64,000 nt of DNA from the NCBI RefSeq assembly GCF_020404405.1, contig NZ_JAIZDA010000012.1:1-64000 (forward strand). The letters run 5' to 3'. Position 1 is the first letter of the stretch. Each line of letters opens with the position of its first letter. The notes beneath the pieces are model-generated. The model saw only the letters and a program-made list of their open reading frames with translations. It was not told where the DNA came from and ran no database searches. The stretch is from Novosphingobium sp. FKTRR1 (lineage in GTDB: Bacteria; Pseudomonadota; Alphaproteobacteria; Sphingomonadales; Sphingomonadaceae). Positions 1-64,000 of the stretch are shown here, piece by piece. Both the position numbers and the translations under genes were made by a program.

Positions 1-130
1 ACCTCAAACTGCGCGCCATCACCTCGGAATGCTGCGCGGATAATTCTCGGAACGCTGCGCGCCATCACCTCGGAATCCCGCGCGCCATCAAATCGGAACA
101 CCGCGCGCGATCACCTCGGAATCCGCAATC
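1..130. repeat. 23-bp-period degenerate tandem array at the left edge
   Basis: The motif CTCGGAA recurs with an exact 23-base period: CTCGG at 23, 46, 69 and 115 and ATCGG at 92. Between copies the filler is GCGCGC(C/G)ATCA or similar. Copies two apart resemble each other more than neighbours do (ACCTCGGAAT at 21, 67 and 113). Arrays of this style, with GATCA..TCGGAAT units, are known near the ends of IS21-type elements in alphaproteobacteria, so this may be the right end of an element lying mostly outside the window. No transposase is visible, so that reading is an inference. Positions 131-262 hold nothing recognisable. Confidence 0.55.
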
Positions 131-262
131 AGGACAATCCGATCTACGGAGACCCGAACCATCACGGCGGCTGACGCCGGGCCACCCTGAGCCTCAAGCC
201 TTGCGCAAGGCGGTAGCGCCGGGGCACAGGGGGGCTCTTTCGCTTTCAGGACCGATCAGCCA

Positions 263-817
263 ATGCCGCGCCTGCTCTTGTTCAACAAACCCTATGGCGT
301 GCTGTCGCAGTTCACCGATGGCGGCACCGCTACCGCCCGGCCCACGCTGTCGCGCTATGTCGCGGTGCCGGGGGTCTATCCGGCCGGGCGACTCGACCGT
401 GACAGCGAAGGGCTGCTGCTGCTGACCGATGATGGCCGCCTGCAGGCGCGCATTGCCGATCCGCGTTTCAAGCTGCCCAAGACCTATCTGGTGCAGGTCG
501 AAGGCGAGCCGGACGAGGCGCAGCTTGACCGGCTGCGGTGCGGTGTGGTCCTGAACGACGGGCCGACCCTGCCCGCAGAAGCCGAGGCGATCGCCGCGCC
601 CGATTTGTGGCCGCGCGATCCGCCGGTCCGGTTTCGCAAGAGCGTGCCGGACAGCTGGATTTCGCTGACCATCCGCGAAGGCCGCAACCGTCAGGTCCGC
701 CGCATGACCGCGGCAGTCGGGCTGCCGACGCTGCGGCTGGTGCGCTGGCGCATCGGCGACTGGACCGTGGCCGATGTGCCGCAAGGCGAGTGGCGTGAGG
801 GCGCGGTGCCGCGCTGA
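263..817 (+). CDS. rluE: 23S rRNA pseudouridine synthase, RluE type
   Basis: A 184-residue RsuA/RluE-family pseudouridine synthase, expected to isomerise a uridine of 23S rRNA (U2457 in E. coli). It opens with the family's [14 protein letters not shown] segment (residues 6-19). The catalytic motif [11 protein letters not shown] (42-52) contains the nucleophilic Asp45, and the C-terminal [10 protein letters not shown] motif (139-148) is intact. There is no S4 RNA-binding domain at the N-terminus, which fits RluE rather than RsuA, RluB or RluF. The ATG is followed at once by the conserved beta-strand, so the start is secure. It is convergent with roxA, with 3 bases between the two stops. Confidence 0.92.
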
Positions 818-820
818 AGG

Positions 821-1996
821 TCAGTCCCGGTCATCATCCTCGGCGGCAAAGGCGATGCTGCCTTCGTTGATCAGCGTCGTCATCAGCGCGACTGCTGCCT
901 CGGAACTTGCCAGTGCAGGCGCGATTTCGACAAGATCGCTTGCGCACAACTGGCGGGCAAGGTCGGCCACCAGCCCGGTACAAGCGTGGCGTTGACCATC
1001 GACGAACAGCAGCACCGCGCTGCCGTCCTGTCGCTCGCCTTGCTCGACAAAGGCGAAGCGGCTGGCGGGGTTGCGCTCCAGCGCTGCACCTTCGGCAAGT
1101 GCCTGACGGACCTCATGTGCGCTGGCGGGTGCCTCGGGGCGCCAGTCGACCTCGGGATACTTGCGCTCGGTGGTGTGCCGTCCGAACCAGTCGGCAAAGC
1201 CGGTGCGGTCGGCAACCGCCCCAATCACCATCGCCTGCAGCCGGGCGAGCGCGTCGGGGATGATTTCGCCCGGATTGGGCTGAGCGGCAAGGCCGGGGTC
1301 GGCGTAACGGTCGTCCTCGGTCAGCCCCGACAGGATCTCGTCCACCCACAATCCGATCAGTTCGTGCCGCGATGGCGCGCGAAACCCGATCGAATAGGTC
1401 ATGCAATCATCGCCCACCGCCACGCCATCGTGCGCCACGCCGGGCGGCAGGTAGAGCACGTCGCCGGGTTCGAGCAGCCATTCTTCGGTTGCCTGAAACT
1501 CGGCGAGCAGGCGCAAGTCCGCGTGCGGCAGCAGCGGCGTCGCATCGTCGCAGCGTTGGCCGATCCGCCAGCGCCGCTTGCCCGATCCTTGCACCAGAAA
1601 CACATCGTACTGGTCGAAATGGGGGCCGACGCCCCCGCCATCGGCGGCATAGCTGACCATCACGTCATCGATCCGCCAGTTCGGAATGAAGCGGAACGGC
1701 GCGATCAGCGCGGCCACGTCGGGCACCTGATGGTCGACCGCCTGCACCAGCAAGGTCCAGTCCTTGTTGCCAAGCCGGGAGAAGCGCTTTGCCGCGATTG
1801 GCCCATGTTCCACCGCCCATGTGCCGGTGCCCCCGGTGATCAGGCGGGCTTCCACTCCCGCCTCGCCCGCCAGTCCGGCCAGTTCATCGGGTTCAAGCGG
1901 ATTGACCCATCCGGGAAAGGCCTGTCGGATCAACAGCGGTTGCTGCTGCCAATGGTCGCGCAGGAAAGTGGCGGGGTCGAAGTTGTGCAGCGTCAT
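821..1996 (-). CDS. roxA: JmjC/cupin ribosomal oxygenase (uL16 arginine hydroxylase type)
   Basis: A 391-residue Fe(II)/2-oxoglutarate oxygenase of the RoxA/YcfD family, which in E. coli hydroxylates an arginine of ribosomal protein L16 (uL16). The metal triad is visible: HFD (His126, Asp128) in VGPHFDQYDVFLVQ and His189 in LYLPPGVAHDGVAV. Length matches the family. The reading frame extends 63 codons further upstream, but that part overlaps the preceding gene and is low-complexity Arg-rich. The ATG at 1996 begins the family-typical N-terminus MTLHNFDPATFLRDHW. It is the last gene of a four-gene operon, 10 bases after the yaiI-family gene. Confidence 0.88.
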   Translation of the reverse strand: MTLHNFDPATFLRDHWQQQPLLIRQAFPGWVNPLEPDELAGLAGEAGVEARLITGGTGTWAVEHGPIAAKRFSRLGNKDWTLLVQAVDHQVPDVAALIAPFRFIPNWRIDDVMVSYAADGGGVGPHFDQYDVFLVQGSGKRRWRIGQRCDDATPLLPHADLRLLAEFQATEEWLLEPGDVLYLPPGVAHDGVAVGDDCMTYSIGFRAPSRHELIGLWVDEILSGLTEDDRYADPGLAAQPNPGEIIPDALARLQAMVIGAVADRTGFADWFGRHTTERKYPEVDWRPEAPASAHEVRQALAEGAALERNPASRFAFVEQGERQDGSAVLLFVDGQRHACTGLVADLARQLCASDLVEIAPALASSEAAVALMTTLINEGSIAFAAEDDDRD

Positions 1997-2006
1997 GCCA
2001 CCCGCC

Positions 2007-2459
2007 TTAGCGGCGGCGCAGCAGCCGGACCAGCGCTTCATCCAGCGTTGACAGGAACCGCGACCGGTCGGTCTTGCTGAACGGCGGCGGTCCGCCGATC
2101 GCCTCGCCGCCCGCGCGCAAGTCGGCCATGATCGCGCGGGTGGCGATGGCCGAGCCGATCGAGGCGTGGGTGAACGGCTTGCCATTGGACGAGATCACCG
2201 TGGCGCCCGCCTTCAGACAGCGGTCGGCCAGCAGGATGTCGGCGGTGATGCACACGGTTTGCGCATCGGCTCGCTCGGCGATCCAGTCGTCGGCGGCGTC
2301 GAACCCGTCGCTGACCACCACGCGGCTGATCAGATCATGCGCGGGCACGCGGATCGGGCTGTTGCTGACGATGGTCACCGGCACCGCGTGGCGAAAGGCG
2401 ACCTTGTAGATCTCCTCCTTCACCGGGCAGGCATCGGCATCGACCAGAATCTGCGTCAT
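2007..2459 (-). CDS. yaiI: YaiI/YqxD (DUF188, UPF0178) family protein
   Basis: A 150-residue protein of the YaiI/YqxD family. The diagnostic N-terminus ILVDADACPVKEEIY (residues 4-18) has the Asp cluster expected of a PIN-like nuclease fold, and the C-terminal GGPPPFSKTDRSRF is also family-typical. The biochemical role of the family is not established. A PIN-type nuclease fold is known from structural similarity only. The start codon overlaps the stop of the GreB-like gene in an ATGA (2456-2459), which implies translational coupling. Confidence 0.85.
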   Translation of the reverse strand: MTQILVDADACPVKEEIYKVAFRHAVPVTIVSNSPIRVPAHDLISRVVVSDGFDAADDWIAERADAQTVCITADILLADRCLKAGATVISSNGKPFTHASIGSAIATRAIMADLRAGGEAIGGPPPFSKTDRSRFLSTLDEALVRLLRRR

Positions 2460-2938
2460 CGTGGCGCGCCGTCTGGCGCGATGGCGGCCACCGCCAGCAC
2501 CTCGATTGCCTCGTCTTTGCCGCCAAACGGCAGCAGCTCGCCCGCTTCCGCGCCCATCAGCGCGCGGGCCAGCGGCGCCGAAAACGCGATCAGCCCGGCG
2601 GCGGGGTCGGCCTCGTCATCCCCCACCAGCGACAGCGTGCGCATCTTGCCGCCCAAGCGAAACGCCACCGTGGTGCCGAATTCCACCACATCGCCCGCAG
2701 GCACCGGCATCACTTCGGCGGTGATCTGCCGCGTCTGCCAATAGCGCAGGTCGCGCTTGAGCGCCGTCAGCGCGGCCTCGTCATGCGGCTGCGCGATCTG
2801 CGTCGCCAGCTCGGCCACGCGCGCGCCGATCAGCGCCGCGCCGCGCGCGGTGACGCGGTTGGGGCCGGGCGGGATCGGCAGTTCGAACTTGGGCTCAAGA
2901 TGTTCGTCATCGCCTTCACGCCGGAACGCAACGCTCAT
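2456..2938 (-). CDS. GreA/GreB-family transcription elongation factor
   Basis: A 160-residue GreA/GreB-type factor, which binds the RNA polymerase secondary channel and stimulates cleavage of backtracked RNA. The N-terminal part (about 25-75) is the helical coiled-coil region. The C-terminal FKBP-like domain (about 80-155) shows VEFGTTV, LVGDDEADPAAGLIAFSAPLARALMGAEAGE and a final aliphatic strand, close to GreB. The acidic coiled-coil tip typical of cleavage-active factors is not obvious, so it could be a Gre paralogue with altered activity. Both ends overlap neighbours by 4 bases (ATGA). Confidence 0.75.
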   Translation of the reverse strand: MSVAFRREGDDEHLEPKFELPIPPGPNRVTARGAALIGARVAELATQIAQPHDEAALTALKRDLRYWQTRQITAEVMPVPAGDVVEFGTTVAFRLGGKMRTLSLVGDDEADPAAGLIAFSAPLARALMGAEAGELLPFGGKDEAIEVLAVAAIAPDGAPR

Positions 2939-4416
2939 AGGCCCAGTTGCGCCTTGATCGCGGCGACGGCGCTGGCATTGATCGCCACGGCATCGGCTTC
3001 GGTGCCCGCTTCGGTGTAGCAGCGCAGTTCAGGCGCGTTGCCCGATCCGCGCAAATGGATCACCGCGTCCCCGGCAAAGGTCGCACGGACGCCGTCGGTG
3101 TGGTCGATGGTGGTGCACGGCCCGGCAAAGCTGCCGAACAGCCCGGTCTGGAGCGCCTGCTGCGCCGCTTCATCGCCGTCGGTCAGGCGGGCGAACAGCG
3201 CCTTGCTGACTTCGGGCGGGAACGGAATGACCCGGTCGCTATAGGTGAAGCGCTGCGGCAGGTCGGCCAATTGCGCCGAAACCGAGGGAGCGTCGGCGGC
3301 CAGCACCGCAAGTATCGGCAGGACCGCATCGCGGGTGGGCAAAGCGCGCGTCAGTCCGGTCTTGCCCGGAACCGCGCTGCCCAGCAGGAAGCCGCCGTTG
3401 GCCTCATACCCGCAGACCACGCTTGCGCCCGCGTCCAGTTCCTCGGTCATCGCGGCGATCACATAAGGCGATCCGATCCGGGTGCGCCGGGTGCGGGCAA
3501 AGCGACCCGACTTTTCCAGCGCGGTGTTGCTGCTGACCGGCGTGGTGACGCTGGTGGCACCGATCGCGCTGGCGCACAGGATGCCAAGCACGTCGCCGCG
3601 CAGCCACTTTCCGCTCTCATCCGAGATCAGCGGCCGATCCGAATCGCCGTCGGTCGAAACGATCGCATCAAGCCCAAATTCGGCCGCCCAGCCTTGCGCC
3701 AGTTCGACGTCTTCGGGGCGGATGGCTTCGGTATCGACCGGAACGAACACTTCGGAACGGCCCAGAAGCGCGATTTCGGCGCCCAGTTCGCGCACGATTC
3801 GCGCCAGAATGTCGCGCCCCACGGCCGAGTGCTGGTAGATTCCGACCTTCTTGCCAGCCAACGCGCCTGCTCCGAAATGGTCGAGGTAGCGCTGCACATA
3901 AGCTTCCACGGCGTCGGTGATCGGCGGCAGCGTCTCGGGCATAGCCAGCATCGCGGCGGCATCGAAGCGGTCGCTGCCAAGGTCGAGCACCTGACGGCTC
4001 ATCCCCGCTTCGTCGGACTTGAGCACTTCTCCGGCAGAGCGGTAGAACTTGATGCCGTTGCGGTCGGCGGGAATGTGGCTGCCGGTGACCATCAACGAGG
4101 GGATGCCGCGGCCAAACGCAAACAACGCAAGCGCGGGGGTCGGCACATAGCCGCAGAACACCGGCACGCCACCGGCATCGCGCACGGCGCGTGCGCAGGC
4201 GGCCAGAATGCGCGGGCTCGATGGGCGCAAGTCTCCGGCCAGCGCCACCTCGCCGCCGCTGGCGAACTCGCCCTGCTCGGCCATGTATTGCAGGAACCCA
4301 AGGGTATAGCCGTAGCAGACCCGGTCGGTCATGGCGCTGACCAGCCCACGCGCGCCGCTGGTGCCAAAGGCTACGCCGCTTTCCTGCATCAAGTCGCGAA
4401 CCGTGGTTACCGTCAC
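2935..4416 (-). CDS. Phosphomannomutase / phosphohexomutase
   Basis: A 493-residue alpha-D-phosphohexomutase (PMM/PGM superfamily), interconverting hexose 1- and 6-phosphates for nucleotide-sugar synthesis. FGTSGARG lies at 17-24. The phosphoserine loop reads TGSHIPADRNGIKFY (111-125), a variant of the usual TASHNP, with Ser113 as the phosphoacceptor. The Mg loop is STDGDSD (254-260). The start is a GTG at 4416, chosen because AGGAG sits 7 bases upstream; the frame stays open further upstream without a good ribosome site. It leads the operon to roxA. The exopolysaccharide genes that start divergently at 4895 suggest it supplies GDP-mannose or a similar donor. Confidence 0.85.
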   Translation of the reverse strand: MTVTTVRDLMQESGVAFGTSGARGLVSAMTDRVCYGYTLGFLQYMAEQGEFASGGEVALAGDLRPSSPRILAACARAVRDAGGVPVFCGYVPTPALALFAFGRGIPSLMVTGSHIPADRNGIKFYRSAGEVLKSDEAGMSRQVLDLGSDRFDAAAMLAMPETLPPITDAVEAYVQRYLDHFGAGALAGKKVGIYQHSAVGRDILARIVRELGAEIALLGRSEVFVPVDTEAIRPEDVELAQGWAAEFGLDAIVSTDGDSDRPLISDESGKWLRGDVLGILCASAIGATSVTTPVSSNTALEKSGRFARTRRTRIGSPYVIAAMTEELDAGASVVCGYEANGGFLLGSAVPGKTGLTRALPTRDAVLPILAVLAADAPSVSAQLADLPQRFTYSDRVIPFPPEVSKALFARLTDGDEAAQQALQTGLFGSFAGPCTTIDHTDGVRATFAGDAVIHLRGSGNAPELRCYTEAGTEADAVAINASAVAAIKAQLGL

Positions 4417-4894
4417 ACGATATCTCCTATTTCGACCTAGTATCGACCCTTTGCAGGGCCAGGCCAGTTCGCCGCGCGGGGGGCGGCGGCGAGCGCCTGC
4501 TTCCTGCCAGCCATGGTGCATTGCGCCAAGCGGTTTCAAGCCGTGCCGCAAACAAGCTTGCGCGGCTGCAAACGCCGCGACGAGACGCCGCTACTCACAC
4601 AACGTTGCGAATTTGCTTCGGGTTTGCACCAAAATCGGTCGAGCGCAAGTTCGGCAATGGCTCGCGTTGGGACAGCAATACTGCCGCGCACCCGCTCCTT
4701 TCGTGCTGCAGCGCAACAGGGCTTGGCGGAACATCGGCCGGATGGCTGGATGCGGCTGGACGTTATCGGTCCAGTTCGGAGGTGGACGGCGTTGCCGGGT
4801 TGCGGGGAAGCGCGCGATGGTCGGAGCGGAGGCCTGATCTGCGCGAAGCAGGCCAGGGCCCTGCAGAACCGACGGCCAGCAACGGGATACCCGG
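4417..4894. other. 478-bp divergent intergenic region
   Basis: This spacer separates the divergent phosphomannomutase operon and exopolysaccharide genes. Several overlapping open frames cross it, but none has a family-like sequence or a ribosome site, so I call no gene. It should hold promoters for both directions. I could not identify a convincing -35/-10 pair. The AGGAG serving the phosphomannomutase GTG lies at its left end. Confidence 0.5.
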
Positions 4895-6082
4895 ATGACA
4901 CACCACGCTTTTGCGATGCACGCGCCGCTGCGGTCGGGGATCGGTCCACGCCGCGCACCGCGCGTGGCCATCGTGCATTACTGGCTGGTGGGCATGCGCG
5001 GTGGCGAACGTGTGCTCGAACGCCTGCTGCGGCTTTATCCCGAAGCCGATATCTTCACGCACGTCTACGCGCCGGATCAGGTGTCGGACCTGATCCGCGC
5101 GCGCCGGGTTTACACCACCTTCATCAACCGGCTGCCGGGGGCGCAGCGGCATTACCAGAAGTATCTGCCGTTGATGCCACGCGCGCTCGAAGAGCTTGAT
5201 TTGCGTGGCTATGATCTTGTGATCAGCAGCGAATCCGGACCTGCCAAGGGGGTGATCACCGCGCCCGATGCGTTCCACTTGTGCTATTGCCATTCGCCGA
5301 TGCGGTATCTGTGGGACCATTACCACCCCTATCGCATCAAGGCCGGCTGGTTGGCGCGACAGATGATGCCGGTGATGTTCCATGGCTTGCGCCAGTGGGA
5401 CACCAGTTCGGCGCAGCGGCCCGACCGCATTATCGCCAACAGCGCGTTTATCGCCCGGCGCGTGCGCAAGGCCTGGGGCCGGGATGCGACGGTGGTGCAT
5501 CCGCCGGTCGATGTCGCGTTGTTCTCGCAAGCGGCGATTGTGCGCGAGCGCTATCTTTGGGTCGGCCAGATGACGCCGTACAAGCGCGCGGATCTTGTTG
5601 TCGCAGCGTTCAACCGGCTGGGCCTTCCCCTGCTGATGGTCGGCACCGGGGAATGCGCGGCCGAGATTTCCGCGCGCGCCGGACCTAACATCACCATCGT
5701 CGAACACCTGCCGTTTGACGAACTGCGCCGCGCCTATGCCGAATGCCGTGCCCTGATCTTCCCGGCGGAGGAGGATTTCGGACTGGTTCCGGTTGAAGCC
5801 AACGCTTCGGGGCGGCCGGTGATCGCCTTTGGTGGCGGCGGCGCCGGGGAGACGATCATCGATGGCCAGACCGGTCTGTTCTTTCACGACCAGTCGGCCG
5901 AAGCGCTGATCGATGCGGTCGAACGGTTCGAAGCCTGGCAGCCGCATTTCGATCCTGCCGCAGCGGTAACCAATGCCCGGCGGTTTGCGCCCGAGGTGTT
6001 CGACGCGCAGATCCGGGCAGCGGTCGCCGAAGGGATCGGTGGCGGGCTCAGCGAAGCGTTCGCAACCGCCCAGTTCGGTTGA
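4895..6082 (+). CDS. GT4-family glycosyltransferase (WbaZ-like), exopolysaccharide assembly
   Basis: A 395-residue GT-B glycosyltransferase resembling WbaZ-type mannosyltransferases. The acceptor half shows HYWLVGMRGGERVLERLL (about 29-46) and CYCHSPMRYLWDHYHPYR (about 130-147). The donor half has the family EX7E region, FPAEEDFGLVPVEANASGRPVIAFGGGGAGE (about 290-320). It is probably cytoplasmic and acts on a lipid-linked sugar. A second in-frame ATG at 4916 is possible. The next gene begins 5 bases after its stop, so the flippase is probably co-transcribed. The exact sugar donor cannot be read from sequence; the nearby phosphomannomutase makes GDP-mannose plausible. Confidence 0.85.
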   Translation: MTHHAFAMHAPLRSGIGPRRAPRVAIVHYWLVGMRGGERVLERLLRLYPEADIFTHVYAPDQVSDLIRARRVYTTFINRLPGAQRHYQKYLPLMPRALEELDLRGYDLVISSESGPAKGVITAPDAFHLCYCHSPMRYLWDHYHPYRIKAGWLARQMMPVMFHGLRQWDTSSAQRPDRIIANSAFIARRVRKAWGRDATVVHPPVDVALFSQAAIVRERYLWVGQMTPYKRADLVVAAFNRLGLPLLMVGTGECAAEISARAGPNITIVEHLPFDELRRAYAECRALIFPAEEDFGLVPVEANASGRPVIAFGGGGAGETIIDGQTGLFFHDQSAEALIDAVERFEAWQPHFDPAAAVTNARRFAPEVFDAQIRAAVAEGIGGGLSEAFATAQFG

Positions 6083-6087
6083 ACGGC

Positions 6088-7602
6088 ATGAAAACCGCCA
6101 CAACGCCGCTGTCGCTCTGGCCGACGAGAGCGCGACTTGCGCCGGTCTTCTCCGCGCGGCTCCGCGCGGCCGAGATGGGCCGCACACGGGGCGTGGCGCT
6201 TGTCGGAGCAGGAGCGATCGGTGTGGCCAGGCTGGGGGCTCAGGGGCTGCAATTCGTGTTGTTCATCAGCGCCGCGCGCGTGTTGAGCGTGGCCGACTTC
6301 GGCTGGTTCAGCCTGCTGTTTGCGATCGCCACGGGGCTTGCGGTGCTGGCCGAAGGCGGCTGGCGTGAACAAGTGGTGGCTTGCGAGGATGCGCGGACCG
6401 TCGGCGTCGTCCATGGCCTTGCCTTGCGCGACGGGGCGTTCTGGGCAAGCTGGGGCGCAGCGGCTCTGGCCATGGCGGCCATCAGCGGCAAGGTCGGTTC
6501 GGCGGTGCTTGCCGTAGGGATCTTGCTGTTGCCGTGGGTCGTGCTGCGCCCGCTTGCAGCGGTGCGCGAAGGCGTACTGACCCGGTCTGCACGACTGAAT
6601 GCGTTGGCACTGATAACGTCGCTGGCCGAAGTGGCGTCATGCTTCGCCGGGTTGGTGTTGCTGGCCGACGGGGCTGGCCTGACAGCGCTGGCCGGGGCCA
6701 AACTGACGCTGCTCGGCGTCGAATTGGCTGGGCTTGTGCTGGCTGGCGGTGGCGTCTGGCGCGCGCATGCGGAACCCGTAGTGATCGGACAGATGCGGTG
6801 CTTCTCACGGCAGGTGCGCAGCGCAAGAGTGCTCAATTTTCTCCAGTGGAATCTTGCCACGTTGCTGGCGGGCCTGGCCTTTGCCCCTGCCGCAGTGGGG
6901 TTGTACCGTGCGGCCATTCGGCTGGCCGGGTTGGTGCAGGACGTGATCGGTGAGCCCGCGCGCGTATTCGGCTGGGCCTTTCTGCGCCGCACCGCAGAGC
7001 ATGACCGGGCCTGCGTGCCGATCGCGGCGCTGCGTTTGCTTGATGCAACCCTCAGTGTCGCATGTGCGCCGCTGCTGCTGTTGGCGTTGCTGTCCCGACC
7101 GATCGTGGCTCTGTTGCTGGGATCGGCCTGGCAAGATGCCGCACCGATCCTGACACTGCTGGCGCTTGGCGCGATCGGTCGTCTGGTGACAATGACCACC
7201 GATCCCCTTTTGCCGCTGATCGGCCGGGCGGACCTGACGCAGCAGCTGGCGCAAGTTACGCTGGCCGCCAACGTCCTTGCGCTGGTCGTCGCGGTGCCCT
7301 TCGGGATCATGGGAGTGGCCGCGGCGGGCTTGTTGGCTGCGGTGGTATCGCTTGGTCCGGCGATGGGCATGCTGGTGCGCGATGCGCGGCTATCCGGATC
7401 GGCGTTGGCGTGGGCGATGTTGCCCAGCCTCGCGGGCGCGATCACCGCCACGATTGCAGCCACCTTCCAGTCATCAGCGGCACTTGCCCCCGGCGCTTCG
7501 GCGCTGACGGCAGCCTGCCTGATGCTCCTGAGTGCCTATGCCGTCGGGCAGGCATTGACCCGTGTCGGGCGGCATCTGCTTGCCTCACGCGGGTTTTCTT
7601 GA
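6088..7602 (+). CDS. Polysaccharide flippase-like membrane protein (MOP/Wzx superfamily)
   Basis: A 504-residue protein with about 12 hydrophobic segments and the MOP-exporter opening ALVGAGAIGVARLGAQGLQFVLFISAARVLSVADFG, typical of Wzx-type O-unit or exopolysaccharide flippases. It would move lipid-linked oligosaccharide across the inner membrane. The ATG at 6088 is used because an in-frame TTG at 6079 overlaps the preceding stop and has no better ribosome site. About 30 residues precede the first membrane segment. It lies between two glycosyltransferases in one direction, consistent with a single exopolysaccharide transcription unit. Confidence 0.8.
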   Translation: MKTATTPLSLWPTRARLAPVFSARLRAAEMGRTRGVALVGAGAIGVARLGAQGLQFVLFISAARVLSVADFGWFSLLFAIATGLAVLAEGGWREQVVACEDARTVGVVHGLALRDGAFWASWGAAALAMAAISGKVGSAVLAVGILLLPWVVLRPLAAVREGVLTRSARLNALALITSLAEVASCFAGLVLLADGAGLTALAGAKLTLLGVELAGLVLAGGGVWRAHAEPVVIGQMRCFSRQVRSARVLNFLQWNLATLLAGLAFAPAAVGLYRAAIRLAGLVQDVIGEPARVFGWAFLRRTAEHDRACVPIAALRLLDATLSVACAPLLLLALLSRPIVALLLGSAWQDAAPILTLLALGAIGRLVTMTTDPLLPLIGRADLTQQLAQVTLAANVLALVVAVPFGIMGVAAAGLLAAVVSLGPAMGMLVRDARLSGSALAWAMLPSLAGAITATIAATFQSSAALAPGASALTAACLMLLSAYAVGQALTRVGRHLLASRGFS

Positions 7603-7623
7603 AGATTTCCGCCAAATTTCGGA

Positions 7624-8523
7624 GTGACCACGTTGAAGCCCACTGCCTCACCCCGCCTTGTCGTGATCTTGGCCAGCACCGGTCGGCCCGACATGCTTTC
7701 GGCGGCGCTGCACCACTGGCGGCGCCAAAGCCGGAAGGCCGACCGGATCATCCTGTCGGTAGTCAGCGACCGTGATCTGCCCGGCGCCGCTGCCCGCGAA
7801 GGCTGCACGGTCGTGAGCGGTCCACGCGGGCTGCCTGCCCAGCGCAATCGCGCGCTGCGGCTGGTCGAGGGAAAGGCGGATTACATCGCGTTCTTTGACG
7901 ATGACTACCTCCCCTCGCGGCATTGCCTTGAACGGCTAGAGGCATTTCTCGAAAGCCATCCCGACGTTGCCGGTGCAACCGGCAGGCTGCTGGCCGACGG
8001 GGCGCGGACCACCGGCGTGCCGCTCGGGGCCGCCGAACGCATGCTGCGCGACTATGACCGGGAAGCGCCGCCTCCGCATGGCGACGCGCGCTGCGTCGAA
8101 GGTCTTTACGGTTGCAACATGGCCTATCGCGCGGCCAGCATTGCCGGGCTGGCCTTTGACGAACGGCTCAAGCTCTATGGCTGGCAGGAGGATATCGACT
8201 TCGCCGTACAGGCCGGACGGCGTGGTCGCACGGTGGCGACAGACGCCTTTGTCGGGGTCCATCTGGGGACCAAGGGCGCGCGCGCTTCGGGGCTGCGGCT
8301 CGGTTATTCGCAAGTGCAGAACCCGCTGTACTTGTGGGGCAAGGGCACAATGAGCGCGCGGTTCGCCCGCAAGCTGATCTTGCGCAACCTGATGGCCAAC
8401 CATCTGCGCAGCCTCGCTCCCGAACCGTGGGTCGATCGCGTCGGCCGGGTCAAGGGCAACTGGCTTGGTCTGGTCGATGCCTTGCGCGGCCGCCTGACGC
8501 CCGAGCGGATCGAGGAGCTTTGA
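7624..8523 (+). CDS. GT2-family glycosyltransferase
   Basis: A 299-residue GT-A glycosyltransferase. LVVILASTGRPDML (residues 12-25) is the start of the nucleotide-binding Rossmann-like core, FFDDDYLP (about 89-96) is the metal-binding DXD motif, and GWQEDIDFAVQAGRRG (about 186-201) is the ED catalytic-base region of GT2 enzymes. There is no membrane segment, so it is probably a cytoplasmic inverting transferase acting on the same polysaccharide as its neighbours. The start is GTG at 7624, with a TTG three codons downstream as alternative; neither has a strong ribosome site. Confidence 0.82.
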   Translation: MTTLKPTASPRLVVILASTGRPDMLSAALHHWRRQSRKADRIILSVVSDRDLPGAAAREGCTVVSGPRGLPAQRNRALRLVEGKADYIAFFDDDYLPSRHCLERLEAFLESHPDVAGATGRLLADGARTTGVPLGAAERMLRDYDREAPPPHGDARCVEGLYGCNMAYRAASIAGLAFDERLKLYGWQEDIDFAVQAGRRGRTVATDAFVGVHLGTKGARASGLRLGYSQVQNPLYLWGKGTMSARFARKLILRNLMANHLRSLAPEPWVDRVGRVKGNWLGLVDALRGRLTPERIEEL

Positions 8524-8636
8524 CAGGTGACTGGCCAAGCCTTGGATCGCGGCGCAGCCTTGGCCAAAGATTGAAAGTCTGTCGCCGGTCAGTCGCAGGA
8601 TTGCCGTGATGGCTGCACTTCAATAGCCATTCGTCC

Positions 8637-10037
8637 ATGTCCCGACCAACCACACAGCAACGCTGGTTCAGCCTGATCATGCGCGCGATCTGGCGTGCCA
8701 GACCCGGTGCGGTGGCGATCTTGATCCTGTCCGCCTGTTCTGCACAGGCGCGCTTGCCTGAAGTCGATTACACGAAGCTGCGCATCACGCTCACGCGGTC
8801 GGCCTGTTTTGGGACTTGTCCGGATTATCGTTTGGTTATCCGTGGTGATGGACTGGTCGAGTTCTCCACGCAGGAGCAGGCGGTCGATGGCGTGGCGCAT
8901 CGTCATCGCCAAAACTCGGCGGCCGCCTTCGTGCGCGTTACGGGCAAACACTTTGCCCGCATCGACCGGGCGCAAATCGATGCGCTGCTACAGCAATTCC
9001 GCGAAGGGAATTTCTTCGCCTTGAAGGGCGAATATCGGGCGAGCGTGACGGATAGCCCGACTTATGTGGTGTCCATCGACACCGGGAATGGCGCGAAACG
9101 GGTGATCGATTACGTCGGGCGAGAGGTTGGCATGCCGCAGGCCGTGACCGACATCGAGAACGCGATCGACGCGACGGCTGGCTCGCGCCGCTGGATCGAG
9201 GGGACCGCCGAGGTCATTCCGCTGTTGCAAGCCGAAGGCACAAGGTTCGATGGCCCGGTGGGTGCGCAACTCATGCTGGCTGCCGCAGCGCGCGGCGATC
9301 TGGACATGATGGCGCGGCTTCAACACCTTGGCGTTGCGCCAGACGCCAGCGACCCGCTGGAAATAGCCGCCGCGCGCGAGCAACCTACGGCGTTATCATG
9401 GTTGCTCGATCATGGCGCAGGAAAGCGCCAGAGCGATTTGCGCAACGCCCTTCGCGCGGCGATCCAGAGCGACAGTCAGGGCAGCTACGATGTCATCCGG
9501 GCCAGGGTCGATCCAGCGGCGATCACGTCCGACGCTGCCACGGTGATGCTACGGATGGCGGCAGGCAACGGCAACGCAGCCATGGTGGCATGGCTGCTGA
9601 CGCTGCACCCCGAGGTTGACGGCTATGATCAGGCCACCGCGCAGAAAACGGCACTGTTCGAAGCAGCAAGCGGCAGTTGTTCTGATGATCGCGCGAAGGC
9701 GAAGTGTGATCGTGCCGGCGTGGTCCGAATGCTTTTGGATGCTGGCGCCGATCCAGTGCTGACGCGGTCGGATTATCGGCAAAGCGTGCTCCAATTCGTC
9801 GGCGATGCCAATGTTGCACGAATGCTGCTCAAGGCCGGGGCTGACCCGAATTATCGGGACGATGATGGGGAGCCGGTCATTTTCAGCATAGACGATGAAG
9901 CGACCGCGCTTGCGCTGATCGATGCCGGGATGAAATTGAATGCGGTGCGCCCAGCCGACAAGATGACGCTGCGAGGCTGGGCGCGATACCAGAAATGGCT
10001 GCACGTGCTGGCCCTGCTGCGAAGAGCCGGTTTGTAG
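8637..10037 (+). CDS. Lipoprotein with DUF6438 domain and ankyrin repeats
   Basis: A 466-residue predicted lipoprotein. After a short basic region, a hydrophobic stretch ends in a lipobox LSAC (Cys at about residue 34), which predicts outer-membrane or periplasmic location. Residues about 45-180 match DUF6438 (ITLTRSACFGTCPDYRLVIRGDGLVEF). The remainder contains helix-turn-helix ankyrin units such as AAARGDLDMMARLQHLGVAPDASDPLEIAA and MLLKAGADPNYRDDDGEPVI. The molecular partner is unknown. An internal ATG at 8679 gives a cleaner signal sequence and may be the true start. It follows the polysaccharide genes in the same direction after 113 bases. Confidence 0.75.
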   Translation: MSRPTTQQRWFSLIMRAIWRARPGAVAILILSACSAQARLPEVDYTKLRITLTRSACFGTCPDYRLVIRGDGLVEFSTQEQAVDGVAHRHRQNSAAAFVRVTGKHFARIDRAQIDALLQQFREGNFFALKGEYRASVTDSPTYVVSIDTGNGAKRVIDYVGREVGMPQAVTDIENAIDATAGSRRWIEGTAEVIPLLQAEGTRFDGPVGAQLMLAAAARGDLDMMARLQHLGVAPDASDPLEIAAAREQPTALSWLLDHGAGKRQSDLRNALRAAIQSDSQGSYDVIRARVDPAAITSDAATVMLRMAAGNGNAAMVAWLLTLHPEVDGYDQATAQKTALFEAASGSCSDDRAKAKCDRAGVVRMLLDAGADPVLTRSDYRQSVLQFVGDANVARMLLKAGADPNYRDDDGEPVIFSIDDEATALALIDAGMKLNAVRPADKMTLRGWARYQKWLHVLALLRRAGL

Positions 10038-10060
10038 CCTGTCGTTCCGGTTTCAGAGCG

Positions 10061-10088
10061 AAAAAGGGGGGCGGATCGCTCCACCCCC
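10061..10088 (-). terminator. Rho-independent terminator after the TonB-domain gene
   Basis: Read on the minus strand, GGGGG-T-GGA, a 4-base loop and TCC-G-CCCCC form an 8-bp stem with one mismatch (10067-10075 pairing with 10080-10088), followed by a run of five T. It lies 36 bases beyond the stop of the gene ending at 10124. Confidence 0.7.
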
Positions 10089-10123
10089 AGTCGTTCTGCT
10101 GTGACCGAAAGATCGAGAAGCGG

Positions 10124-10483
10124 TCAGAGCAGTTTCCAGGTGATCGGCACTGTGACCGAGGTCGCGCCGCCCGGCGGGGCGGGCAATTGACCGGCGCGGG
10201 CCGGCAGCGCGAGCGCTTCCTTGTCGAGCGTGGACGAGCCCGAGGGGGTAACCAGTTCGGTGCGGTCAACCCCGCCGCCTGCATTGATGAAGACCTTGAC
10301 CTTGGCGGTGCCTTCCTCGCCGCGCATCTGGGCGCTGCGGGGATAGGTCTGCTTGGCGGCAATCGCGCGGGCGACCGACTTCACCCAATCGGCCGACTGG
10401 GCAAGCACGGGCGTGGCGGTGGCGGCAAGCGCCAGACCGGCGGCGGAAAATGCGAACATCAGGCGGCGGGAAAGCGACATCAT
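10124..10483 (-). CDS. Periplasmic TonB C-terminal-domain protein
   Basis: A 119-residue protein with a signal peptide (MMSLSRRLMFAFSAAGLALAATATPVLAQ, about 28 residues) followed by a TonB C-terminal fold: QTYPRSAQMRGEEGTAKVKVFINAGGGV and the closing strand SVTVPITWKLL. Unlike TonB itself it has no retained membrane anchor or Pro-rich linker, so it is better described as a small secreted TonB-domain protein of unknown partner. The start at 10483 follows AAGGA by about 10 bases. ATGs one codon later and three codons earlier are alternatives. A terminator closes it downstream. Confidence 0.72.
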   Translation of the reverse strand: MMSLSRRLMFAFSAAGLALAATATPVLAQSADWVKSVARAIAAKQTYPRSAQMRGEEGTAKVKVFINAGGGVDRTELVTPSGSSTLDKEALALPARAGQLPAPPGGATSVTVPITWKLL

Positions 10484-10656
10484 GGGCAGCATTCCTTGGA
10501 AGTTTGGCAGCGGAATGGGCGGGCGTGCAGATCGGCCCGACCACCGCAAAGCGGCGATCAGCAGGTGGACCCTTCGCAAATGCTGCTTTGCAGCATGGCC
10601 GTTAGCTTGCGGCAAAGCAGTGCCTAGGGATGGGCCCTTAACACCAACCCAGCCGT

Positions 10657-12570
10657 TCAGAACTCGGACCAGTCGTCGGTGTCTGCCTTGACTGCTGCGT
10701 TGCCTTGGAACGCGGGTGCCGCACGGGTCGGTGCGGGCGATGGTGGCGGTGATGGCGGGGGCGGTGAAGGCGGGGCCGATGGCTGCGGGGCATATGCATC
10801 CGGGCGCAGCGTGGCCCTTGGCTGGAAGGGATCGTGCCGGGCATTGAGCGCGGACCCGCTGCCACCCAGGCTGAACCGTTCGAGCTGCGCCATCAGCCCC
10901 TCGGTCTCCTCCGACAGGTTGCGGGTTCCGGCCGAGGTCTCCTCGACCATCGCGGCGTTCTGCTGGGTGAACTGATCCATCGTCGCGACCATGCCCGAGA
11001 TTTCGGCGATGCCGCTGGCCTGCTTTTCTGCGGCTTCGGCGATTTCGTCGACCAGTCCCGATACCGAGCCGACTTCGCCGACGATCTGGCGCAGCGCCTC
11101 GCCGCTCGATTCGACCAGCGTGACCCCGCCGACGATTTGTTCGGTGCTGGTGGAAATCAGCGCCTTGATGTCTTTGGCGGCATCGGCGCTGCGCTGCGCC
11201 AGTGCGCGCACTTCGGTGGCGACAACGGCAAAGCCCTTGCCCGATTCGCCCGCGCGCGCCGCCTCGACCCCGGCGTTCAGCGCCAGCAGGTTGGTCTGGA
11301 AGGCGATGCCGTCGATCACGTTGACGATCTCGGCCATCTCGCGCGAGGATGCCTCGATCGAGCGCATGGCCCCGATCGCCTCGTGCGAGATGCCTTCGAC
11401 CCGGCCCGCAGTGGCGCGGGCCACAGCCAGTCGGCTGCTGGTCTGGCGGGCGTTGTCGGCAGTGATCTTCACCGCGCCGGAAAACTCGGACAGCGTCTTG
11501 GCGGTTTCGGCGATGGACGAGGCCTGTTGTTCGCTGCGGTTGGCCAGATCATGGGCGGCGGCGGCGATTTCGTGGGTGCCGACCCGGATCGTGCCGCAAC
11601 CGGTCACGATCTTGCCCAGCGCACCGGCCAATGTACCGACCGCCGCATTGTAATCGGCATGCAGCTTGGCCAGTGCGCCGCCGCCGGTTTCAGGCACATG
11701 ATAGTCGAGCTTGCCTTCAGCCAGTGCGGCAAGGCCACCGCCGATGGCGTCGATCGTGGCGCGCGTTTGGGCTGCGCGCGCCTTCTCCTCGTCGGCGCGT
11801 AGCTGATCGGCGGCGAACAGATCCTTGAACCGATCGAGCGCGCCAGCCAGCGCCCCGATTTCATCGCTTCGGCCAAGGCCGGGCAAGGCCACTTCCCTGT
11901 CACCGCCGACCAACTGGCCGACGGCTTCGCTCATGCGCTTGAGCGGGCGGGCGATGTTGTGCATCAACAGCACCAGCAGCAGGACCGCGACGGCCAGCCC
12001 TGCGCCGATGGCGCCGAACATGAACATGCGGGCCTGATCATAGATCGCCGCGCTTTGCGCCGACACCGCCGAGGCAGCCTTGCTGTCCTGATCGATCATG
12101 GCCAGCACGGTGTCTTCCATCGCGTAGAACTGATCGAGTGCCTCGCCATCGAGCATTGCCCTGGCGTTGGCATCGTGTGCCTGAGCCAGCCGGGTCAGTT
12201 CCTCGTTACGGCTGGTATAGGCGGTCCAGCTTTGCTTGAGCTGGCCAAGCGACTGTTTTTGCTGCGGCGATTCGGCGTGTTTGGCGTAGTCACCGAGCAG
12301 GCCGTCGATCACGGCCTGGGCGTTGCGGACCAGCTTTTCGGTGCGCGGCGATGGCGCGGCGACCAGATCGACCTGCTTGATCCGATATTGCGACAAATAG
12401 GCATGGATATCGCCCAGCGCCTGCGCCGAAGGCAGCCAACGGGTGCGCATTTCGGCCGAGAGCGCGTTGACCTCGCCGATCTTCTCGATCGAAACCAGTC
12501 CGGTTGCCGCCACCACAGCGAGCAACAGCGAAAACGCGGCAAGGATCTTTGCCGAGATATTGAACCGCAC
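10657..12570 (-). CDS. Methyl-accepting chemotaxis protein
   Basis: A 637-residue chemoreceptor. A membrane segment at about 8-28 and another at about 185-208 flank a helical ligand-binding region like 4HB_MCP. HAMP follows ([27 protein letters not shown]), then a second HAMP-like stretch and the signalling hairpin with [51 protein letters not shown] Pro/Ala-rich linker (about 590-622) leads to the terminal pentapeptide DWSEF, comparable to the flexible C-terminal tethers that recruit CheR/CheB. No che genes are in the window. It is divergent from the cyclophilin gene across about 170 bases. Confidence 0.9.
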
Positions 12571-12743
12571 CGGTCTGGCTCCTGCAGCGACCTCAGGCCT
12601 GTTGAAGGCGCGCTCTACCCATGTGCCGGTCGCCGAAGGGTAAGGACCGACCTGCGTATCCGTGCGGGGGAGCGGTTAACCAGCCGGACTCGAATGGACG
12701 ATCGGTGGTTGGCACGGGACCACAGGCCCGGCACGATGGCGCA

Positions 12744-13421
12744 ATGAACCGTCGATTCGCGCTTGTTGCGCTGCCGCTCTTTCTGGCCCTTGTGGCCGCT
12801 GCCCCGCCGCGTGGAGGTGTTCGCCATGCGGCGCCCGTGCCCGCGCCGATCCCGCTGGCCGATACGGTGCGGGTCGTCGTGACCACCGATCTTGGGCCGA
12901 TCGAGCTGGAGCTGGATGGCAAGCACGCGCCTGTCACCACCGCCAACTTTCTGCGCTATGTCGACACGCACCGGTATGACGGGATGACGTTCTATCGGGC
13001 GATGCATCTGGCCTGGGGAGAGCAGCCGAGCGGACTGGTGCAGGCGGGCGTGCGCGATCCACGCAAGCTGCTGCCGCCGATCGCGCACGAACCCACCAGC
13101 CAGACCGGCCTTTCGCACAAGGCGGGCGCAGTCTCGATGGCGCGCTTTGCGCCGGGCACGGCAACGTCGGACTTCTCGATCCTGCTGTCGGACATGCAGG
13201 GGCTCGACGCCGATCCCAAGGCGACCGACCCCGAGGCGCAAGCGGGCTTCGCGGTGTTCGGCCACGTGGTCGCGGGCATGGATGTGGTGCGCAAGATCTG
13301 GGACGCGCCACGCAGCGCGACCGAGGGGGAGGGCGCGCTCAAGGGCCAGATGCTCAGCCCCCCGGTCAAGATGCTGACGGTGCGGCGCGCGCCCCTGCCG
13401 GTGGTTCAACCGGCGCCCTGA
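12744..13421 (+). CDS. Periplasmic cyclophilin-type peptidyl-prolyl isomerase
   Basis: A 225-residue cyclophilin with a signal peptide (MNRRFALVALPLFLALVAAAPP). The fold begins at VRVVVTTDLGPIELELDGKHAPVTTANFLRYVDTHRYDGMTFYRAM and continues to SDFSILLSDMQGLD and FAVFGHVVAGMDVVRKI. The catalytic FHR-type motif appears as FYRAM, and the usual active-site Phe/Gln region is less standard (LVQAG), so activity may be modest. It should act on prolyl bonds of exported proteins. The start at 12744 was chosen because it begins the signal peptide; the frame is open for 41 more codons upstream with no export signal. Confidence 0.85.
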   Translation: MNRRFALVALPLFLALVAAAPPRGGVRHAAPVPAPIPLADTVRVVVTTDLGPIELELDGKHAPVTTANFLRYVDTHRYDGMTFYRAMHLAWGEQPSGLVQAGVRDPRKLLPPIAHEPTSQTGLSHKAGAVSMARFAPGTATSDFSILLSDMQGLDADPKATDPEAQAGFAVFGHVVAGMDVVRKIWDAPRSATEGEGALKGQMLSPPVKMLTVRRAPLPVVQPAP

Positions 13422-13434
13422 CCGGGCAAGACCT

Positions 13435-15210
13435 TCACGAAGGGCAGTCGACCGGCGTGCCTTGCCCCTTGCGGAACAGCACGAAGCGATAGCGGTAGGC
13501 ATCGCCGCCAAAGGTACGGTTGGGCCCGACCAGCACGTCTACCTTGTCGCCCAAGGAAAGGTCGAGCGGAACCGGATCGATCGTCAGCGAGGCCGTGACC
13601 ACGCGGGCAAACAGCACTTTGCCATTGCGCAGCACGGTCAGGTCGACCCCATCGCCGCTCGCCGCCTTGACCATGCAACCGCGCAGTTCCAGCGCCTGCG
13701 TTTGCGGTGCGGTGTAGCGCAGCCCGGTGCGGACAGGGTTGGTGCCGTCGCCTGCCGGGGCGGCGCTGGTCGTACCGATGCGCAAAGGACGCAAGCCCTT
13801 GGCGCCGAAATAGCTGTCGAACTGATCGTTGAACAATGCCAACGGAGTGTAGGCGAGCTTGGTCGGTGGCCCACCGACGGCATAGGCGCGCCATTGCGCG
13901 GTGGCCCAACCCATCAGCGAATCGGCCACCCAGTCGCTTGCGCCGGGTTGCAAGGCGGTGGTGCCGCGCACGATCAGCGGTGCCTCACCGATCATGACAG
14001 GACCGCTCACCGCGCTCCCCATTGCATCGGTCACGCTCCCGCCGGCGCCGATGAAAAGGCTGCGCGGTGCGCCCCAGATCACCGTGGTCTCGGCGCCAAA
14101 GCGCCAGGCAAACAGCAGCGGATCACCCAGATCGACCCGTGTCGGCCGCCCCAGCGCCAGAACGGGTTGCAGCGCGGCAAAGGCCCGGCCCTGTGGCTTG
14201 ACCCCGCCATCGTGAATCAGCCCCATGTCGGGAAACCACGTCTGGTCGAGCAGGGCATACCATGAGGCGACCGGCACCCCGGCGCCCGCCAGCAACGTGG
14301 CCTGCTTGACGAGTTCGCCCGCCGCAAAGGCGGTGTCGGGGCTGTCGACGCTGAACTCGGTCGCCCACACCGGCACGCGCCGCCCGGCGGCGGTCATCGC
14401 CGCGTCCAGATTGGCCAGTTCGATATCAAGCCCTTCGCCGCGCAGGCGATAGGGATGGACCGAGATGGCATCGACGTGCGCCAGCAGCCCAGCGGCGAAG
14501 AACGGCTTGAGGAAGCCGGTGGCGATCATGTTGGTCGATCCCGCCACCACCGGCACGCGGCCGCCCAACCGTGCTTTCACCGCGTGGGCCAAGGCGACAT
14601 AGGCCTTCGGTGCGTCGGTTCCTGCGGGAAAGGCCATGTTGCTGCCGCCGTTCAACTCGTTGCCCAGTTGGATGCCCGCAAGACAAGTGCCGAAACGTGT
14701 GGCCAGCGCATCGAGATAAGCGGCATAGGCGGCCTGCCCGGTGGCGGTGGTCACCCATTTGCCGCCATCGTACAGCGGGTTGGCGGGCGGCACGGTCACG
14801 ATCAGGCGCAAGCCACGGGCACACGCCGCTTGCAGCGCCTGTGCCGCCGGGCCGGTGAAGTTGTAGGTGCCGGGGGTCGGCTCTGCTGCGCTCCACGCCA
14901 ACGAATCGCGCAGCAGTGGCGCGCCAAGCTGGGTCGCCTGCGCCAGCGCGGATTGCGACCAGCCTTGGGAAAAGTGCGTCTGCGTGCCGAATTGCATCCC
15001 CGCCGTTGCCGTGTTGGCCGAGGACGCCGGCGGGAGCGGCGTGGCGTTGGGCACTGGGGCGACGGCAGCAGCGGTTGCCGCCAGCGTCGCCAGTACGACC
15101 GGCTTGGCGCCTGACCCGCCGGAGCTGGTGTTCAGGGCCACCGCAGCATAGGCCGCCATCGAAACAAGAGTGCTGAGCATGACCGGCATGATCCGGTGTC
15201 CGGGCTTCAT
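13435..15210 (-). CDS. Secreted TIM-barrel glycoside hydrolase (GH39/GH5-like)
   Basis: A 591-residue protein with a hydrophobic export segment (MKPGHRIMPVMLSTLVSMAAYAAVAL), an Ala/Pro-rich spacer and a TIM barrel. The acid/base loop reads IQLGNELNGG and the nucleophile loop VPVWATEFSVDS, the two catalytic Glu positions of clan GH-A. SVHPYRLRG and DQTWFPDMGLI are further barrel loops. A beta-rich C-terminal region of about 250 residues follows. The family within the clan is uncertain. The start at 15210 has GGAG 9 bases upstream. It is isolated, downstream of the biotin operon on the same strand; its substrate could be the cell's own exopolysaccharide. Confidence 0.72.
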   Translation of the reverse strand: MKPGHRIMPVMLSTLVSMAAYAAVALNTSSGGSGAKPVVLATLAATAAAVAPVPNATPLPPASSANTATAGMQFGTQTHFSQGWSQSALAQATQLGAPLLRDSLAWSAAEPTPGTYNFTGPAAQALQAACARGLRLIVTVPPANPLYDGGKWVTTATGQAAYAAYLDALATRFGTCLAGIQLGNELNGGSNMAFPAGTDAPKAYVALAHAVKARLGGRVPVVAGSTNMIATGFLKPFFAAGLLAHVDAISVHPYRLRGEGLDIELANLDAAMTAAGRRVPVWATEFSVDSPDTAFAAGELVKQATLLAGAGVPVASWYALLDQTWFPDMGLIHDGGVKPQGRAFAALQPVLALGRPTRVDLGDPLLFAWRFGAETTVIWGAPRSLFIGAGGSVTDAMGSAVSGPVMIGEAPLIVRGTTALQPGASDWVADSLMGWATAQWRAYAVGGPPTKLAYTPLALFNDQFDSYFGAKGLRPLRIGTTSAAPAGDGTNPVRTGLRYTAPQTQALELRGCMVKAASGDGVDLTVLRNGKVLFARVVTASLTIDPVPLDLSLGDKVDVLVGPNRTFGGDAYRYRFVLFRKGQGTPVDCPS

Positions 15211-15364
15211 TGCGCAAGGCTCCACTTCATCCACTTTCGAGCGATGAAATGGCAGCGCGGGCTTTAACGCGCGCCGCAAGGATGCAATTAATGCACTGGT
15301 TTTCTTCGTTTATTCTAACTGAATAGGCGCTAAGGGAAAGTGCCTGGATTGACTGCCGAGCGGA

Positions 15365-16621
15365 TCAAACCGCCTGGTCAGCCGCTTCCGCAATCGCACC
15401 GACGATCGCCGCGCGCACGGTGGCAAGGTCATTCTCGTCGATGCAGTAGGGCGGCATCAGGTAGATCGTGTTACCCAACGGGCGCAGCAGCACCCCGGCC
15501 TTGCGGAAGCTGGCCATCAGGCGTGGGGCCAGAGCCGAGAGATAGCCGCCGTCGGGCACGGCAAGGTCGAACGCGGCGATGGTGCCGGTGCGGCGCGGAT
15601 TGGTGACGCCGGGCAGGTCGGCCAGACTGTCGAGCAAGGCTTGCAACCGCGCGCCCAGCACGGCGATGCGCTCGCGCACCGGCTCTTCGCGCCACAGCGC
15701 CAGGTTGGCGACGGCCGCCGCGCAGGCGATCGGATTGGCGGTATAGCTGGACGAATGGTAGAACATCCTGGCCCGGTCGGTCGACCAGTGCGCGCGGAAG
15801 ATGGGTTCTTGCGCCATGGTCACCGCCAGCGGCATCGACCCGCCGGTCAACCCCTTGGCCAGACACAGGATATCGGGCACGACATCGGCCTGTTCGCAGG
15901 CGAGCAACGTGCCGGTGCGGCCCCAGCCGGTCATCACTTCGTCGGCGATCAGCAAGACGCCGTGTGCGCGGCAGATGGCCGCCATCTGCGCCAGCAACGC
16001 GGGCGAATACATCAGCATGCCCCCAGCACCGAGCACCAGCGGCTCGACGATGAATGCGGCAGGACCGGCGCGGCAGGCCTGCTCCAGCGCCTCAAGCGTG
16101 TTGGCACCATCGCCCAACGGGAACGGAATGGTCCCCACATCGAACAACAGCGGCGCATAAGGCGCGTTGAATACCCCGCGCGCGCCGACCGACATCGCGC
16201 CGATGGTATCGCCGTGATAGCTGTGTTCCAGCACCAGAATGCGGCTGCGCCCGGTCCCGGTATGCGCGTGAAAGCCCAGCGCCATTTTCAGCGCGACTTC
16301 GACACAAGTCGATCCGCTGTCGGAAAAGAACACGCGGGTCAATTCGGGCGGCAGCAGCGCGGTCAGACCGGCGGCCACTGCCTCGGCCGGTTCATGCGTC
16401 CACCCGGCAAAGATCAACTGGTCGAGCTTGGCCGCCTGAGCCTGAATGGCGGCGACGATGCGCGGGTGGTTGTGGCCATGCGTGGTCACCCACCAGCTTG
16501 AAATGCCATCGATCACGCGGGTGCCGTCGGCGGTGTAGAGCGCGGCCCCTTCGGCGCGCACGACCGTGGGGATCGGCTCTTCCAGCCCGTGCTGGGTGAA
16601 CGGGTGCCAGACCGCACTCAT
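15365..16621 (-). CDS. bioA: Adenosylmethionine-8-amino-7-oxononanoate aminotransferase
   Basis: A 418-residue PLP enzyme of biotin synthesis converting KAPA to DAPA with S-adenosylmethionine as amino donor. Signature segments: VWHPFTQH at the N-terminus, [16 protein letters not shown] (about 38-53), [31 protein letters not shown] with the PLP-binding Asp, and [10 protein letters not shown] containing the Schiff-base Lys. Length is standard. Its ATG overlaps the bioD stop by 4 bases (16618-16621). It is the last gene of the bioBFDA operon. Confidence 0.96.
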
Positions 16622-17238
16622 ATGAAATCGTCCCGCAGGAAGTGCGCGGCAAAGGCTTCGGCGAGCGCATGCGGATTAAGGTCGGGCAGCACCGGCAGGC
16701 AGCCCAGACGGCGGACTTTGCCGATCTGAGCGATCGTCGCCGCGTTGTCCTCGTTCGCCTCCCCCACGAAGGCTACGCCGTGGATGGGAACGCCGCGCGC
16801 GCGAAGCGCCTCGATGGTCAGCAGGCTGTGGTTGATCGTGCCAAGCGCCGTGCGCGCGACCACGATAACCGGCAGACCCCAGCGCGCGAACACATCGGCA
16901 TAAAGCACGGTGCGTGTTACCGGCACCAGCGCGCCGCCAGCGCCTTCGACCACCAGCGGCCGCTGCGGCGGCAGGGTCAGCCGGTCGGGGTCGATGGCAA
17001 TGCCGTCCAACTCGGCAGCGCGGTGCGGCGACAGTGGCTCGGTCAGGCGATAGGCTTCGGGCACGATGCGGTCAGCAGAAAGGCCGGCCAGCCGCGCGAC
17101 TTCATCCTTGTCGGCGCCATCGGCCAGGCCGGATTGCACCGGCTTCCAGTAATGCGCGCCCAGCGCCCCGGCCAGGGCAGCGGCGAACACGGTCTTGCCG
17201 ATGCCGGTGTCGGTTCCGGTGACGACGAACGCGGTCAT
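16618..17238 (-). CDS. bioD: Dethiobiotin synthetase
   Basis: A 206-residue ATP-dependent carboxylase that closes the ureido ring of dethiobiotin from DAPA and CO2. The P-loop [15 protein letters not shown] (residues 7-21) and the following YWKPVQSGL with its substrate-contacting Lys are intact, as is [12 protein letters not shown] (about 95-106). Length matches the family. Both ends are coupled to neighbours by ATGA overlaps with bioF and bioA. Confidence 0.95.
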
Positions 17239-18389
17239 GCCAAGGCCTCTTTCAGCGCCAGCGCCAGTGCATCGACATCGGCGGTGGCGACGTTGCGGGT
17301 CAGCGAGATGCGCAACCGGCTGGTGCCCTGTGGCACGGTCGGCGGGCGGATGCCGCGCACGTCGAACCCGGCGGCCTGCAGCTTGCCAGCCACTACCATG
17401 GTCCGCGCATCGTCGTGCAGGATCAGCGGCAGGATCTGCGTGCCGGTGGCCTGCGCGCCCAGCGGCGCCAGCACGCGTTCGGCATGCGCGATCGTCGCGT
17501 GCAGGTCGGTACGGCGTTCGGGCTCATCGGCCAGCATGCGCAACGCCTCGCGCACAGCGGCGGCGACCAGCGGCGACGGCGCGGTCGAGAAGATGAAGGG
17601 GCGGCCCCGATTGACCAGAAAGTCGCGCACCACTTGCGGCCCCAGCACCAGCGCGCCTTCGCAGCCCAGCGCCTTGCCGCACGTGCGCAGCACTATCGTA
17701 TCGGGGCGTCCGTCGAGCCCGCCCGCAAGGCCGCGTCCGTTGGTGCCGAACACGCCGGTGGCATGGGCCTCGTCGATCAGCAGAACCGCGTCGTAGCGTT
17801 CGGCCACCGCCACCAGATCGGCCAGCGGCGCGCTATCACCGTCCATCGAATAGAGCGATTCGAACGCCAGCCAGATGCGGCCGGTATGTCCGGCAGCGCG
17901 CCATTCCTGCGCGGCGTCGGCAAAGCCTTGCGCATCGTTGTGCGGCGCGGCCACGGCGGTCGCCCGCGTCAGCCGCAGCCCTTCGTGCATCGAGGCGTGG
18001 ATCAGTTCGTCATGGACGATCAGGTCATCGCGCTGGGGCAGGGTGGACAGCAGCGCGACATTGGCGGCGTAGCCCGATGAGAAGAACAGCGCCGCCTCGC
18101 TGCCGAAGAACGCGGCGGCTTCGGTTTCGAGCGCTTCGTGTTCGGGGTCGTTGCCGCGCAGCAGCCGCGATCCGCCCGAACCGAGCGGCACCCCGCGCGC
18201 AATGGCCGCCCCCACCGCTTGGGCGAGGCGTGGGGCACCGGCCATGGCAAGGTAGTCGTTCGACGAAAAATCGGTGCCCCGGCGCGCGCTCAACGACCGC
18301 AGGCGCGCCTTGGCCGACAGCGCGGACAAGTCTGCCCGATGCGCATCCCAAAGCGAGGCTGCGCGCGTGGTCGTCATGCCGTCAGCCAT
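17235..18389 (-). CDS. bioF: 8-amino-7-oxononanoate synthase
   Basis: A 384-residue PLP-dependent alpha-oxoamine synthase, condensing L-alanine with pimeloyl-ACP/CoA to KAPA. Hallmarks: [11 protein letters not shown] (about 41-51), [57 protein letters not shown] and [12 protein letters not shown] with the PLP lysine. The ATG at 18389 lies 5 bases after the bioB stop, and a second ATG four codons in is equally possible. It is the second gene of the operon. Confidence 0.95.
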
Positions 18390-18394
18390 GCCGG

Positions 18395-19468
18395 TCAGGC
18401 CGCGCAGCCGCCCGAACAGCCGCCCACGGCCTTCATCGCGCGCAACGGTTCTTCACCCTGCATCGGCTTCAACCCCAGCCGGGCGAACAGCGCGGCGTCG
18501 GCGTCGTCACCGGCATTGGCGGCGGTGAGCAGGCGGTCGCCGGTGAAGATCGAGTTGGCCCCGGCCATGAAGCACAGCGCCTGCGTCGCCTCGCTCATGC
18601 TCTCGCGCCCGGCGGACAGGCGCACCATGCTGAGCGGCATGGTGATCCGCGCGACGGCAACGGTGCGGACGAACTCGATATCGTCGATCTTGGCAAGCGG
18701 GGTATCGGCCAGCATGTCGCCCAGCACGGTGCCCTTGATCGGCACCAGCGCGTTGACCGGCACGCTTTCGGGATGCGCTTCCAGCGTTGCCAGCGCGTGG
18801 ATGAAGCCCACGCGGTCGGCGCGGGTTTCGCCCATGCCGACGATCCCGCCCGAGCAGACATTGATCCCGGCGGCGCGGACTTGCGCCAGCGTATCGAGCC
18901 GGTCGGCGAAGGTGCGGGTGGTGATCACGTCGCCATAGCGTTCGGGCGATGTGTCGATGTTGTGGTTGTAGTAATCGAGGCCCGCTTCGGCCAGTTGGGC
19001 GGTCTGCTCGGCCGTCAGCATGCCGAGCGTCATGCAGGTTTCCATGCCCATCTCGCGCACGCCCTTCACCATCGCGATGATCGCGGGCATGTCGCGGTCC
19101 TTGGGGTTGCGCCAGGCGGCGCCCATGCAGAACCGCTTGGAGCCATTGTCGCGCGCCTGAGCGGCCGATTGCAACACCGCCTGCACTTCCATCAGCTTGG
19201 TTGCCTGAACCCCGCTGTCGGCCTTGACCGATTGCGCGCAATAGCCGCAATCCTCGGGGCAGCCGCCGGTCTTGATCGACAGCAGTGTGCACAGTTGCAC
19301 TTCGTCGGCGCGATGGCGCGCGCGGTGAACTTCGGCGGCGCGGAACACGAGTTCGGTGAAGGGCAGGTCGAACAGCGCGGCGATCTCCTCGCGCGTCCAG
19401 TCGGTGCGCACGGCGGGAACGGCGGCATCGCTGGTGCCGGTGGCATCGATCCGGGTGGGCGCGTTCAT
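18395..19468 (-). CDS. bioB: Biotin synthase (radical SAM)
   Basis: A 357-residue radical-SAM enzyme inserting sulfur into dethiobiotin. The SAM-cluster motif is CPEDCGYC within [14 protein letters not shown]. Further conserved segments are [27 protein letters not shown] and [11 protein letters not shown]; the C-terminus ends GGCSGGCAA. The start at 19468 has GGAG 8 bases upstream. An in-frame GTG-ATG pair 11-12 codons earlier was produced by a 19-bp duplication and lacks a ribosome site. It leads bioBFDA. No BioR-type palindrome was found in the upstream 230 bases, so regulation is not evident. Confidence 0.95.
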
Positions 19469-19480
19469 CGTCAACTCTCC

Positions 19481-19518
19481 ATCACAAACGGATTTGGCCA
19501 TCACAAACGGATTTGGCC
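19481..19518. repeat. Perfect 19-bp tandem duplication upstream of bioB
   Basis: The 19-base unit ATCACAAACGGATTTGGCC occurs twice head to tail (19481-19499 and 19500-19518), directly behind the bioB ribosome-binding site. It lies in the 5' untranslated or promoter region of the biotin operon. It adds an in-frame alternative GTG/ATG to the bioB reading frame. Perfect identity of the two copies suggests a recent slippage duplication. Confidence 0.85.
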
Positions 19519-19705
19519 GCAGCGTTTAGTCAAAATTATGGTTCATGCACCCGAAAAATGCATCGTCGCGTTTCACCATGCGGTAGAGATTGCAGCACAT
19601 TGCCCGCTGTTTACCGGACCGGAAGGGTTTGGCCGCTAAAGCCTTCGGGCATGAACCGCTCCTGCAAAGCCGGGGGCACAAGCTTGAATTGGACCTGTAA
19701 CGATC

Positions 19706-20989
19706 ATGGCAGCCGTCGAACGTATCGGAGTGGTCGGGCTGGGCTATGTCGGCCTGCCGCTGGCTGTCTCGTTTGCCCGCAAGTATGCCGTCACCGGCTT
19801 TGATATCAGCGCGCACCGCATCGCGACGCTGCGCGCGGGCACCGATTACACCAACGAGATCAGCCCCGAAGAACTGGCTGCCTCGACGCTGGAGGTGACC
19901 GACGATCCGCAGGCGCTGGCTGGGTGCCCGGTGATCATCGTCACCGTGCCGACCCCGGTCGATGAGGGCCACCGCCCCGACTTCACCCCGCTGGAAGGCG
20001 CCTGCCGCACGGTGGGCAAGGTGATCGTGCCCGGCACCACCGTGGTATTCGAATCGACCGTCTATCCCGGCGCCACCGAAGAAGTCTGCGCGCCGATCAT
20101 CGAGCAGGTTTCCGGCCTGAGAAGCGGGGTCGACTTCACGCTGGGCTACAGCCCCGAACGGATCAATCCGGGTGACAAGGAGCATCCGTTCGAGAAGATC
20201 GTCAAGGTCGTGGCCGGGCAGGACGGGCCGACGCTCGACCGGCTGGCGGACCTGTACGGGTCGGTGGTGACGGCGGGCATCCACCGCGCCGCCTCGATCA
20301 AGGTGGCCGAGGCCGCCAAAGTCATCGAGAATACCCAGCGCGACATCAACATCGCGCTGATGAACGAGATTTCCAAGATCTGCGATCTGGTCGGCATCCG
20401 CACCAAGGATGTGCTGGCGGCGGCGGGAACCAAGTGGAACTTCCTCAAGTTCTATCCCGGCCTTGTCGGCGGGCACTGCATCGGCGTCGACCCCTACTAC
20501 CTGACCGCCAAGGCCGAACAGCTTGGCTATCACCCGCAAGTGATTCTGGCCGGACGGCGGATCAACGATGGCATGGGCGCCTATGTAGCGCAGCGTACGG
20601 TCAAGCTGCTGGCCAATGCCGGGCGGCCCTTGCGTGAGGCGCGGGTGGGCATTCTGGGCCTGACCTTCAAGGAAAACGTGCCCGACATCCGCAATTCCAA
20701 GGTCGAGGATATCGTGCGCGAACTGGCCGAATTCGGCATCGTGCCACTGGTCCACGATCCGCTCGCCTCGCCGCAGGCCGCGCTGCACGAGTTTGGGCTG
20801 GAACTGGCCTCGCTCGACGATTTCCACAATCTGGATGCGGTGATCTTTGCGGTCAGCCACGCCGATTACCTTGCCCTTGGCAGTGCCGCGATCGGCGCGA
20901 TGCTCAGCCCGGGCGGCGTGGTGATCGACGTGAAATCAGCGCTGACGCCCGATGCATTGCCCGAAGGCTTGCGGTACTGGAGCCTGTAA
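19706..20989 (+). CDS. UDP-N-acetylhexosamine 6-dehydrogenase (WbpO/TviB-like)
   Basis: A 427-residue UDP-glucose/GDP-mannose dehydrogenase-family enzyme, oxidising C6 of a nucleotide sugar with two NAD+. The Rossmann motif is IGVVGLGYVGLPLAVSFA (7-24). IVTVPTPVDEGHRPDF and STVYPGATEEV follow, AAKVIENTQRDINIALMNE is the central dimer helix, and GGHCIGVDPYYLT contains the catalytic Cys. GLTFKENVPDIRNSK is the C-terminal nucleotide-sugar site. The pattern is closest to UDP-GlcNAc/GalNAc dehydrogenases (WbpO, TviB), but substrate cannot be settled by eye. It is 36 bases from the downstream epimerase and probably forms a uronic-acid sugar pathway with it. Confidence 0.85.
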   Translation: MAAVERIGVVGLGYVGLPLAVSFARKYAVTGFDISAHRIATLRAGTDYTNEISPEELAASTLEVTDDPQALAGCPVIIVTVPTPVDEGHRPDFTPLEGACRTVGKVIVPGTTVVFESTVYPGATEEVCAPIIEQVSGLRSGVDFTLGYSPERINPGDKEHPFEKIVKVVAGQDGPTLDRLADLYGSVVTAGIHRAASIKVAEAAKVIENTQRDINIALMNEISKICDLVGIRTKDVLAAAGTKWNFLKFYPGLVGGHCIGVDPYYLTAKAEQLGYHPQVILAGRRINDGMGAYVAQRTVKLLANAGRPLREARVGILGLTFKENVPDIRNSKVEDIVRELAEFGIVPLVHDPLASPQAALHEFGLELASLDDFHNLDAVIFAVSHADYLALGSAAIGAMLSPGGVVIDVKSALTPDALPEGLRYWSL

Positions 20990-21025
20990 GGCCCACTTGA
21001 AATCTTCCCATCCGGAGTACGGCAT

Positions 21026-22051
21026 TTGGCAATTCTGGTTACCGGTAACGCCGGCTTCATCGGCTTTCACACCGCAAAGACCCTGCTCGAACGCGGCGAT
21101 GACGTGGTCGGGATCGACGTGGTCAACGACTATTACGACCCGACGATCAAGGAAGCGCGGCTGAATATCCTTGAAGAAACCGCCGCGCGCACCAATGCGC
21201 GTTACAGCTTCGTGCGCGCCAACATGGCCGACCGGCCTGCGGTGGAGAAGATGTTTGCCGATCATGACATCCGCCGGGTGATCAACCTCGCCGCGCAAGC
21301 GGGCGTGCGCTACAGCCTTGAAAACCCGCACGCTTATGTCGAAAGCAACATCGTCGGGTTCACCAATATCCTCGAAGCCTGCCGCCACGGCGGGGTCGAG
21401 CATCTGGTCTATGCCTCGACCAGTTCGGTCTATGGCGCGAACAAGGCGATGCCGTTCACCGAGCACAAGGGGGTCGACCACCCGCTGCAGTTCTATGCCG
21501 CCACCAAGAAGGCGAACGAGCTGATGGCGCACAGCTACAGCCACCTGTATCGCCTGCCCACCACCGGCTTGCGCTTCTTCACCGTCTATGGCCCGTGGGG
21601 GCGGCCCGACATGGCGCTGTTCCTGTTCACCAAGGCGATTCTGGCGGGTGAGCCGATCAACGTGTTCAACCACGGCAACCACACGCGCGACTTCACTTAT
21701 GTGACCGACATCGTCGAAGGCGTGATCCGTGCCTGCGACCGGCCCGCGCAGCCCAACCCGGACTGGGACGCCTTCAACCCCGATCCCGCCACCAGCGACG
21801 CGCCCTATCGCATCTACAACATCGGCAACAACAACCCGGTCAAGCTGACCGAATACATCGAAGCGCTGGAGCACTCGCTGGGCCGCACGGCGATCCGCAA
21901 CCTGCTGCCGCTGCAAGCGGGCGACGTGCCCGATACCTTTGCCGACGTGTCCGATCTGGTGAACGACCTTGGCTACAAGCCGGCCACCAGCGTGCGCGAA
22001 GGTGTGGCCAATTTCGTCGCGTGGTACTTGGAACACGTCCACAAGGGCTGA
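21026..22051 (+). CDS. UDP-glucuronate 4-epimerase-like SDR
   Basis: A 341-residue extended SDR. The NAD site is [29 protein letters not shown] (3-31), where Asn replaces the more common Ala or Gly in TGx[25 protein letters not shown] and STSSVYG carry the catalytic Ser, YAATKKANE is the YxxxK motif, and [22 protein letters not shown] is the signature of UDP-glucuronate epimerases (CapI/LspL type), which make UDP-galacturonate. The start codon is TTG at 21026, supported by GGAG 9 bases upstream and by the absence of a nearby ATG. It is co-directional with the UDP-sugar dehydrogenase. Confidence 0.87.
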
Positions 22052-22067
22052 TAGAGAAAGCCTTTCA
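22049..22067. promoter_or_regulatory. Candidate LysR-type operator in front of its own regulator gene
   Basis: The sequence begins with TGATAGAG and matches the perfect inverted repeat before fdsG (22953-22971) at 14 of 19 positions, including the complete left half. It lies about 15 bases before the TTG start of the LysR gene, so it may mediate autoregulation. Confidence 0.5.
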
Positions 22068-22081
22068 CCGGAGGGCAGACC

Positions 22082-22963
22082 TTGCAACTGCGCCATTTGC
22101 GCTATTTCGTGACACTGGCGCGGGTGAGGCATTTCGCCCGCGCCGCCAGCGAATGCGGCGTGTCGCAGCCGACGCTGTCGGCGGGGCTGGTCGCGCTGGA
22201 GCAGGAATGCGGGCACCGGCTGATCGAGCGCGAGCGGCGCTTCATCGGGCTGACCGCGCAAGGGGCGGCGATGCTGCCCTGGGCCGAGCAGATCCTGGGC
22301 GCGATGCACATGATGGCCAGCGCCGTGGCGAGCGCACCGGTGCAGGGCGAATTCACGCTGGCCGCGATTCCCGCCGCGCTGCCGCTCGTCGGGCAACTGG
22401 CCGAAGCGCTGCTCGAACAGAACCCCGGCCTTGCCCTTTCGGTCAGGTCGGCCACCTCGCGCGAGATCGAGCATGCGCTGGCGGCGCTGGAGATCGATGC
22501 CGGGCTGACCTACCTCGACCATGAACCGCCCGCGCATACGCTGGCGGTGCCACTGGCGGCGGAACAGTACTTGTTCCTTGCCCGGCGCGGTGCGGGGTTC
22601 GATGATCGCGCCGCGATCGGTTGGGCACAAGCGGTGGCACAGCCACTGTGCCTGCTGCACACCGGCATGCAGTACCGCCGCATTCTGGACGAGCGGCTGG
22701 CGGCGCGCGGGCTGGTCGCCGCCCCGCGCGCGACCGCCGACAGCCACGTCGCGCTGTTCGCGATGGTCCGTTCGGGCGGGTTCTGCGCGATCGTGCCCGA
22801 TGGCTATGCCCAGTTGCTCAGCGGGCTGGACTGGGCCTGCTTCGTGCCGTTCGATGAACCCGAAGTGGCGCGGCGGATCGGCCTTGTCGTGATGGACCGC
22901 GATCCCATGGCCCCGCTGTCGCGCGCGGCTCTGACCGCCGCTCGGGGCCTTGTGATAGAGTAG
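22082..22963 (+). CDS. fdsR: LysR-family regulator of the formate dehydrogenase operon (FdsR-like)
   Basis: A 293-residue LysR-type transcription factor. The winged helix-turn-helix is at residues 1-60 (LRHLRYFVTLARVRHFARAASECGVSQPTLSAGLVALEQECGHRLI), followed by the linker helix and a periplasmic-binding-protein-like effector domain (about 92-293). The start is TTG at 22082, with a GGAGGG about 6 bases upstream and the family N-terminus MQLRHLRYF immediately after. In other proteobacteria an FdsR LysR gene adjoins fds operons; here it is co-directional, 63 bases before fdsG. Matching inverted repeats at 22049 and 22953 are its likely sites. Confidence 0.85.
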   Translation: MQLRHLRYFVTLARVRHFARAASECGVSQPTLSAGLVALEQECGHRLIERERRFIGLTAQGAAMLPWAEQILGAMHMMASAVASAPVQGEFTLAAIPAALPLVGQLAEALLEQNPGLALSVRSATSREIEHALAALEIDAGLTYLDHEPPAHTLAVPLAAEQYLFLARRGAGFDDRAAIGWAQAVAQPLCLLHTGMQYRRILDERLAARGLVAAPRATADSHVALFAMVRSGGFCAIVPDGYAQLLSGLDWACFVPFDEPEVARRIGLVVMDRDPMAPLSRAALTAARGLVIE

Positions 22964-22971
22964 CTCTATCA
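22953..22971. promoter_or_regulatory. Perfect LysR-box inverted repeat before fdsG
   Basis: TGATAGAG-TAG-CTCTATCA is a perfect 8+3+8 inverted repeat. It contains ATAG-N7-CTAT, the classical LysR-type operator architecture (T-N11-A). It spans the stop codon of the LysR gene and ends 55 bases before the fdsG ATG, the expected position for an activator site. Confidence 0.7.
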
Positions 22972-22979
22972 GCCATCCG

Positions 22980-22993
22980 GCAAATCGATTTGC
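22980..22993. promoter_or_regulatory. 14-bp perfect palindrome in the fdsG leader
   Basis: GCAAATCGATTTGC is its own reverse complement. It sits 8 bases after the LysR box and 33 bases before the fdsG start. It could be a second operator half or part of the promoter; no function is shown. Confidence 0.45.
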
Positions 22994-23026
22994 AATTGGC
23001 GCGGCTTTTGCGTTGGCTGCACAGCC

Positions 23027-23449
23027 ATGGAAGACGCTGCCGAACTCGCCCGTATCATCGCCGCACACGCCAGCCGTGAAGGGCCGCTGCTGCCGATCCT
23101 GCACGATGTGCAGGCCGCATTCGGGCATGTGTCCGAAGCCACCATCCGCACGATTGCGCAGGCGCTGAACCTCACCCGCGCCGAAGTGCACGGGGTGGTC
23201 AGCTTCTACCACGATTTCCACGATCACCCCGAAAGCCGTCCGGTGCTCAAGCTGTGCCGCGCCGAAAGCTGTCAGGCGCGCGGGGTCGAGGCGCTGGCCG
23301 CCGCGCTGCCGGTGCAGGACCGGGTCAAGATCGAAACCATCTATTGCCTTGGCCTGTGCAGTGTGGGCCCCAACGCGATGGTTGGGGACCGGCTCCACGC
23401 CCGGCTCGATGCGGCCAAGCTCAATGCGCTGGTGGAGGCGCTGGCATGA
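23027..23449 (+). CDS. fdsG: NAD-dependent formate dehydrogenase gamma subunit (NuoE-like)
   Basis: A 140-residue thioredoxin-fold [2Fe-2S] subunit homologous to NuoE. Cluster ligands are Cys77 and Cys82 (CRAESC) and Cys107 and Cys111 (CLGLC). In FDS enzymes it transfers electrons between the alpha subunit and the FMN/NADH-binding beta subunit. Its stop overlaps the fdsB ATG (ATGA at 23446-23449). The family N-terminus ILHDVQAAFGHV (24-35) is intact. Confidence 0.93.
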   Translation: MEDAAELARIIAAHASREGPLLPILHDVQAAFGHVSEATIRTIAQALNLTRAEVHGVVSFYHDFHDHPESRPVLKLCRAESCQARGVEALAAALPVQDRVKIETIYCLGLCSVGPNAMVGDRLHARLDAAKLNALVEALA

Positions 23450-25014
23450 CGGACAAGGTTCAGCCAATCGTGCGGATCAGCGATGACGCGCTGGCGCTTG
23501 CCTGCGGGGCGGACGAAGTGGCGGCGGCTTTTGCTGCGGCGGGCTGCACGGTCGAGCGCGTGTCCAGTTGGGGCATGCACTGGTTGGAGCCGCTGGCCGA
23601 TATTGGCGGGCAGGGCTTCGGCCCGCTCGAACCCGGCGACGTGGCGGCGGTGCTCGATGGCTCCAGCGCCAAGGGCATCGGTGCGATTGCCGAGCATCCT
23701 TTCATCGCTCGGCAACAGCGGTTCACTTTTGCCCGTGCCGGCAAGACCCGGCCGCTCAGCCTTGCCGATTACAGCGCGACCGGCGGCTGGGCCGGGCTGG
23801 CGCGCGCGCGCGAACTCGGGCCTGAAGCCACCATTGCCGAAGTCACCCAGTCGGGCCTGCGCGGGCGCGGCGGCGCGGGCTTTCCGGCGGGGATCAAGTG
23901 GTCCACCGTGGCCAAGGCGGCCGGTTCGACCAAGTACATCGTGTGCAACGCCGACGAAGGCGACAGCGGCACGTTTGCCGACCGCATGGTGATGGAAGGC
24001 GATCCCTTCATGCTGATCGAGGGGCTGGCGATCGCGGCCGTCGCGGTTGGCGCGGGCAAGGGCTATGTCTATATCCGCAGCGAATATCCGCACGCCATCG
24101 CCAAGATGCAGGCGGCGGCAGAGCTTGCCGCGCCGTTGATCGCGCCCTTTGCGGTCGAGATCCGCGTCGGCGCGGGCGCTTATGTCTGCGGCGAGGAAAC
24201 CTCGCTGCTCAACAGCCTTGAAGGCAAGCGTGGCGAGGTGCGGGCCAAGCCGCCGCTGCCCGCGCTCGAAGGGCTGTTCGGCCAGCCGACCGTGGTCAAC
24301 AACGTGCTGACGCTGGCCGCCGTGCCGTGGATTCTGGCCAACGGGGCAAAGGCTTACGCCGATGTCGGCTTTGGCCGGTCGCGCGGGACGATGCCGATCC
24401 AGATTTCGGGCAACGTCCGGTACGGGGGGCTGTTCGAGGTCGGCTTCGGCATCACGCTGGGCGAACTGGTGAACGACATCGGCGGCGGTACCGCATCGGG
24501 CCGACCGGTGCGCGCGGTGCAGGTCGGCGGACCGCTGGGTGCCTATCACCCGCCTGCAGACTTTGGCCTGAACTTCGACTATGAGGCCTTTGCCGAAGCC
24601 GAAGGGCTGATCGGCCATGCCGGGCTGACGGTGTTCGACGACAGCGCCGACATGAGCGCGCTGGCCCGCTTTGCGATGAACTTCTGCGCCGCCGAATCGT
24701 GCGGCAAATGTACCCCCTGCCGCATCGGCAGCACGCGCGGGGTCGAACTGATCGACCGCATCCGCGCGCGTCGGGGGTCTGACTTTACCCGCAGTGCGGA
24801 CAAGGTCGAGGCGCTGCCCCAGATGCACAATGCCCGCAAAGGCGCGCGCTCCTTGGCCGAGGAGATCACCTTGCTGGAAGATCTGTGCGAGACGATGAAG
24901 TTCGGCTCGCTCTGCGCGCTGGGCGGGTTCACGCCCTATCCGGTGCTGTCTGCGCTCAGGCATTTCCCCGAGGACTTCGGCGCTGTGGTGCCGGTGCAGG
25001 ACGCGGCGGAATGA
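23446..25014 (+). CDS. fdsB: NAD-dependent formate dehydrogenase beta subunit (NuoF-like)
   Basis: A 522-residue flavoprotein that reduces NAD+. Residues 1-105 form a degenerate thioredoxin-like N-terminal domain. GLRGRGGAGFPAGIKW (137-152) and YIVCNADEGDSGTF (164-177) form the FMN/NADH site, and GAYVCGEETSLLNSLEGKRG the second half. Cys419, Cys422 and Cys425 (ESCGKCTPCRIG) bind a [4Fe-4S] cluster with a further Cys near 465. The ATG at 23446 is coupled to the fdsG stop; the frame extends upstream only as an out-of-frame shadow of fdsG. The gene is followed by mobA after 16 bases. Confidence 0.93.
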   Translation: MTDKVQPIVRISDDALALACGADEVAAAFAAAGCTVERVSSWGMHWLEPLADIGGQGFGPLEPGDVAAVLDGSSAKGIGAIAEHPFIARQQRFTFARAGKTRPLSLADYSATGGWAGLARARELGPEATIAEVTQSGLRGRGGAGFPAGIKWSTVAKAAGSTKYIVCNADEGDSGTFADRMVMEGDPFMLIEGLAIAAVAVGAGKGYVYIRSEYPHAIAKMQAAAELAAPLIAPFAVEIRVGAGAYVCGEETSLLNSLEGKRGEVRAKPPLPALEGLFGQPTVVNNVLTLAAVPWILANGAKAYADVGFGRSRGTMPIQISGNVRYGGLFEVGFGITLGELVNDIGGGTASGRPVRAVQVGGPLGAYHPPADFGLNFDYEAFAEAEGLIGHAGLTVFDDSADMSALARFAMNFCAAESCGKCTPCRIGSTRGVELIDRIRARRGSDFTRSADKVEALPQMHNARKGARSLAEEITLLEDLCETMKFGSLCALGGFTPYPVLSALRHFPEDFGAVVPVQDAAE

Positions 25015-25030
25015 TCGGGCGGGGCTTTCC

Positions 25031-25576
25031 ATGATCCTTGGCGCGGTGCTTGCCGGGGGCCTGTCCACCCGCTTTGGCAGCGACAAGGCGCTGGCCGAAC
25101 TCGACGGGCAGACCTTGCTGGCGCGCGCGGTGGCGCAATTGCAGCGCCAGTGCGAGGCGGTGGTGGTGGTTGGCCGCGCGGTCGGCCCGGCACCGTGCAT
25201 CGCCGACCATCCCGCGCCGGGCATGGGGCCGCTGGGCGGCATCGCCGGGGCGCTGGCCCATGCGCTGGACAACGGCTTTGACGCGGTGTTGAGCGTGGGC
25301 GTCGACAGTCTGGGCCTGCCCGACGATTTGCGCGAAGTGTTGAGCCCGGCGCCCGCCTATCTGGCGGCGCAACCGGTCGTCGGCCTGTGGCCAGCGCGCT
25401 GTCTGGGAACGCTCGATGTGCTGCTGCACAGCACGGCGCGCCATTCGATGCGCGCCTTTGCCGAGCTTGTGGGTGCGCGCGCGATCGAGACCGCCACCAT
25501 TCCGGCCAATATCAACACGCTGGCAGACTTTGCCGCGTTGCAGTCCAAACCTGGGGAATACCGTCATGGGCTTTGA
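25031..25576 (+). CDS. mobA: Molybdenum cofactor guanylyltransferase
   Basis: A 181-residue nucleotidyltransferase that adds GMP to molybdopterin to make the bis-MGD cofactor used by FdsA. ILGAVLAGGLSTRFGSDKALAEL (2-24) is the GTP-binding start with the GGxSxRxGxDKA signature; GMGPLGGIAGALAHAL is the second motif. The usual D(S/T)P loop reads VGVDSLGLP. It is slightly short for the family. It is embedded between fdsB and fdsA, and its stop overlaps the fdsA start region by 11 bases, so cofactor maturation is co-expressed with the apoenzyme. Confidence 0.9.
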   Translation: MILGAVLAGGLSTRFGSDKALAELDGQTLLARAVAQLQRQCEAVVVVGRAVGPAPCIADHPAPGMGPLGGIAGALAHALDNGFDAVLSVGVDSLGLPDDLREVLSPAPAYLAAQPVVGLWPARCLGTLDVLLHSTARHSMRAFAELVGARAIETATIPANINTLADFAALQSKPGEYRHGL

Positions 25577-28448
25577 ACGCCATGAGTATCGCAAGCAGCC
25601 CGATTTCGGCACGCCCGAAGTGGTGTCCGACACGCAAGTGACGCTGCAGATCGACGGCCGCGCGGTGAGCGTGCCTGCGGGCACCACGGTAATGCGCGCC
25701 GCGGCCCTGGCCGGTGGGTCGATCCCCAAGCTGTGCGCGACCGACAACCTCAAGCAGTTCGGATCGTGCCGCCTGTGTCTGGTCGAAGTCGATGGCATGC
25801 GCGGCACGCCGGCCAGTTGCACGACGTTGGTGGCGCCGGGCATGAACGTCCACACCCAGACGCCGCGGCTGCAAAAGCTGCGCCGGGGGGTGATGGAACT
25901 CTACATTTCCGACCACCCGCTCGACTGCCTTACCTGCAGCGCCAACAACGACTGCGAACTGCAGGATCAGGCCGCCGCCGTGGGCCTGCGCGATGTGCGC
26001 TATGGCTATGAAGGCGCCAACCATCTGGGTGAGGCGACCGACACCTCCAACCCCTATTTCGATTTCGACCCCAGCAAGTGCATCGCCTGTTCGCGCTGCG
26101 TGCGCGCTTGCGATGAAGTGCAGGGCACGTTCGCGCTGACGATCGAGGGGCGCGGCTTTGAATCCAAGGTCAGCGCAGGCCTTGCCAGCGACACCTACTT
26201 CTCGTCCGAATGCGTCAGTTGCGGTGCCTGCGTGCAGGCCTGCCCCACCGCCACCTTGCAGGAAAAGGCGGTGAAGGAGATCGGCAAGCCCGAACGCGCG
26301 GTCGTCACCACTTGCGCCTATTGCGGGGTCGGCTGCACCTTCCGCGCCGAGATGCGCGGCGAACAGGTCGTGCGCATGGTGCCGTGGAAGGACGGCAAGG
26401 CCAATCGCGGCCATTCGTGCGTCAAGGGCCGCTTCGCCTGGGGCTATGCCCAGCATGAAGAGCGCATGCTCAAGCCGATGATCCGCTCGAGCATCGACCA
26501 GCCCTGGCAGGAAGTCAGTTGGGAACAGGCGCTGGGCCACGCCGCCAGCGAGATCACCCGGATCAAGGCCAAGTACGGCGCTAATGCATTGGGCGGCATC
26601 ACATCGAGCCGTTGCACCAACGAGGAGACCTTCCTTGTGCAAAAGCTGGTGCGGGCGGGGTTCGGCACCAACAACGTCGATACTTGCGCGCGGGTGTGCC
26701 ATTCGCCCACCGGCTATGGCCTGAAGACCACGTTCGGCACGTCGGCGGGAACGCAGGACTTCGACAGCGTGATGGATTCGGACGTGATTCTGGTGATCGG
26801 CGCCAATCCCACCGACGGCCACCCGGTCTTTGCCAGCCGGATGAAGCGGCGTCTTCGTCCCAATAACGGAAAACCGGGTGCCAAGCTGATCGTGATCGAT
26901 CCGCGCCGCACCGACCTGGTGCGCAGCCCGCATGTCGTGGCTGACCATCACCTGCCGCTGCGCCCCGGCACCAACGTGGCCGTGCTGACCGCGATGGCGC
27001 ACGTGATCGTGACCGAGGGCCTTGCCGACGAGGCTTTCGTGCGCGAGCGCTGTGACTGGGACGAATACCAGCACTGGGCCGAATTCGTGGCGCTTGAGCG
27101 CAACAGCCCCGAATTCCTCGCCCCCGTCACCGGCGTGGATGCGCCGACGGTGCGCGAGGCGGCGCGGCTGTTTGCCACCGGCGGCAACGGCGCGATCTAT
27201 TACGGCCTTGGCGTGACCGAGCACAGTCAGGGCTCCTCGACCGTCATGGCCATCGCCAATCTGGCCATGGCGACCGGCAATATCGGCCGTCGCGGCGTCG
27301 GCGTGAACCCCTTGCGCGGTCAGAACAATGTGCAGGGCGCGTGCGACATGGGCAGCTTCCCGCACGAACTGTCGGGCTATCGCCACGTTTCCGACCCCGA
27401 CGCGCGCGCGCTGTTCGAAGCCGACTGGGGCGTTCCCATCGATCCCGAACCGGGCCTGCGCATCCCCAACATGCTCGATGCCGCCACCGACGGGGTGTTC
27501 AAGGCGATCTACATCCAGGGCGAGGACATCCTCCAGTCCGATCCCGACACCAAGCATGTCGCCGCAGGCCTTGCCGCGATGGAATGCGTGATCGTGCATG
27601 ACCTGTTCCTCAACGAAACCGCCAATTACGCGCATATCTTCCTGCCGGGTTCGACGTTCCTCGAAAAGAACGGCACTTTCACCAATGCCGAGCGCCGCAT
27701 CCAGCCGGTGCGCAAGGTGATGGAGCCGCTCAATGGTTACGAGGACTGGCAGGTCACGCAATTGCTGGCGCAGGCGATCGGGCTCGACTGGAACTACACC
27801 CACCCGCGCGAGATCATGGACGAGATCGCGCGGCTGACGCCTTCGTTCAGCGGGGTCAACTATGCCCGGCTCGATGCCGATGGGTCGTTGCAATGGCCGG
27901 TCAACGCCGCCGCGCCCGATGGCAGCCCGATCATGCACATCGACGGTTTCGTCAGGGGCAAGGGCAAGTTCGTGGTGACCGACTACGTGCCTACCGACGA
28001 GCGCACCGGGCCGCGCTTCCCGCTGCTGCTGACCACCGGGCGCATCCTGTCGCAATACAACGTCGGCGCGCAGACCCGGCGCACGGCCAATGTCGTGTGG
28101 CACGAGGAAGACTTGCTCGAAATCCACCCGACCGACGCCGAAAATCGCGGGATCAAAAGCGGCGACTGGGTGCGGCTGGCCAGCCGTTCGGGCGAAACGA
28201 CCTTGCGCGCCACGGTTACCGACCGGGTGGCGCCGGGCGTCGTCTACACCACGTTCCACCACCCGGCGACGCAGGCCAACGTCGTCACCACCGACTTTTC
28301 CGACTGGGCGACCAACTGCCCCGAATACAAGGTTACGGCGGTGCAGATCACCCCGTCGAACGGGCCGAGCGACTGGCAAGAAGGCTATGAGGCGCTGAGC
28401 CAGCGTTCGCGCCGCATCGCCGGATCGGCGATGGAGGCGGCGGAATGA
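25566..28448 (+). CDS. fdsA: NAD-dependent formate dehydrogenase alpha subunit (Mo-bis-MGD)
   Basis: A 960-residue catalytic subunit oxidising formate to CO2. The N-terminal plant-ferredoxin-like [2Fe-2S] domain uses Cys57, 68, 71 and 85. The NuoG-type His117-Cys121-Cys124-Cys130 cluster and two CxxCxxCx3C motifs (172-182 and 216-226) follow. Cys250, 253, 257 and 285 bind the cluster proximal to molybdenum. The Mo ligand is Cys378 in ARVCHSPTG, so this is the Cys, not the selenocysteine, type. ATG at 25566 is used because the frame further upstream runs through mobA out of frame. Its stop overlaps fdsD by 4 bases. Confidence 0.95.
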   Translation: MGFERHEYRKQPDFGTPEVVSDTQVTLQIDGRAVSVPAGTTVMRAAALAGGSIPKLCATDNLKQFGSCRLCLVEVDGMRGTPASCTTLVAPGMNVHTQTPRLQKLRRGVMELYISDHPLDCLTCSANNDCELQDQAAAVGLRDVRYGYEGANHLGEATDTSNPYFDFDPSKCIACSRCVRACDEVQGTFALTIEGRGFESKVSAGLASDTYFSSECVSCGACVQACPTATLQEKAVKEIGKPERAVVTTCAYCGVGCTFRAEMRGEQVVRMVPWKDGKANRGHSCVKGRFAWGYAQHEERMLKPMIRSSIDQPWQEVSWEQALGHAASEITRIKAKYGANALGGITSSRCTNEETFLVQKLVRAGFGTNNVDTCARVCHSPTGYGLKTTFGTSAGTQDFDSVMDSDVILVIGANPTDGHPVFASRMKRRLRPNNGKPGAKLIVIDPRRTDLVRSPHVVADHHLPLRPGTNVAVLTAMAHVIVTEGLADEAFVRERCDWDEYQHWAEFVALERNSPEFLAPVTGVDAPTVREAARLFATGGNGAIYYGLGVTEHSQGSSTVMAIANLAMATGNIGRRGVGVNPLRGQNNVQGACDMGSFPHELSGYRHVSDPDARALFEADWGVPIDPEPGLRIPNMLDAATDGVFKAIYIQGEDILQSDPDTKHVAAGLAAMECVIVHDLFLNETANYAHIFLPGSTFLEKNGTFTNAERRIQPVRKVMEPLNGYEDWQVTQLLAQAIGLDWNYTHPREIMDEIARLTPSFSGVNYARLDADGSLQWPVNAAAPDGSPIMHIDGFVRGKGKFVVTDYVPTDERTGPRFPLLLTTGRILSQYNVGAQTRRTANVVWHEEDLLEIHPTDAENRGIKSGDWVRLASRSGETTLRATVTDRVAPGVVYTTFHHPATQANVVTTDFSDWATNCPEYKVTAVQITPSNGPSDWQEGYEALSQRSRRIAGSAMEAAE

Positions 28449-28664
28449 GCGGAGATTCGACCGCCAATCTGGTGCGCATGGTCAACCAGATTGCCCGCAA
28501 CGTGACGCACGAGGCCGATCCGGTGGCGACCGTGGCCGACCATGTCGCCGCGTTCTGGAGCGGACGGATGCGCGCGCAGATCGCCACATGGCTGGACCAG
28601 CACGGCGGTGAAGGGCTCGATCCGGTGGCGTTGGCGGCGCTGCAGCGGTTGCAGCAGGGTGCCG

Positions 28665-28675
<11 letters not shown>
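28445..28675 (+). CDS. fdsD: Formate dehydrogenase delta subunit
   Basis: A 76-residue small subunit of FDS complexes. The family pattern NLVRMVNQIARNV and DHVAAFWSGRMRAQIATWLDQHGGEGLDPVALAAL is clear. It has no cofactor motif, and its role is taken to be structural or maturational. ATG overlaps the fdsA stop (28445-28448), and its end overlaps fdhD by 11 bases. Confidence 0.9.
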
Positions 28676-29453
<778 letters not shown>

Positions 29454-29464
29454 AAGCCGGTGCG

Positions 29465-30217
29465 ATGGTCGCACCTGTTTCCTCCCGTTATGCCGAAGGT
29501 TCCGCGCTGCAAGGCCGCACGCGCGGGGCGATCGGGCTCGGCGTGCTGGCGATCGAGGCCTTGCTGGCGCTGCTGCTGGTGCGCGGACTGGCGGGGGATG
29601 TTCCCTTGGTCACGGCCGCCCCGCCCGCCGTGGTGACGCCCGCGATCAACTTGCCCGACAAGCCCCAACCGCCCGAACCGCCGCGCACCACCACCGCGCA
29701 CGAAGCCGAGGGCGCGCAAGGGGCGAGCGGGCGCAAGGCGGCCGCCACCCAGACCGTGGCACCGCCCGCGCGCCTGCCGCTTCCACCGTCGCCACCTGCG
29801 GCTCCCGCTGCCGGAACCGGCGATGACGTGCAGTCGGGCGCTGCCCGCGCGGGCGTGGGCACCGGCGGAGCGGGTGCGGGCAATGGTCCGGGCAGCGGCG
29901 GCAGCGGCGCTGGCGCGGGCGGGCGCTATGTTGCGGTCAAGCCGGTCAAGATCGCCGGAGACCTGACCGAAGCCGACTACCCGCGCGAAGGCCGCGCCAA
30001 GCGGTTGGGGACAATGGTGATCGTGGTGCTGAGCGTTGCCAGCGATGGCCGTGCCAGCGCCTGCCGGGTCCACCATCCCAGCGGCGATCCGGCAGCGGAC
30101 GCGATCACCTGCCGCCTTGCGGTCGAGCGCTTCCGCTTCCGCCCTGCGCAGGACCAGAACGGCGCGGCCATCGCCGCCGATTACGGCTGGCAACAGCGCT
30201 TTTTCTACACGCCCTGA
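29465..30217 (+). CDS. TonB-family energy transducer-like protein
   Basis: A 250-residue protein with one N-terminal membrane anchor (about 24-45), a periplasmic Pro-rich and then Gly/Ala-rich linker (about 55-155) and a C-terminal TonB fold (YPREGRAKRLGTMVIVVLSVASDGRASACRVHHPSGDPAADAITCRLAVERFRFRPA). This is the TonB layout, although no exbB/exbD gene is adjacent. It starts 11 bases after fdhD, so it may be read through from the formate dehydrogenase operon. Whether it couples to ExbBD is unknown. Confidence 0.72.
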   Translation: MVAPVSSRYAEGSALQGRTRGAIGLGVLAIEALLALLLVRGLAGDVPLVTAAPPAVVTPAINLPDKPQPPEPPRTTTAHEAEGAQGASGRKAAATQTVAPPARLPLPPSPPAAPAAGTGDDVQSGAARAGVGTGGAGAGNGPGSGGSGAGAGGRYVAVKPVKIAGDLTEADYPREGRAKRLGTMVIVVLSVASDGRASACRVHHPSGDPAADAITCRLAVERFRFRPAQDQNGAAIAADYGWQQRFFYTP

Positions 30218-30313
30218 AGGTCTTGCGGGGCCAGCGGCGCCAGTCGGCTGCGGAATGGCCCGAAATCGCGCAATGCGCAGACAAGCGCGCGCAGATCGGC
30301 TAAACTCGTTGGC

Positions 30314-30760
30314 ATGATCGCACAGACCATCCAATTGTCGCTGGCGCCGGTGTTCGTGCTGGTGGCGATCGGCAACATCATGAACATCCTGACGACCCGG
30401 CTGGGCCGCATCGTCGACCGCTCGCGCGCGTTGAAGAAGCTGCACGCCGAAACGACCGGCGTTGCGCACGATGCGGTGGTCGTCGAAATGCGCAATGTCG
30501 ACCGCCGCATCCAGTTGATCGGTCATGCGCTGCTGATTCTGGTGCTCAGCGGGATCGGAATCGGGGTGACGGTGGGCATCCTGTTCCTCGGCGAAATGCT
30601 GGGTCAGGAACTGCGCATCGCCACGCAAGTCGCGTTCTTTCTGGCGATATCGCTGCTGATGGTCGCGCTGATCTATCTGCTGCTGGAAACGCGGCTGGTG
30701 GCCAGCACCTTGCGTCTGCCGCAGGAACTGCTGGAGCTTGAGCGCAAGGATCTGCGCTGA
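30314..30760 (+). CDS. DUF2721 family membrane protein
   Basis: A 148-residue inner-membrane protein with three hydrophobic segments (about 8-25, 72-92 and 98-122) and a family-typical cytoplasmic loop NILTTRLGRIVDRSRALKKL. It corresponds to DUF2721, whose function is unknown. It stands alone after about 95 bases from the TonB-like gene and is convergent with the small gene at 30777. Confidence 0.75.
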   Translation: MIAQTIQLSLAPVFVLVAIGNIMNILTTRLGRIVDRSRALKKLHAETTGVAHDAVVVEMRNVDRRIQLIGHALLILVLSGIGIGVTVGILFLGEMLGQELRIATQVAFFLAISLLMVALIYLLLETRLVASTLRLPQELLELERKDLR

Positions 30761-30776
30761 GAGTCAGCGCAGAGGG

Positions 30777-30974
30777 TCAGTTTTGCCGCTTCTTCTTGGG
30801 CGAAGGCGGGGGCGACTGCACCGTCCAGTCCATTGCCTCGGCGGCGTAGTGTTCCAGTTCGCGCCAATGCCGGTCCCAGCCGGGGCCACGCCGTTCGGGC
30901 GGGATCTGTGCTTCAACTTCGATGCGCGCGCGGGTTACCGGGTTTGCCGGTGGTTCACTGTCGCTGTCAGCCAT
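30777..30974 (-). CDS. Small conserved-looking hypothetical protein
   Basis: A 65-residue, highly charged protein without membrane segments. The central stretch NPVTRARIEVEAQIPPERRGPGWDRHW is followed by a basic tail PSPKKKRQN. I do not recognise a family. It lies just downstream of the rplA terminator and is convergent with the DUF2721 gene. Its composition differs from the random frames around it, which supports a real gene. Confidence 0.5.
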   Translation of the reverse strand: MADSDSEPPANPVTRARIEVEAQIPPERRGPGWDRHWRELEHYAAEAMDWTVQSPPPSPKKKRQN

Positions 30975-31001
30975 CGCAGGGTTTCCCGGTTGTATCGAAT
31001 C

Positions 31002-31029
31002 AAAAGGGCCGGAGGTTGCCCCCCGGCCC
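31002..31029 (-). terminator. Rho-independent terminator of the rplK-rplA operon
   Basis: On the minus strand, GGGCCGG (31029-31023), a 10-base loop and CCGGCCC (31012-31006) form a perfect 7-bp stem followed by TTTT. It lies 27 bases after the rplA stop. Confidence 0.85.
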
Positions 31030-31055
31030 CATGAATGGTCGCAATCCCGACAGCC

Positions 31056-31757
31056 TCAGCCGCCGTAGACCTGGCCCACGTCAACCTTCAGGCCGGGGCC
31101 CATCGAGGTCGAAAGGCCGACCTTGCGGACGTACTTGCCCTTGGCGCCAGCAGGCTTCGCCTTGACGATCGCATCGACGAACGCGTCGAAGTTGGCGCGC
31201 AGCGATTCGTTCGAGAACGACAGCTTGCCGATGCCGCCGTGGATGATCCCGGCCTTTTCGACGCGGAATTCGATCTGGCCGGCCTTGGCGGTCTTGACCG
31301 CTTCGGCGACGTTCGGCGTGACGGTGCCGAGCTTCGGGTTCGGCATCAGGCCCTTCGGGCCCAGCAGCTTGCCCAGACGACCCACCAGACCCATCAGGTC
31401 GGGCGTGGCGATGACGCGGCCGTAGTCGAGGTTGCCGGCCTGCATCTCTTCGAGCAGGTCTTCGGCGCCGACGCGATCGGCACCGGCGGCCAGTGCCGCT
31501 TCGGCCTTGTCACCGCGTGCGAACACGGCGACCTTCACGTCCTTGCCGGTGCCTGCGGGCAGGCTGACCATGCCGCGGACCATCTGGTCGGCGTGGCGCG
31601 GATCGACGCCGAGGTTCAGCGAAACTTCCAGCGTTTCGTCGAACTTGGCGCTCTTGAGGTCCTTGAGCAGCTGGATGGCATCATCGACGCCATAGAGCTT
31701 CTGGTTGTCGCCCAGCTTTTCGACAAGGGCGTTCTGCTTCTTGGTCTGCTTGGCCAT
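31056..31757 (-). CDS. rplA: 50S ribosomal protein L1 (uL1)
   Basis: A 233-residue ribosomal protein of standard length. It begins [15 protein letters not shown] and contains the signature [24 protein letters not shown]1 binds 23S rRNA at the exit stalk and, in many bacteria, represses its own operon at the mRNA. A GGAGG precedes the ATG at 31757, and the gene starts 4 bases after rplK. Confidence 0.98.
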
Positions 31758-31761
31758 CGGA

Positions 31762-32193
31762 TCAGCCCTCCACAACCTGGATGCCCATCGAACGCGCGGA
31801 GCCTTCGATGATCTTCGCTGCCTGCTCGAGATCGTTCGCGTTCAGATCCTTCATCTTGGACGAAGCGATTTCGGTAAGCTGCGCACGGGTGATCTGGCCG
31901 GCCGAATCCTTGCCCGGCGCCTTCGAACCAGACTTCAGGCCCAGCGCCTTCTTGATGAAGAAGGTTGCCGGCGGCGTCTTGGTGATGAAGGTGAAAGACT
32001 TGTCGGCATAGACAGTGATCACGGTGGGCAGCGGCGTGCCCTTTTCAATTTCCTGGGTAGATGCGTTGAATTCTTTGCAGAAACCCATGATGTTCACACC
32101 GCGCTGACCGAGCGCGGGGCCGATCGGCGGCGAAGGCTTGGCTTCACCGGCCTTGATCTGCAACTTGATGTAGCAGTCGATTTTCTTGGCCAT
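31762..32193 (-). CDS. rplK: 50S ribosomal protein L11 (uL11)
   Basis: A 143-residue protein with the L11 N-terminus [44 protein letters not shown] and the conserved C-terminal rRNA-binding domain ([27 protein letters not shown]). It binds the GTPase-associated centre. TAGGAGG lies 8 bases upstream of the ATG. The 170 bases between nusG and rplK could hold an internal promoter or leader control site. Confidence 0.98.
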
Positions 32194-32363
32194 TGCGGGC
32201 CTCCTATCTTCCTGTTGCCCGGGTGGGCGCAGAGTAAGCGGTCAAACAAGGCCCGAAGGCCTCTCCCGCGCGAAACCCACGGGGAAAACCCCATGGAAGC
32301 GCGCGCCCCTACAGGGAACGCGCGGCAAATGCAAGGATTCGGCCGCGGCTTGCGACCGCGCCC

Positions 32364-32900
32364 TTACTTTACCAGTTCGACTTCCTCGAAGCTCAGCTCC
32401 ACCGGGGTGGCGCGGCCGAAGATCGACACCGAGACCTTGACGCGGCTCTTGTCGAAATCGAGCTCCTCGACGATGCCGTTGAACGAGGCGAACGGGCCGG
32501 CGTTGACCTTGACCGAATCGCCGATCTCGTAATCGACCAGCACCTGCTTGCGCGGTTCGGCAGCGGCCTGTTCGCGGGCGCCGAAGTATCGGGCCGCTTC
32601 CTTTTCAGAGATCGGTTGCGGCTTGGAGTTGGTGCCAAGGAAACCGGTGACCTTGGGCGTGTTCTTGACGAGGTGGTAGATGTCGTCGTTCATCGCCAGC
32701 TTGGCCAGCACGTAGCCGGGCATGAACTTGCGCTCGACGGCCACCTTCTTGCCGCGCTTCACTTCGGTGACGGTCTCGGTCGGAACCTCAACCGCTTCGA
32801 CCAGTTGCGACAGGCCAATGCGTTCAGCCTCGCTGATGATCGCGTCGCGAACCTTGTTTTCGAAGCCGGAATAGGCGTGGATGATGTACCAGCGGGCCAT
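32364..32900 (-). CDS. nusG: Transcription termination/antitermination protein NusG
   Basis: A 178-residue NusG with the N-terminal NGN domain (WYIIHAYSGFENKVRDAI) and a C-terminal KOW domain (IGDSVKVNAGPFASFNGIVEELDFDKSRVKVSVSIFGRATPVELSFEEVELVK). It binds RNA polymerase and couples to Rho or the ribosome. Gene order secE-nusG-rplK-rplA is the conserved bacterial arrangement. Confidence 0.98.
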   Translation of the reverse strand: MARWYIIHAYSGFENKVRDAIISEAERIGLSQLVEAVEVPTETVTEVKRGKKVAVERKFMPGYVLAKLAMNDDIYHLVKNTPKVTGFLGTNSKPQPISEKEAARYFGAREQAAAEPRKQVLVDYEIGDSVKVNAGPFASFNGIVEELDFDKSRVKVSVSIFGRATPVELSFEEVELVK

Positions 32901-32943
32901 GGTCGGGTCGTTTCCTGTTATGCAGTCTGATCGGGCAGGCGGG

Positions 32944-33138
32944 TCAGGCGAGCGAAAGCAGCCAGCTGACGATGAAGCCGAAGATGCTGTCGATGCCCAG
33001 GAAGAACACCGAGAGCAGGATCATCATCAATGCCACGAAGATCGCGGTCGTGGTCGTTTCCTGGCGGGTCGGCCAGACGACCTTGCGCGCTTCGGCGCGG
33101 ACCTGGTTGACGAACTCGCTTGGACTGGTCTTGGCCAT
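32944..33138 (-). CDS. secE: Preprotein translocase subunit SecE
   Basis: A 64-residue single-span SecE. An amphipathic N-terminal stretch (PSEFVNQVRAEARKVVWPTRQETTTTAIFVALMMI, with the conserved VxWPTRxE) leads into one membrane helix. It belongs to the SecYEG channel. The ATG at 33138 begins the family-typical MAKTSP; an ATG 11 codons earlier is less likely. It lies about 280 bases downstream of tRNA-Trp. Confidence 0.95.
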   Translation of the reverse strand: MAKTSPSEFVNQVRAEARKVVWPTRQETTTTAIFVALMMILLSVFFLGIDSIFGFIVSWLLSLA

Positions 33139-33370
33139 GGCTTGCCTGTCTGCAATGAAAAAGGTTGTCACGTCTTCCGCCTAGGGGACATCGCCGCCCC
33201 GGACGGGTCCGGGAGGGGCTGCGAAATCTCCGATGTCGGAAGTTGGCTGTCATGTAAGCGACATGCGCCGCGATGGCAAGACCCACCCGAAACCGCGGCT
33301 TGCGGGCAGCGGACTGACCGAATCGGCCCGCGATCGGCAGCGGCGGGCAGACTGCCGCGGCGGCAATCTT

Positions 33371-33422
33371 GGGAAAGTGGCCAACCTTTTCGGAAAATGG
33401 CCAAACTTATTGGAAAATGGCA
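33371..33422. repeat. 20-bp-period repeat directly downstream of tRNA-Trp
   Basis: Three copies of GGAAA(A/G)TGGCC start at 33371, 33391 and 33411 with exact 20-base spacing. The last copy runs into the tRNA CCA end. Read in the tRNA direction the units are (T/G)GCCATTTTCC..., so the repeat abuts the mature 3' end. Confidence 0.7.
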
Positions 33423-33493
33423 GGAGTGGGGGGACTCGAACCCACGGCCCTCGGTTTTGGAGACCGATGCTCTACCAACTGAGCTACACTCCT
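33418..33493 (-). tRNA. tRNA-Trp (anticodon CCA)
   Basis: A complete cloverleaf on the minus strand. The acceptor stem is AGGAGTG (33493-33487) with CACTCCT (33428-33422), the D-arm GCTCAGTTGGTAGAGC, the anticodon stem-loop CGGTCTCCAAAACCG with CCA in the loop, and the T-arm GTGGGTTCGAGTCCCCC. Discriminator G and an encoded CCA end at 33418. It precedes secE-nusG as in many bacteria. Confidence 0.97.
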
Positions 33494-33577
33494 GCGCCGA
33501 CAGCATTGCCGTCGGAGAACGCGCCCTTAATGGGTTGACGCGGGGGATGCAACCGACCCAGAACGTTTTTATCCGCC

Positions 33578-34399
33578 ATGGCCCGTGACGACCCACAGAT
33601 CATCCCGCCCGACTTGTTGTTGCGGGCTTACCGCGCCGGGATTTTCCCGATGGCGGACAGTCGTGACGATCCCGAAGTGTACTGGGTGGAGCCACGCCAG
33701 CGCGCGATCCTGCCGCTCGACGGATTCCATGTGTCGCATTCGCTGGCGCGCACCTTGCGGCGCGGGCGCTTTGGCGTGACCTGCAACCGCGCGTTCGATG
33801 CGGTGATCGATGCCTGCGCCGCGCCACGCGCCGATGCGCCCGACAGCTGGATCAGCCGCCGCATCCGCGAAAGCTATCGCGAGTTGCACGCGCTCGGCCA
33901 CGCCCACTCGATCGAGGTGTGGCAGGTCGAAGAGGGAGCGGGAGGCGGGCGCGCCGAACGGCTGGTCGGTGGCCTCTACGGCGTCGGCTTCGGCGCGGTG
34001 TTTTGCGGTGAAAGCATGTTCAGCCGCGCCAGCGATGCGTCGAAGGTGGCGCTGTGCTGGCTGGTTGCGGCCATGCGCCGGGGCGGTGCGCGCCTGCTCG
34101 ACTGTCAGTTCACGACCCCGCACCTGACCTCGCTGGGGGCAGTCGAAATCCCGCAATCGCAATACCTTGGCCTGCTGCAAGAGGCGCAGCGGACCGGCCT
34201 TGCGCCGCGTTACCGGGTTGGTGCTTCCTCAACCACCGGGGCATCGTCGCCGGGTTCGGGCGCGGTTTCGATGGCGGGCGCTTCATCGGGAGGCGCCGTG
34301 CCCGAAGGCTTTTCGGCGCTTTTGGCCGATGCGGCGGCGGTCGGGCTGTCCTCCTCGCCGGGGAACTTCATCGCGCAGTCCTTGACCCACACGTCATAG
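33578..34399 (+). CDS. aat: Leucyl/phenylalanyl-tRNA--protein transferase
   Basis: A 273-residue Aat enzyme, which adds Leu or Phe to N-terminal Arg/Lys of proteins and so creates N-degrons for ClpS/ClpAP. The family core is [13 protein letters not shown] (residues 12-24), [43 protein letters not shown] and [17 protein letters not shown]. It is longer than the E. coli enzyme. The last 63 residues are a Gly/Ser/Ala-rich linker and a final [15 protein letters not shown], encoded antisense to the DUF2155 gene. I believe this tail is conserved in sphingomonads, but that is from memory. Confidence 0.9.
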
Positions 34400-34857
34400 A
34401 CCGGGTGCTGCACGACGTTGAGCGAGGGGGCGTTGCGGAACAGCCAGCCCGAAAACACTTTGTGCCAGGCCAGCTTTTCCTGCGTGGTCGCGCGTTCCTG
34501 CACGAACAGTTGCACGAAGGCGCCGGTTTCCGGCGGGTCTTCCCACGGCGCGGTCTTTTCGCACGTCGCCAGCTTGACGATGACATTGCCGATGCGCCGC
34601 GATTCGCCGGTGCGCAGCACCAGTTCCTGCGTGATGTTGTTGCGCTTGTTGAGAAAGCCGAGCGTGGCGACGCGGTCCTTGACCGGGGTGCCATATTCGC
34701 TTTCGACGACGCCGCTGGCCGAATCGACCGGCCCGGCGCTGGCCGTCGCCTCGGACGGTGGTGGCGCCTCGTTCTGGCTACCGCATGCAGACAGGCCCGG
34801 CAGCGCAACCGCCCAGGCGAAAGCCAGCGCGGCAAGCGGCCTTGACCGGGGCCGCAT
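34210..34857 (-). CDS. DUF2155 domain lipoprotein-like protein
   Basis: A 215-residue exported protein. A signal sequence ends in a lipobox-like LSAC (Cys at about 25). Then comes an acidic/Ala spacer and the DUF2155 domain ([56 protein letters not shown] and [30 protein letters not shown]). A 45-residue Pro/Ala/Glu-rich tail follows. Function is unknown, although DUF2155 genes often sit beside NDUFA12-type genes, as here. Its 3' 190 bases lie opposite the end of aat. The ATG shares one base with the preceding stop. Confidence 0.85.
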
Positions 34858-35270
34858 CAGCCTTCCGGTGACCAGGCTTCGTAATCGCCGGTAGCGGCGG
34901 CGCGCTTGCCACCGCGTTCCAGAGCGCCTTGCGGGCGATAGGCGGCCGAGGTGCCGGTGGCGTTGGGGGTGTAGTCCACTTCCCAGATGTGCGGCGGCGG
35001 CAGATTGCTTTCGGGCACGCTGTCAAAGCTGCCGTGCAACCAGCCGTGCCATTCCGCCGGAACCCGGCTGGCATCGTTGGGACCGTTGTAGATCACCCAG
35101 CGACGCTCACGCCCGGCGAAGGGATGACCCTTGGGAAAGGGCTTCCTTGCGCGGAAGTATGCGTTGCCCTGAACGTCGGTGCCGACCTGCTCGCCATTGC
35201 GCGCGCTGTCGAACAGGGTGCCGATGGTGGCACCGTCCCACCAGGTGAAGATCTTGCCAAGGATGCTCAT
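34857..35270 (-). CDS. NADH:ubiquinone oxidoreductase 17.2 kDa-like subunit (NDUFA12 family)
   Basis: A 137-residue protein of the NDUFA12/B17.2 family, an accessory subunit of alphaproteobacterial and mitochondrial complex I. Visible family blocks are IFTWWDGATIGTLFDSARNGEQVGTDVQGNAYF, RRWVIYNG and VPAEWHGWLHGSFD. It presumably binds the peripheral arm of complex I at the cytoplasmic face; no other nuo genes are in the window. Its stop is coupled to the DUF2155 start. Confidence 0.93.
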   Translation of the reverse strand: MSILGKIFTWWDGATIGTLFDSARNGEQVGTDVQGNAYFRARKPFPKGHPFAGRERRWVIYNGPNDASRVPAEWHGWLHGSFDSVPESNLPPPHIWEVDYTPNATGTSAAYRPQGALERGGKRAAATGDYEAWSPEG

Positions 35271-35364
35271 GCCGCAGCGCTTAGCCGCTGGAAGGGGGAG
35301 TCGGCAAGCGCGGATGGTACGCGCGCGCCTGCATTCGCCGCAAAAGCATCGAAAAGGGCGGCGA

Positions 35365-35889
35365 TTACCATGTAACCAGGTCGCCCGGCCGCAAGCCGAT
35401 CTGCGCCGCGCGGCCCGCGTTCAATTCGAGCACGCCGCTGGCCGCCCCCGCCGAAGGCAGCGGCGTTTCATCGTAAGGCACGGCGTTCGCCGCGATGTTG
35501 AGCACTTTGTGGTCGGGACCGATGAAGATGATGTCCAGCCCGATCACGGTGTTGCGCATCCAGAACGCGGCGCGGCGCGGCGGGTTCATCGGAAAGATCA
35601 TGCCTTCATCCGGCCCCATCGCGGTGCGGAACATCAGGCCGTGTTCCTGCTCCTCGGCGCTGGCGGCCAGTTCGACCTTGAGCACGCGCGGGCCATTGGC
35701 GGTCGTGACGGTCAGCGGAATGACCGCAAGGCCCGAGATCGGGTGCAGGGTGGGGGTCGCTGGCGCTTGGGTAGAGGTCGTGCCGGGCTGCGCAGTCGGC
35801 TTGCTGTCTGCCGTTGCGGGTGAGCACGCCGCGAGAACCAAGGCGGCTGCAAAGGCCGCCAGCTTACCCGTGATCTTGTGCAGGTTCAT
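35365..35889 (-). CDS. DUF192 family secreted protein
   Basis: A 174-residue protein with a lipoprotein-like signal (MNLHKITGKLAAFAAALVLAACSPA; lipobox LAAC) and a Thr/Pro spacer. The DUF192 domain has LAASAEEQEHGLMFRTAMGPDEGMIFPMNPPRRAAFWMRNTVIGLDIIFIGPD and the end VLELNAGRAAQIGLRPGD. The family's role is not known. Its ATG lies 26 bases inside the end of recX, so the two are translationally linked. Confidence 0.88.
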   Translation of the reverse strand: MNLHKITGKLAAFAAALVLAACSPATADSKPTAQPGTTSTQAPATPTLHPISGLAVIPLTVTTANGPRVLKVELAASAEEQEHGLMFRTAMGPDEGMIFPMNPPRRAAFWMRNTVIGLDIIFIGPDHKVLNIAANAVPYDETPLPSAGAASGVLELNAGRAAQIGLRPGDLVTW

Positions 35890-36472
35890 CGTCGTCGATC
35901 CCTTCAAGTACCCATTCCTCGATCTCGGCCACGTCAACGGCATTGACGATGAACCGCGCGTTGCCAAGCGCATGGCCGCCACGCAACAGCGCGGCAATGT
36001 GTTTCTCGCGCGTCTTGGGATCGCTTGGCGCGGCACCGGGATCACCCCTGCCGGCAAACGGGCCGAGCCGTCGCTTGCGGGCAAAGGCCAGCGCGGCTTC
36101 GCGGGCGGCGCGCTCGCTGCTGCGGTTGGCGGCGCGCAAGTCGGCGCCGATCCCGGCCTGATTGAGCGTCTGATCGATGCGGCGGTCGCCAAGTCCGCGG
36201 CGGCGCAAGGTTTCGCTGCGCGCCTGGGCGTACCCCGCATCATCGATGAAGCCGCGCTCGGCAAAGCGGGCAAGCAGCGCCGGGATATCGGGCGCGGGCG
36301 TGTCCTCATCCCAGCCGCGCTCGCGCAACTTGCGCTTCAGATAGTCGGCCAGCTTGCCCGTGCTGGTGGCAAAGCGTGCGACATAGCCCAGCGCCAGTTC
36401 TTCAAGCTGCGCATCATCGAGCTGTGGCGGAATGGGACGCGCGCGGCGTGGCCGGTTCTGTTCATCGTGCAT
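35864..36472 (-). CDS. recX: RecX-family regulatory protein
   Basis: A 202-residue RecX-like protein built of three-helix repeats: ELALGYVARFATSTGKLADYLKRKLRERGW, LLARFAERGFIDDAGYAQARSETLRRRGLGDRRIDQTLNQAGI and a C-terminal unit with ALLRGGHALGNARFIVNAVDVAEIEEW. RecX proteins bind RecA filaments and limit their extension. The ATG at 36472 begins MHDEQNRPRR with no strong ribosome site. recA is not in the window. Confidence 0.82.
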   Translation of the reverse strand: MHDEQNRPRRARPIPPQLDDAQLEELALGYVARFATSTGKLADYLKRKLRERGWDEDTPAPDIPALLARFAERGFIDDAGYAQARSETLRRRGLGDRRIDQTLNQAGIGADLRAANRSSERAAREAALAFARKRRLGPFAGRGDPGAAPSDPKTREKHIAALLRGGHALGNARFIVNAVDVAEIEEWVLEGIDDDEPAQDHG

Positions 36473-36616
36473 TGGCCATATTCGTGCCACAGTCGCGGAA
36501 CAATGAGAACACCGGCAGCTCTGCATCCGCTCGCAAGACGGGGGACAAGGTTGTCGGCGCCAGCTGCGGCAGGGCAGGACATCGCCCGCCGCACAACAAC
36601 GAATTCGGGGTATCGC

Positions 36617-38386
36617 ATGACTGTACTGGAAGCTGTCGTTGATCGTGGAGCGGCGCGCGATGCGCTGGTTGCCACCCCCAACGATGATGGCCGTGCGCGC
36701 CGGTTCGCCGATTTTCCGACCTTTTGCGACGCGCTCGATTTCGCTGCGCAAGGGTTGCGCGGCTTCAACTTCCACGATCCGCGCGGCACGCTGGTGCGCC
36801 CGTACCCGTTCAGCGAGCTGCGCGCCGATGCGTTGATCGCGGCGCGGCGGCTGGTCGCGCATGGCGTTCAGCCGGGCGACCGGGTGGCGCTGGTTGCCGA
36901 AACCGGCCCCGAATTCGCCGCGCTGTTCTGCGGTGCGATGTACGCGGGCGCATGGCCGGTGCCGCTGCCGCTGCCGACCAGCTTTGGCGGCAAGGAAAAC
37001 TACATCGACCAGTTGTGCGTCCAGCTTGGCAGTTCCGATCCCCGGATGCTGCTGTTCCCCGGCGAACTGGCCACGATGTGCGCCGCTGCCGCCGAACGCC
37101 ACGGCTGCCCCGGCCTGACGTGGGAGGCATTTGCCGAAGTCGCACCGGCTGACACCGCGCTGCCCGATCCCGATCCCGATGCGATCAGCTACTTGCAGTA
37201 TTCCAGCGGCTCCACCCGCTTTCCGCATGGCGTCGCGGTCACCCACCGCGCGCTGATGGCCAATCTGGCCGGCCACGCCCACGGCATGGGTTTTGTCGAG
37301 GGCGATCGCTGCATCAGTTGGCTGCCGTGGTATCATGACATGGGGCTGGTCGGCTGCTTCCTGTCGCCGATCGCCAACCAGATGTCGGCCGATTACCTGC
37401 GGACCGAGGATTTTGCCCGCCGCCCGCTGGCGTGGCTCGACCTGATCAGCCGCAACCAGGGCGCCTCGCTGTCGTATTCGCCCACCTTCGGGTATGACAT
37501 CTGCGCCCGCCGCATTTCCAGCCAGACGCACGTGGCCGAACGGTTCGACCTGTCGCGCTGGCGCATTGCCGGGAACGGCGCCGACATGATCCGCCCCGAC
37601 GTGATGCAGGGCTTCGTCAATGCCTTTGCGCCCGCCGGGTTCAAGGCGGCCGCTTTCCTGCCCAGCTATGGTCTGGCCGAAGCGACGCTGGCGGTGACGA
37701 TCATGCCGCCGGGCGAAGGCATCCGCGTCGAGCTGGTCGAGGAAGAGCGCCTGTCGGGCACTCCGCGCGATCTGTCGCGCCCGGCCCGCTATCGCGCCAT
37801 CGTCAATTGCGGCGTGGCGGTGCGCGGCATGGAAGTGCAGATTCGCGGCGAGGACGACAAGCCGGTCAGCCACCATCACATCGGCAAAGTCTGGTGCCGT
37901 GGCTCGTCGGTGATGCACAGCTATTTCCGCGATCCCGAATCGACCGCCGCCTGCATGGTCGATGGCTGGCTCGACACCGGCGACATGGGCTACCTCAATG
38001 CCGAGGGCTATCTGTTCATCGTCGGCCGGGCGAAGGACATGATCATCATCAACGGCAAGAACCACTGGCCGCAGGATATCGAATGGGCGGTGGAGCAGCT
38101 TCCCGGCTTCCATCAGGGCGATATCGCGGCCTTCTCGGTCGAGGCTGAAAATGGCGAGGAAACCCCCGCCGTGCTCGTCCACTGCCGCGTCAGCGATCCG
38201 GCGGAACGGCTGAAGCTGCGCGAAGCCATCCGGGAAAAGGTCCGCGCCATCACCGGCATGAACTGCGTGGTCGAACTGGTCCCCCCGCGCACCCTGCCGC
38301 GCACCAGCAGCGGCAAATTGAGCCGCAGCAAGGCCAAGAAGCTGTACCTGACCGGCGAGATCGAGCCTTACCAACTGGCGGCGTAA
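36617..38386 (+). CDS. Fatty acyl-AMP ligase (FAAL)
   Basis: A 589-residue ANL-superfamily adenylating enzyme. The A3 loop is YLQYSSGSTRFPHGVAVTHRAL, followed by SWLPWYHDMGLVGCF, YGLAEATLAV and DTGDMGYLNAEGYLFIVGRAKDMIIINGKNHWPQDIEW. The insertion-type pattern and WLPWYHDMGL are typical of FAALs, which make acyl-adenylates for transfer to carrier proteins rather than to CoA. The C-terminal TLPRTSSGKLSRSKAKKLYL carries the catalytic lysine. No PKS, NRPS or carrier-protein gene is nearby. It is divergent from recX over 144 bases. A 7-bp GC-rich hairpin (38398-38414) follows the stop but lacks a T-run in this direction. Confidence 0.88.
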   Translation: MTVLEAVVDRGAARDALVATPNDDGRARRFADFPTFCDALDFAAQGLRGFNFHDPRGTLVRPYPFSELRADALIAARRLVAHGVQPGDRVALVAETGPEFAALFCGAMYAGAWPVPLPLPTSFGGKENYIDQLCVQLGSSDPRMLLFPGELATMCAAAAERHGCPGLTWEAFAEVAPADTALPDPDPDAISYLQYSSGSTRFPHGVAVTHRALMANLAGHAHGMGFVEGDRCISWLPWYHDMGLVGCFLSPIANQMSADYLRTEDFARRPLAWLDLISRNQGASLSYSPTFGYDICARRISSQTHVAERFDLSRWRIAGNGADMIRPDVMQGFVNAFAPAGFKAAAFLPSYGLAEATLAVTIMPPGEGIRVELVEEERLSGTPRDLSRPARYRAIVNCGVAVRGMEVQIRGEDDKPVSHHHIGKVWCRGSSVMHSYFRDPESTAACMVDGWLDTGDMGYLNAEGYLFIVGRAKDMIIINGKNHWPQDIEWAVEQLPGFHQGDIAAFSVEAENGEETPAVLVHCRVSDPAERLKLREAIREKVRAITGMNCVVELVPPRTLPRTSSGKLSRSKAKKLYLTGEIEPYQLAA

Positions 38387-38472
38387 GCGGCGGGAAAAAG
38401 GGCGTCGCGCCCTTCGGCAGAGCTTGGTACTCACCGCATCGACGCTCATGCGTCAGCGGGAGAGGCAGTTCC

Positions 38473-38994
38473 ATGAAATCGCGCACCCTGCCGGGCAGGT
38501 TCCTGGCCATCGCCACCATCGCCAGCCTCGCGCTGGCCGTCCCCGGCCCCGCACAGGCGCAGGCCGCCGACGGGCACTGGGCAGCGCCGGGCGATCCGGT
38601 GGCCGCCGACTTGCTCGAAATGGAGCGGGTCTGGGCGACGCTGGCCTGCGTGCCCGCCGATGCTCGCTATGCCGCCAACAAGGCCTTCGTCGAAAAGTTC
38701 ATCGCCGATGACTTCGTCGGCACCAGCCCGGCGGGCCCGCTCTATACCAAGGCCGACATGCTGCCCAAGCCCGGCACGACCGCACCGGTCGAGCGCGACT
38801 GCAAGGTGCTGGGCGCCAAAGTGCGCTTCTTCACCCCCGACCTTGCCGTCATCTATGGCAGCGAAAGCGCCATCGTGCAGGATGCCAAGGGCAACGCCGC
38901 TCCGCGCGAACTGATCTGGACCGACACCGTGCTGCGCCGCGCCGGCCAATGGCAGATCATCGCCGTACAGGACATGACCGCCCCGAAGAAGTGA
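38473..38994 (+). CDS. Secreted NTF2-like (SnoaL/DUF4440-type) protein
   Basis: A 173-residue protein with a signal peptide (LPGRFLAIATIASLALAVPGPAQA, cleavage about residue 28-30). The NTF2-like fold has LLEMERVWATLACVPADARYAANKAFVEKFIADDFVGTSPAG, VRFFTPDLAVIYGSESAIVQDAKG and the closing strands LIWTDTVLRRAGQWQIIAVQDMTA. Such proteins are cone-shaped ligand-binding or enzymatic folds, and the specific role cannot be told. It starts 87 bases after the FAAL gene in the same direction. A REP-type palindrome follows. Confidence 0.72.
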   Translation: MKSRTLPGRFLAIATIASLALAVPGPAQAQAADGHWAAPGDPVAADLLEMERVWATLACVPADARYAANKAFVEKFIADDFVGTSPAGPLYTKADMLPKPGTTAPVERDCKVLGAKVRFFTPDLAVIYGSESAIVQDAKGNAAPRELIWTDTVLRRAGQWQIIAVQDMTAPKK

Positions 38995-39037
38995 GGGGTC
39001 GGCGGGTGCGCGGCACCACGCGTCCGCGCCCTTTGCG

Positions 39038-39064
39038 GTCACTCCGGGTCAAGCCCGGGGTGAC
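39038..39064. repeat. REP-type palindrome after the NTF2-like gene
   Basis: GTCACTCCGGG, loop TCAAG, CCCGGGGTGAC: an 11-bp stem with one G-T wobble. This sequence type (GTCACCCCGGG...CCCGGGGTGAC) is a dispersed intergenic palindrome in alphaproteobacteria. It may also act as a terminator or mRNA stabiliser. Confidence 0.7.
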
Positions 39065-39156
39065 GGTTGGGGGCGTGCGGTTGCGATTGTGGATGTCCGC
39101 AATGGTGTCGCATCCGGAACGGCGGCTTTCAGCAGGCAAACTGCACAATCCCGCCC

Positions 39157-39873
39157 CTAAAACGCCACTTCCGCGCCGTCCCATGCGAACAGTTTGCCGC
39201 TGTCGGCGGGGGTCAGGCCGTCGAGGACCGCCAGCAAGGCTGCTGCGCTGCGGTCCGGCGTGAACAGCTTTTCCGGGGTGACGCCCTTCTGGAACGGGGC
39301 GGACAGCGCGGTGTCGACCGTGCCGGGGTGGAGCGTGACCGCCAGCGCCTGCGGGTGGGTGCGGCCAAGCTCGATCGCCAGATTGCGCACCAGCATGTTG
39401 AGCGCGGCCTTGCTGGCGCGATAGGCGTGCCAGCCGCCCAGCCGGTTGTCACCGATCGAGCCGACCCGCGCCGAGAGCGCCGCGAACACCGCCCGCCGCT
39501 CGCGGGGCAGCAGCGGCAGCACATGCTTGGCGATCAGCGCCGGGCCGATGGTGTTGATCGCGAACAGTTCGGCAAGGCCCTGCGCCGTCACCGCGCGGAA
39601 CGCCTTTTCCGGGCCGCTGCCGTCGGCGCGGGTCAGCCGTCCGGTGGCGATCAGCACCATGTCGAGCGGTGCGCCGATCCGGGCGCAGGCGGCGGCGATG
39701 CTGTCCTCGTCGGTCAGGTCGAAGGCGAAGGGGCGGAACTTGTCCCCTTGCGGCACCCCGCCCGCGCCGCGCGAACCGACGTGAACCTCGGCCACGTCAT
39801 CGCGCGCAGCCAGAGCGCGCGCCAGCGCCGCACCAACCCCGCCCGAGGCGCCGAATACTGCACAGCGCATCAT
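39157..39873 (-). CDS. Short-chain dehydrogenase/reductase
   Basis: A 238-residue classical SDR. The cofactor motif CAVFGASGGVGAALARAL is at 4-21, an LIATG strand replaces NNAG, and the catalytic YRASKAALN carries YxxxK with Ser upstream in FAALSARVGSIGDNRLGG. The C-terminus HPGTVDTALSAPFQ is typical of CsgA-like or cell-cell signalling SDRs. Its ATG overlaps the beta-lactamase stop (ATGA); a second ATG follows directly. The substrate is unknown. Confidence 0.85.
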   Translation of the reverse strand: MMRCAVFGASGGVGAALARALAARDDVAEVHVGSRGAGGVPQGDKFRPFAFDLTDEDSIAAACARIGAPLDMVLIATGRLTRADGSGPEKAFRAVTAQGLAELFAINTIGPALIAKHVLPLLPRERRAVFAALSARVGSIGDNRLGGWHAYRASKAALNMLVRNLAIELGRTHPQALAVTLHPGTVDTALSAPFQKGVTPEKLFTPDRSAAALLAVLDGLTPADSGKLFAWDGAEVAF

Positions 39874-40793
39874 GGTCGCTTCAACCTCCACGAACCGGGA
39901 TCACAGGCGATGCGGCCAACTTCGGCCAGCACTGCTTCGTCGCCTGTGCGCAAGGCGCCGGGCGGCCCCGCGCTTTCGTAATAGACCGCCACCACCAGCA
40001 TCGCGCGGCCCGGCGGCTCGATCAACGCGATGTCGTTGATCCGGCTGGCAAAGGCGGGATCGCTGAAGGTGCCGGTCTTGTCGCCCGCGCTCCATCCGAC
40101 AGGAATCCCGGCGCGGATGCGGTTGCCGCCGGTGGTGGTCGCGCGCATCCAGCCCAGCAGCGTGTCGCGCGCCGCCAGCGGGAATCCCGGCCCGGTGCGC
40201 ATCAGCGTGGTCAGCGTGGTCGCCATCGCCATGGGCGTCGTGCTGTCCTCGCCACTGCGCGGATCGGTGCGGTTGAGCGCGGTCTCGCTGCGGTTGAGCG
40301 TGGTCAGCCCATCGCCCAGTTCGCGCCAGAACGCGGTCAGCGCCACAGGGCCGCCCAGCCGGTCGAGCAGCAGGTTGGCGGCGGTGTTGTCGCTGGTGGT
40401 CTGCGCCGCCTCGGCCAGCGCCAGCACGCTGAGGTCATAGCGCGCGACATGCGCCCCGGTAATCGGCGAGGCGGGCAGCAGATCGAGCGCCGAATAGGGC
40501 AGCACCTGCCCGCCATCCAGCCGCCCCGCCGCCACTTCGCGCAGCACCAGCGCCGCCAGCGACAGCTTGAAGGTGGAGCACAGCGCGAACCGCTCGCCCT
40601 CGCGCCAGCCGAAGCCCTGCCCGCTTGCGGTATCGCGCACGAACGCGCCCAGCCGCCCGCCACTGCGCTGTTCCAACTGGCGCAGCGCCTTGATCCCGGC
40701 GGGCACGCGCACCGCCGGACGCGCCAGCGCAGGCAAGGCGAGGTTGCTCGCCAAAGCCGCTGCCAGACTGCCCAGAACATCGCGCCGCTTCAT
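39870..40793 (-). CDS. Class A beta-lactamase
   Basis: A 307-residue serine beta-lactamase. Catalytic elements: Cys72-Ser73-Thr-Phe-Lys76 (SxxK), Ser134-Asp135-Asn136 (SDN), Glu170 in NRSETALN (the omega-loop general base) and Lys239-Thr-Gly (KTG) followed by TF. The Cys before the active Ser is shared with several extended-spectrum or carbapenemase families, but the partner Cys after KTG of the KPC type is absent. The N-terminus MKRRDVLGSLAAALASNLALPALA has an Arg pair and looks Tat-like. The start at 40793 was chosen for this signal. It is coupled to a downstream SDR by a 4-base overlap, which is unusual for a resistance gene. Confidence 0.9.
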   Translation of the reverse strand: MKRRDVLGSLAAALASNLALPALARPAVRVPAGIKALRQLEQRSGGRLGAFVRDTASGQGFGWREGERFALCSTFKLSLAALVLREVAAGRLDGGQVLPYSALDLLPASPITGAHVARYDLSVLALAEAAQTTSDNTAANLLLDRLGGPVALTAFWRELGDGLTTLNRSETALNRTDPRSGEDSTTPMAMATTLTTLMRTGPGFPLAARDTLLGWMRATTTGGNRIRAGIPVGWSAGDKTGTFSDPAFASRINDIALIEPPGRAMLVVAVYYESAGPPGALRTGDEAVLAEVGRIACDPGSWRLKRP

Positions 40794-40946
40794 CGCTTTG
40801 CAGGCTAGCGGCAAGCCGCGCGGTGCGATAGCCTCCCCTTCCGACCGATCATGCGGATCGACCAACCGCCATCCTGCATCGACGGTGCAGCTTGCATGCG
40901 GTTGGCCGGGGCCCCATCTCTACGCCACTTCTACCGGAAACGAGCC

Positions 40947-42170
40947 ATGGCCAGCACCAGTACCGACACCGCAAGCGCAACTGCAACCGCCCCGGCGATC
41001 ACCCTGACGCCGCCCGATCCGGTGCCGGTGGTGGCGCCCACGCAGGCCGCCGGGCTGGTGCCGGTCAGCGACGACACCAAGAGCAAGCTTGAGGCGAAGG
41101 TCGATGCCTTCGTCGCCGATCTGCTGGCGCAAGACGCGCAAAGCCCCGAATTCGGCAAGCGCGTCGACCAGTTGACCAACATGGGGCGCAAGGAGATCGC
41201 GGCGGCGGCGGGCATGTCCAACCGCTTTCTCGATCGCCCGATCCGCGCGATGGACAAGGACAGCGGCGTCGGCGCCGATCTGGCCGCGCTGCGCCGCACG
41301 GTCGAAGAGCTTGATCCCGGCCGTCAGGGCAACCTGTCGTCGGGGCGCAAGTTCCTTGGCATCATCCCCTTCGGCAACAGCGTGAAGAAGTACTTCGACG
41401 GCTACGTCTCGGCGCAAGGGCACATCAAGGCGATCCTCGACCGGCTGGCCTCGGGCAAGGACGAGCTGCTGATGGACAACGCCACCATCGACGTCGAACG
41501 GCAAAAGCTGTGGGAGGCGATGGGCAACATCGAACAGATGATCCACATCTCCAAAGTACTCGACAGCAAGCTTGAAGATGCCGCGCTCGATCTTGACCAC
41601 ACCGATCCGGCCAAGGCCAAGGCGATCCGCGAATCCGCGCTGTTCTATACCCGCCAGCGTACGCAGGATCTGCTGACCCAGATGGCGGTGACGGTGCAGG
41701 GCTATCTCGCGCTCGATCTGGTCAAGAAAAACAACGTCGAACTGGTCAAGGGCGTCGATCGCGCCAGCACCACCACCGTCGCCGCGCTGCGCACCGCCGT
41801 GACCGTGGCGCAGGCGATGACCAACCAGCGGCTGGTGCTGCAACAGATCACCGCGCTCAACACCACCACCGCCAACATCATCGATTCCACCGGCAAGCTG
41901 TTGCGCGAACAGACCGGCAAGATCCACGAGATGGCGGTGTCCAGCACGATCCCGCTGGAAACGCTGCAACGCGCCTTCCAGAATATCTATGACACGATGG
42001 ACACCATCGACACCTTCAAGATCAAGGCTTTGGACGCGATGAAGCAGACCATCGACACGCTTTCGGGCGAAGTCGAGAAGTCGAAGGGCTACATCGCCCG
42101 CACCCAGGGCGCCACCCAGGCGCAACTGGCCGGTCCCGAATCCTCGCCGCTGCTGACGCTTGAGGGCTGA
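40947..42170 (+). CDS. TelA/KlaA-family protein (toxic anion resistance)
   Basis: A 407-residue TelA-family protein, largely helical. After a Thr/Ala/Pro-rich N-terminus it contains the family segments LTNMGRKEIAAAAGMSNRFLDRPIRAM, FGNSVKKYFDGYVSAQGHIKAILDRLASGKDELLMDNATIDVERQKLWEAMGNIEQMIHIS and AVSSTIPLETLQRAFQNIYDTMDTIDTFKIKALDAMKQTIDTL. The name comes from plasmid tellurite resistance, but chromosomal members act in envelope stress and their mechanism is unclear. The ATG at 40947 has only a weak ribosome site; an upstream 32-codon extension looks non-coding. Its stop shares a base with the next ATG. Confidence 0.87.
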   Translation: MASTSTDTASATATAPAITLTPPDPVPVVAPTQAAGLVPVSDDTKSKLEAKVDAFVADLLAQDAQSPEFGKRVDQLTNMGRKEIAAAAGMSNRFLDRPIRAMDKDSGVGADLAALRRTVEELDPGRQGNLSSGRKFLGIIPFGNSVKKYFDGYVSAQGHIKAILDRLASGKDELLMDNATIDVERQKLWEAMGNIEQMIHISKVLDSKLEDAALDLDHTDPAKAKAIRESALFYTRQRTQDLLTQMAVTVQGYLALDLVKKNNVELVKGVDRASTTTVAALRTAVTVAQAMTNQRLVLQQITALNTTTANIIDSTGKLLREQTGKIHEMAVSSTIPLETLQRAFQNIYDTMDTIDTFKIKALDAMKQTIDTLSGEVEKSKGYIARTQGATQAQLAGPESSPLLTLEG

Positions 42171-42943
42171 TGGCGGGCGAGGCACACGACAGCGCGGCGA
42201 TACTGGCATCGGCGCGCCAATCGCTGACGCACCAGCGCGCGGGCGGACGGCGCCGGGGGTCGATCGGGCGGCGCTCGGCCGAGCTGAAGCGGCGGCATCT
42301 GGCGCGCAAGGCGGCGCGGGTGGCGCTGGCCATCGGCGCGGTCATGCTGGCAACGATGATCGCCGGGCTGGTGATCGGCGGCATCGGCGTGGTCGGCCTG
42401 TTCGCCGCCGTGCTGGCGGGCCTTGCCGTGCTGGCGTTCTTCAGCACGTTTCCCCGGCTCAAAGTGCCCGATCTGCGCGCGCTCAACAGCGGCGATGTGC
42501 GCACGATGGTGGGCCGCACCGAGCTGTGGCTCGAAGCGCAGCGCCCCGCGCTGCCCGCGCCGGCAGTGCGGCTGGTCGACCGGATCGGCGTGCAATTGGA
42601 TAGCCTTGGCGTGCAATTGGAAGGGCTCGACCCCGCCGAGCCTGCCGTGGCCGAAGTGCGCAAGCTGGTGGGCGAACACTTGCCCGGCATGGTCGAAAGC
42701 TATCGCCGCATCCCCGCGCACTTGCGCAACGAACAGCGCGGCGGGCGCAGCGCCGACCAGCAACTGGCCGATGCGCTGGGCAAAGTCAGCGGCGAGATCG
42801 ACGAGATTTCGCGCCAACTGGCCGCCGGTGACCTGGACGCGCTGGCGGTGCGTGGCCGCTATCTTGACTACAAGTACGGCGATGCGCTTGGGGAGGCGCC
42901 GCAATTGCAGTCCCCGCAGCTATCGCCCCCGAAGGAAACCTGA
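42170..42943 (+). CDS. Membrane protein partnered with TelA (XpaC-like)
   Basis: A 257-residue protein. An Arg-rich N-terminus (RAGGRRRGSIGRRSAELKRRHL) precedes two adjacent membrane helices (about 48-92), then a soluble helical region (about 100-240) with DRIGVQLDSLGVQLEGLDP and GKVSGEIDEISRQLAAGDLDALAVRGRYLDYKYGD. The layout and its position directly after telA recall XpaC-type (5-bromo-4-chloroindolyl phosphate hydrolysis) proteins. Assignment is by context and general shape. Start and stop both overlap neighbours by one base (TGATG). Confidence 0.65.
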   Translation: MAGEAHDSAAILASARQSLTHQRAGGRRRGSIGRRSAELKRRHLARKAARVALAIGAVMLATMIAGLVIGGIGVVGLFAAVLAGLAVLAFFSTFPRLKVPDLRALNSGDVRTMVGRTELWLEAQRPALPAPAVRLVDRIGVQLDSLGVQLEGLDPAEPAVAEVRKLVGEHLPGMVESYRRIPAHLRNEQRGGRSADQQLADALGKVSGEIDEISRQLAAGDLDALAVRGRYLDYKYGDALGEAPQLQSPQLSPPKET

Positions 42944-43248
42944 TGCGCGTCGCCATCCCCCACACCCTCGGCAAGGATGAAGTTCGCCGCCGCCTGAAAG
43001 CGCGCATGGGCGACGCCCCGGACAAGGCGCGCGAATCGCTGGGCGCGCTGGCCAGCGTCGACTTGCGCTGGGAAACCGACGACCGCCTCGCCATGGACGT
43101 CTCAGCCATGGGCTTTTCCATCCCCTGCTCGCTGGACATCGAGGACGCCGCGCTGGTGTTCGACGTCGAAATCCCCGCAGGCCTCGGCTTCGCCCGCGGC
43201 ATGATCGAAGGCACGATCCGCGAAAAGGGCGCTAAGTTGCTGGGGTGA
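42943..43248 (+). CDS. Polyhydroxyalkanoic acid system family protein
   Basis: A 101-residue protein resembling the small PHA granule-region family (VAIPHTLGKDEVRRRLKARM and an alternating beta pattern ending ARGMIEGTIREKGAKLLG). The family is found near polyhydroxyalkanoate genes; its biochemical role is not established. No phaC or phasin gene is in the window. It is translationally coupled to the membrane protein before it (TGATG) and closes the telA operon. Confidence 0.7.
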   Translation: MRVAIPHTLGKDEVRRRLKARMGDAPDKARESLGALASVDLRWETDDRLAMDVSAMGFSIPCSLDIEDAALVFDVEIPAGLGFARGMIEGTIREKGAKLLG

Positions 43249-43557
43249 GGGGGCTTTCGGCGGCGATCGAATTTGGATCTGCTGAAAACAATCTGGGTGT
43301 GCCAAAAAATCTGATCGGCCGACCGCTGGAATCTGTCGAACGAAATGAATATCCAGAAGAGATAATTGCCCGACAAGTCAAAGGTAATCCGACGGAAACG
43401 TCGATTGCTCCACCTTGATCTGCCTTTTGCACATTTATTTGCAAAACCATGGTGGCTGTTCCAAATATGAAATTTTTATCAAATATTCACTTTGCAGAAA
43501 AATATAAGACTGGGACAGTATACTTCTCTTCTATTCAAGTCCTCTTGCCAGATAGGG

Positions 43558-43663
43558 CGAACCCCCTCCCCCGACCCCTCCCCACTGGGAGGGGGGAACG
43601 GTGCGGGGGCGAGTGGTGATCTGACTCCCCTCCCCGGTGGGGAGGGGTGGGGGAGGGGGTTCG
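43558..43663. repeat. Nested GC-rich inverted repeat (intergenic palindromic element)
   Basis: The outer arms, 43558-43585 and 43637-43663, are reverse complements except for one extra G in the left arm. Each arm's inner end forms its own hairpin: CCTCCC-CACT-GGGAGG on the left and CCCCTCCCC-GGT-GGGGAGGGG on the right. This CCCTCCCC/GGGGAGGG element type is a common dispersed intergenic repeat in sphingomonads and relatives. Confidence 0.75.
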
Positions 43664-43718
43664 GCGCCAGACGGCCTCGCCCGACAGCAGCCGCACAGCC
43701 AATCTGCCACGACCCACC

Positions 43719-43747
43719 TTGACAAAACGAACCATATAGGATAACTC
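43719..43747 (+). promoter_or_regulatory. Possible sigma-70 promoter for the structured RNA
   Basis: A consensus TTGACA at 43719-43724 is followed by AT-rich CATATAGGATAAC. The -10 is imperfect: GATAAC at 15-base spacing or TAACTC at 17. Its position just ahead of the stem-rich region favours a role as its promoter. Confidence 0.4.
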
Positions 43748-43751
43748 CCCG

Positions 43752-44019
43752 CGCAAGGATCGAGAGGCGGGGCCAAGGCCGGTCTTGTTCTCACGGCTCT
43801 TTCGGTCAGGGGTCATAGCCTGATCGGCGCGACCGGGGTGGGTTGCTGCGGGTCTTGTGTGGGCGTTTCTCCCCCCTCAAGTCCCAGGCCGGGCAATCTG
43901 CTGCCAGACCCGCGCGGGGTGGACGGGCGAGCCATGTGCTGCGCCCGGGAAGGACCGGAACCCTTTGGTTCCAATGCCTTCCGCCGGACCGGCCGTTTGC
44001 GAGCCGCCGCCGGTCTTTT
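43752..44019 (+). ncRNA. Candidate structured non-coding RNA, family unknown
   Basis: An orphan transcription unit is suggested. A TTGACA element lies upstream and a chain of stems follows. Stem 43779-43784 with 43831-43836 encloses a TCAGG/CCTGA hairpin. Stem 43848-43855 (GCGGGTCT) pairs with 43906-43913. Stem 43924-43929 pairs with 43942-43947 and directly abuts stem 43948-43953 (GGAAGG) with 43977-43982, which encloses a perfect GGAACC-CTTT-GGTTCC. The terminator GACCGGC/GCCGGTC (43987-43993 and 44009-44015) is followed by TTTT. Conserved marks of tmRNA, RNase P RNA and 4.5S RNA were not seen. 6S RNA is possible but unproven. Exact ends are guesses. Confidence 0.42.
43987..44019 (+). terminator. 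Rho-independent terminator of the structured RNA
   Basis: A perfect 7-bp stem GACCGGC/GCCGGTC with a 15-base loop and TTTT immediately after, plus two possible G-U pairs at the base. No protein gene precedes it on this strand within 700 bases. Confidence 0.65.
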
Positions 44020-44188
44020 CAGCGCTGCCCACGCGCGGTTTGATCACACCAAAGGCCGATCCGGGCCAGCGCGCGTTGGCGGGGCCCGGACATTCGCACA
44101 CACACGGCAACGCACGCTCCTGCCCGCAGCGCCATTGCTGGCGCCGCTCCGGTCGCGTGATCCTATCTGGTTATTCTTCGCACATGGT

Positions 44189-44210
44189 CCGGGGTAGCGC
44201 CCGGATTTTT
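44189..44210 (+). terminator. Second terminator-like hairpin
   Basis: CCGGG (44189-44193), a 6-base loop, CCCGG (44200-44204), then A and five T. With the strong stem TCCGGGCC/GGCCCGGA (44060-44067 and 44083-44090) upstream, it may mark a longer form of the structured RNA or a separate short transcript. Confidence 0.45.
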
Positions 44211-44220
44211 CGCGTGTCCG

Positions 44221-44266
44221 CCTTCCGCGTGCAACGCCTTCCGCGCGCAATGCCTTCCGCGCTCAG
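44221..44266. repeat. 16-bp tandem repeat after the HNH gene
   Basis: CCTTCCGCG(T/C)GCAA(C/T)G occurs at 44221 and 44237, with a third partial copy at 44253 that enters the stop region of the HNH gene (44263). Confidence 0.65.
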
Positions 44267-44601
44267 CGGCCCTTCTTGGCGATGCTGGCGTTGAAGTCGG
44301 GGTCTTTGTTGGCCACCCAGTCAACGAACTTGCGCACCGCCGGGTTGGCCAGCAGGCCTTCCACGTCCATGCCATAGCGCTGCAATTCGGAATTGGTGAA
44401 GTTGGCGATCAGCGTGTTCTGGCAGATCGGGTGCATCGGCACCGTGTCGCGCCCGCCCCGGCTCTTGGGGATGGGGTGGTGCCAGACCACCGTCTTGCCC
44501 GTCGGACGGCCGCACAGCCAGCACGGCACCACCGGCGCAGGCGCGTCCTCGTCGGTGTCGGGAAGGTCATAGGGGCCGTGCTTGGGGTGCTTGCGCGCCA
44601 T
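44263..44601 (-). CDS. HNH endonuclease-family protein
   Basis: A 112-residue protein with a zinc-binding Cys27-x2-Cys30, His41-His42 (VVWHHPIPKSRGG) and a second pair near His57/Cys60 (MHPICQNTL), the beta-beta-alpha metal HNH arrangement. A helical C-terminal tail (about 65-112) follows. HNH proteins nick or cut DNA, but many small chromosomal ones are uncharacterised. It stands alone, with the 1-kb non-coding region downstream. Confidence 0.78.
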   Translation of the reverse strand: MARKHPKHGPYDLPDTDEDAPAPVVPCWLCGRPTGKTVVWHHPIPKSRGGRDTVPMHPICQNTLIANFTNSELQRYGMDVEGLLANPAVRKFVDWVANKDPDFNASIAKKGR

Positions 44602-44669
44602 GGGTCTGCCTGAATTGCGGGAACTTGCGCGGCCCCTCTACAGCGGAGCGGGGCGCAACGCCACCACCG

Positions 44670-45620
44670 CTATCCGCGCACCATCGGCGAGACATAGGCC
44701 GGGTCGTGCGCGAAAGGCAGCGGGCGGCCCTCGCGCAACGCATCCAGCACGCTGGCGAAATCGGTCCGGCAGCGAAAGCCCAGCGCGGCTTCGGCAAGGC
44801 CCGGGTCATAGACGCGGCCGATGCTGCGCGGCAGGGTCCAGCCTTTGGCGGCGAACAAGCCGGGCGCATCGGGAAACAGCCGCGCGATCACGGCGGCGGC
44901 ATCGCGCTTCAGCTCGGCCAGATCGCTGCGGGCAAACGGCGGCGGCGCGGATACCACGAAGCAGCCGAAGCCCAGCGCGGGCGCTTTATCCAGCGCGGCG
45001 ATATGCGCGCGGGCGGCGTCCTCCACGGTCAGGCGGCGGTGGAGCAGTTCGATGGCCTTGAGGTTCTCGCCAGAGGGGCGAACCAGCGTGTCGTCGTCTT
45101 CGGGAAAGAACCGGCTGGTGCGCAGGACCACGCCGGGCAGGCCATGCGCCTCGGCAAACAGGCGGCACAGCCCCTCGGCGGCAAGCTTGGTCACGCCATA
45201 GATGTTGCGCGGCGCAAGTGGTCCGGCGCTCTCGTCCAGCCACACCGCCGCATCGCCGCGTTCATCGCGGATCGACTGGCTGATCATCAGCGACGTGGAC
45301 GAGGTCATCACCACGCGGCTGCACCCCGCCGCCTTTGCCGATTCGAGCAAGTTGAGCGTGCCGGTAACGTTGACATCGACGAAGCTGCGCGCCGGATGGC
45401 GGGCGATGTCGGGCTTGTGCAAGGCGCCGGTGTGGATCACCGCCTCGATCCCGAAACCCATCGCGCGATCGACCACCGCGCGGTTGGCGACCGAGCCGAG
45501 CACTTGCGTTTCGGGCCCCGCCACCACGTCAAGCCCGGTCACCTGATGCCCGGCTGCGCGCAACAGCGGGGCAAGGTGGCGGCCCAGCCAGCCCGACGAT
45601 CCGGTCAGCAATATCCGCAT
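44670..45620 (-). CDS. NAD-dependent epimerase/dehydratase (extended SDR)
   Basis: A 316-residue extended SDR with the cofactor motif ILLTGSSGWLGRHLAPLLRAAGHQVTGLD (3-31), catalytic region MTSSTSLM and NIYGVTKLAAEGL with YxxxK, and a substrate-domain stretch RTSRFFPEDDDTL. It likely acts on a nucleotide sugar or a related hydroxy compound, but no subfamily is obvious. It lies 26 bases after the enoyl-CoA hydratase gene on the same strand and may end that operon. Confidence 0.8.
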   Translation of the reverse strand: MRILLTGSSGWLGRHLAPLLRAAGHQVTGLDVVAGPETQVLGSVANRAVVDRAMGFGIEAVIHTGALHKPDIARHPARSFVDVNVTGTLNLLESAKAAGCSRVVMTSSTSLMISQSIRDERGDAAVWLDESAGPLAPRNIYGVTKLAAEGLCRLFAEAHGLPGVVLRTSRFFPEDDDTLVRPSGENLKAIELLHRRLTVEDAARAHIAALDKAPALGFGCFVVSAPPPFARSDLAELKRDAAAVIARLFPDAPGLFAAKGWTLPRSIGRVYDPGLAEAALGFRCRTDFASVLDALREGRPLPFAHDPAYVSPMVRG

Positions 45621-45646
45621 GGCCTGCGCCCTCCGAACAAGTCCGC

Positions 45647-46435
45647 TCAGCCGGCCTGCTGGCGCCCGCGCGCCTGCACCGCGCCGACGCGCCCGGCGAT
45701 CTCGTCGGGCGTCAGCGCGGCGGAAAAGGCGCGGCTGGCGTCCTTTTCGAAACTGCGCCCCGCGGCATAGGCAAGCGCGTTGCCGCCCTCGATCTGCGCT
45801 TTGTAGGCGACCAGCGTGGCCGCCGGAACCGTAGCCATTTCGCGCGCCAGACCCAGCGCGGTTGCGACCAGTTCGTCGGGCGCGACGACGCGGTTGACCA
45901 GTCCCCAGCGCTCGGCAGTGGCGGCGTCGATGAAGTTGCCGGTGAAGGCCAGCTCCTTGTACCGGCTCATGCCGATGATGCGCGGCAGCTTTTGCGACAG
46001 GCCCCAGCCGGGCAGGATGCCGACGCGGGCGTGGGTATCGGCAAAGCGCGCATTGCTGCTGGCGATCAGCACATCGGCGGCCAGAGCGATCTCGAACCCG
46101 CCGGTGATGGCCACGCCGTTGACCGCCGCGATCACCGGCTTGGGGCAGCGCTCGATGGCACCGGCGGCGTCGGCAGGCGCATCCGCACCCGGCGCGACCG
46201 CACCCAGCCCCCCGGCGGTGCCCAGTTCCTTGAGGTCAAGCCCGGCGCAGAACGCGCGGGTGCCCGCTCCGGTCAAGACCACCACGCTGACGGCGGGATC
46301 GGCGCTGACGTCGGCAAAGGCATCGACGATGGCCTGCCGCAGCGCCTGCGACAGCGCGTTCATCGCCTGCGGACGGTTGAGCGTGACGAGCGCCACGCCT
46401 TCGGCCTTGTCCACCAGCACCAGTTGTTCGGTCAT
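45647..46435 (-). CDS. Enoyl-CoA hydratase/isomerase (crotonase family)
   Basis: A 262-residue crotonase-fold enzyme. TLNRPQAMNALSQALRQAIVDAF (18-40) and AFCAGLDLKELG form the oxyanion hole, and KPVIAAVNGVAITGGFEIALAADVLIAS follows. The second catalytic Glu position corresponds to the ARVGILPGWGLSQKLPRIIGMSRYKELAFTG segment, where the typical E is replaced (R-V-G), so hydratase activity is not assured. It would act on CoA thioesters. Its ATG overlaps the stop of the UbiC-like lipoprotein gene (ATGA at 46432-46435). Confidence 0.85.
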   Translation of the reverse strand: MTEQLVLVDKAEGVALVTLNRPQAMNALSQALRQAIVDAFADVSADPAVSVVVLTGAGTRAFCAGLDLKELGTAGGLGAVAPGADAPADAAGAIERCPKPVIAAVNGVAITGGFEIALAADVLIASSNARFADTHARVGILPGWGLSQKLPRIIGMSRYKELAFTGNFIDAATAERWGLVNRVVAPDELVATALGLAREMATVPAATLVAYKAQIEGGNALAYAAGRSFEKDASRAFSAALTPDEIAGRVGAVQARGRQQAG

Positions 46436-47004
46436 CCCCGCCTCTTCATCAGATTATTGTCGGTGTAGCATTCGACCACCAGACTGATGGCCTGTCCAGT
46501 CGGTACGCGCAGCAAGGCGCGATGCGACAGCACGGTTGCGGCAGGGCACTCGGCCATGCGGCCCCGCCGCTGCGCCAGCCGTTCGCGCCGGAAGCCCAGC
46601 GGCATCACCACTTTGCCGAACGGGGTGTCGGTGGTTTCGAGCGTGCGGTTCATCTCTGCCGTCAGCCTTGCAGGCACATACCAGTTGCGCGCGTCGGACA
46701 GCACGGTGTTCCCGCAAGTCAGGCGGACGTGGCGATAGGCCAGCGCCTCGTCCGCACCGACGCCGAGCGATTGGCGGATGGCGGGGGTGGCAGCGAACGC
46801 GGCGCCCCGGTCGGCCAGCGCGCGGATCGTGGCTGGCCGGGCGATGCCTTGCGCCGCGCACCATTCGCCCAAGGCTTGCGTGGCGCTGTCGTGCGCGGCG
46901 AGCACGGCCTCGAACCGGGGCAATTGCGGCGATGCACAGCCGGCCAGCAGCAGCGCGCAAGCTGCCAGTGGCGCGACCCGGATCGCGGCATCCGCCCTGC
47001 TCAT
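46432..47004 (-). CDS. Lipoprotein with a chorismate-lyase-like (UbiC/UTRA) fold
   Basis: A 190-residue protein with a lipoprotein signal (MSRADAAIRVAPLAACALLLAGCASP, lipobox LAGC). The mature part resembles UbiC/UTRA-type folds: ALAYRHVRLTCGNTVLSDARNWYVPARLTAEMNRTLETTDTPFGKVVMPLGFRRERL parallels the strand order of chorismate lyase, with the TPFG element. A periplasmic lipoprotein of this fold is unlikely to make 4-hydroxybenzoate and may bind a ligand instead. This similarity is an inference from pattern. Both ends have 4-base overlaps with neighbours. Confidence 0.62.
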   Translation of the reverse strand: MSRADAAIRVAPLAACALLLAGCASPQLPRFEAVLAAHDSATQALGEWCAAQGIARPATIRALADRGAAFAATPAIRQSLGVGADEALAYRHVRLTCGNTVLSDARNWYVPARLTAEMNRTLETTDTPFGKVVMPLGFRRERLAQRRGRMAECPAATVLSHRALLRVPTGQAISLVVECYTDNNLMKRRG

Positions 47005-49118
47005 GGTGCTGGCGAGGCACTTGCCACCGGAGCCGCGCACGGCGCTTGCGGGCTGGTCCAGTCGGTGGCGTCGGTGAACGGCAGCGGCCGGGCGGGCCAG
47101 CTTGCCGCGCCCTTGAAGGTCGGCGCCTGCCGGACATGCGAAATGGCGTTGTCGAAGTCGGGCAGCGCCTTGTTCACCGCCTCGGCGTCTTGCGCGGAGA
47201 TTTCGGGAACAAGCGTGCGGCGGCTCATCACCGTGCGCATGACATTGCCCTGCAGCGCGGCCCGGCGCCAATAGGCCACGCCGCCCAGCGTGCGGTCGAC
47301 GGGCTCGGCGTTGAACTCCCAATGCCATGTCGGCGTCTGGGGCGGCAGGCGCAGGGTCGTGATCCAGCAGGAGTAGGCCGGAAAATCGGTCTGCCACGGC
47401 AAAGTCTGGTCCTGTTCGCGCGGGCGGCGGAACTTGGCGGGCGGGACGAATCCTGCGCCCCAGATGGCCAGTTGCCGGTTGGCCGGTTGCTGGTTGGCCG
47501 GTTGGTCGTCGTTCTTGCCGCCGCCCTCCCATTCGACATCGCCTTCGCCCGCTGCGGTGAGCACCACGGCACCGCTGGCCTCGTCCGCGTGCCAGGTCAC
47601 ACGGGTCGGCTCGAACCAGCCCTCGGCCTCGTTCCAATAGCGCTTCAATGCCTGTTCGGCCTGATCGAGGGGCATGCTGCGCAGCGCACCGCCGATGGCC
47701 ATCGCTTCGTTCCCGCGCACGACGCGCGTCGCCTTCACGGGCGCCCGGTCGCCGAAGCCTGCGGTAAGGTCGACGTCGAGCACGGTCAGCCGCAGCGGCC
47801 AGGGCGCGGGCGGTTGCGGCAGCGTCAGCAGGCCGTCGCCTGCCTCGGTCAGCGGCAGGCCGTTGCGCCATTCGTTGGGCGCAAGGGTCGCCAGTTCGCC
47901 ATCGCCGAGCCGCGTGCCATCGAGCAGCCGGGGCTTGCCCGCGATCATCGCACGCACCACCACATGGTCGAACAGCGCCGGATCGGGCAGCCGGTCGGCC
48001 AGCGGGTCGCCACCCTTTGTGTTGACCAGCAGCGGCGTACCAGCGATGCCCAGTTCGCGCAGCAGCGCGATCAGCAGGACCGTCTTGCCCTTGCAATCGC
48101 CGAAGCGGCGCTGCCAGGTTTCGTCGGCGTTGGCCGGGGTCATGTTCGCGCCATCGAGCCCGACATAGACGTAGCGGACTTTGTCCTCCACCAGCCGCAG
48201 CGCCATGCTGGCGCGCCGTTCGGGGTCGGGTGTGGCCGCCGCGATCCGCGCCGCTTCGGCCCGCAACGGGGAATCCGGCCGCAACTGCGCGGCCTTGGCA
48301 TAGAGCGGGGCAAGCCGGCGCGACAGGTCGGCCCAGTCCTTCAGGTTGGTGAACTCGACCATGCGGCGCAAACTGTAGCGGAGCGGCGCACCGGTGACGG
48401 GCGGCGGTGGGGCGGCCGGATCGCGCATCTCCACCGTCAGGGCATCTACCCCGTTCGCCGAGACGGGCGCGGCAAGCGCAAGGTCCGGGGTGGATTGCCA
48501 GCGCATCGGCGTGCCGGTCGGCCAGGCCACGCGCAGCCGGAAAGCACCCGGCATCCCCGCCTGCGGCAGCAGCGCCAAGGCGGCGCGAACATCGGGCAGC
48601 GTCGGATCCTTGACGCCGATCGTGGCGGCAAATTCCAGCTCGTCCCCCACTTGCAGGCCGGGAACCTGGAACACGGCGGTCAGCTTGCCGTCGAGCGTCG
48701 CCTGTTCGAGATTGTCCTCGCGCCGCAGCACGGTGAACCGGGCCGACTGGGTCAGGTCGGTGACGCTGCCCGAGCGGATCAGGCGCAAGCCGTGCAGGTG
48801 GACCGCGCCGCTGTCCGGTCGCCAGCTGAGCACGATATTGCCCACCGCCAGCCCCTCGGGACGCAGCACCTTGATCCGCCAGGCGGAATACGTCTCAAGC
48901 CCGGCCGGGCCCGCCAGTATCTGGTTGTCGAGATAGGCGAACCGCATCGCGGTGGCCTCTTCCGGCGGGGCAGGCGGCACCGCCGGGGGCGGCATCACCC
49001 AACTGCCGGGCTTGCCGACCATGACCGTATCTGCAGGGGCGGCCAATAGCGGCAACGGCATCGCCGCAAGCGCCAATCCAGCCCAAACGTCACGTCGGAT
49101 CAAATGCTTGCTCCCCAA
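47001..49118 (-). CDS. Exported DUF3857 / transglutaminase-like protein
   Basis: A 705-residue protein with an N-terminal export signal (RDVWAGLALAAMPLPLLAA), a DUF3857 beta domain (about 55-260) and a transglutaminase-like core with Cys342 (FGDCKGKT), His385 (LFDHVVV) and Asp400 (LLDGTR), a plausible catalytic triad. A C-terminal beta region of about 290 residues follows and includes the short duplicated QPANQQPANRQL. It probably acts in the periplasm on peptides or amines; no substrate is known. It heads an operon of four overlapping or close genes. Confidence 0.8.
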   Translation of the reverse strand: MGSKHLIRRDVWAGLALAAMPLPLLAAPADTVMVGKPGSWVMPPPAVPPAPPEEATAMRFAYLDNQILAGPAGLETYSAWRIKVLRPEGLAVGNIVLSWRPDSGAVHLHGLRLIRSGSVTDLTQSARFTVLRREDNLEQATLDGKLTAVFQVPGLQVGDELEFAATIGVKDPTLPDVRAALALLPQAGMPGAFRLRVAWPTGTPMRWQSTPDLALAAPVSANGVDALTVEMRDPAAPPPPVTGAPLRYSLRRMVEFTNLKDWADLSRRLAPLYAKAAQLRPDSPLRAEAARIAAATPDPERRASMALRLVEDKVRYVYVGLDGANMTPANADETWQRRFGDCKGKTVLLIALLRELGIAGTPLLVNTKGGDPLADRLPDPALFDHVVVRAMIAGKPRLLDGTRLGDGELATLAPNEWRNGLPLTEAGDGLLTLPQPPAPWPLRLTVLDVDLTAGFGDRAPVKATRVVRGNEAMAIGGALRSMPLDQAEQALKRYWNEAEGWFEPTRVTWHADEASGAVVLTAAGEGDVEWEGGGKNDDQPANQQPANRQLAIWGAGFVPPAKFRRPREQDQTLPWQTDFPAYSCWITTLRLPPQTPTWHWEFNAEPVDRTLGGVAYWRRAALQGNVMRTVMSRRTLVPEISAQDAEAVNKALPDFDNAISHVRQAPTFKGAASWPARPLPFTDATDWTSPQAPCAAPVASASPAP

Positions 49119-49252
49119 CCCCGGCGGTAGCAGGCAGCGGTATCACACCCGAAGGTCGTCGCAAGCGGCAGGCCCTGGATATTGCACCGAACTGGCCGAA
49201 AAAGGCGCATCCGCTGGCAATCAGGGGCAGCGGGCAGAGCAGGGCTGGCCCG

Positions 49253-50014
49253 TCAGATGCCGCCTGCCACGGCTTCGCGGCCGATGGCGGTCAGGCCTTC
49301 GGTCAGGACGCGGGCGCAGGTGGCCAGTTCGTCCTCGTCGGTGGAGCGGATCACGAAGTTGGCGCCGACGCGGCCTTCGCGGAAGAACGGATAGCTGCCG
49401 ATCTGGCAGGCGGTGTGCGTCTTTTCGGTTTCGCGCAGCAGGTCGGCCACTTCGCTTTCGGCAACCCAGCAGCCGATGGTGGTGGCGATCAGCGGCAACC
49501 CGCCCTCCAGCGTGCCGGTCAGGCCGTCGAGCATTTGCGCGGTGATGTGCGGCACGCCCGCCATCAGGTAGATGTTCTCGGCCTGAATGCCCGGCGCGCC
49601 CGACAGGCGGTTCTCGATCAGCCCGGCGCCTTCGGGCACGCGGGCCATGCGCAGCCGCGCCTCGTTCAGCCCGCCGCGCGAGGCATAGTAGGATTCGAGC
49701 ACCGCGCGCGCTTCGGGATGGATCACCACCGGCACGCCCAGCGCGGCGGCGACGGCATCGACGGTGATGTCGTCATGCGTCGGGCCGATGCCGCCGGTGG
49801 TGAACAGATAGTCGTTGCGTGCGCGCAAGGTGTTCACCGCCTCGATGATGGCGTCCATCACATCGGGCACCACCCGCACTTCGCGCAGGCGGATGCCCTG
49901 CACGCCCAGCCAGGTCGCGACTTGCGCGATATTCTTGTCCTGCGTGCGGCCTGAGAGGATTTCATCGCCCACGACGATGAGGGCGGCGGTCCAGATGCGC
50001 GGTGCGGTGGTCAT
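49253..50014 (-). CDS. CinA/MoaB-type molybdopterin-binding domain protein
   Basis: A 253-residue protein with the MoCF-biosynthesis/CinA N-terminal domain: TAALIVVGDEILSGRTQDKNIAQVATWL (8-35), YLFTTGGIGPTHDDITVDAVAAALG and YLMAGVPHITAQML. It lacks the C-terminal deamidase domain of full CinA, so the nucleotide-pyrophosphatase-type half alone is present. This short form is common in alphaproteobacteria. The start at 50014 begins the family sequence; 13 more codons upstream look unrelated. Confidence 0.85.
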   Translation of the reverse strand: MTTAPRIWTAALIVVGDEILSGRTQDKNIAQVATWLGVQGIRLREVRVVPDVMDAIIEAVNTLRARNDYLFTTGGIGPTHDDITVDAVAAALGVPVVIHPEARAVLESYYASRGGLNEARLRMARVPEGAGLIENRLSGAPGIQAENIYLMAGVPHITAQMLDGLTGTLEGGLPLIATTIGCWVAESEVADLLRETEKTHTACQIGSYPFFREGRVGANFVIRSTDEDELATCARVLTEGLTAIGREAVAGGI

Positions 50015-50081
50015 GCACCAAGCGATAGCGCAATGGCGCCCGCGCGCAAGCACCCCGAAGGGCGCCTGCGCGCAAGGAGCG

Positions 50082-51629
50082 TCATTCGGCCGCTTCGAGC
50101 AGGGCTGGCGCGGCCTGCGCCGTGGCCTTGGTCAGGTGCAGCACGCCGTCCTCGATCGGGTCGGAGGCCATCCACGCGCGGTCGCGGACGTAATCCTGAT
50201 TGAGCCGCCAGCGCATGTCGGTGGCGCTTTTGGGCAGCAGATGCCGCGCGCGCTGGATGTAGCCGGACGAGAAGTCATAGACGTTGTCGTCGGTCATCCC
50301 GTGATCGGCGGCCAGCACCGGGGTCGCCACGTCGGCCCCGCGCCGCTTCATCGTGTCGAGCAGCTTGCACACATATTCCGAATCGATGTCGGCGCGCAGC
50401 GTCCACGAGGCGTTGAGATAGCCGAACACCGCCGCCAGATTGGGCACGTTCGAGAACATGCAGCCCTTGTAGTAATAGTGCTGCGACCAGTCGACTTCGG
50501 CGCCATCGACCCGCACGGTGATGTTCCCGGCCATGTTCATTTTCAGCCCGGTGGCGGTCACGATCACGTCGGCGGCGATGTGTTCGCCCGATTGCAGGCG
50601 AATGCCGGTGGCGTCGATCCGGTCGATGTGGTCGGTCACCACGCTGGCCTTGCCCGCACGGATCGCGTCGAACAAGTCGCCATCGGGCACCAGACACAGC
50701 CGCTGATCCCACGGATCATAGGGCGGGGTGAAGGCCTTGGCGTCGAACTTGTCGCCCAGCGCGGCCTTGATCTTGTCGGTCAGGAACGCCTTTACCTGCT
50801 CGGGCTTTTCACGGGCGCGCTTGAACACGATGTTCTGCACCCGCACGTTCTTCCACCGGGTGATGGCATAGGCGGTGCGTTCGGGCAGGATGCGGCGCAG
50901 GAAGTTGGCGATGCCGTCCTTGGCCGGACGGATGCCGCACCAGGTGGGAGTGCGCTGCAACATGGTGACGTGCGCCGCCTCGCGCGCCATCGCGGGCACC
51001 ACGGTGATCGCCGTCGCGCCCGAGCCGATCACCACCACGTTCTTGCCGGCATAGTCGAGGTCGGCGGGCCAGAACTGGGGATGCACCAGCTTGCCGGCAA
51101 AATCCTCCTTGCCGGGAATCGCCGCCTCATAGGGCTGGTCGTAGTCGTAGTAGCCCGAGCCGAGGTAGAGGAACCGCGCCACCAGCACATCGCGCGCGCC
51201 GTCGTCGGTCTCGCTCACCAAAGTCCAGCGCGCGGTGGCGCTGTCCCAGTCGGCGGTCAGCACCTTGCGCCCGAAGCGGATGTGGCGACGGATGCCGCGT
51301 TCATCGGCAATGCGGTTGAGGTAGTCGAGGATCGAGGGGCCGTCGGCGATCGACTTTTCGTGTTTCCACGGTTCGAACACGAAGCCCAGCGTGTGCATGT
51401 CGCTGTCCGAACGGACGCCGGGATAGCGGAACAGATCCCAGGTGCCGCCGATGCGCGGGCGCCGTTCGAGCACGGCATAGCTGCGGTCGGGACAGCGCAT
51501 CTGCATGTGCGCGGCCATGCCGATGCCCGAAATGCCCGCGCCGATGATGGCGACATCGACTTCGGCGACGGCGGGTGAACCCGGCGATGATGCGGCACCG
51601 TTGCCCGCAACTGGCGATTCGTATCCCAT
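50082..51629 (-). CDS. Flavin-containing monooxygenase (Baeyer-Villiger type)
   Basis: A 515-residue FAD/NADPH monooxygenase. The FAD site is VAIIGAGISGIGMAAHM (26-42), the Baeyer-Villiger fingerprint FAGKLVHPQFWP (177-188) matches FxGxxxHxxxW(P/D), and the second Rossmann motif NVVVIGSGATAITVVPAM (197-214) binds NADPH. It would oxygenate ketones or related carbonyl compounds to esters, or soft nucleophiles. The start at 51629 is supported by GGAGAGG. An upstream ATG-less extension is rejected. It is divergent from corA over 95 bases. Confidence 0.88.
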   Translation of the reverse strand: MGYESPVAGNGAASSPGSPAVAEVDVAIIGAGISGIGMAAHMQMRCPDRSYAVLERRPRIGGTWDLFRYPGVRSDSDMHTLGFVFEPWKHEKSIADGPSILDYLNRIADERGIRRHIRFGRKVLTADWDSATARWTLVSETDDGARDVLVARFLYLGSGYYDYDQPYEAAIPGKEDFAGKLVHPQFWPADLDYAGKNVVVIGSGATAITVVPAMAREAAHVTMLQRTPTWCGIRPAKDGIANFLRRILPERTAYAITRWKNVRVQNIVFKRAREKPEQVKAFLTDKIKAALGDKFDAKAFTPPYDPWDQRLCLVPDGDLFDAIRAGKASVVTDHIDRIDATGIRLQSGEHIAADVIVTATGLKMNMAGNITVRVDGAEVDWSQHYYYKGCMFSNVPNLAAVFGYLNASWTLRADIDSEYVCKLLDTMKRRGADVATPVLAADHGMTDDNVYDFSSGYIQRARHLLPKSATDMRWRLNQDYVRDRAWMASDPIEDGVLHLTKATAQAAPALLEAAE

Positions 51630-51724
51630 GACCTCTCCATTTCTTATTGAAACCGATGTTAATAGCGCTGGCCCCGCTTGCCAAGCCGGTTGCGCAATGA
51701 CGCGCAAGCCGACACAACGGCGCC

Positions 51725-52696
51725 ATGATCGCGGCTGCACGACGTTACTCGCAAGGCAAGGCGCACCCGGCGCCGGTGTCCATCGATGGGCTGGTGCACC
51801 ACGTGCCACCGGCCAACACCTTCGACTGGATCGGGCTGACCGATCCCACGCCCGAGGAGATGGAGCAGGTCCGCCGCCAGTATGACTTGCACCCGCTGGC
51901 GGTCGAGGATGCGCTCAACCCGCAGCAGTTGCCCAAGGTCGAGGCTTATGGCCGCCAGTTGTTCGTGGTGGCGCGCACCGCCACGCTCGGCGCCGACGAG
52001 CAGATCGAGTACGGGCAGACCGCCATCTTTCTGTGCGCGCACAGCGTCATCACCGTGCGCATCGGCAGCGCCCGCGCGCACCACGACTTGCGCCGCACGC
52101 TCGAGGCCGACCCGCTGCGGCTGTCAGAAGGCGCCGACTACGTGCTCCACGCCGTGCTCGACTTCATCGTCGATGGCTATCAGCCGGTGATGGACGAGCT
52201 GGAGGACGTGGCCCAATCGATCGAGGAAGCCGCGATCGATGCCTTTCCCGCCCCCGGCACGATCCGCCGCATCTTCCGCCTGCGCCGCCAGTTGCGCCGG
52301 TTCGAGCGGGTCATCGGGCCGATGGAGGAAGTCTGCGTCAAGCTGGCCGAGGCCGAACTGCCGCATGTCGATCCATCGGCGCGGATCTGGTTTCGCGATG
52401 TGCTCGATCACGTCCGCCGGGCGCTGGCGCGGATGCGCGGGCTCAAGGAAACGCTGGCCGCCATCGTCGAGACCGCCAGCCTGCTCGAACAGCACCGGCA
52501 AGGCGACATGACGCGGCAACTGGCGTCGTGGGCGGCGATCCTTGCGGTGCCGACCGCCATCGCCGGGATCTATGGCATGAACTTCGAATTCATGCCCGAA
52601 CTGCACTGGCGCTATGCCTATTACGTGGTGCTGAGCGCGATCATCGCGGCGTGTACCGGCCTGTGGTGGCGGTTCCGCGCGATCGGCTGGCTGTAA
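51725..52696 (+). CDS. corA: CorA-family magnesium/metal transporter
   Basis: A 323-residue CorA-type channel. A cytoplasmic alpha/beta domain (about 1-160) is followed by the long stalk helices (about 165-260) and two C-terminal membrane helices joined by the selectivity signature YGMNFEFMPEL (about 283-293). The first helix is LASWAAILAVPTAIAGIYGMN. It forms homopentamers that import Mg2+. The start codon ATG at 51725 begins MIAAARRYS. Confidence 0.93.
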   Translation: MIAAARRYSQGKAHPAPVSIDGLVHHVPPANTFDWIGLTDPTPEEMEQVRRQYDLHPLAVEDALNPQQLPKVEAYGRQLFVVARTATLGADEQIEYGQTAIFLCAHSVITVRIGSARAHHDLRRTLEADPLRLSEGADYVLHAVLDFIVDGYQPVMDELEDVAQSIEEAAIDAFPAPGTIRRIFRLRRQLRRFERVIGPMEEVCVKLAEAELPHVDPSARIWFRDVLDHVRRALARMRGLKETLAAIVETASLLEQHRQGDMTRQLASWAAILAVPTAIAGIYGMNFEFMPELHWRYAYYVVLSAIIAACTGLWWRFRAIGWL

Positions 52697-52902
52697 GGTT
52701 TACGCCGACCCACGTGGCAACAGGCCCAGGCGCGGATGTCCGCGATGCTCAGAGGTTAATGGCCTGCGGTCCCGACCTACACCGATCCCCTTATGGCACG
52801 GTGCGCTAAGTCTCAATCCGATGCGGGCTATTGGCTAAAGCCTCGGAACCGCGCGTCCCATCACGGGCTGAGCCGGGTTCCGCATCGAACAAGGCTGCAA
52901 AG

Positions 52903-54699
52903 ATGCGCATTTTGGTCGGGTTGCGAATCAAGACACTTGTCGTGGCGGGCAGCCTTGTGCTGGCCGCGATGGCGATCATCGCCGGGGTCACCGGCATCGC
53001 CGCCGTCGGGCGTGTCGGCGGCCATCTCGACTATGCGACCAACAACACGATCCCCAGCCTGAAGGCGCTCAATGCGCTGGATGACGACGTGTTCGGAGCC
53101 CGTCTGGCGGTACTTGGCCAAATCCTGGCACCCGTCGAGGCGGACAAGCGCAAACTCGACGCCCAGATCGACAAGGAGATCGGCGCGGCCGACAAGGATC
53201 TGGCAGATTATCGGGAACTGGTTTCCGACGAGCAGGAAGCCGCCATCTTTGCCAAGACGACCGCCGCCTGGCAGCAGTGGGTCGAGGTCTCCAAGCCGGT
53301 GCGCAAAGCCGCGCTTGAGATGCACACCGATGTTGCCCTGCAACTGGTGCAGACCCGGCTCAACCCGGCGGGCGATGCGCTTGAAGCGGCCATCAACGCG
53401 CAAGTCGAATACAACCAGAAGCTGGCCGAGCAGGAAAACAAGGACGGTGCCGAAGTCACCAGCGGGTCGCGCGAGATGCTGATCGTCATCTCGGTGGTGG
53501 CGGCGCTCGTCTCGGCGGCGGTGATCGGCGCGTTCTTTGCGCGGGTGATCCGTCCGCTGGGCAACATGACCGGGGCGATGACGGTGATGGCAAGCGGCGA
53601 TCTTGACCGGCAAGTCCCGTTCATCGACCAGCCCGACGAGATCGGCGACATCGCGCGCGCCCTCGATACCATCCGCACCGCCGTTTCGAACCGCGCCAAA
53701 GTAGAGGCCGACGCGCAGATGGACATGCAGCGCGAAGTGGTGGGAGCGCTGGGCAAGGGGCTTGCCGCCTTGCGCGATGGCCGCCTGACCGTGCGCCTGA
53801 CCCAGACCTTCCCCGGCGACTATGAAACGCTGCGCCACGACTTCAACCAGTCGATGGACGAACTGGCCGCGACCATCGGCGAGGTGGTCAAGGCGGCGCA
53901 AGGCGTGCGGGTGGGTGCAGGCGAGATCGCGGCGGCGGCCACCGACTTGTCCAACCGCACCGAAACGCAAGCGGCATCGCTGGAGGAATCGGCGGCGGCG
54001 GTGCGGCAACTGGCGGCCAGCGCCGACAACGCCGCCGAAGCCGCCACCGATGCTGGCCGCACCGCGACCGAGGCGAGCAGCGAGGCGCGCATCAGCGACA
54101 GCGCGATGGGCGATGCGGTGGCGGCGATGGAGGAAATTGCGCGGTCGAGCGCGCGGATGGAAGCGATCGTCGCGATCATCGACGGCATCGCCTTCCAGAC
54201 CAACCTGCTGGCGCTCAACGCCGGGGTCGAGGCGGCGCGGGCCGGCGAATCGGGCAAGGGCTTTGCCGTGGTCGCCACCGAAGTGCGGGCGCTGGCCCAG
54301 CGCAGCGCCGACGCCGCGCGCGAGATCAACGAGATCATCCGCACCAGCGGCCGCGACGTGGCCAATGGCGTGGGCATGATGGGCCAGACCCGCAGCGCGC
54401 TGGAACGCATCGTCGAGCGGATCGAGCACTTGTCGGGCAGCATCGGCACGCTGGCGCGCACGTCCGAGGAACAGTCGCTGACCATCCGCCACGTCGACAG
54501 CGCGGTCAGCGGGCTGGACAGCATGACCCAGCAGAACGCCGCGCTGGTCGAGCAATCGTCCGCCGCCTCGCGCAGCTTGGCCCATGCCGCCGACACGCTC
54601 GGCTCGCTGGTGGCGCGCTTCGATCTGGGCGCAGGATCAGGCGGGGGATCGGGCGCAGGATCAGGCGGGGGATCAACCGCCGCCCGTTACGCCGCCTGA
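52903..54699 (+). CDS. Methyl-accepting chemotaxis protein
   Basis: A 598-residue chemoreceptor. Membrane segments are at about 10-32 and 190-212, flanking a four-helix ligand domain. HAMP follows (RVIRPLGNMTGAMTVMASGDLDRQVPFID), then a second HAMP-like segment DGRLTVRLTQTFPGDYETLRHDFNQSMDELAATIGEVV and the signalling hairpin [53 protein letters not shown]. The C-terminus is a Gly/Ser-rich repeat tail rather than the DWSEF peptide of the receptor at 10657. The start at 52903 is preferred to a TTG 24 codons upstream because AAGG lies 7 bases before it. Confidence 0.9.
   Translation: MRILVGLRIKTLVVAGSLVLAAMAIIAGVTGIAAVGRVGGHLDYATNNTIPSLKALNALDDDVFGARLAVLGQILAPVEADKRKLDAQIDKEIGAADKDLADYRELVSDEQEAAIFAKTTAAWQQWVEVSKPVRKAALEMHTDVALQLVQTRLNPAGDALEAAINAQVEYNQKLAEQENKDGAEVTSGSREMLIVISVVAALVSAAVIGAFFARVIRPLGNMTGAMTVMASGDLDRQVPFIDQPDEIGDIARALDTIRTAVSNRAKVEADAQMDMQREVVGALGKGLAALRDGRLTVRLTQTFPGDYETLRHDFNQSMDELAATIGEVVKAAQGVRVGAGEIAAAATDLSNRTETQAASLEESAAAVRQLAASADNAAEAATDAGRTATEASSEARISDSAMGDAVAAMEEIARSSARMEAIVAIIDGIAFQTNLLALNAGVEAARAGESGKGFAVVATEVRALAQRSADAAREINEIIRTSGRDVANGVGMMGQTRSALERIVERIEHLSGSIGTLARTSEEQSLTIRHVDSAVSGLDSMTQQNAALVEQSSAASRSLAHAADTLGSLVARFDLGAGSGGGSGAGSGGGSTAARYAA
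54628..54675. repeat. 24-bp tandem duplication in the chemoreceptor tail
   Basis: Two 24-base units (54628-54651 and 54652-54675) differ only in the last base. Each unit contains two GGATC-spaced sub-repeats and encodes GAGSGGGS, extending the flexible receptor tail in frame. Confidence 0.85.
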
Positions 54700-54711
54700 G
54701 GCGCGCACCAC

Positions 54712-56106
54712 TCAGCGCGCGGCGATGACCCCGAACAAATCGTGCGCGTCGGCATCTTCGACCAGCACGCTGGCAAAGTCGCCGGGCTGCAGGTCGGCAG
54801 GCACGTTGCGCAGATAGACCGCGCCGTCGATTTCGGGGGCATCGGCCTGTGACCGGGCGGTCGCGCCGATGTCGCCATCCTCGTCCGGCTCGCCCACTTC
54901 ATCGACGATCACGCGGATGGTGCGGCCCACTTTGGCCTGCAACCGCGCGACGCTGATCGCTTCGGTCTTTTCCATGATCCGGGCATAGCGCTCTTCCTTG
55001 ACCGCTTCGGGCACCGGATCGGGCAGGTCGTTGGCAGCAGCGCCCGCCACCGGCTCGAACCGGAAGGCACCGACGCGATCGAGCTGCGCTTCATCGAGCC
55101 AGTCGAGCAAGTACTGGAAATCGGCCTCGGTCTCGCCGGGGAAGCCGACCACGAAGCTCGACCGGATGGCCAGATCGGGGCAGATTTCGCGCCATGCCTT
55201 GATGCGTTCGAGCACTTTGGCTTCGTTGGCCGGGCGCTTCATCGCGCGCAGCACGCTGGGGCTGGCGTGCTGGAACGGAATGTCGAGGTAGGGCGTGATC
55301 AGTCCTTGCGCCATCAGCGGGATCACCGCGTCGACGTGCGGATAGGGATAGACATAGTGCAGCCGCACCCACGGCACATCGCCTTCGGGGGTACGCAACT
55401 GGCCCAGTTCGCGGGCAAGGTCGGTCATGTGGGTGCGCACTTCGCGCCCCTTCCACGTCCGCGTCTCGTGCCGCACGTCGACGCCATAGGCCGAAGTGTC
55501 CTGGCTGATCACCAGCAGTTCGCGCGTGCCCGCCGCCACCAGCTTTTCCGCTTCGCGCAACACCGCGTCGATCCGGCGGCTGGCCAGCTTGCCGCGCAAT
55601 TGCGGGATGATGCAGAACGCGCAGGCGTGGTTGCAGCCCTCGGAAATCTTCAGGTAGCCATAGTGCCGCGGGGTCAGCTTCACGTCGCCCGGTTCGGCCT
55701 GCGGGATCAGGTCGATATAGGGCCCCAGCGAAGGCGGCGCGGCTTCGTGCACGGCTTCGACCACATCCTCGTACTGGTGCGCGCCGGTGACGGCGAGCAC
55801 TTGCGGAAAGCGGGCGCGAATGGCCTCGGCCTCGTTGCCCATGCACCCGGTCACGATCACGCGGCCGTTCTCGGCAATCGCCTCACCGATCGCGGCAAGG
55901 CTTTCCTCCTTGGCCGAATCGAGGAAGCCGCACGTGTTGACCAGCACCACGTCGGCCCCGGCGTAGTCGGGGCTCATGGCATAGCCATCGGCGCGCAGCC
56001 GGGTGAGGATGCGTTCGGAATCAACAAGCGCCTTGGGACAGCCAAGGCTGACCATGCCGACGCGCGGCGCTGCGGGGATCGTGAGCGGTTCTGTGGGGGA
56101 GGTCAT
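54712..56106 (-). CDS. rimO: Ribosomal protein S12 methylthiotransferase RimO
   Basis: A 464-residue radical-SAM methylthiotransferase that modifies Asp88 of ribosomal protein S12. The N-terminal UPF0004 domain has [22 protein letters not shown] with its [4Fe-4S] cysteines (also VNTCGFLD and TGCMGNEA). The radical-SAM motif is [15 protein letters not shown]. Further blocks are [15 protein letters not shown] and [17 protein letters not shown], and a TRAM domain ends the protein. The start at 56106 (MTSPTEP) is chosen; an ATG five codons earlier and a longer frame to 56205 with a Gly/Pro-rich sequence are alternatives. Confidence 0.94.
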
Positions 56107-56260
56107 CTTGGAGCGGCCCATAACCCCATTTGCGGCTTTCGTCACGTTCTGCGAATCCGGCCCCGGTTTCGGCCCTGAATCCGGCCCGATGGCATGGAGT
56201 GTCAATTGCTATGCCAAGTGGCTTCGCCTAAGGGATTGTCCGGGGCTGGAGATGATAACG

Positions 56261-56674
56261 ATGGGTCCGGTTAACTGGCTGGCCGTGCTGTTTGCAACGC
56301 TGGCCGCTCTGGTGGTGTCCTCGATCTGGTATGGCCCGATTCACGGGCGGGCGCGTGTCGAGGAGCTTGGCCCCGGCGGGCTTGGCACCCGTATTTCGCC
56401 GCTGCGCACGCTGGCCATCTCGGCCGCGCTGCTGTTCGTTTCGGCCGCGATGATGGGGCACATGTTCGCCCGAGTCGGACCGGCCACGCTGGCGATCAAG
56501 CCCTGGCTCTATTTCATGATGTCGGGTGGCCTTGCGCTGGCATTCGTCATCCCCTCGCTGTGGATCAGCCATAGCCATCAGCGCGTCAGCGCGCGGCTGG
56601 CGTGGATCGACGCCGGACACTGGCTGGTCACCTATCTGGCGATGGGGCTGACGTTCTGGCTGTTCAAGGCCTGA
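56261..56674 (+). CDS. DUF1761 family membrane protein
   Basis: A 137-residue protein with four hydrophobic segments (about 6-24, 48-68, 80-100 and 115-135) and the family opening MGPVNWLAVLFATLAALVVSSIWYGPI. Function is unknown. The ATG at 56261 has GGAG 9 bases upstream, better than the ATG at 56252. The gene is divergent from rimO and convergent with the LytM gene. Its last bases run into a 24-bp tandem repeat. Confidence 0.75.
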   Translation: MGPVNWLAVLFATLAALVVSSIWYGPIHGRARVEELGPGGLGTRISPLRTLAISAALLFVSAAMMGHMFARVGPATLAIKPWLYFMMSGGLALAFVIPSLWISHSHQRVSARLAWIDAGHWLVTYLAMGLTFWLFKA

Positions 56675-56731
56675 GCGGCAGGCGTCCCTAGAGCCTTAGC
56701 GGCAGGCGTCCTTAGAGCCTTAGCGGCAGGC
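56675..56731. repeat. 24-bp tandem repeat spanning the stop codon of the LytM gene
   Basis: Two 24-base units (56675-56698 and 56699-56722) differ at one position, followed by 9 bases of a third. The minus-strand LytM gene ends inside the second unit (stop TAA at 56714-56712). The matching triplet of the first unit reads TAG, so each unit carries a stop in that frame. Confidence 0.85.
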
Positions 56732-57203
56732 AGGGCAGCGGGTCGCGCGGCGTGGTGGCGCGGCGCAGTTCGAAGTGCAGCGTCGGCTTCTTCGCTTCGC
56801 CGCTGGTGCCGATCCGCGCGATCACGGTCTGCGGGCTGACCTGCTGCCCTTCGCGCACGATCACTTTGCCAAGATAGGCATAGGCGGTGGACCAGCCCTG
56901 GCCATGGTCGATCACGATCAACTGGCCGAAGCGTTCGGGCTCCTTGCCGGCAAAGACCACGCGCCCCGGCGCAGCGGCGCGCACGGTCATCCCGGAAAAG
57001 GCGGCAAGGTCGATGCCGTTGGCGGGCAGGCCCTTCACCACCGCGCCGAACCGCGTGATCAGCGCACCCGAAGTCGGCCAGCGCAACCGGGGCGTGCCCG
57101 CCTCGCAGCGGAGCGGGGCGCCAATAGCGGGTCGGGTCTCGGCCGCGCTCAGCGCCAGTATCAGCGCCAGTATCAGGCCCAACGCCAGCCCGGCTTGCCG
57201 CAT
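56712..57203 (-). CDS. LytM (M23-like) domain protein, probably inactive (NlpD/EnvC type)
   Basis: A 163-residue exported protein (signal [23 protein letters not shown]) with a LytM domain: LRWPTSGALITRFGAVVKGLPANGIDLAAFSGMTVRAAAPGRVVFAGKEPERFGQLIVIDHGQGWSTAYAYLGK and LHFELRR. Active M23 peptidases begin HxGID, but here the metal-binding His is Asn (ANGID). Other ligands are partly kept (DHG and LHFE). This pattern matches NlpD/EnvC-type proteins, which activate cell-separation amidases rather than cut peptidoglycan. The ATG overlaps the serS stop (TGATG). Confidence 0.78.
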   Translation of the reverse strand: MRQAGLALGLILALILALSAAETRPAIGAPLRCEAGTPRLRWPTSGALITRFGAVVKGLPANGIDLAAFSGMTVRAAAPGRVVFAGKEPERFGQLIVIDHGQGWSTAYAYLGKVIVREGQQVSPQTVIARIGTSGEAKKPTLHFELRRATTPRDPLPCLPLRL

Positions 57204-58483
57204 CAGGCTTGCGGCACCAGCCGGGTCAGGCCGCCGGTATAAGGCAGCAGCACGGGCGGCACCTCGACCGAGCCATCCTCTTGCTGGTAGTTCTCCAGTA
57301 CCGCCACCAGGGTGCGCCCCACGGCAAGGCCCGAACCATTGAGCGTGTGGACGAAGGCGGTGCCCTTCTGCCCCTCGGGCCGATAGCGCGCGTTCATCCG
57401 CCGCGCCTGAAAATCGCCGCAGTTCGAGCACGAGCTGATCTCGCGATAGGTGTCCTGACCCGGCAGCCAGACTTCCAGATCATAGGTCTTGCGCGCGGTG
57501 AAGCCCATGTCGCCGCTGCACAACAGCATCTTGCGATAGGGCAGGTCGAGCGCCTGCAGGATCGATTCGGCGGCTTGGGTCATCCGCTCGTGCTCGGCTT
57601 CCGAATCCTCGGGCCGGGTGATCGAGACGAGTTCGACTTTCTCGAACTGGTGCTGGCGGATGAAGCCGCGCGTGTCGCGTCCCGCCGCGCCCGCTTCGCT
57701 GCGGAAGCACGGGGTCAGCGCGGTCATGCGGATCGGCAGCGCGGCATCGCTCAGGATCTGGCCCTGCACCGCGTTGGTCAGGCTGACTTCGGCGGTGGGG
57801 ATCAGCCAGCGGCCATCGCCGGTGCGGAACAAGTCCTCGGCGAACTTGGGCAACTGGCCGGTGCCGAACACCGCCTCGTCCTTGACCAGCAGCGGCGGGG
57901 CGCATTCGGTGTAGCCGTTTTCGGCGGTCTGGCGGTCGAGCATGAACTGCCCCAACGCGCGGTGCAGGCGGGCCATTGCCCCGCGCAGGAAGGTGAAGCG
58001 CGCGCCCGAAATCAGCGCGCCGGTCTCGAAGTCGAGCCCCAGCGCCGGGCCGACATCGGCATGTTCGCGCGGGGTGAAGCTGAAGCTGCGCGGGGTTCCC
58101 CAGCGGCTGACCTCGACATTGCCGGCCTCGTCCGCGCCCTCGGGCACTTCGGCGGCGGGCAGGTTGGGCCAAGCGGCCAGCACTGCGTCGAGATCGGCGG
58201 TCAGGCGGCGCTCCTCATCCTCAAGCGCGGGCAGCGCGGTCTTGAGGCTGGCGACTTCGGCCTTGAGCGCCTCTGCCGTGTCCTTGTCGCCCTTGCCCAT
58301 CGCGGCGCCGATCGCCTTGCTCGCTTCGTTGCGGCGGCCTTGCGCTTCTTGCAGGCGGGTGGCCACGTCGCGGCGGGCGGTGTCGAGCGAGAGGATCGTG
58401 GCCGACTGCGGCGCCACCCCACGGCGGGCGAGGGCGGCGTCGAAGGCGGCGGGATTTTCGCGGATCTGGCGGATGTCGTGCAT
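57203..58483 (-). CDS. serS: Seryl-tRNA synthetase
   Basis: A 426-residue class II synthetase. The N-terminal coiled coil (about 30-105) precedes motif 2 ([28 protein letters not shown]) and motif 3 near [32 protein letters not shown]. It charges tRNA-Ser. The ATG at 58483 gives the standard [22 protein letters not shown] start. It is translationally coupled to the LytM gene, a pairing seen in several alphaproteobacteria. Confidence 0.96.
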
Positions 58484-58662
58484 GGTTAGCGCCTATGCCG
58501 CCTTGAACCATGCGAGGCAAGCGCGGGCGAGCCGGGCCGCCGCAGGAGGAGCCGCATTCCCGCCGAACCGCAAACCATTGCTGGCGGATAACCGGCCATT
58601 CATCGCCCCTACATTCCGCTTGGTTTATCCCGCGCGCGGGCGGATGACAGAAAGGATCGACG

Positions 58663-58911
58663 ATGACCGATTGGCCCCCCTTGGTGACATTCCGCAACGC
58701 CCGCAGTTGCGTGCTGTGGTCGGTTTCGCTGTCGGCGCTGCTGTGGATTGCGATTGTGACGCTGGCCTTTCCCGCCGCCGCAACCCGGCTCGATGGCTCG
58801 GCCCACTTCCTCGCCAGCCTGCCCGAACGGATACTCGACATGCATCCGGCGAAGTCGCTTCAGCAAGGCCTTCCGGGTCTGCACGGGTTGCGCCACGTCG
58901 CGCTGGGCTGA
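58663..58911 (+). CDS. Putative small single-span membrane protein
   Basis: An 82-residue open frame with an AAAGGA about 6 bases before its ATG and one clear hydrophobic helix (about 17-40, CVLWSVSLSALLWIAIVTLAFPAAA). The rest (RLDGSAHFLASLPERILDMHPAKSLQQGLPGLHGL) is soluble. I recognise no family. It is divergent from serS over 180 bases, and its stop is followed at once by the 14-bp repeat array. It may be a real gene or chance. Confidence 0.4.
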   Translation: MTDWPPLVTFRNARSCVLWSVSLSALLWIAIVTLAFPAAATRLDGSAHFLASLPERILDMHPAKSLQQGLPGLHGLRHVALG

Positions 58912-58920
58912 CAGGGCTGG

Positions 58921-59018
58921 CCCAATAGCCGGGGCCCAATAGCCGGGGCCCAGTAGCCGGGGCCCAGTAGCCGGGGCCCGGTAGCCCTGACCCGGTAGCC
59001 CTGACCCGGTAGCCCTCA
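58921..59018. repeat. Seven-copy 14-bp tandem repeat
   Basis: Seven contiguous 14-base units run from 58921 to 59018. Two are CCCAATAGCCGGGG, two CCCAGTAGCCGGGG, two CCCGGTAGCCCTGA and one CCCGGTAGCCCTCA. Variants are ordered in blocks, a sign of stepwise duplication. The core TAGCC(G/C) is invariant. The junction of units six and seven supplies the probable -35 of the pentapeptide gene. Confidence 0.92.
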
Positions 59019-59029
59019 CCTTGTATACT
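59001..59029 (+). promoter_or_regulatory. Sigma-70-type promoter with its -35 inside the repeat array
   Basis: CTGACC (59001-59006, four of six to TTGACA) is separated by exactly 17 bases from TATACT (59024-59029, five of six to TATAAT). The predicted start is near 59036, about 55 bases before the pentapeptide gene ATG. Confidence 0.55.
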
Positions 59030-59090
59030 CTGCCGCCGCGTGGCATCGGCAAGAGCGTCGACAAGACGGGTCGGGCGAATGGGATGACCA

Positions 59091-59813
59091 ATGCAGGACG
59101 ATCTGTTTGCCAGCCGTGACATCGGCCACGATTCCGCCCCTGCAGCGATCAGCGGGCGCGCGCTTGAAGGCGGCGAACTGGCCGAGCTGGCCCGCGCAGG
59201 AGGCGCGCTGCACCTGATCGACTGCGACCTTGCCCATGCCGATGCCCCCGAACTTGACCTGACCGGCTGGTCGTTCGAGCGCTGCGACTTGCGCCATGTG
59301 CGGCTGGCGGGCGCGCGGCTCGAACGGACGCGCTGGCAATCGTGCCGCGCCGCCTTTGCCGATCTGCGCGGGGCCGACCTGACCGATGCCCGCTTCGTGT
59401 CGAGCGATTGCAACAATGCGATCCTGCGCGGGGCAAGGCTTGACGGAGCCGCCTTCACCGGCTGCAAGCTGACCGGCGCGGACCTGTCGGACGTGCGCGG
59501 GATGGACACGACTTTCGAGGAAACCCTGCTGATCAGCGCCAAGCTGACCGGCCATTCGTTTCGCAAGCAGACCCTGCGCCGCGTCGATCTGGGGCAGGCG
59601 GACTTGCGCAAATGCGATTTCCGCGAAGCCGTGCTCGAAGGGTGCAGCCTGCGCGACGCCAATGTGGTCGGCGCGCGGTTCGATTCTGCCGATCTGCGCG
59701 GGGCCGATCTGGGTGGCCTGCGCCTGATCGACGCCAACCTGTTTCGCGGGGCGATCATCTCGCGCGAACAGGCGGCGCAACTGCTGGCCGACCTGGGGCT
59801 GCGGCTGGGATAG
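59091..59813 (+). CDS. Pentapeptide-repeat protein
   Basis: A 240-residue protein dominated by pentapeptide repeats A(D/N)LxX from about residue 40: LIDCDLAHADAPELDL, FADLRGADLTDARFV, ANVVGARFDSADLRGADLGGLRLIDANLFRGA. These form a right-handed quadrilateral helix of about 8 coils and a short C-terminal helical cap (SREQAAQLLADLGL). Some such proteins (Qnr, MfpA) mimic DNA and protect gyrase, but nothing here shows a gyrase link. Promoter and repeat array lie directly upstream. The ATG at 59091 follows GGGATGACCA with only a weak ribosome site. Confidence 0.82.
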   Translation: MQDDLFASRDIGHDSAPAAISGRALEGGELAELARAGGALHLIDCDLAHADAPELDLTGWSFERCDLRHVRLAGARLERTRWQSCRAAFADLRGADLTDARFVSSDCNNAILRGARLDGAAFTGCKLTGADLSDVRGMDTTFEETLLISAKLTGHSFRKQTLRRVDLGQADLRKCDFREAVLEGCSLRDANVVGARFDSADLRGADLGGLRLIDANLFRGAIISREQAAQLLADLGLRLG

Positions 59814-60213
59814 CGTGCCCTGCGTTCCTGCGGCTGCATCTGTCCGAACATTTTTGCGGATCGCCCAAGTGAATTGGCGACATTGCAGTCACGCGGCAGT
59901 CTTGAATGCCGCGCTAAGCTGAATTGCTTGGTATTTATTGCGCAAACTGCTGATTGCTCGATGTAACCAAGCCGACACAACCCGCCGGTAACCATCGTCA
60001 AGGATGTCGGAACGGGGTTTCTGCTTCCGGGGGGAATCTGTTGAATACCGTGCCGAGGCGTACCTCGCATTCGTAAGGCCTGCCTTGCGAACGCGACCTT
60101 GCGCGCCCTGTTCGCGTCGTTCCCGCCGGATGTCGGTCAACTTTCGCCCGACCGCTTGAATTCAAGGCGGGAGCGCGCGTTCCCGTCGAACCGATCGAGA
60201 CTGGGGACCGAAC
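59814..60213. other. 400-bp region upstream of the giant secreted-protein gene
   Basis: No gene is apparent. GCGGCA-GTCTTGAA-TGCCGC (around 59894-59913) is a short hairpin after the pentapeptide gene. CTTGAATTCAAG (60155-60166) is a 12-bp perfect palindrome about 50 bases before the next ATG. The rest includes AT-richer stretches around 59920-59960 that could hold the promoter of the giant gene. Confidence 0.5.
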
Positions 60214-63200
60214 ATGACTGTCAGCCAAGGTGATATCGCATTCGTCGGAATGAACACGTTCGGCACCGACTGGATTGCCTTCGTGGCGCTGAATCCCATT
60301 GCCGCGGGCGAGGTGATCTACTTCAGCGACAACGAGCTGACGTCGGCCAGCGCAACATCCTTCAACGCCGGTGAATCGTACTTCAAGTGGGTTGCGCCCG
60401 CAGGCGGCGTCGCGGCGGGCACGGTGATCGAACTGACCCCTCCGGGCACGTTCGGCAACGCCATCGGCGCGACCGTGGGCAGCGCCAGCTTCGTGACGTT
60501 CACCGGCAACACCAACCCCGGTTTCAGCAGCACGGCCGACGCGGTCTATGCCTATACCGCTGCCAGCGATGCCACGGTCAACACCCCGGTCACGCATCTG
60601 GCCTATATCAACATCGGCAATGCGGTCGACGGTGTTGCCCCCGCCTCGCTCGATGCCAAGTACAAGCTTTCGGTCACCGATGGCAGCGACAGCGCCTATT
60701 ACACCGGCGCGCGCAGCGGCTACCCCAACTTCTCCGACTACGCCGCGCTGCTCGGCAACGTCGCCAACTGGACCAAGGGTGCGGCGGGCAGCGAAACGAC
60801 GTACGGTTCGTCGCAGTCGGCCGGTTTCGTGCAGACCCCGCTGGGCAGCCTCGGGGTCGACAGCCCAAGCATCGCCGAAGGTAACAGCGGCACCAAGGTG
60901 CTGACCTTCACCGTCACGCTCAGCTCGGCGTCGGTCCAGACGGTCACCGTCAACTATGCCACCGCCGATGGGTCGGCCACTGCGGGCAGCGACTATGTCG
61001 CCACCTCGGGCACGCTGACTTTCGCGCCGGGCGAAACCAGCAAGACCGTGGCGGTCACCGTCAACGGCGACACCGTGCTCGAAGGCGATGAAACGCTGAC
61101 GCTGCATCTGTCGGGCGCCAGCAACGCCTCGATCAACGTGGCCGATGGCACCGGCACGCTGACCAACGACGACGTGACGCTGGCGGGCGACGACCATTAC
61201 ACCGTCGCCTCGGGCACCACGCTGTCGACCAGCGGCGCGCCGTTCACCATCGATGCGTCGGCAGCAGCGGCGGCGGGCGGGGTCGTGATCGACAACGCCG
61301 GTGCGATCATCAGCACGGCGGCAGGGGCGATCGAGGTTCCGGCGGCGGCGCCCGCCAGTGGCGCGGCCAGCTTCACGCTGAACAACACCGGCAACGTCAG
61401 CGGCGCCACCAACGGGGTCCATGTGCTGAGCGGTCTGGGCGGCGGCACGCTGACCATCGACAACAGCGGCACGATCAACGGCACCGCCACGCGCGCCATC
61501 GACGTCGCCGCGGTTGCGGCTGCCGAAACGATCAGCATCACCAACGCAGCGGGCGCGACGATCCATTCGGCCAACGACGCCATCCGCGTCAGCGGCGCGG
61601 CAACTTTCGACGGCACGTTGAGCATTTCCAACAGCGGCACGATCGAAGCGCTGGGCGCGGGCAGCGGACAGGGTGTCGACCTCAACAACCTGCTCGCCAG
61701 CGCCACCGCGCACGTGACGATCACCAACACCGCCACCGGCCAGATCATCGGCGACGACAACGACGGCCTGCGCCCTTCGGCCTATGCCACGGTCGAAAAC
61801 TACGGCGTGATCAAGGGCCAGTCGGTCGGCACCAGCGGCGCTGACGGCATCGACTATGGCACGAGCGCGGGCGTGACCATCAACAACCACGGCGGTGGCG
61901 ACATCGAAGGCGCGCGTCACGGCGTCACCGGCAAGCTGCCGGCCGCGTTCGACAATGCCGGTACGATCATCGGCCACGGCGGCAGCGGGCTGAACCTCGA
62001 CACCGCCGGTGACACGATCACCACCATCACCAACGCCGCCACCGGCGTGATCACCGGCACCGCCAACGGCCTGACCGATGGCGACGGCATCGACGTCGAC
62101 GGTCAGGTGAACATCACCAACTACGGCACGATCAACGCCCTTGGCCACACCGTCGGCGAGAACAACGAAGGCCTCGCCATCGGCGGCGGCACCGTCGTCA
62201 ACTACGGCACGATCTATTCGGACGAACGCGGCATCCGTTCGGACGACAGCAATCTGGGCAACGCGTTCGCGGGGCTGAACTTCACCAACCACGGCACGCT
62301 GACCGGCACCACGCTTGAGGCGATCTCGATCACCGACAACCAGGGCGACACGATCCTCAACGCCGCCGACGGCACGATCAACGGCGATATCGTCACCGGC
62401 AGCGGCGATGACACGGTGACCAACCTCGGCGTGCTCAACGGCAACATCGCGACCGGCGATGGCAACGATACCGTTGCCGCAGGCGCGGGCGCGCAGACCA
62501 TCACCGGCGGTGCGGGCAACGATGCGATCGACGGCGGCGCGGGCACCGACACGGCTGCATTCTCGGGCAACCTCGCCGACGCCACGCTGGCCCGCCATGG
62601 CACCACGGTGACCGTCACCAGCGCCGACGGTACCGACACGCTCAACAACGTCGAACTGCTCAAGTTTGCCGACGCCACGATCACCGCCGCCAGCATCAAC
62701 ACCGCACCGGCCATCGACAGCAACGGTGCTGGAACGACGGCGACGGTTTCGGTGGCGGAGAACACGGCGGCGGTGACGACGGTTCATGCAACCGATGCCG
62801 AAAGCGATGCGGTTACCTATTCGATTGCGGGCGGTGCGGACGCGGCGCTGTTCCAGATCAATGCGACGACCGGCGCGCTCAGCTTCAAGAACGCGCCGAA
62901 CTATGAAGCGCCGGCCGACGCTGGCCACGACAATGGCTATGCGGTGACGGTGCGCGCGAGCGACGGCACGGCGACGACCGATCAGGCGCTGAGCGTCAAC
63001 GTGACCGACATTGCCGACACCCATTCGAGCAAGGCGGCCTACCTGCTGTCCTCGGACCCGAACGTGACGGTCCAGGCGATCATCACGACGGGCGATGCGA
63101 CGAGCAAGGTCGGCGGCGGCACCTACTTGTTCGGCGGCATCCCCGACGGGATCGGCATGTTCGACAACGGCGACGGCACGGTGACGGTGCTGGTCAACCA

Positions 63201-64000
63201 CGAGATCGCGACGCCGCTGGGCACGACCCGCGCCGATGGCGCAAACGGTTCCTATGTGTCGCAACTGGTGATCGACAAGTCGACGCTGTCGGTGATCTCT
63301 GGTCAGGACGCGATCCAGACGCTCAAGCTGTGGAACGGCACGAGCTTCGTGACCTCGACGCTGGCGCTGAGCCGGTTCTGCTCGGCCGACCTGCCCTCGC
63401 AAAGCGCGCTGTACAACGCGGCGACCGGGCTTGGCAGCACGGCCAAGATCTTCTTCACCGGCGAGGAAGCGGGCGCCGAAGGCAAGCAGCTTGGTGTGGT
63501 GGTGACCGGCTCGGAAGCGGGCACGGCCTATGAACTGCCCTGGATGGGCAAGTTTGCCCACGAGAACGCGATCGCCAACGGCTATGCGCAGGACAAGACC
63601 ATCGTCATGGGCACCGACGATGCGGGTGGCGGCAAGGGCCAGGTCTATGTCTACATCGGCACCAAGCAGGCAACCGGCACCGAAGTGGACAAGGCGGGCC
63701 TGACCGACGGCCAGCTCTACGGTTTCACCGTGACCGGGCTGACGCAGGAAACCGAGACGACCAACCTGCAGAACGCCGACTTCACGCTGACCGCGCTGGG
63801 CGATGTCAGCACCAAGACCGGGGCGCAGCTGGAAACGGCGAGCAACGCAGCGGGCGTGACGCAGTTCCTGCGGCCCGAGGATATCGCGTGGGATCCGACC
63901 AACGCGGCGCGCGGCTACTTCGTGGTGACCGACAACGTTGCCGCCAACGGCACGGCGGGCACGTTCCACTCGCGGCTCTATCAGTTCACCTTCAACGACA
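60214..64000 (+). CDS. Giant multidomain secreted/surface protein, 3' end outside window
   Basis: The first 1,262 codons are open to the window edge; GGGGA lies 7 bases before the ATG. Domains in order: an N-terminal beta domain (about 1-205, MTVSQGDIAFVGMNTFGTDWIAFVALN); Calx-beta (about 212-319, IAEGNSG, YATADGSATAGSDYVATSGTLTF and EGDETLTL); a long Gly/Asn/Thr-rich right-handed beta-helix with many NxGTI turns (about 330-730); RTX calcium repeats (about 729-783, GDGNDTVAAGAGAQTITGGAGND); a cadherin-like domain (about 829-934); and a phytase/PhoX (DUF839)-like region (from about 938; DGIGMFDNGDGTVTVLVNHE and AWDPTNAARGYFVVTDN). No N-terminal signal is visible, which suggests type I secretion by a C-terminal signal beyond the window. 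The phosphatase reading is an inference. Confidence 0.75.
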   Translation, partial: MTVSQGDIAFVGMNTFGTDWIAFVALNPIAAGEVIYFSDNELTSASATSFNAGESYFKWVAPAGGVAAGTVIELTPPGTFGNAIGATVGSASFVTFTGNTNPGFSSTADAVYAYTAASDATVNTPVTHLAYINIGNAVDGVAPASLDAKYKLSVTDGSDSAYYTGARSGYPNFSDYAALLGNVANWTKGAAGSETTYGSSQSAGFVQTPLGSLGVDSPSIAEGNSGTKVLTFTVTLSSASVQTVTVNYATADGSATAGSDYVATSGTLTFAPGETSKTVAVTVNGDTVLEGDETLTLHLSGASNASINVADGTGTLTNDDVTLAGDDHYTVASGTTLSTSGAPFTIDASAAAAAGGVVIDNAGAIISTAAGAIEVPAAAPASGAASFTLNNTGNVSGATNGVHVLSGLGGGTLTIDNSGTINGTATRAIDVAAVAAAETISITNAAGATIHSANDAIRVSGAATFDGTLSISNSGTIEALGAGSGQGVDLNNLLASATAHVTITNTATGQIIGDDNDGLRPSAYATVENYGVIKGQSVGTSGADGIDYGTSAGVTINNHGGGDIEGARHGVTGKLPAAFDNAGTIIGHGGSGLNLDTAGDTITTITNAATGVITGTANGLTDGDGIDVDGQVNITNYGTINALGHTVGENNEGLAIGGGTVVNYGTIYSDERGIRSDDSNLGNAFAGLNFTNHGTLTGTTLEAISITDNQGDTILNAADGTINGDIVTGSGDDTVTNLGVLNGNIATGDGNDTVAAGAGAQTITGGAGNDAIDGGAGTDTAAFSGNLADATLARHGTTVTVTSADGTDTLNNVELLKFADATITAASINTAPAIDSNGAGTTATVSVAENTAAVTTVHATDAESDAVTYSIAGGADAALFQINATTGALSFKNAPNYEAPADAGHDNGYAVTVRASDGTATTDQALSVNVTDIADTHSSKAAYLLSSDPNVTVQAIITTGDATSKVGGGTYLFGGIPDGIGMFDNGDGTVTVLVNHEIATPLGTTRADGANGSYVSQLVIDKSTLSVISGQDAIQTLKLWNGTSFVTSTLALSRFCSADLPSQSALYNAATGLGSTAKIFFTGEEAGAEGKQLGVVVTGSEAGTAYELPWMGKFAHENAIANGYAQDKTIVMGTDDAGGGKGQVYVYIGTKQATGTEVDKAGLTDGQLYGFTVTGLTQETETTNLQNADFTLTALGDVSTKTGAQLETASNAAGVTQFLRPEDIAWDPTNAARGYFVVTDNVAANGTAGTFHSRLYQFTFND

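Follow-up and report, generated by a model that had tools for sequence, protein, structure and literature searches.

A multicopy structured RNA gene family of Novosphingobium and other Sphingomonadales, with a shared promoter element

A protein-free region of Novosphingobium sp. FKTRR1 DNA appears to hold one gene from a multicopy family of non-coding RNAs in the Sphingomonadales. The gene extends from 43718 to 44210 of the window (the whole stretch of 64,000 nucleotides that we analyzed), and our evidence supports its identification as an undescribed structured RNA gene. An earlier note on this DNA had proposed an undescribed structured RNA that is not a riboswitch leader, and both points held; its picture of a lone orphan with an internal terminator did not hold. 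Beyond what that note had seen, the RNA is multicopy, occurs across the order, carries one shared promoter element and, to judge by its sequences, evolves in concert. The family combines up to dozens of promoter-driven copies per genome, a promoter element of their own and concerted evolution, which among bacterial RNAs we know together only from rRNA and tRNA genes.

The gene, its copies and their promoter

The gene lies between the end of the plus-strand telA operon at 43248 and a convergent HNH gene at 44263-44601, in the 1-kb gap that the earlier note had called protein-free, and we likewise found no credible protein gene there. ARAGORN detected tRNA-Trp alone in the window, and this tRNA was also the sole match in an Rfam search of the window. 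The TTGACA element seen before is present at 43719-43724. The RNA unit, earlier placed at 43752-44210, is real, but its true start lies upstream, at the promoter (43718-43746). Table 1 lists the parts of the unit.

Table 1. Parts of the RNA gene and its neighbors, in window positions
Feature	Position	Strand	Basis or remark
telA operon, last gene	42943-43248	+	upstream neighbor of the RNA unit
Whole RNA gene unit, promoter to 3′ hairpin, one family copy	43718-44210	+	similar units elsewhere in genome and genus
Promoter	43718-43746	+	logo of 176 sites; pattern searches with reversed control
Promoter -35, CTTGAC	43718-43723	+	followed by 17-nt spacer
Near-invariant spacer element AACCATATAGGATA (family AACCATATNGGTTA), proposed regulator site	43730-43743	+	12 of 14 genome sites are RNA promoters, control 0; ACC and GG invariant in 176 sites
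-10-like ATAACT	43741-43746	+	family consensus TTATAY; weaker in window copy
Predicted transcript, ends inferred	43753-44210	+	promoter position and 3′ hairpin
Hairpin just before P1, stem CGGTCAGG / CCTGATCG	43803-43826	+	window sequence
Long-range helix P1, 5′ strand CGCGACCGGGGTGG	43828-43841	+	inverted repeat I3; compensating changes across family
Variable-arm helix GGGCG..CGCCC	43924-43947	+	kept in C48 copy, one G-C to G-U change
Variable-arm hairpin	43948-43982	+	different perfect hairpin in C48 copy (alignment of window with C48)
Core hairpin GGACCGGC..GCCGGTC	43986-44015	+	variable stems around constant loop; core alignment and model
Invariant core loop GCGAGC	43999-44004	+	inside core hairpin 43986-44015
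Second core hairpin TCCGG..CCGGA	44060-44090	+	base pair with a double change, U-A versus G-C
CATTCGC, proposed pseudoknot partner of GCGAG loop	44091-44097	+	98.8% of cells pair, nearly invariant
Long-range helix P1, 3′ strand CCGCTCCGGTCGCG	44144-44157	+	inverted repeat I3; compensating changes across family
3′ terminator-like hairpin TCCGGG-GTAGCG-CCCGGA, then TTTTT (TCCGGGGTAGCGCCCGGATTTTT)	44188-44210	+	family-wide 3′ hairpin
HNH gene	44263-44601	-	convergent, downstream neighbor of the RNA unit

A search of the FKTRR1 genome with positions 43700-44230 returned ten matches, including a full-length copy on another contig (G000:C48, 86% identity); some of the matches are cut by contig ends, as repeats are. 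Using the promoter as a pattern, we found 12 places in this genome and none with a reversed control pattern. Each of the 12 sites consists of TTGACA-N5-AACCAWATNGG followed by GC-rich structured RNA, and several RNA subfamilies coexist among them. The supposed orphan small RNA is thus present at 12 or more dispersed places in the FKTRR1 genome, and further copies exist across the genus.

Within the genus, 54 genomes out of 195 carry the promoter when up to three mismatches are allowed (reversed control, none), with up to 38 places in a single genome. In the Sphingomonadales, 22 of 396 genomes match it with at most one mismatch, where the reversed control gives a single match. On these counts the family is widespread but patchy, and as it was not detected in most sphingomonads, it is not essential to the order. 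Exact matches, in a scan of species genomes, fell in 84 stretches from Novosphingobium, Altererythrobacter, Pelagerythrobacter, Croceibacterium, Porphyrobacter, Sphingobium, Sphingomonas, Polymorphobacter and metagenome-assembled genomes (MAGs); a few of these stretches, for example in Polymorphobacter and Sphingomonas kyeonggiensis, are without RNA signatures. The 3′ hairpin was discarded as a handle for order-wide searches, since outside a few genomes control matches were about as many as real ones.

At 87 distinct full-length sites in the genus, we looked for the core motif (GCGAGY, then CRYTCGC 45-125 nt downstream), which is present in 78, for the 3′ hairpin (60) and for an alternative 3′ end, ATCCAACA (20). 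All but one site (86/87) carry at least one of the family motifs. The corresponding rates in 492 random flanking pieces are 1.8% for the core, 1.2% for the 3′ hairpin and 0.2% for the alternative 3′ end. By this measure, the promoter sites mark RNA genes.

Every copy opens with CTTGAC-N17-TTATAY, and a logo of 176 promoters reads C-TTGACA-AAACG-AACCATATNGGTTATAYG. The family promoter is, in its letters, close to the alphaproteobacterial housekeeping consensus CTTGAC-N17-CTATAT (PMC2873474). The -10 element of the window copy is poorer, and this copy may be weakly transcribed. Within the spacer, which carries the near-invariant ACCATATNGG, ACC and GG are invariant in 176 of 176 sites, in a collection whose search pattern (2 mismatches allowed) favors conservation; the spacer is conserved far beyond the needs of sigma-factor binding. 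Allowing one mismatch, we found AACCATATNGGTTA at 14 sites in the FKTRR1 genome, 12 of them in RNA promoters (control, 0). Since the spacer is both conserved and nearly confined to these promoters, it suggests one DNA-binding regulator, shared by the whole family, that would bind there. The two remaining sites, each with one mismatch, are at G000:C61:1667-1680 (L305) and G000:C31:27230-27243 (L303), upstream of genes that we take, from their sequences, to encode a LuxR-type response regulator and a UDP-glucose dehydrogenase; these are candidate members of the regulon. At 44157-44172 of the window, GTGATCCTATCTGGTT is an inverted copy of the spacer element (14/16 positions) and may offer the putative regulator a second site. 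The relatives L058-L060 have similar second copies, and L107 a weak one, but the feature is not family-wide.

RNA copies adjoin clpB in several other genomes, in differing orientations, and in genome G439 the promoter lies upstream of clpB, for which reasons we considered a heat-shock (RpoH) promoter. We rejected it: groES and clpB promoters have a CCATAT-like -10 about 17 nt from the -35, unlike the RNA promoter. In G439 (L278, 1501-1650), the RNA promoter sits 130 nt upstream of the clpB start, with no room for the RNA, and upstream of a separate heat-shock-like promoter, CTTGTG..CCATAT; it is possibly the remnant of a lost copy.

Structure of the RNA

The earlier note had considered that a conserved reading frame might overlap the stems. 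We found no such frame among 21 close copies: ORFs vary from copy to copy, and the lengths of 1539 of the 1598 pairwise indels are not multiples of three. Judged by these indels and ORFs, the RNA family is non-coding.

In a single-sequence fold the stability of the region was only a little above that of shuffles (z -1.56; 7 of 100 shuffles as good), so stability alone is no proof of structure. Both helices that had been singled out, 43924-43947 and 43948-43982, exist and could be compared with the C48 copy. In the second, the outer stem GGAAGG/CCTTCC of the window becomes GGAAGT/ACTTCC in C48, and in place of the inner perfect hairpin stands an unrelated one, also perfect, TGAAATCAC/GTGATTTCA; together, these differences indicate that the helix is kept through compensating changes.

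For the long-range helix P1, we located each strand separately by similarity and tested 27 distinct strand combinations. In these, 93.4% of cells pair, compared to 88.2% (maximum 91.3%) with shuffled partners, and P1 positions 5 and 10 swap A-U/G-C and U-A/C-G. The core hairpin surrounds one loop with different stems, GACCGG/CCGGTC, CTTTGGGC/GCCCAAAG, ATGACCGA/TCGGTCAT and GGCAGC/GCTGCC; across the family the loop, GCGAGY, is invariant while the stem varies, and the observed mean pairing exceeded that of all 300 partner shuffles. The 3′ hairpin takes the forms CCGC/GCGG and CCGG/CCGG in other copies. We trained a covariance model of the core on 16 copies and applied it to 327 kb. All 12 matches up to an E value of 0.1 lay in family RNA genes, and these comprised two training copies and subfamilies outside the training set.

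An unbiased all-pairs covariation test with a tree-based null, on 27 aligned sequences, yielded no significant pair, and with RNAalifold, double changes in the 21 close copies were not above those of shuffles. Covariation is thus supported by the targeted tests of P1, the core hairpin and one arm, and not by the all-pairs test. From the compensating changes at these three places, we class the family as a structured non-coding RNA. GCGAG and YTCGC in the core could form a pseudoknot; they pair in 98.8% of cells but are nearly invariant, so the pseudoknot stays a proposal. The predicted RNA is 350-600 nt long and closed by P1, with a conserved core, variable peripheral hairpins and a terminator-like 3′ hairpin.

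Two hairpins had been read as intrinsic terminators. The one at 43987-44019 is in fact the core hairpin, conserved and with loop GCGAGC; the C48 copy lacks its T-run. The other, at 44189-44210, corresponds to the family 3′ hairpin and is conserved in position and shape, but a mechanical terminator scan did not list 44188-44210.

Shared loci and apparent exchange between copies

N. taihuense, N. jiangmenense, N. subterraneum and the genome G123 have copies at shared loci. In a tree of 19 shared-locus copies, sequences group by species: the species labels change 4 times, compared to a mean of 9.8 after shuffling, and none of 2000 shuffles came as low. For locus the tree carries no signal, with 15 changes against a shuffled 14.0. 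The distance between orthologues is 8.9%, which equals that between copies from different loci of different species; paralogues are 7.0% apart. As the copies group by species and not by locus, this is concerted evolution: on the evidence of the tree, the RNA is a multicopy gene that evolves in the mode of rRNA genes, with paralogues more alike than orthologues. At a flagellin locus, Pelagerythrobacter and FKTRR1 each carry a copy in the same place, between homologous flanks, and the two copies belong to different RNA subfamilies, each fairly uniform within its own genome. Copies also seem to recombine with one another: two copies of G123 have their flanks swapped in N. taihuense. At one shared locus, the unit has the opposite orientation; a reversal within one intergenic region leaves room for mobility.

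These loci bear on whether the RNA is a non-autonomous mobile or selfish element, that is, a structured repeat with its own promoter and terminator that is copied by a helper and does the host no service. We consider this rather unlikely. For most copies of G123 there is a counterpart at a shared locus in a sister species, in some cases with the same orientation and both flanks, and the flagellin locus is common to two genera, whereas the large and uneven copy number (0 to 38 between genomes of one genus), the patchy occurrence in the order, the reversed unit and the differing orientations beside clpB are what a selfish element would produce. No terminal inverted repeat of the kind found in MITEs is common to the copies: an imperfect repeat in the window copy is not family-wide, nor is the inverted operator copy at the 3′ end, which we therefore rejected as a terminal repeat. 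No recurrent mobile-element gene stood out beside the copies, whose neighbors were not annotated one by one, and plasmid and phage collections contained no DNA similar to the RNA unit. A single viral-contig match was dismissed as evidence of phage carriage, its RNA sequence being the same as a chromosomal copy of Novosphingobium sp. NDB2Meth1. Relatives do not preserve synteny around the window locus, which left no empty site to compare there.

Among 21 close copies of another subfamily, in which most of the RNA is about 95% identical, the hairpin immediately before P1 has a tip that differs in both length and sequence. This hypervariability would suit a family of antisense regulatory RNAs, in which a constant scaffold presents a different tip in each copy to an mRNA target of its own; some copies share one tip, however, and variable tips may be merely unconstrained, and we think such a family improbable.

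Relation to known RNAs and possible mode of action

When the RNA was searched with the 4227 families of Rfam 15, none scored above its gathering threshold, in the window or at 20 further loci, and in this respect "undescribed" was an apt word. Relaxed thresholds gave nothing bacterial in the interval and, there and at the further loci, only weak matches to eukaryotic or viral microRNA-type families and to one human sRNA. The marks of tmRNA and RNase P RNA had been sought in vain in the earlier note, and both genes do lie elsewhere in the genome, that for RNase P RNA (RF00010) at C92:97501-97934 and that for alpha tmRNA (RF01849) on C24. For 6S RNA (RF00013), the main known alternative named then, there was no match in the window, the interval or anywhere in the nearly complete genome, while controls including Caulobacter matched. 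We therefore set aside 6S RNA, tmRNA, RNase P RNA and the other Rfam families, none of whose models matches the unit. A divergent 6S RNA or other known housekeeping RNA that Rfam misses is highly improbable: the genome lacks any Rfam 6S match, so its 6S gene may be unrecognized or missing, but P1 closes a domain of several hairpins, unlike the one long interrupted ~180-nt hairpin of 6S, the RNA is multicopy and undetected in most sphingomonads, Rfam is negative even at relaxed thresholds, and RNase P RNA and tmRNA are accounted for. The genus may carry a 6S RNA too divergent for the Rfam model.

To the explanation that transcription of all copies is under one regulator, and that the RNA acts in trans, by dosage, through its conserved core, we give an even chance. 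One factor would bind ACCATATNGG inside the promoter and co-regulate all copies; when it permits, the copies would jointly yield a large dose of one RNA. The core would bind a partner shared by all copies, for which a protein or the ribosome is the likeliest candidate, and the RNA would work by abundance, as a scaffold or a sequestering RNA, with recombination between copies keeping the core uniform, as in rRNA genes. We favor this explanation because the RNA is multicopy and non-coding, with its own promoter, which matches the alphaproteobacterial housekeeping consensus, a shared spacer element and family motifs at 86 of 87 sites; because P1 and the core stems compensate, and the core model finds new subfamilies; and because copies evolve in concert, and the same locus in different genera holds different subfamilies. 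The all-pairs covariation, which was not significant and to which close copies add little, counts against it, as do the patchy occurrence in the order and the one opposite-orientation locus, which also fits mobility. That the RNA is abundant we infer from its promoter and copy number.

Large, intricate RNA loci of several hundred nucleotides that are independent of proteins, with functions un- or poorly known, include OLE, ROOL and GOLLD (Nature 2025, PMC12286853). The family described here has no Rfam match to any of them. For these RNAs, we know of no description of copy numbers that reach dozens in a genome, of a common promoter element or of concerted evolution. rRNA operons resemble the family in their many dispersed copies, housekeeping-type promoter, homogenization within genomes and recombination between copies; in contrast to them, the family, for which we found no sequence relation to rRNA, is patchy, fast evolving and missing from many related genomes. 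Qrr, LhrC and CsrB/RsmZ are multicopy trans-acting regulatory RNAs, shorter and with few copies (about 2-7). They too have several similar copies, and their common control and trans action by dosage are what we infer here, but the RNA of this family exceeds them in size and has a conserved core as well as a long-range helix that closes it. A comparative RNA survey lists mobile or repeat sequence candidates as a category (PMC11109978), and these also have many copies per genome and no constant orientation to their neighbors; its main text does not mention sphingomonads. Unlike those candidates, the copies compared here form a complete unit, from promoter to 3′ hairpin, at loci common to species.

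A literature search for such an RNA in sphingomonads, with a coverage outside which most subscription papers and preprints fall, found none. To our knowledge, no bacterial RNA besides rRNA and tRNA has this gene-dosage pattern, and we regard the family as new because of this pattern and because no described family matches. It may represent, though here we fall just short of even confidence, a gene-dosage RNA of a new class, additional to rRNA and tRNA. Its output would be set by many dispersed, concertedly evolving copies that one spacer-bound regulator switches together, and it would form an RNA-protein or RNA-only particle with a clade-specific role. Structured bacterial RNAs of similar size have often proved catalytic, architectural or broadly regulatory, and few are still unexplained. 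If expressed, the RNA would be a large, unrecognized transcriptional investment in Novosphingobium and its relatives, and strains in which one copy alone was detected lend themselves to deletion experiments.

The ends and surroundings of the units vary. In the shortest subfamily (MAG KLAP68; L140, L174, L181 and L190), the 3′ hairpin motif is only ~255 nt past the promoter. One subfamily ends in CAAATCCAACAGG and not in the 3′ hairpin, and in L015 (G019) that end stands three times in tandem. Upstream of the RNA gene in the window, at 43559-43664, there is a GC-rich inverted repeat, CCCCTCCCC..GGGGAGGGG, and similar repeats adjoin many copies.
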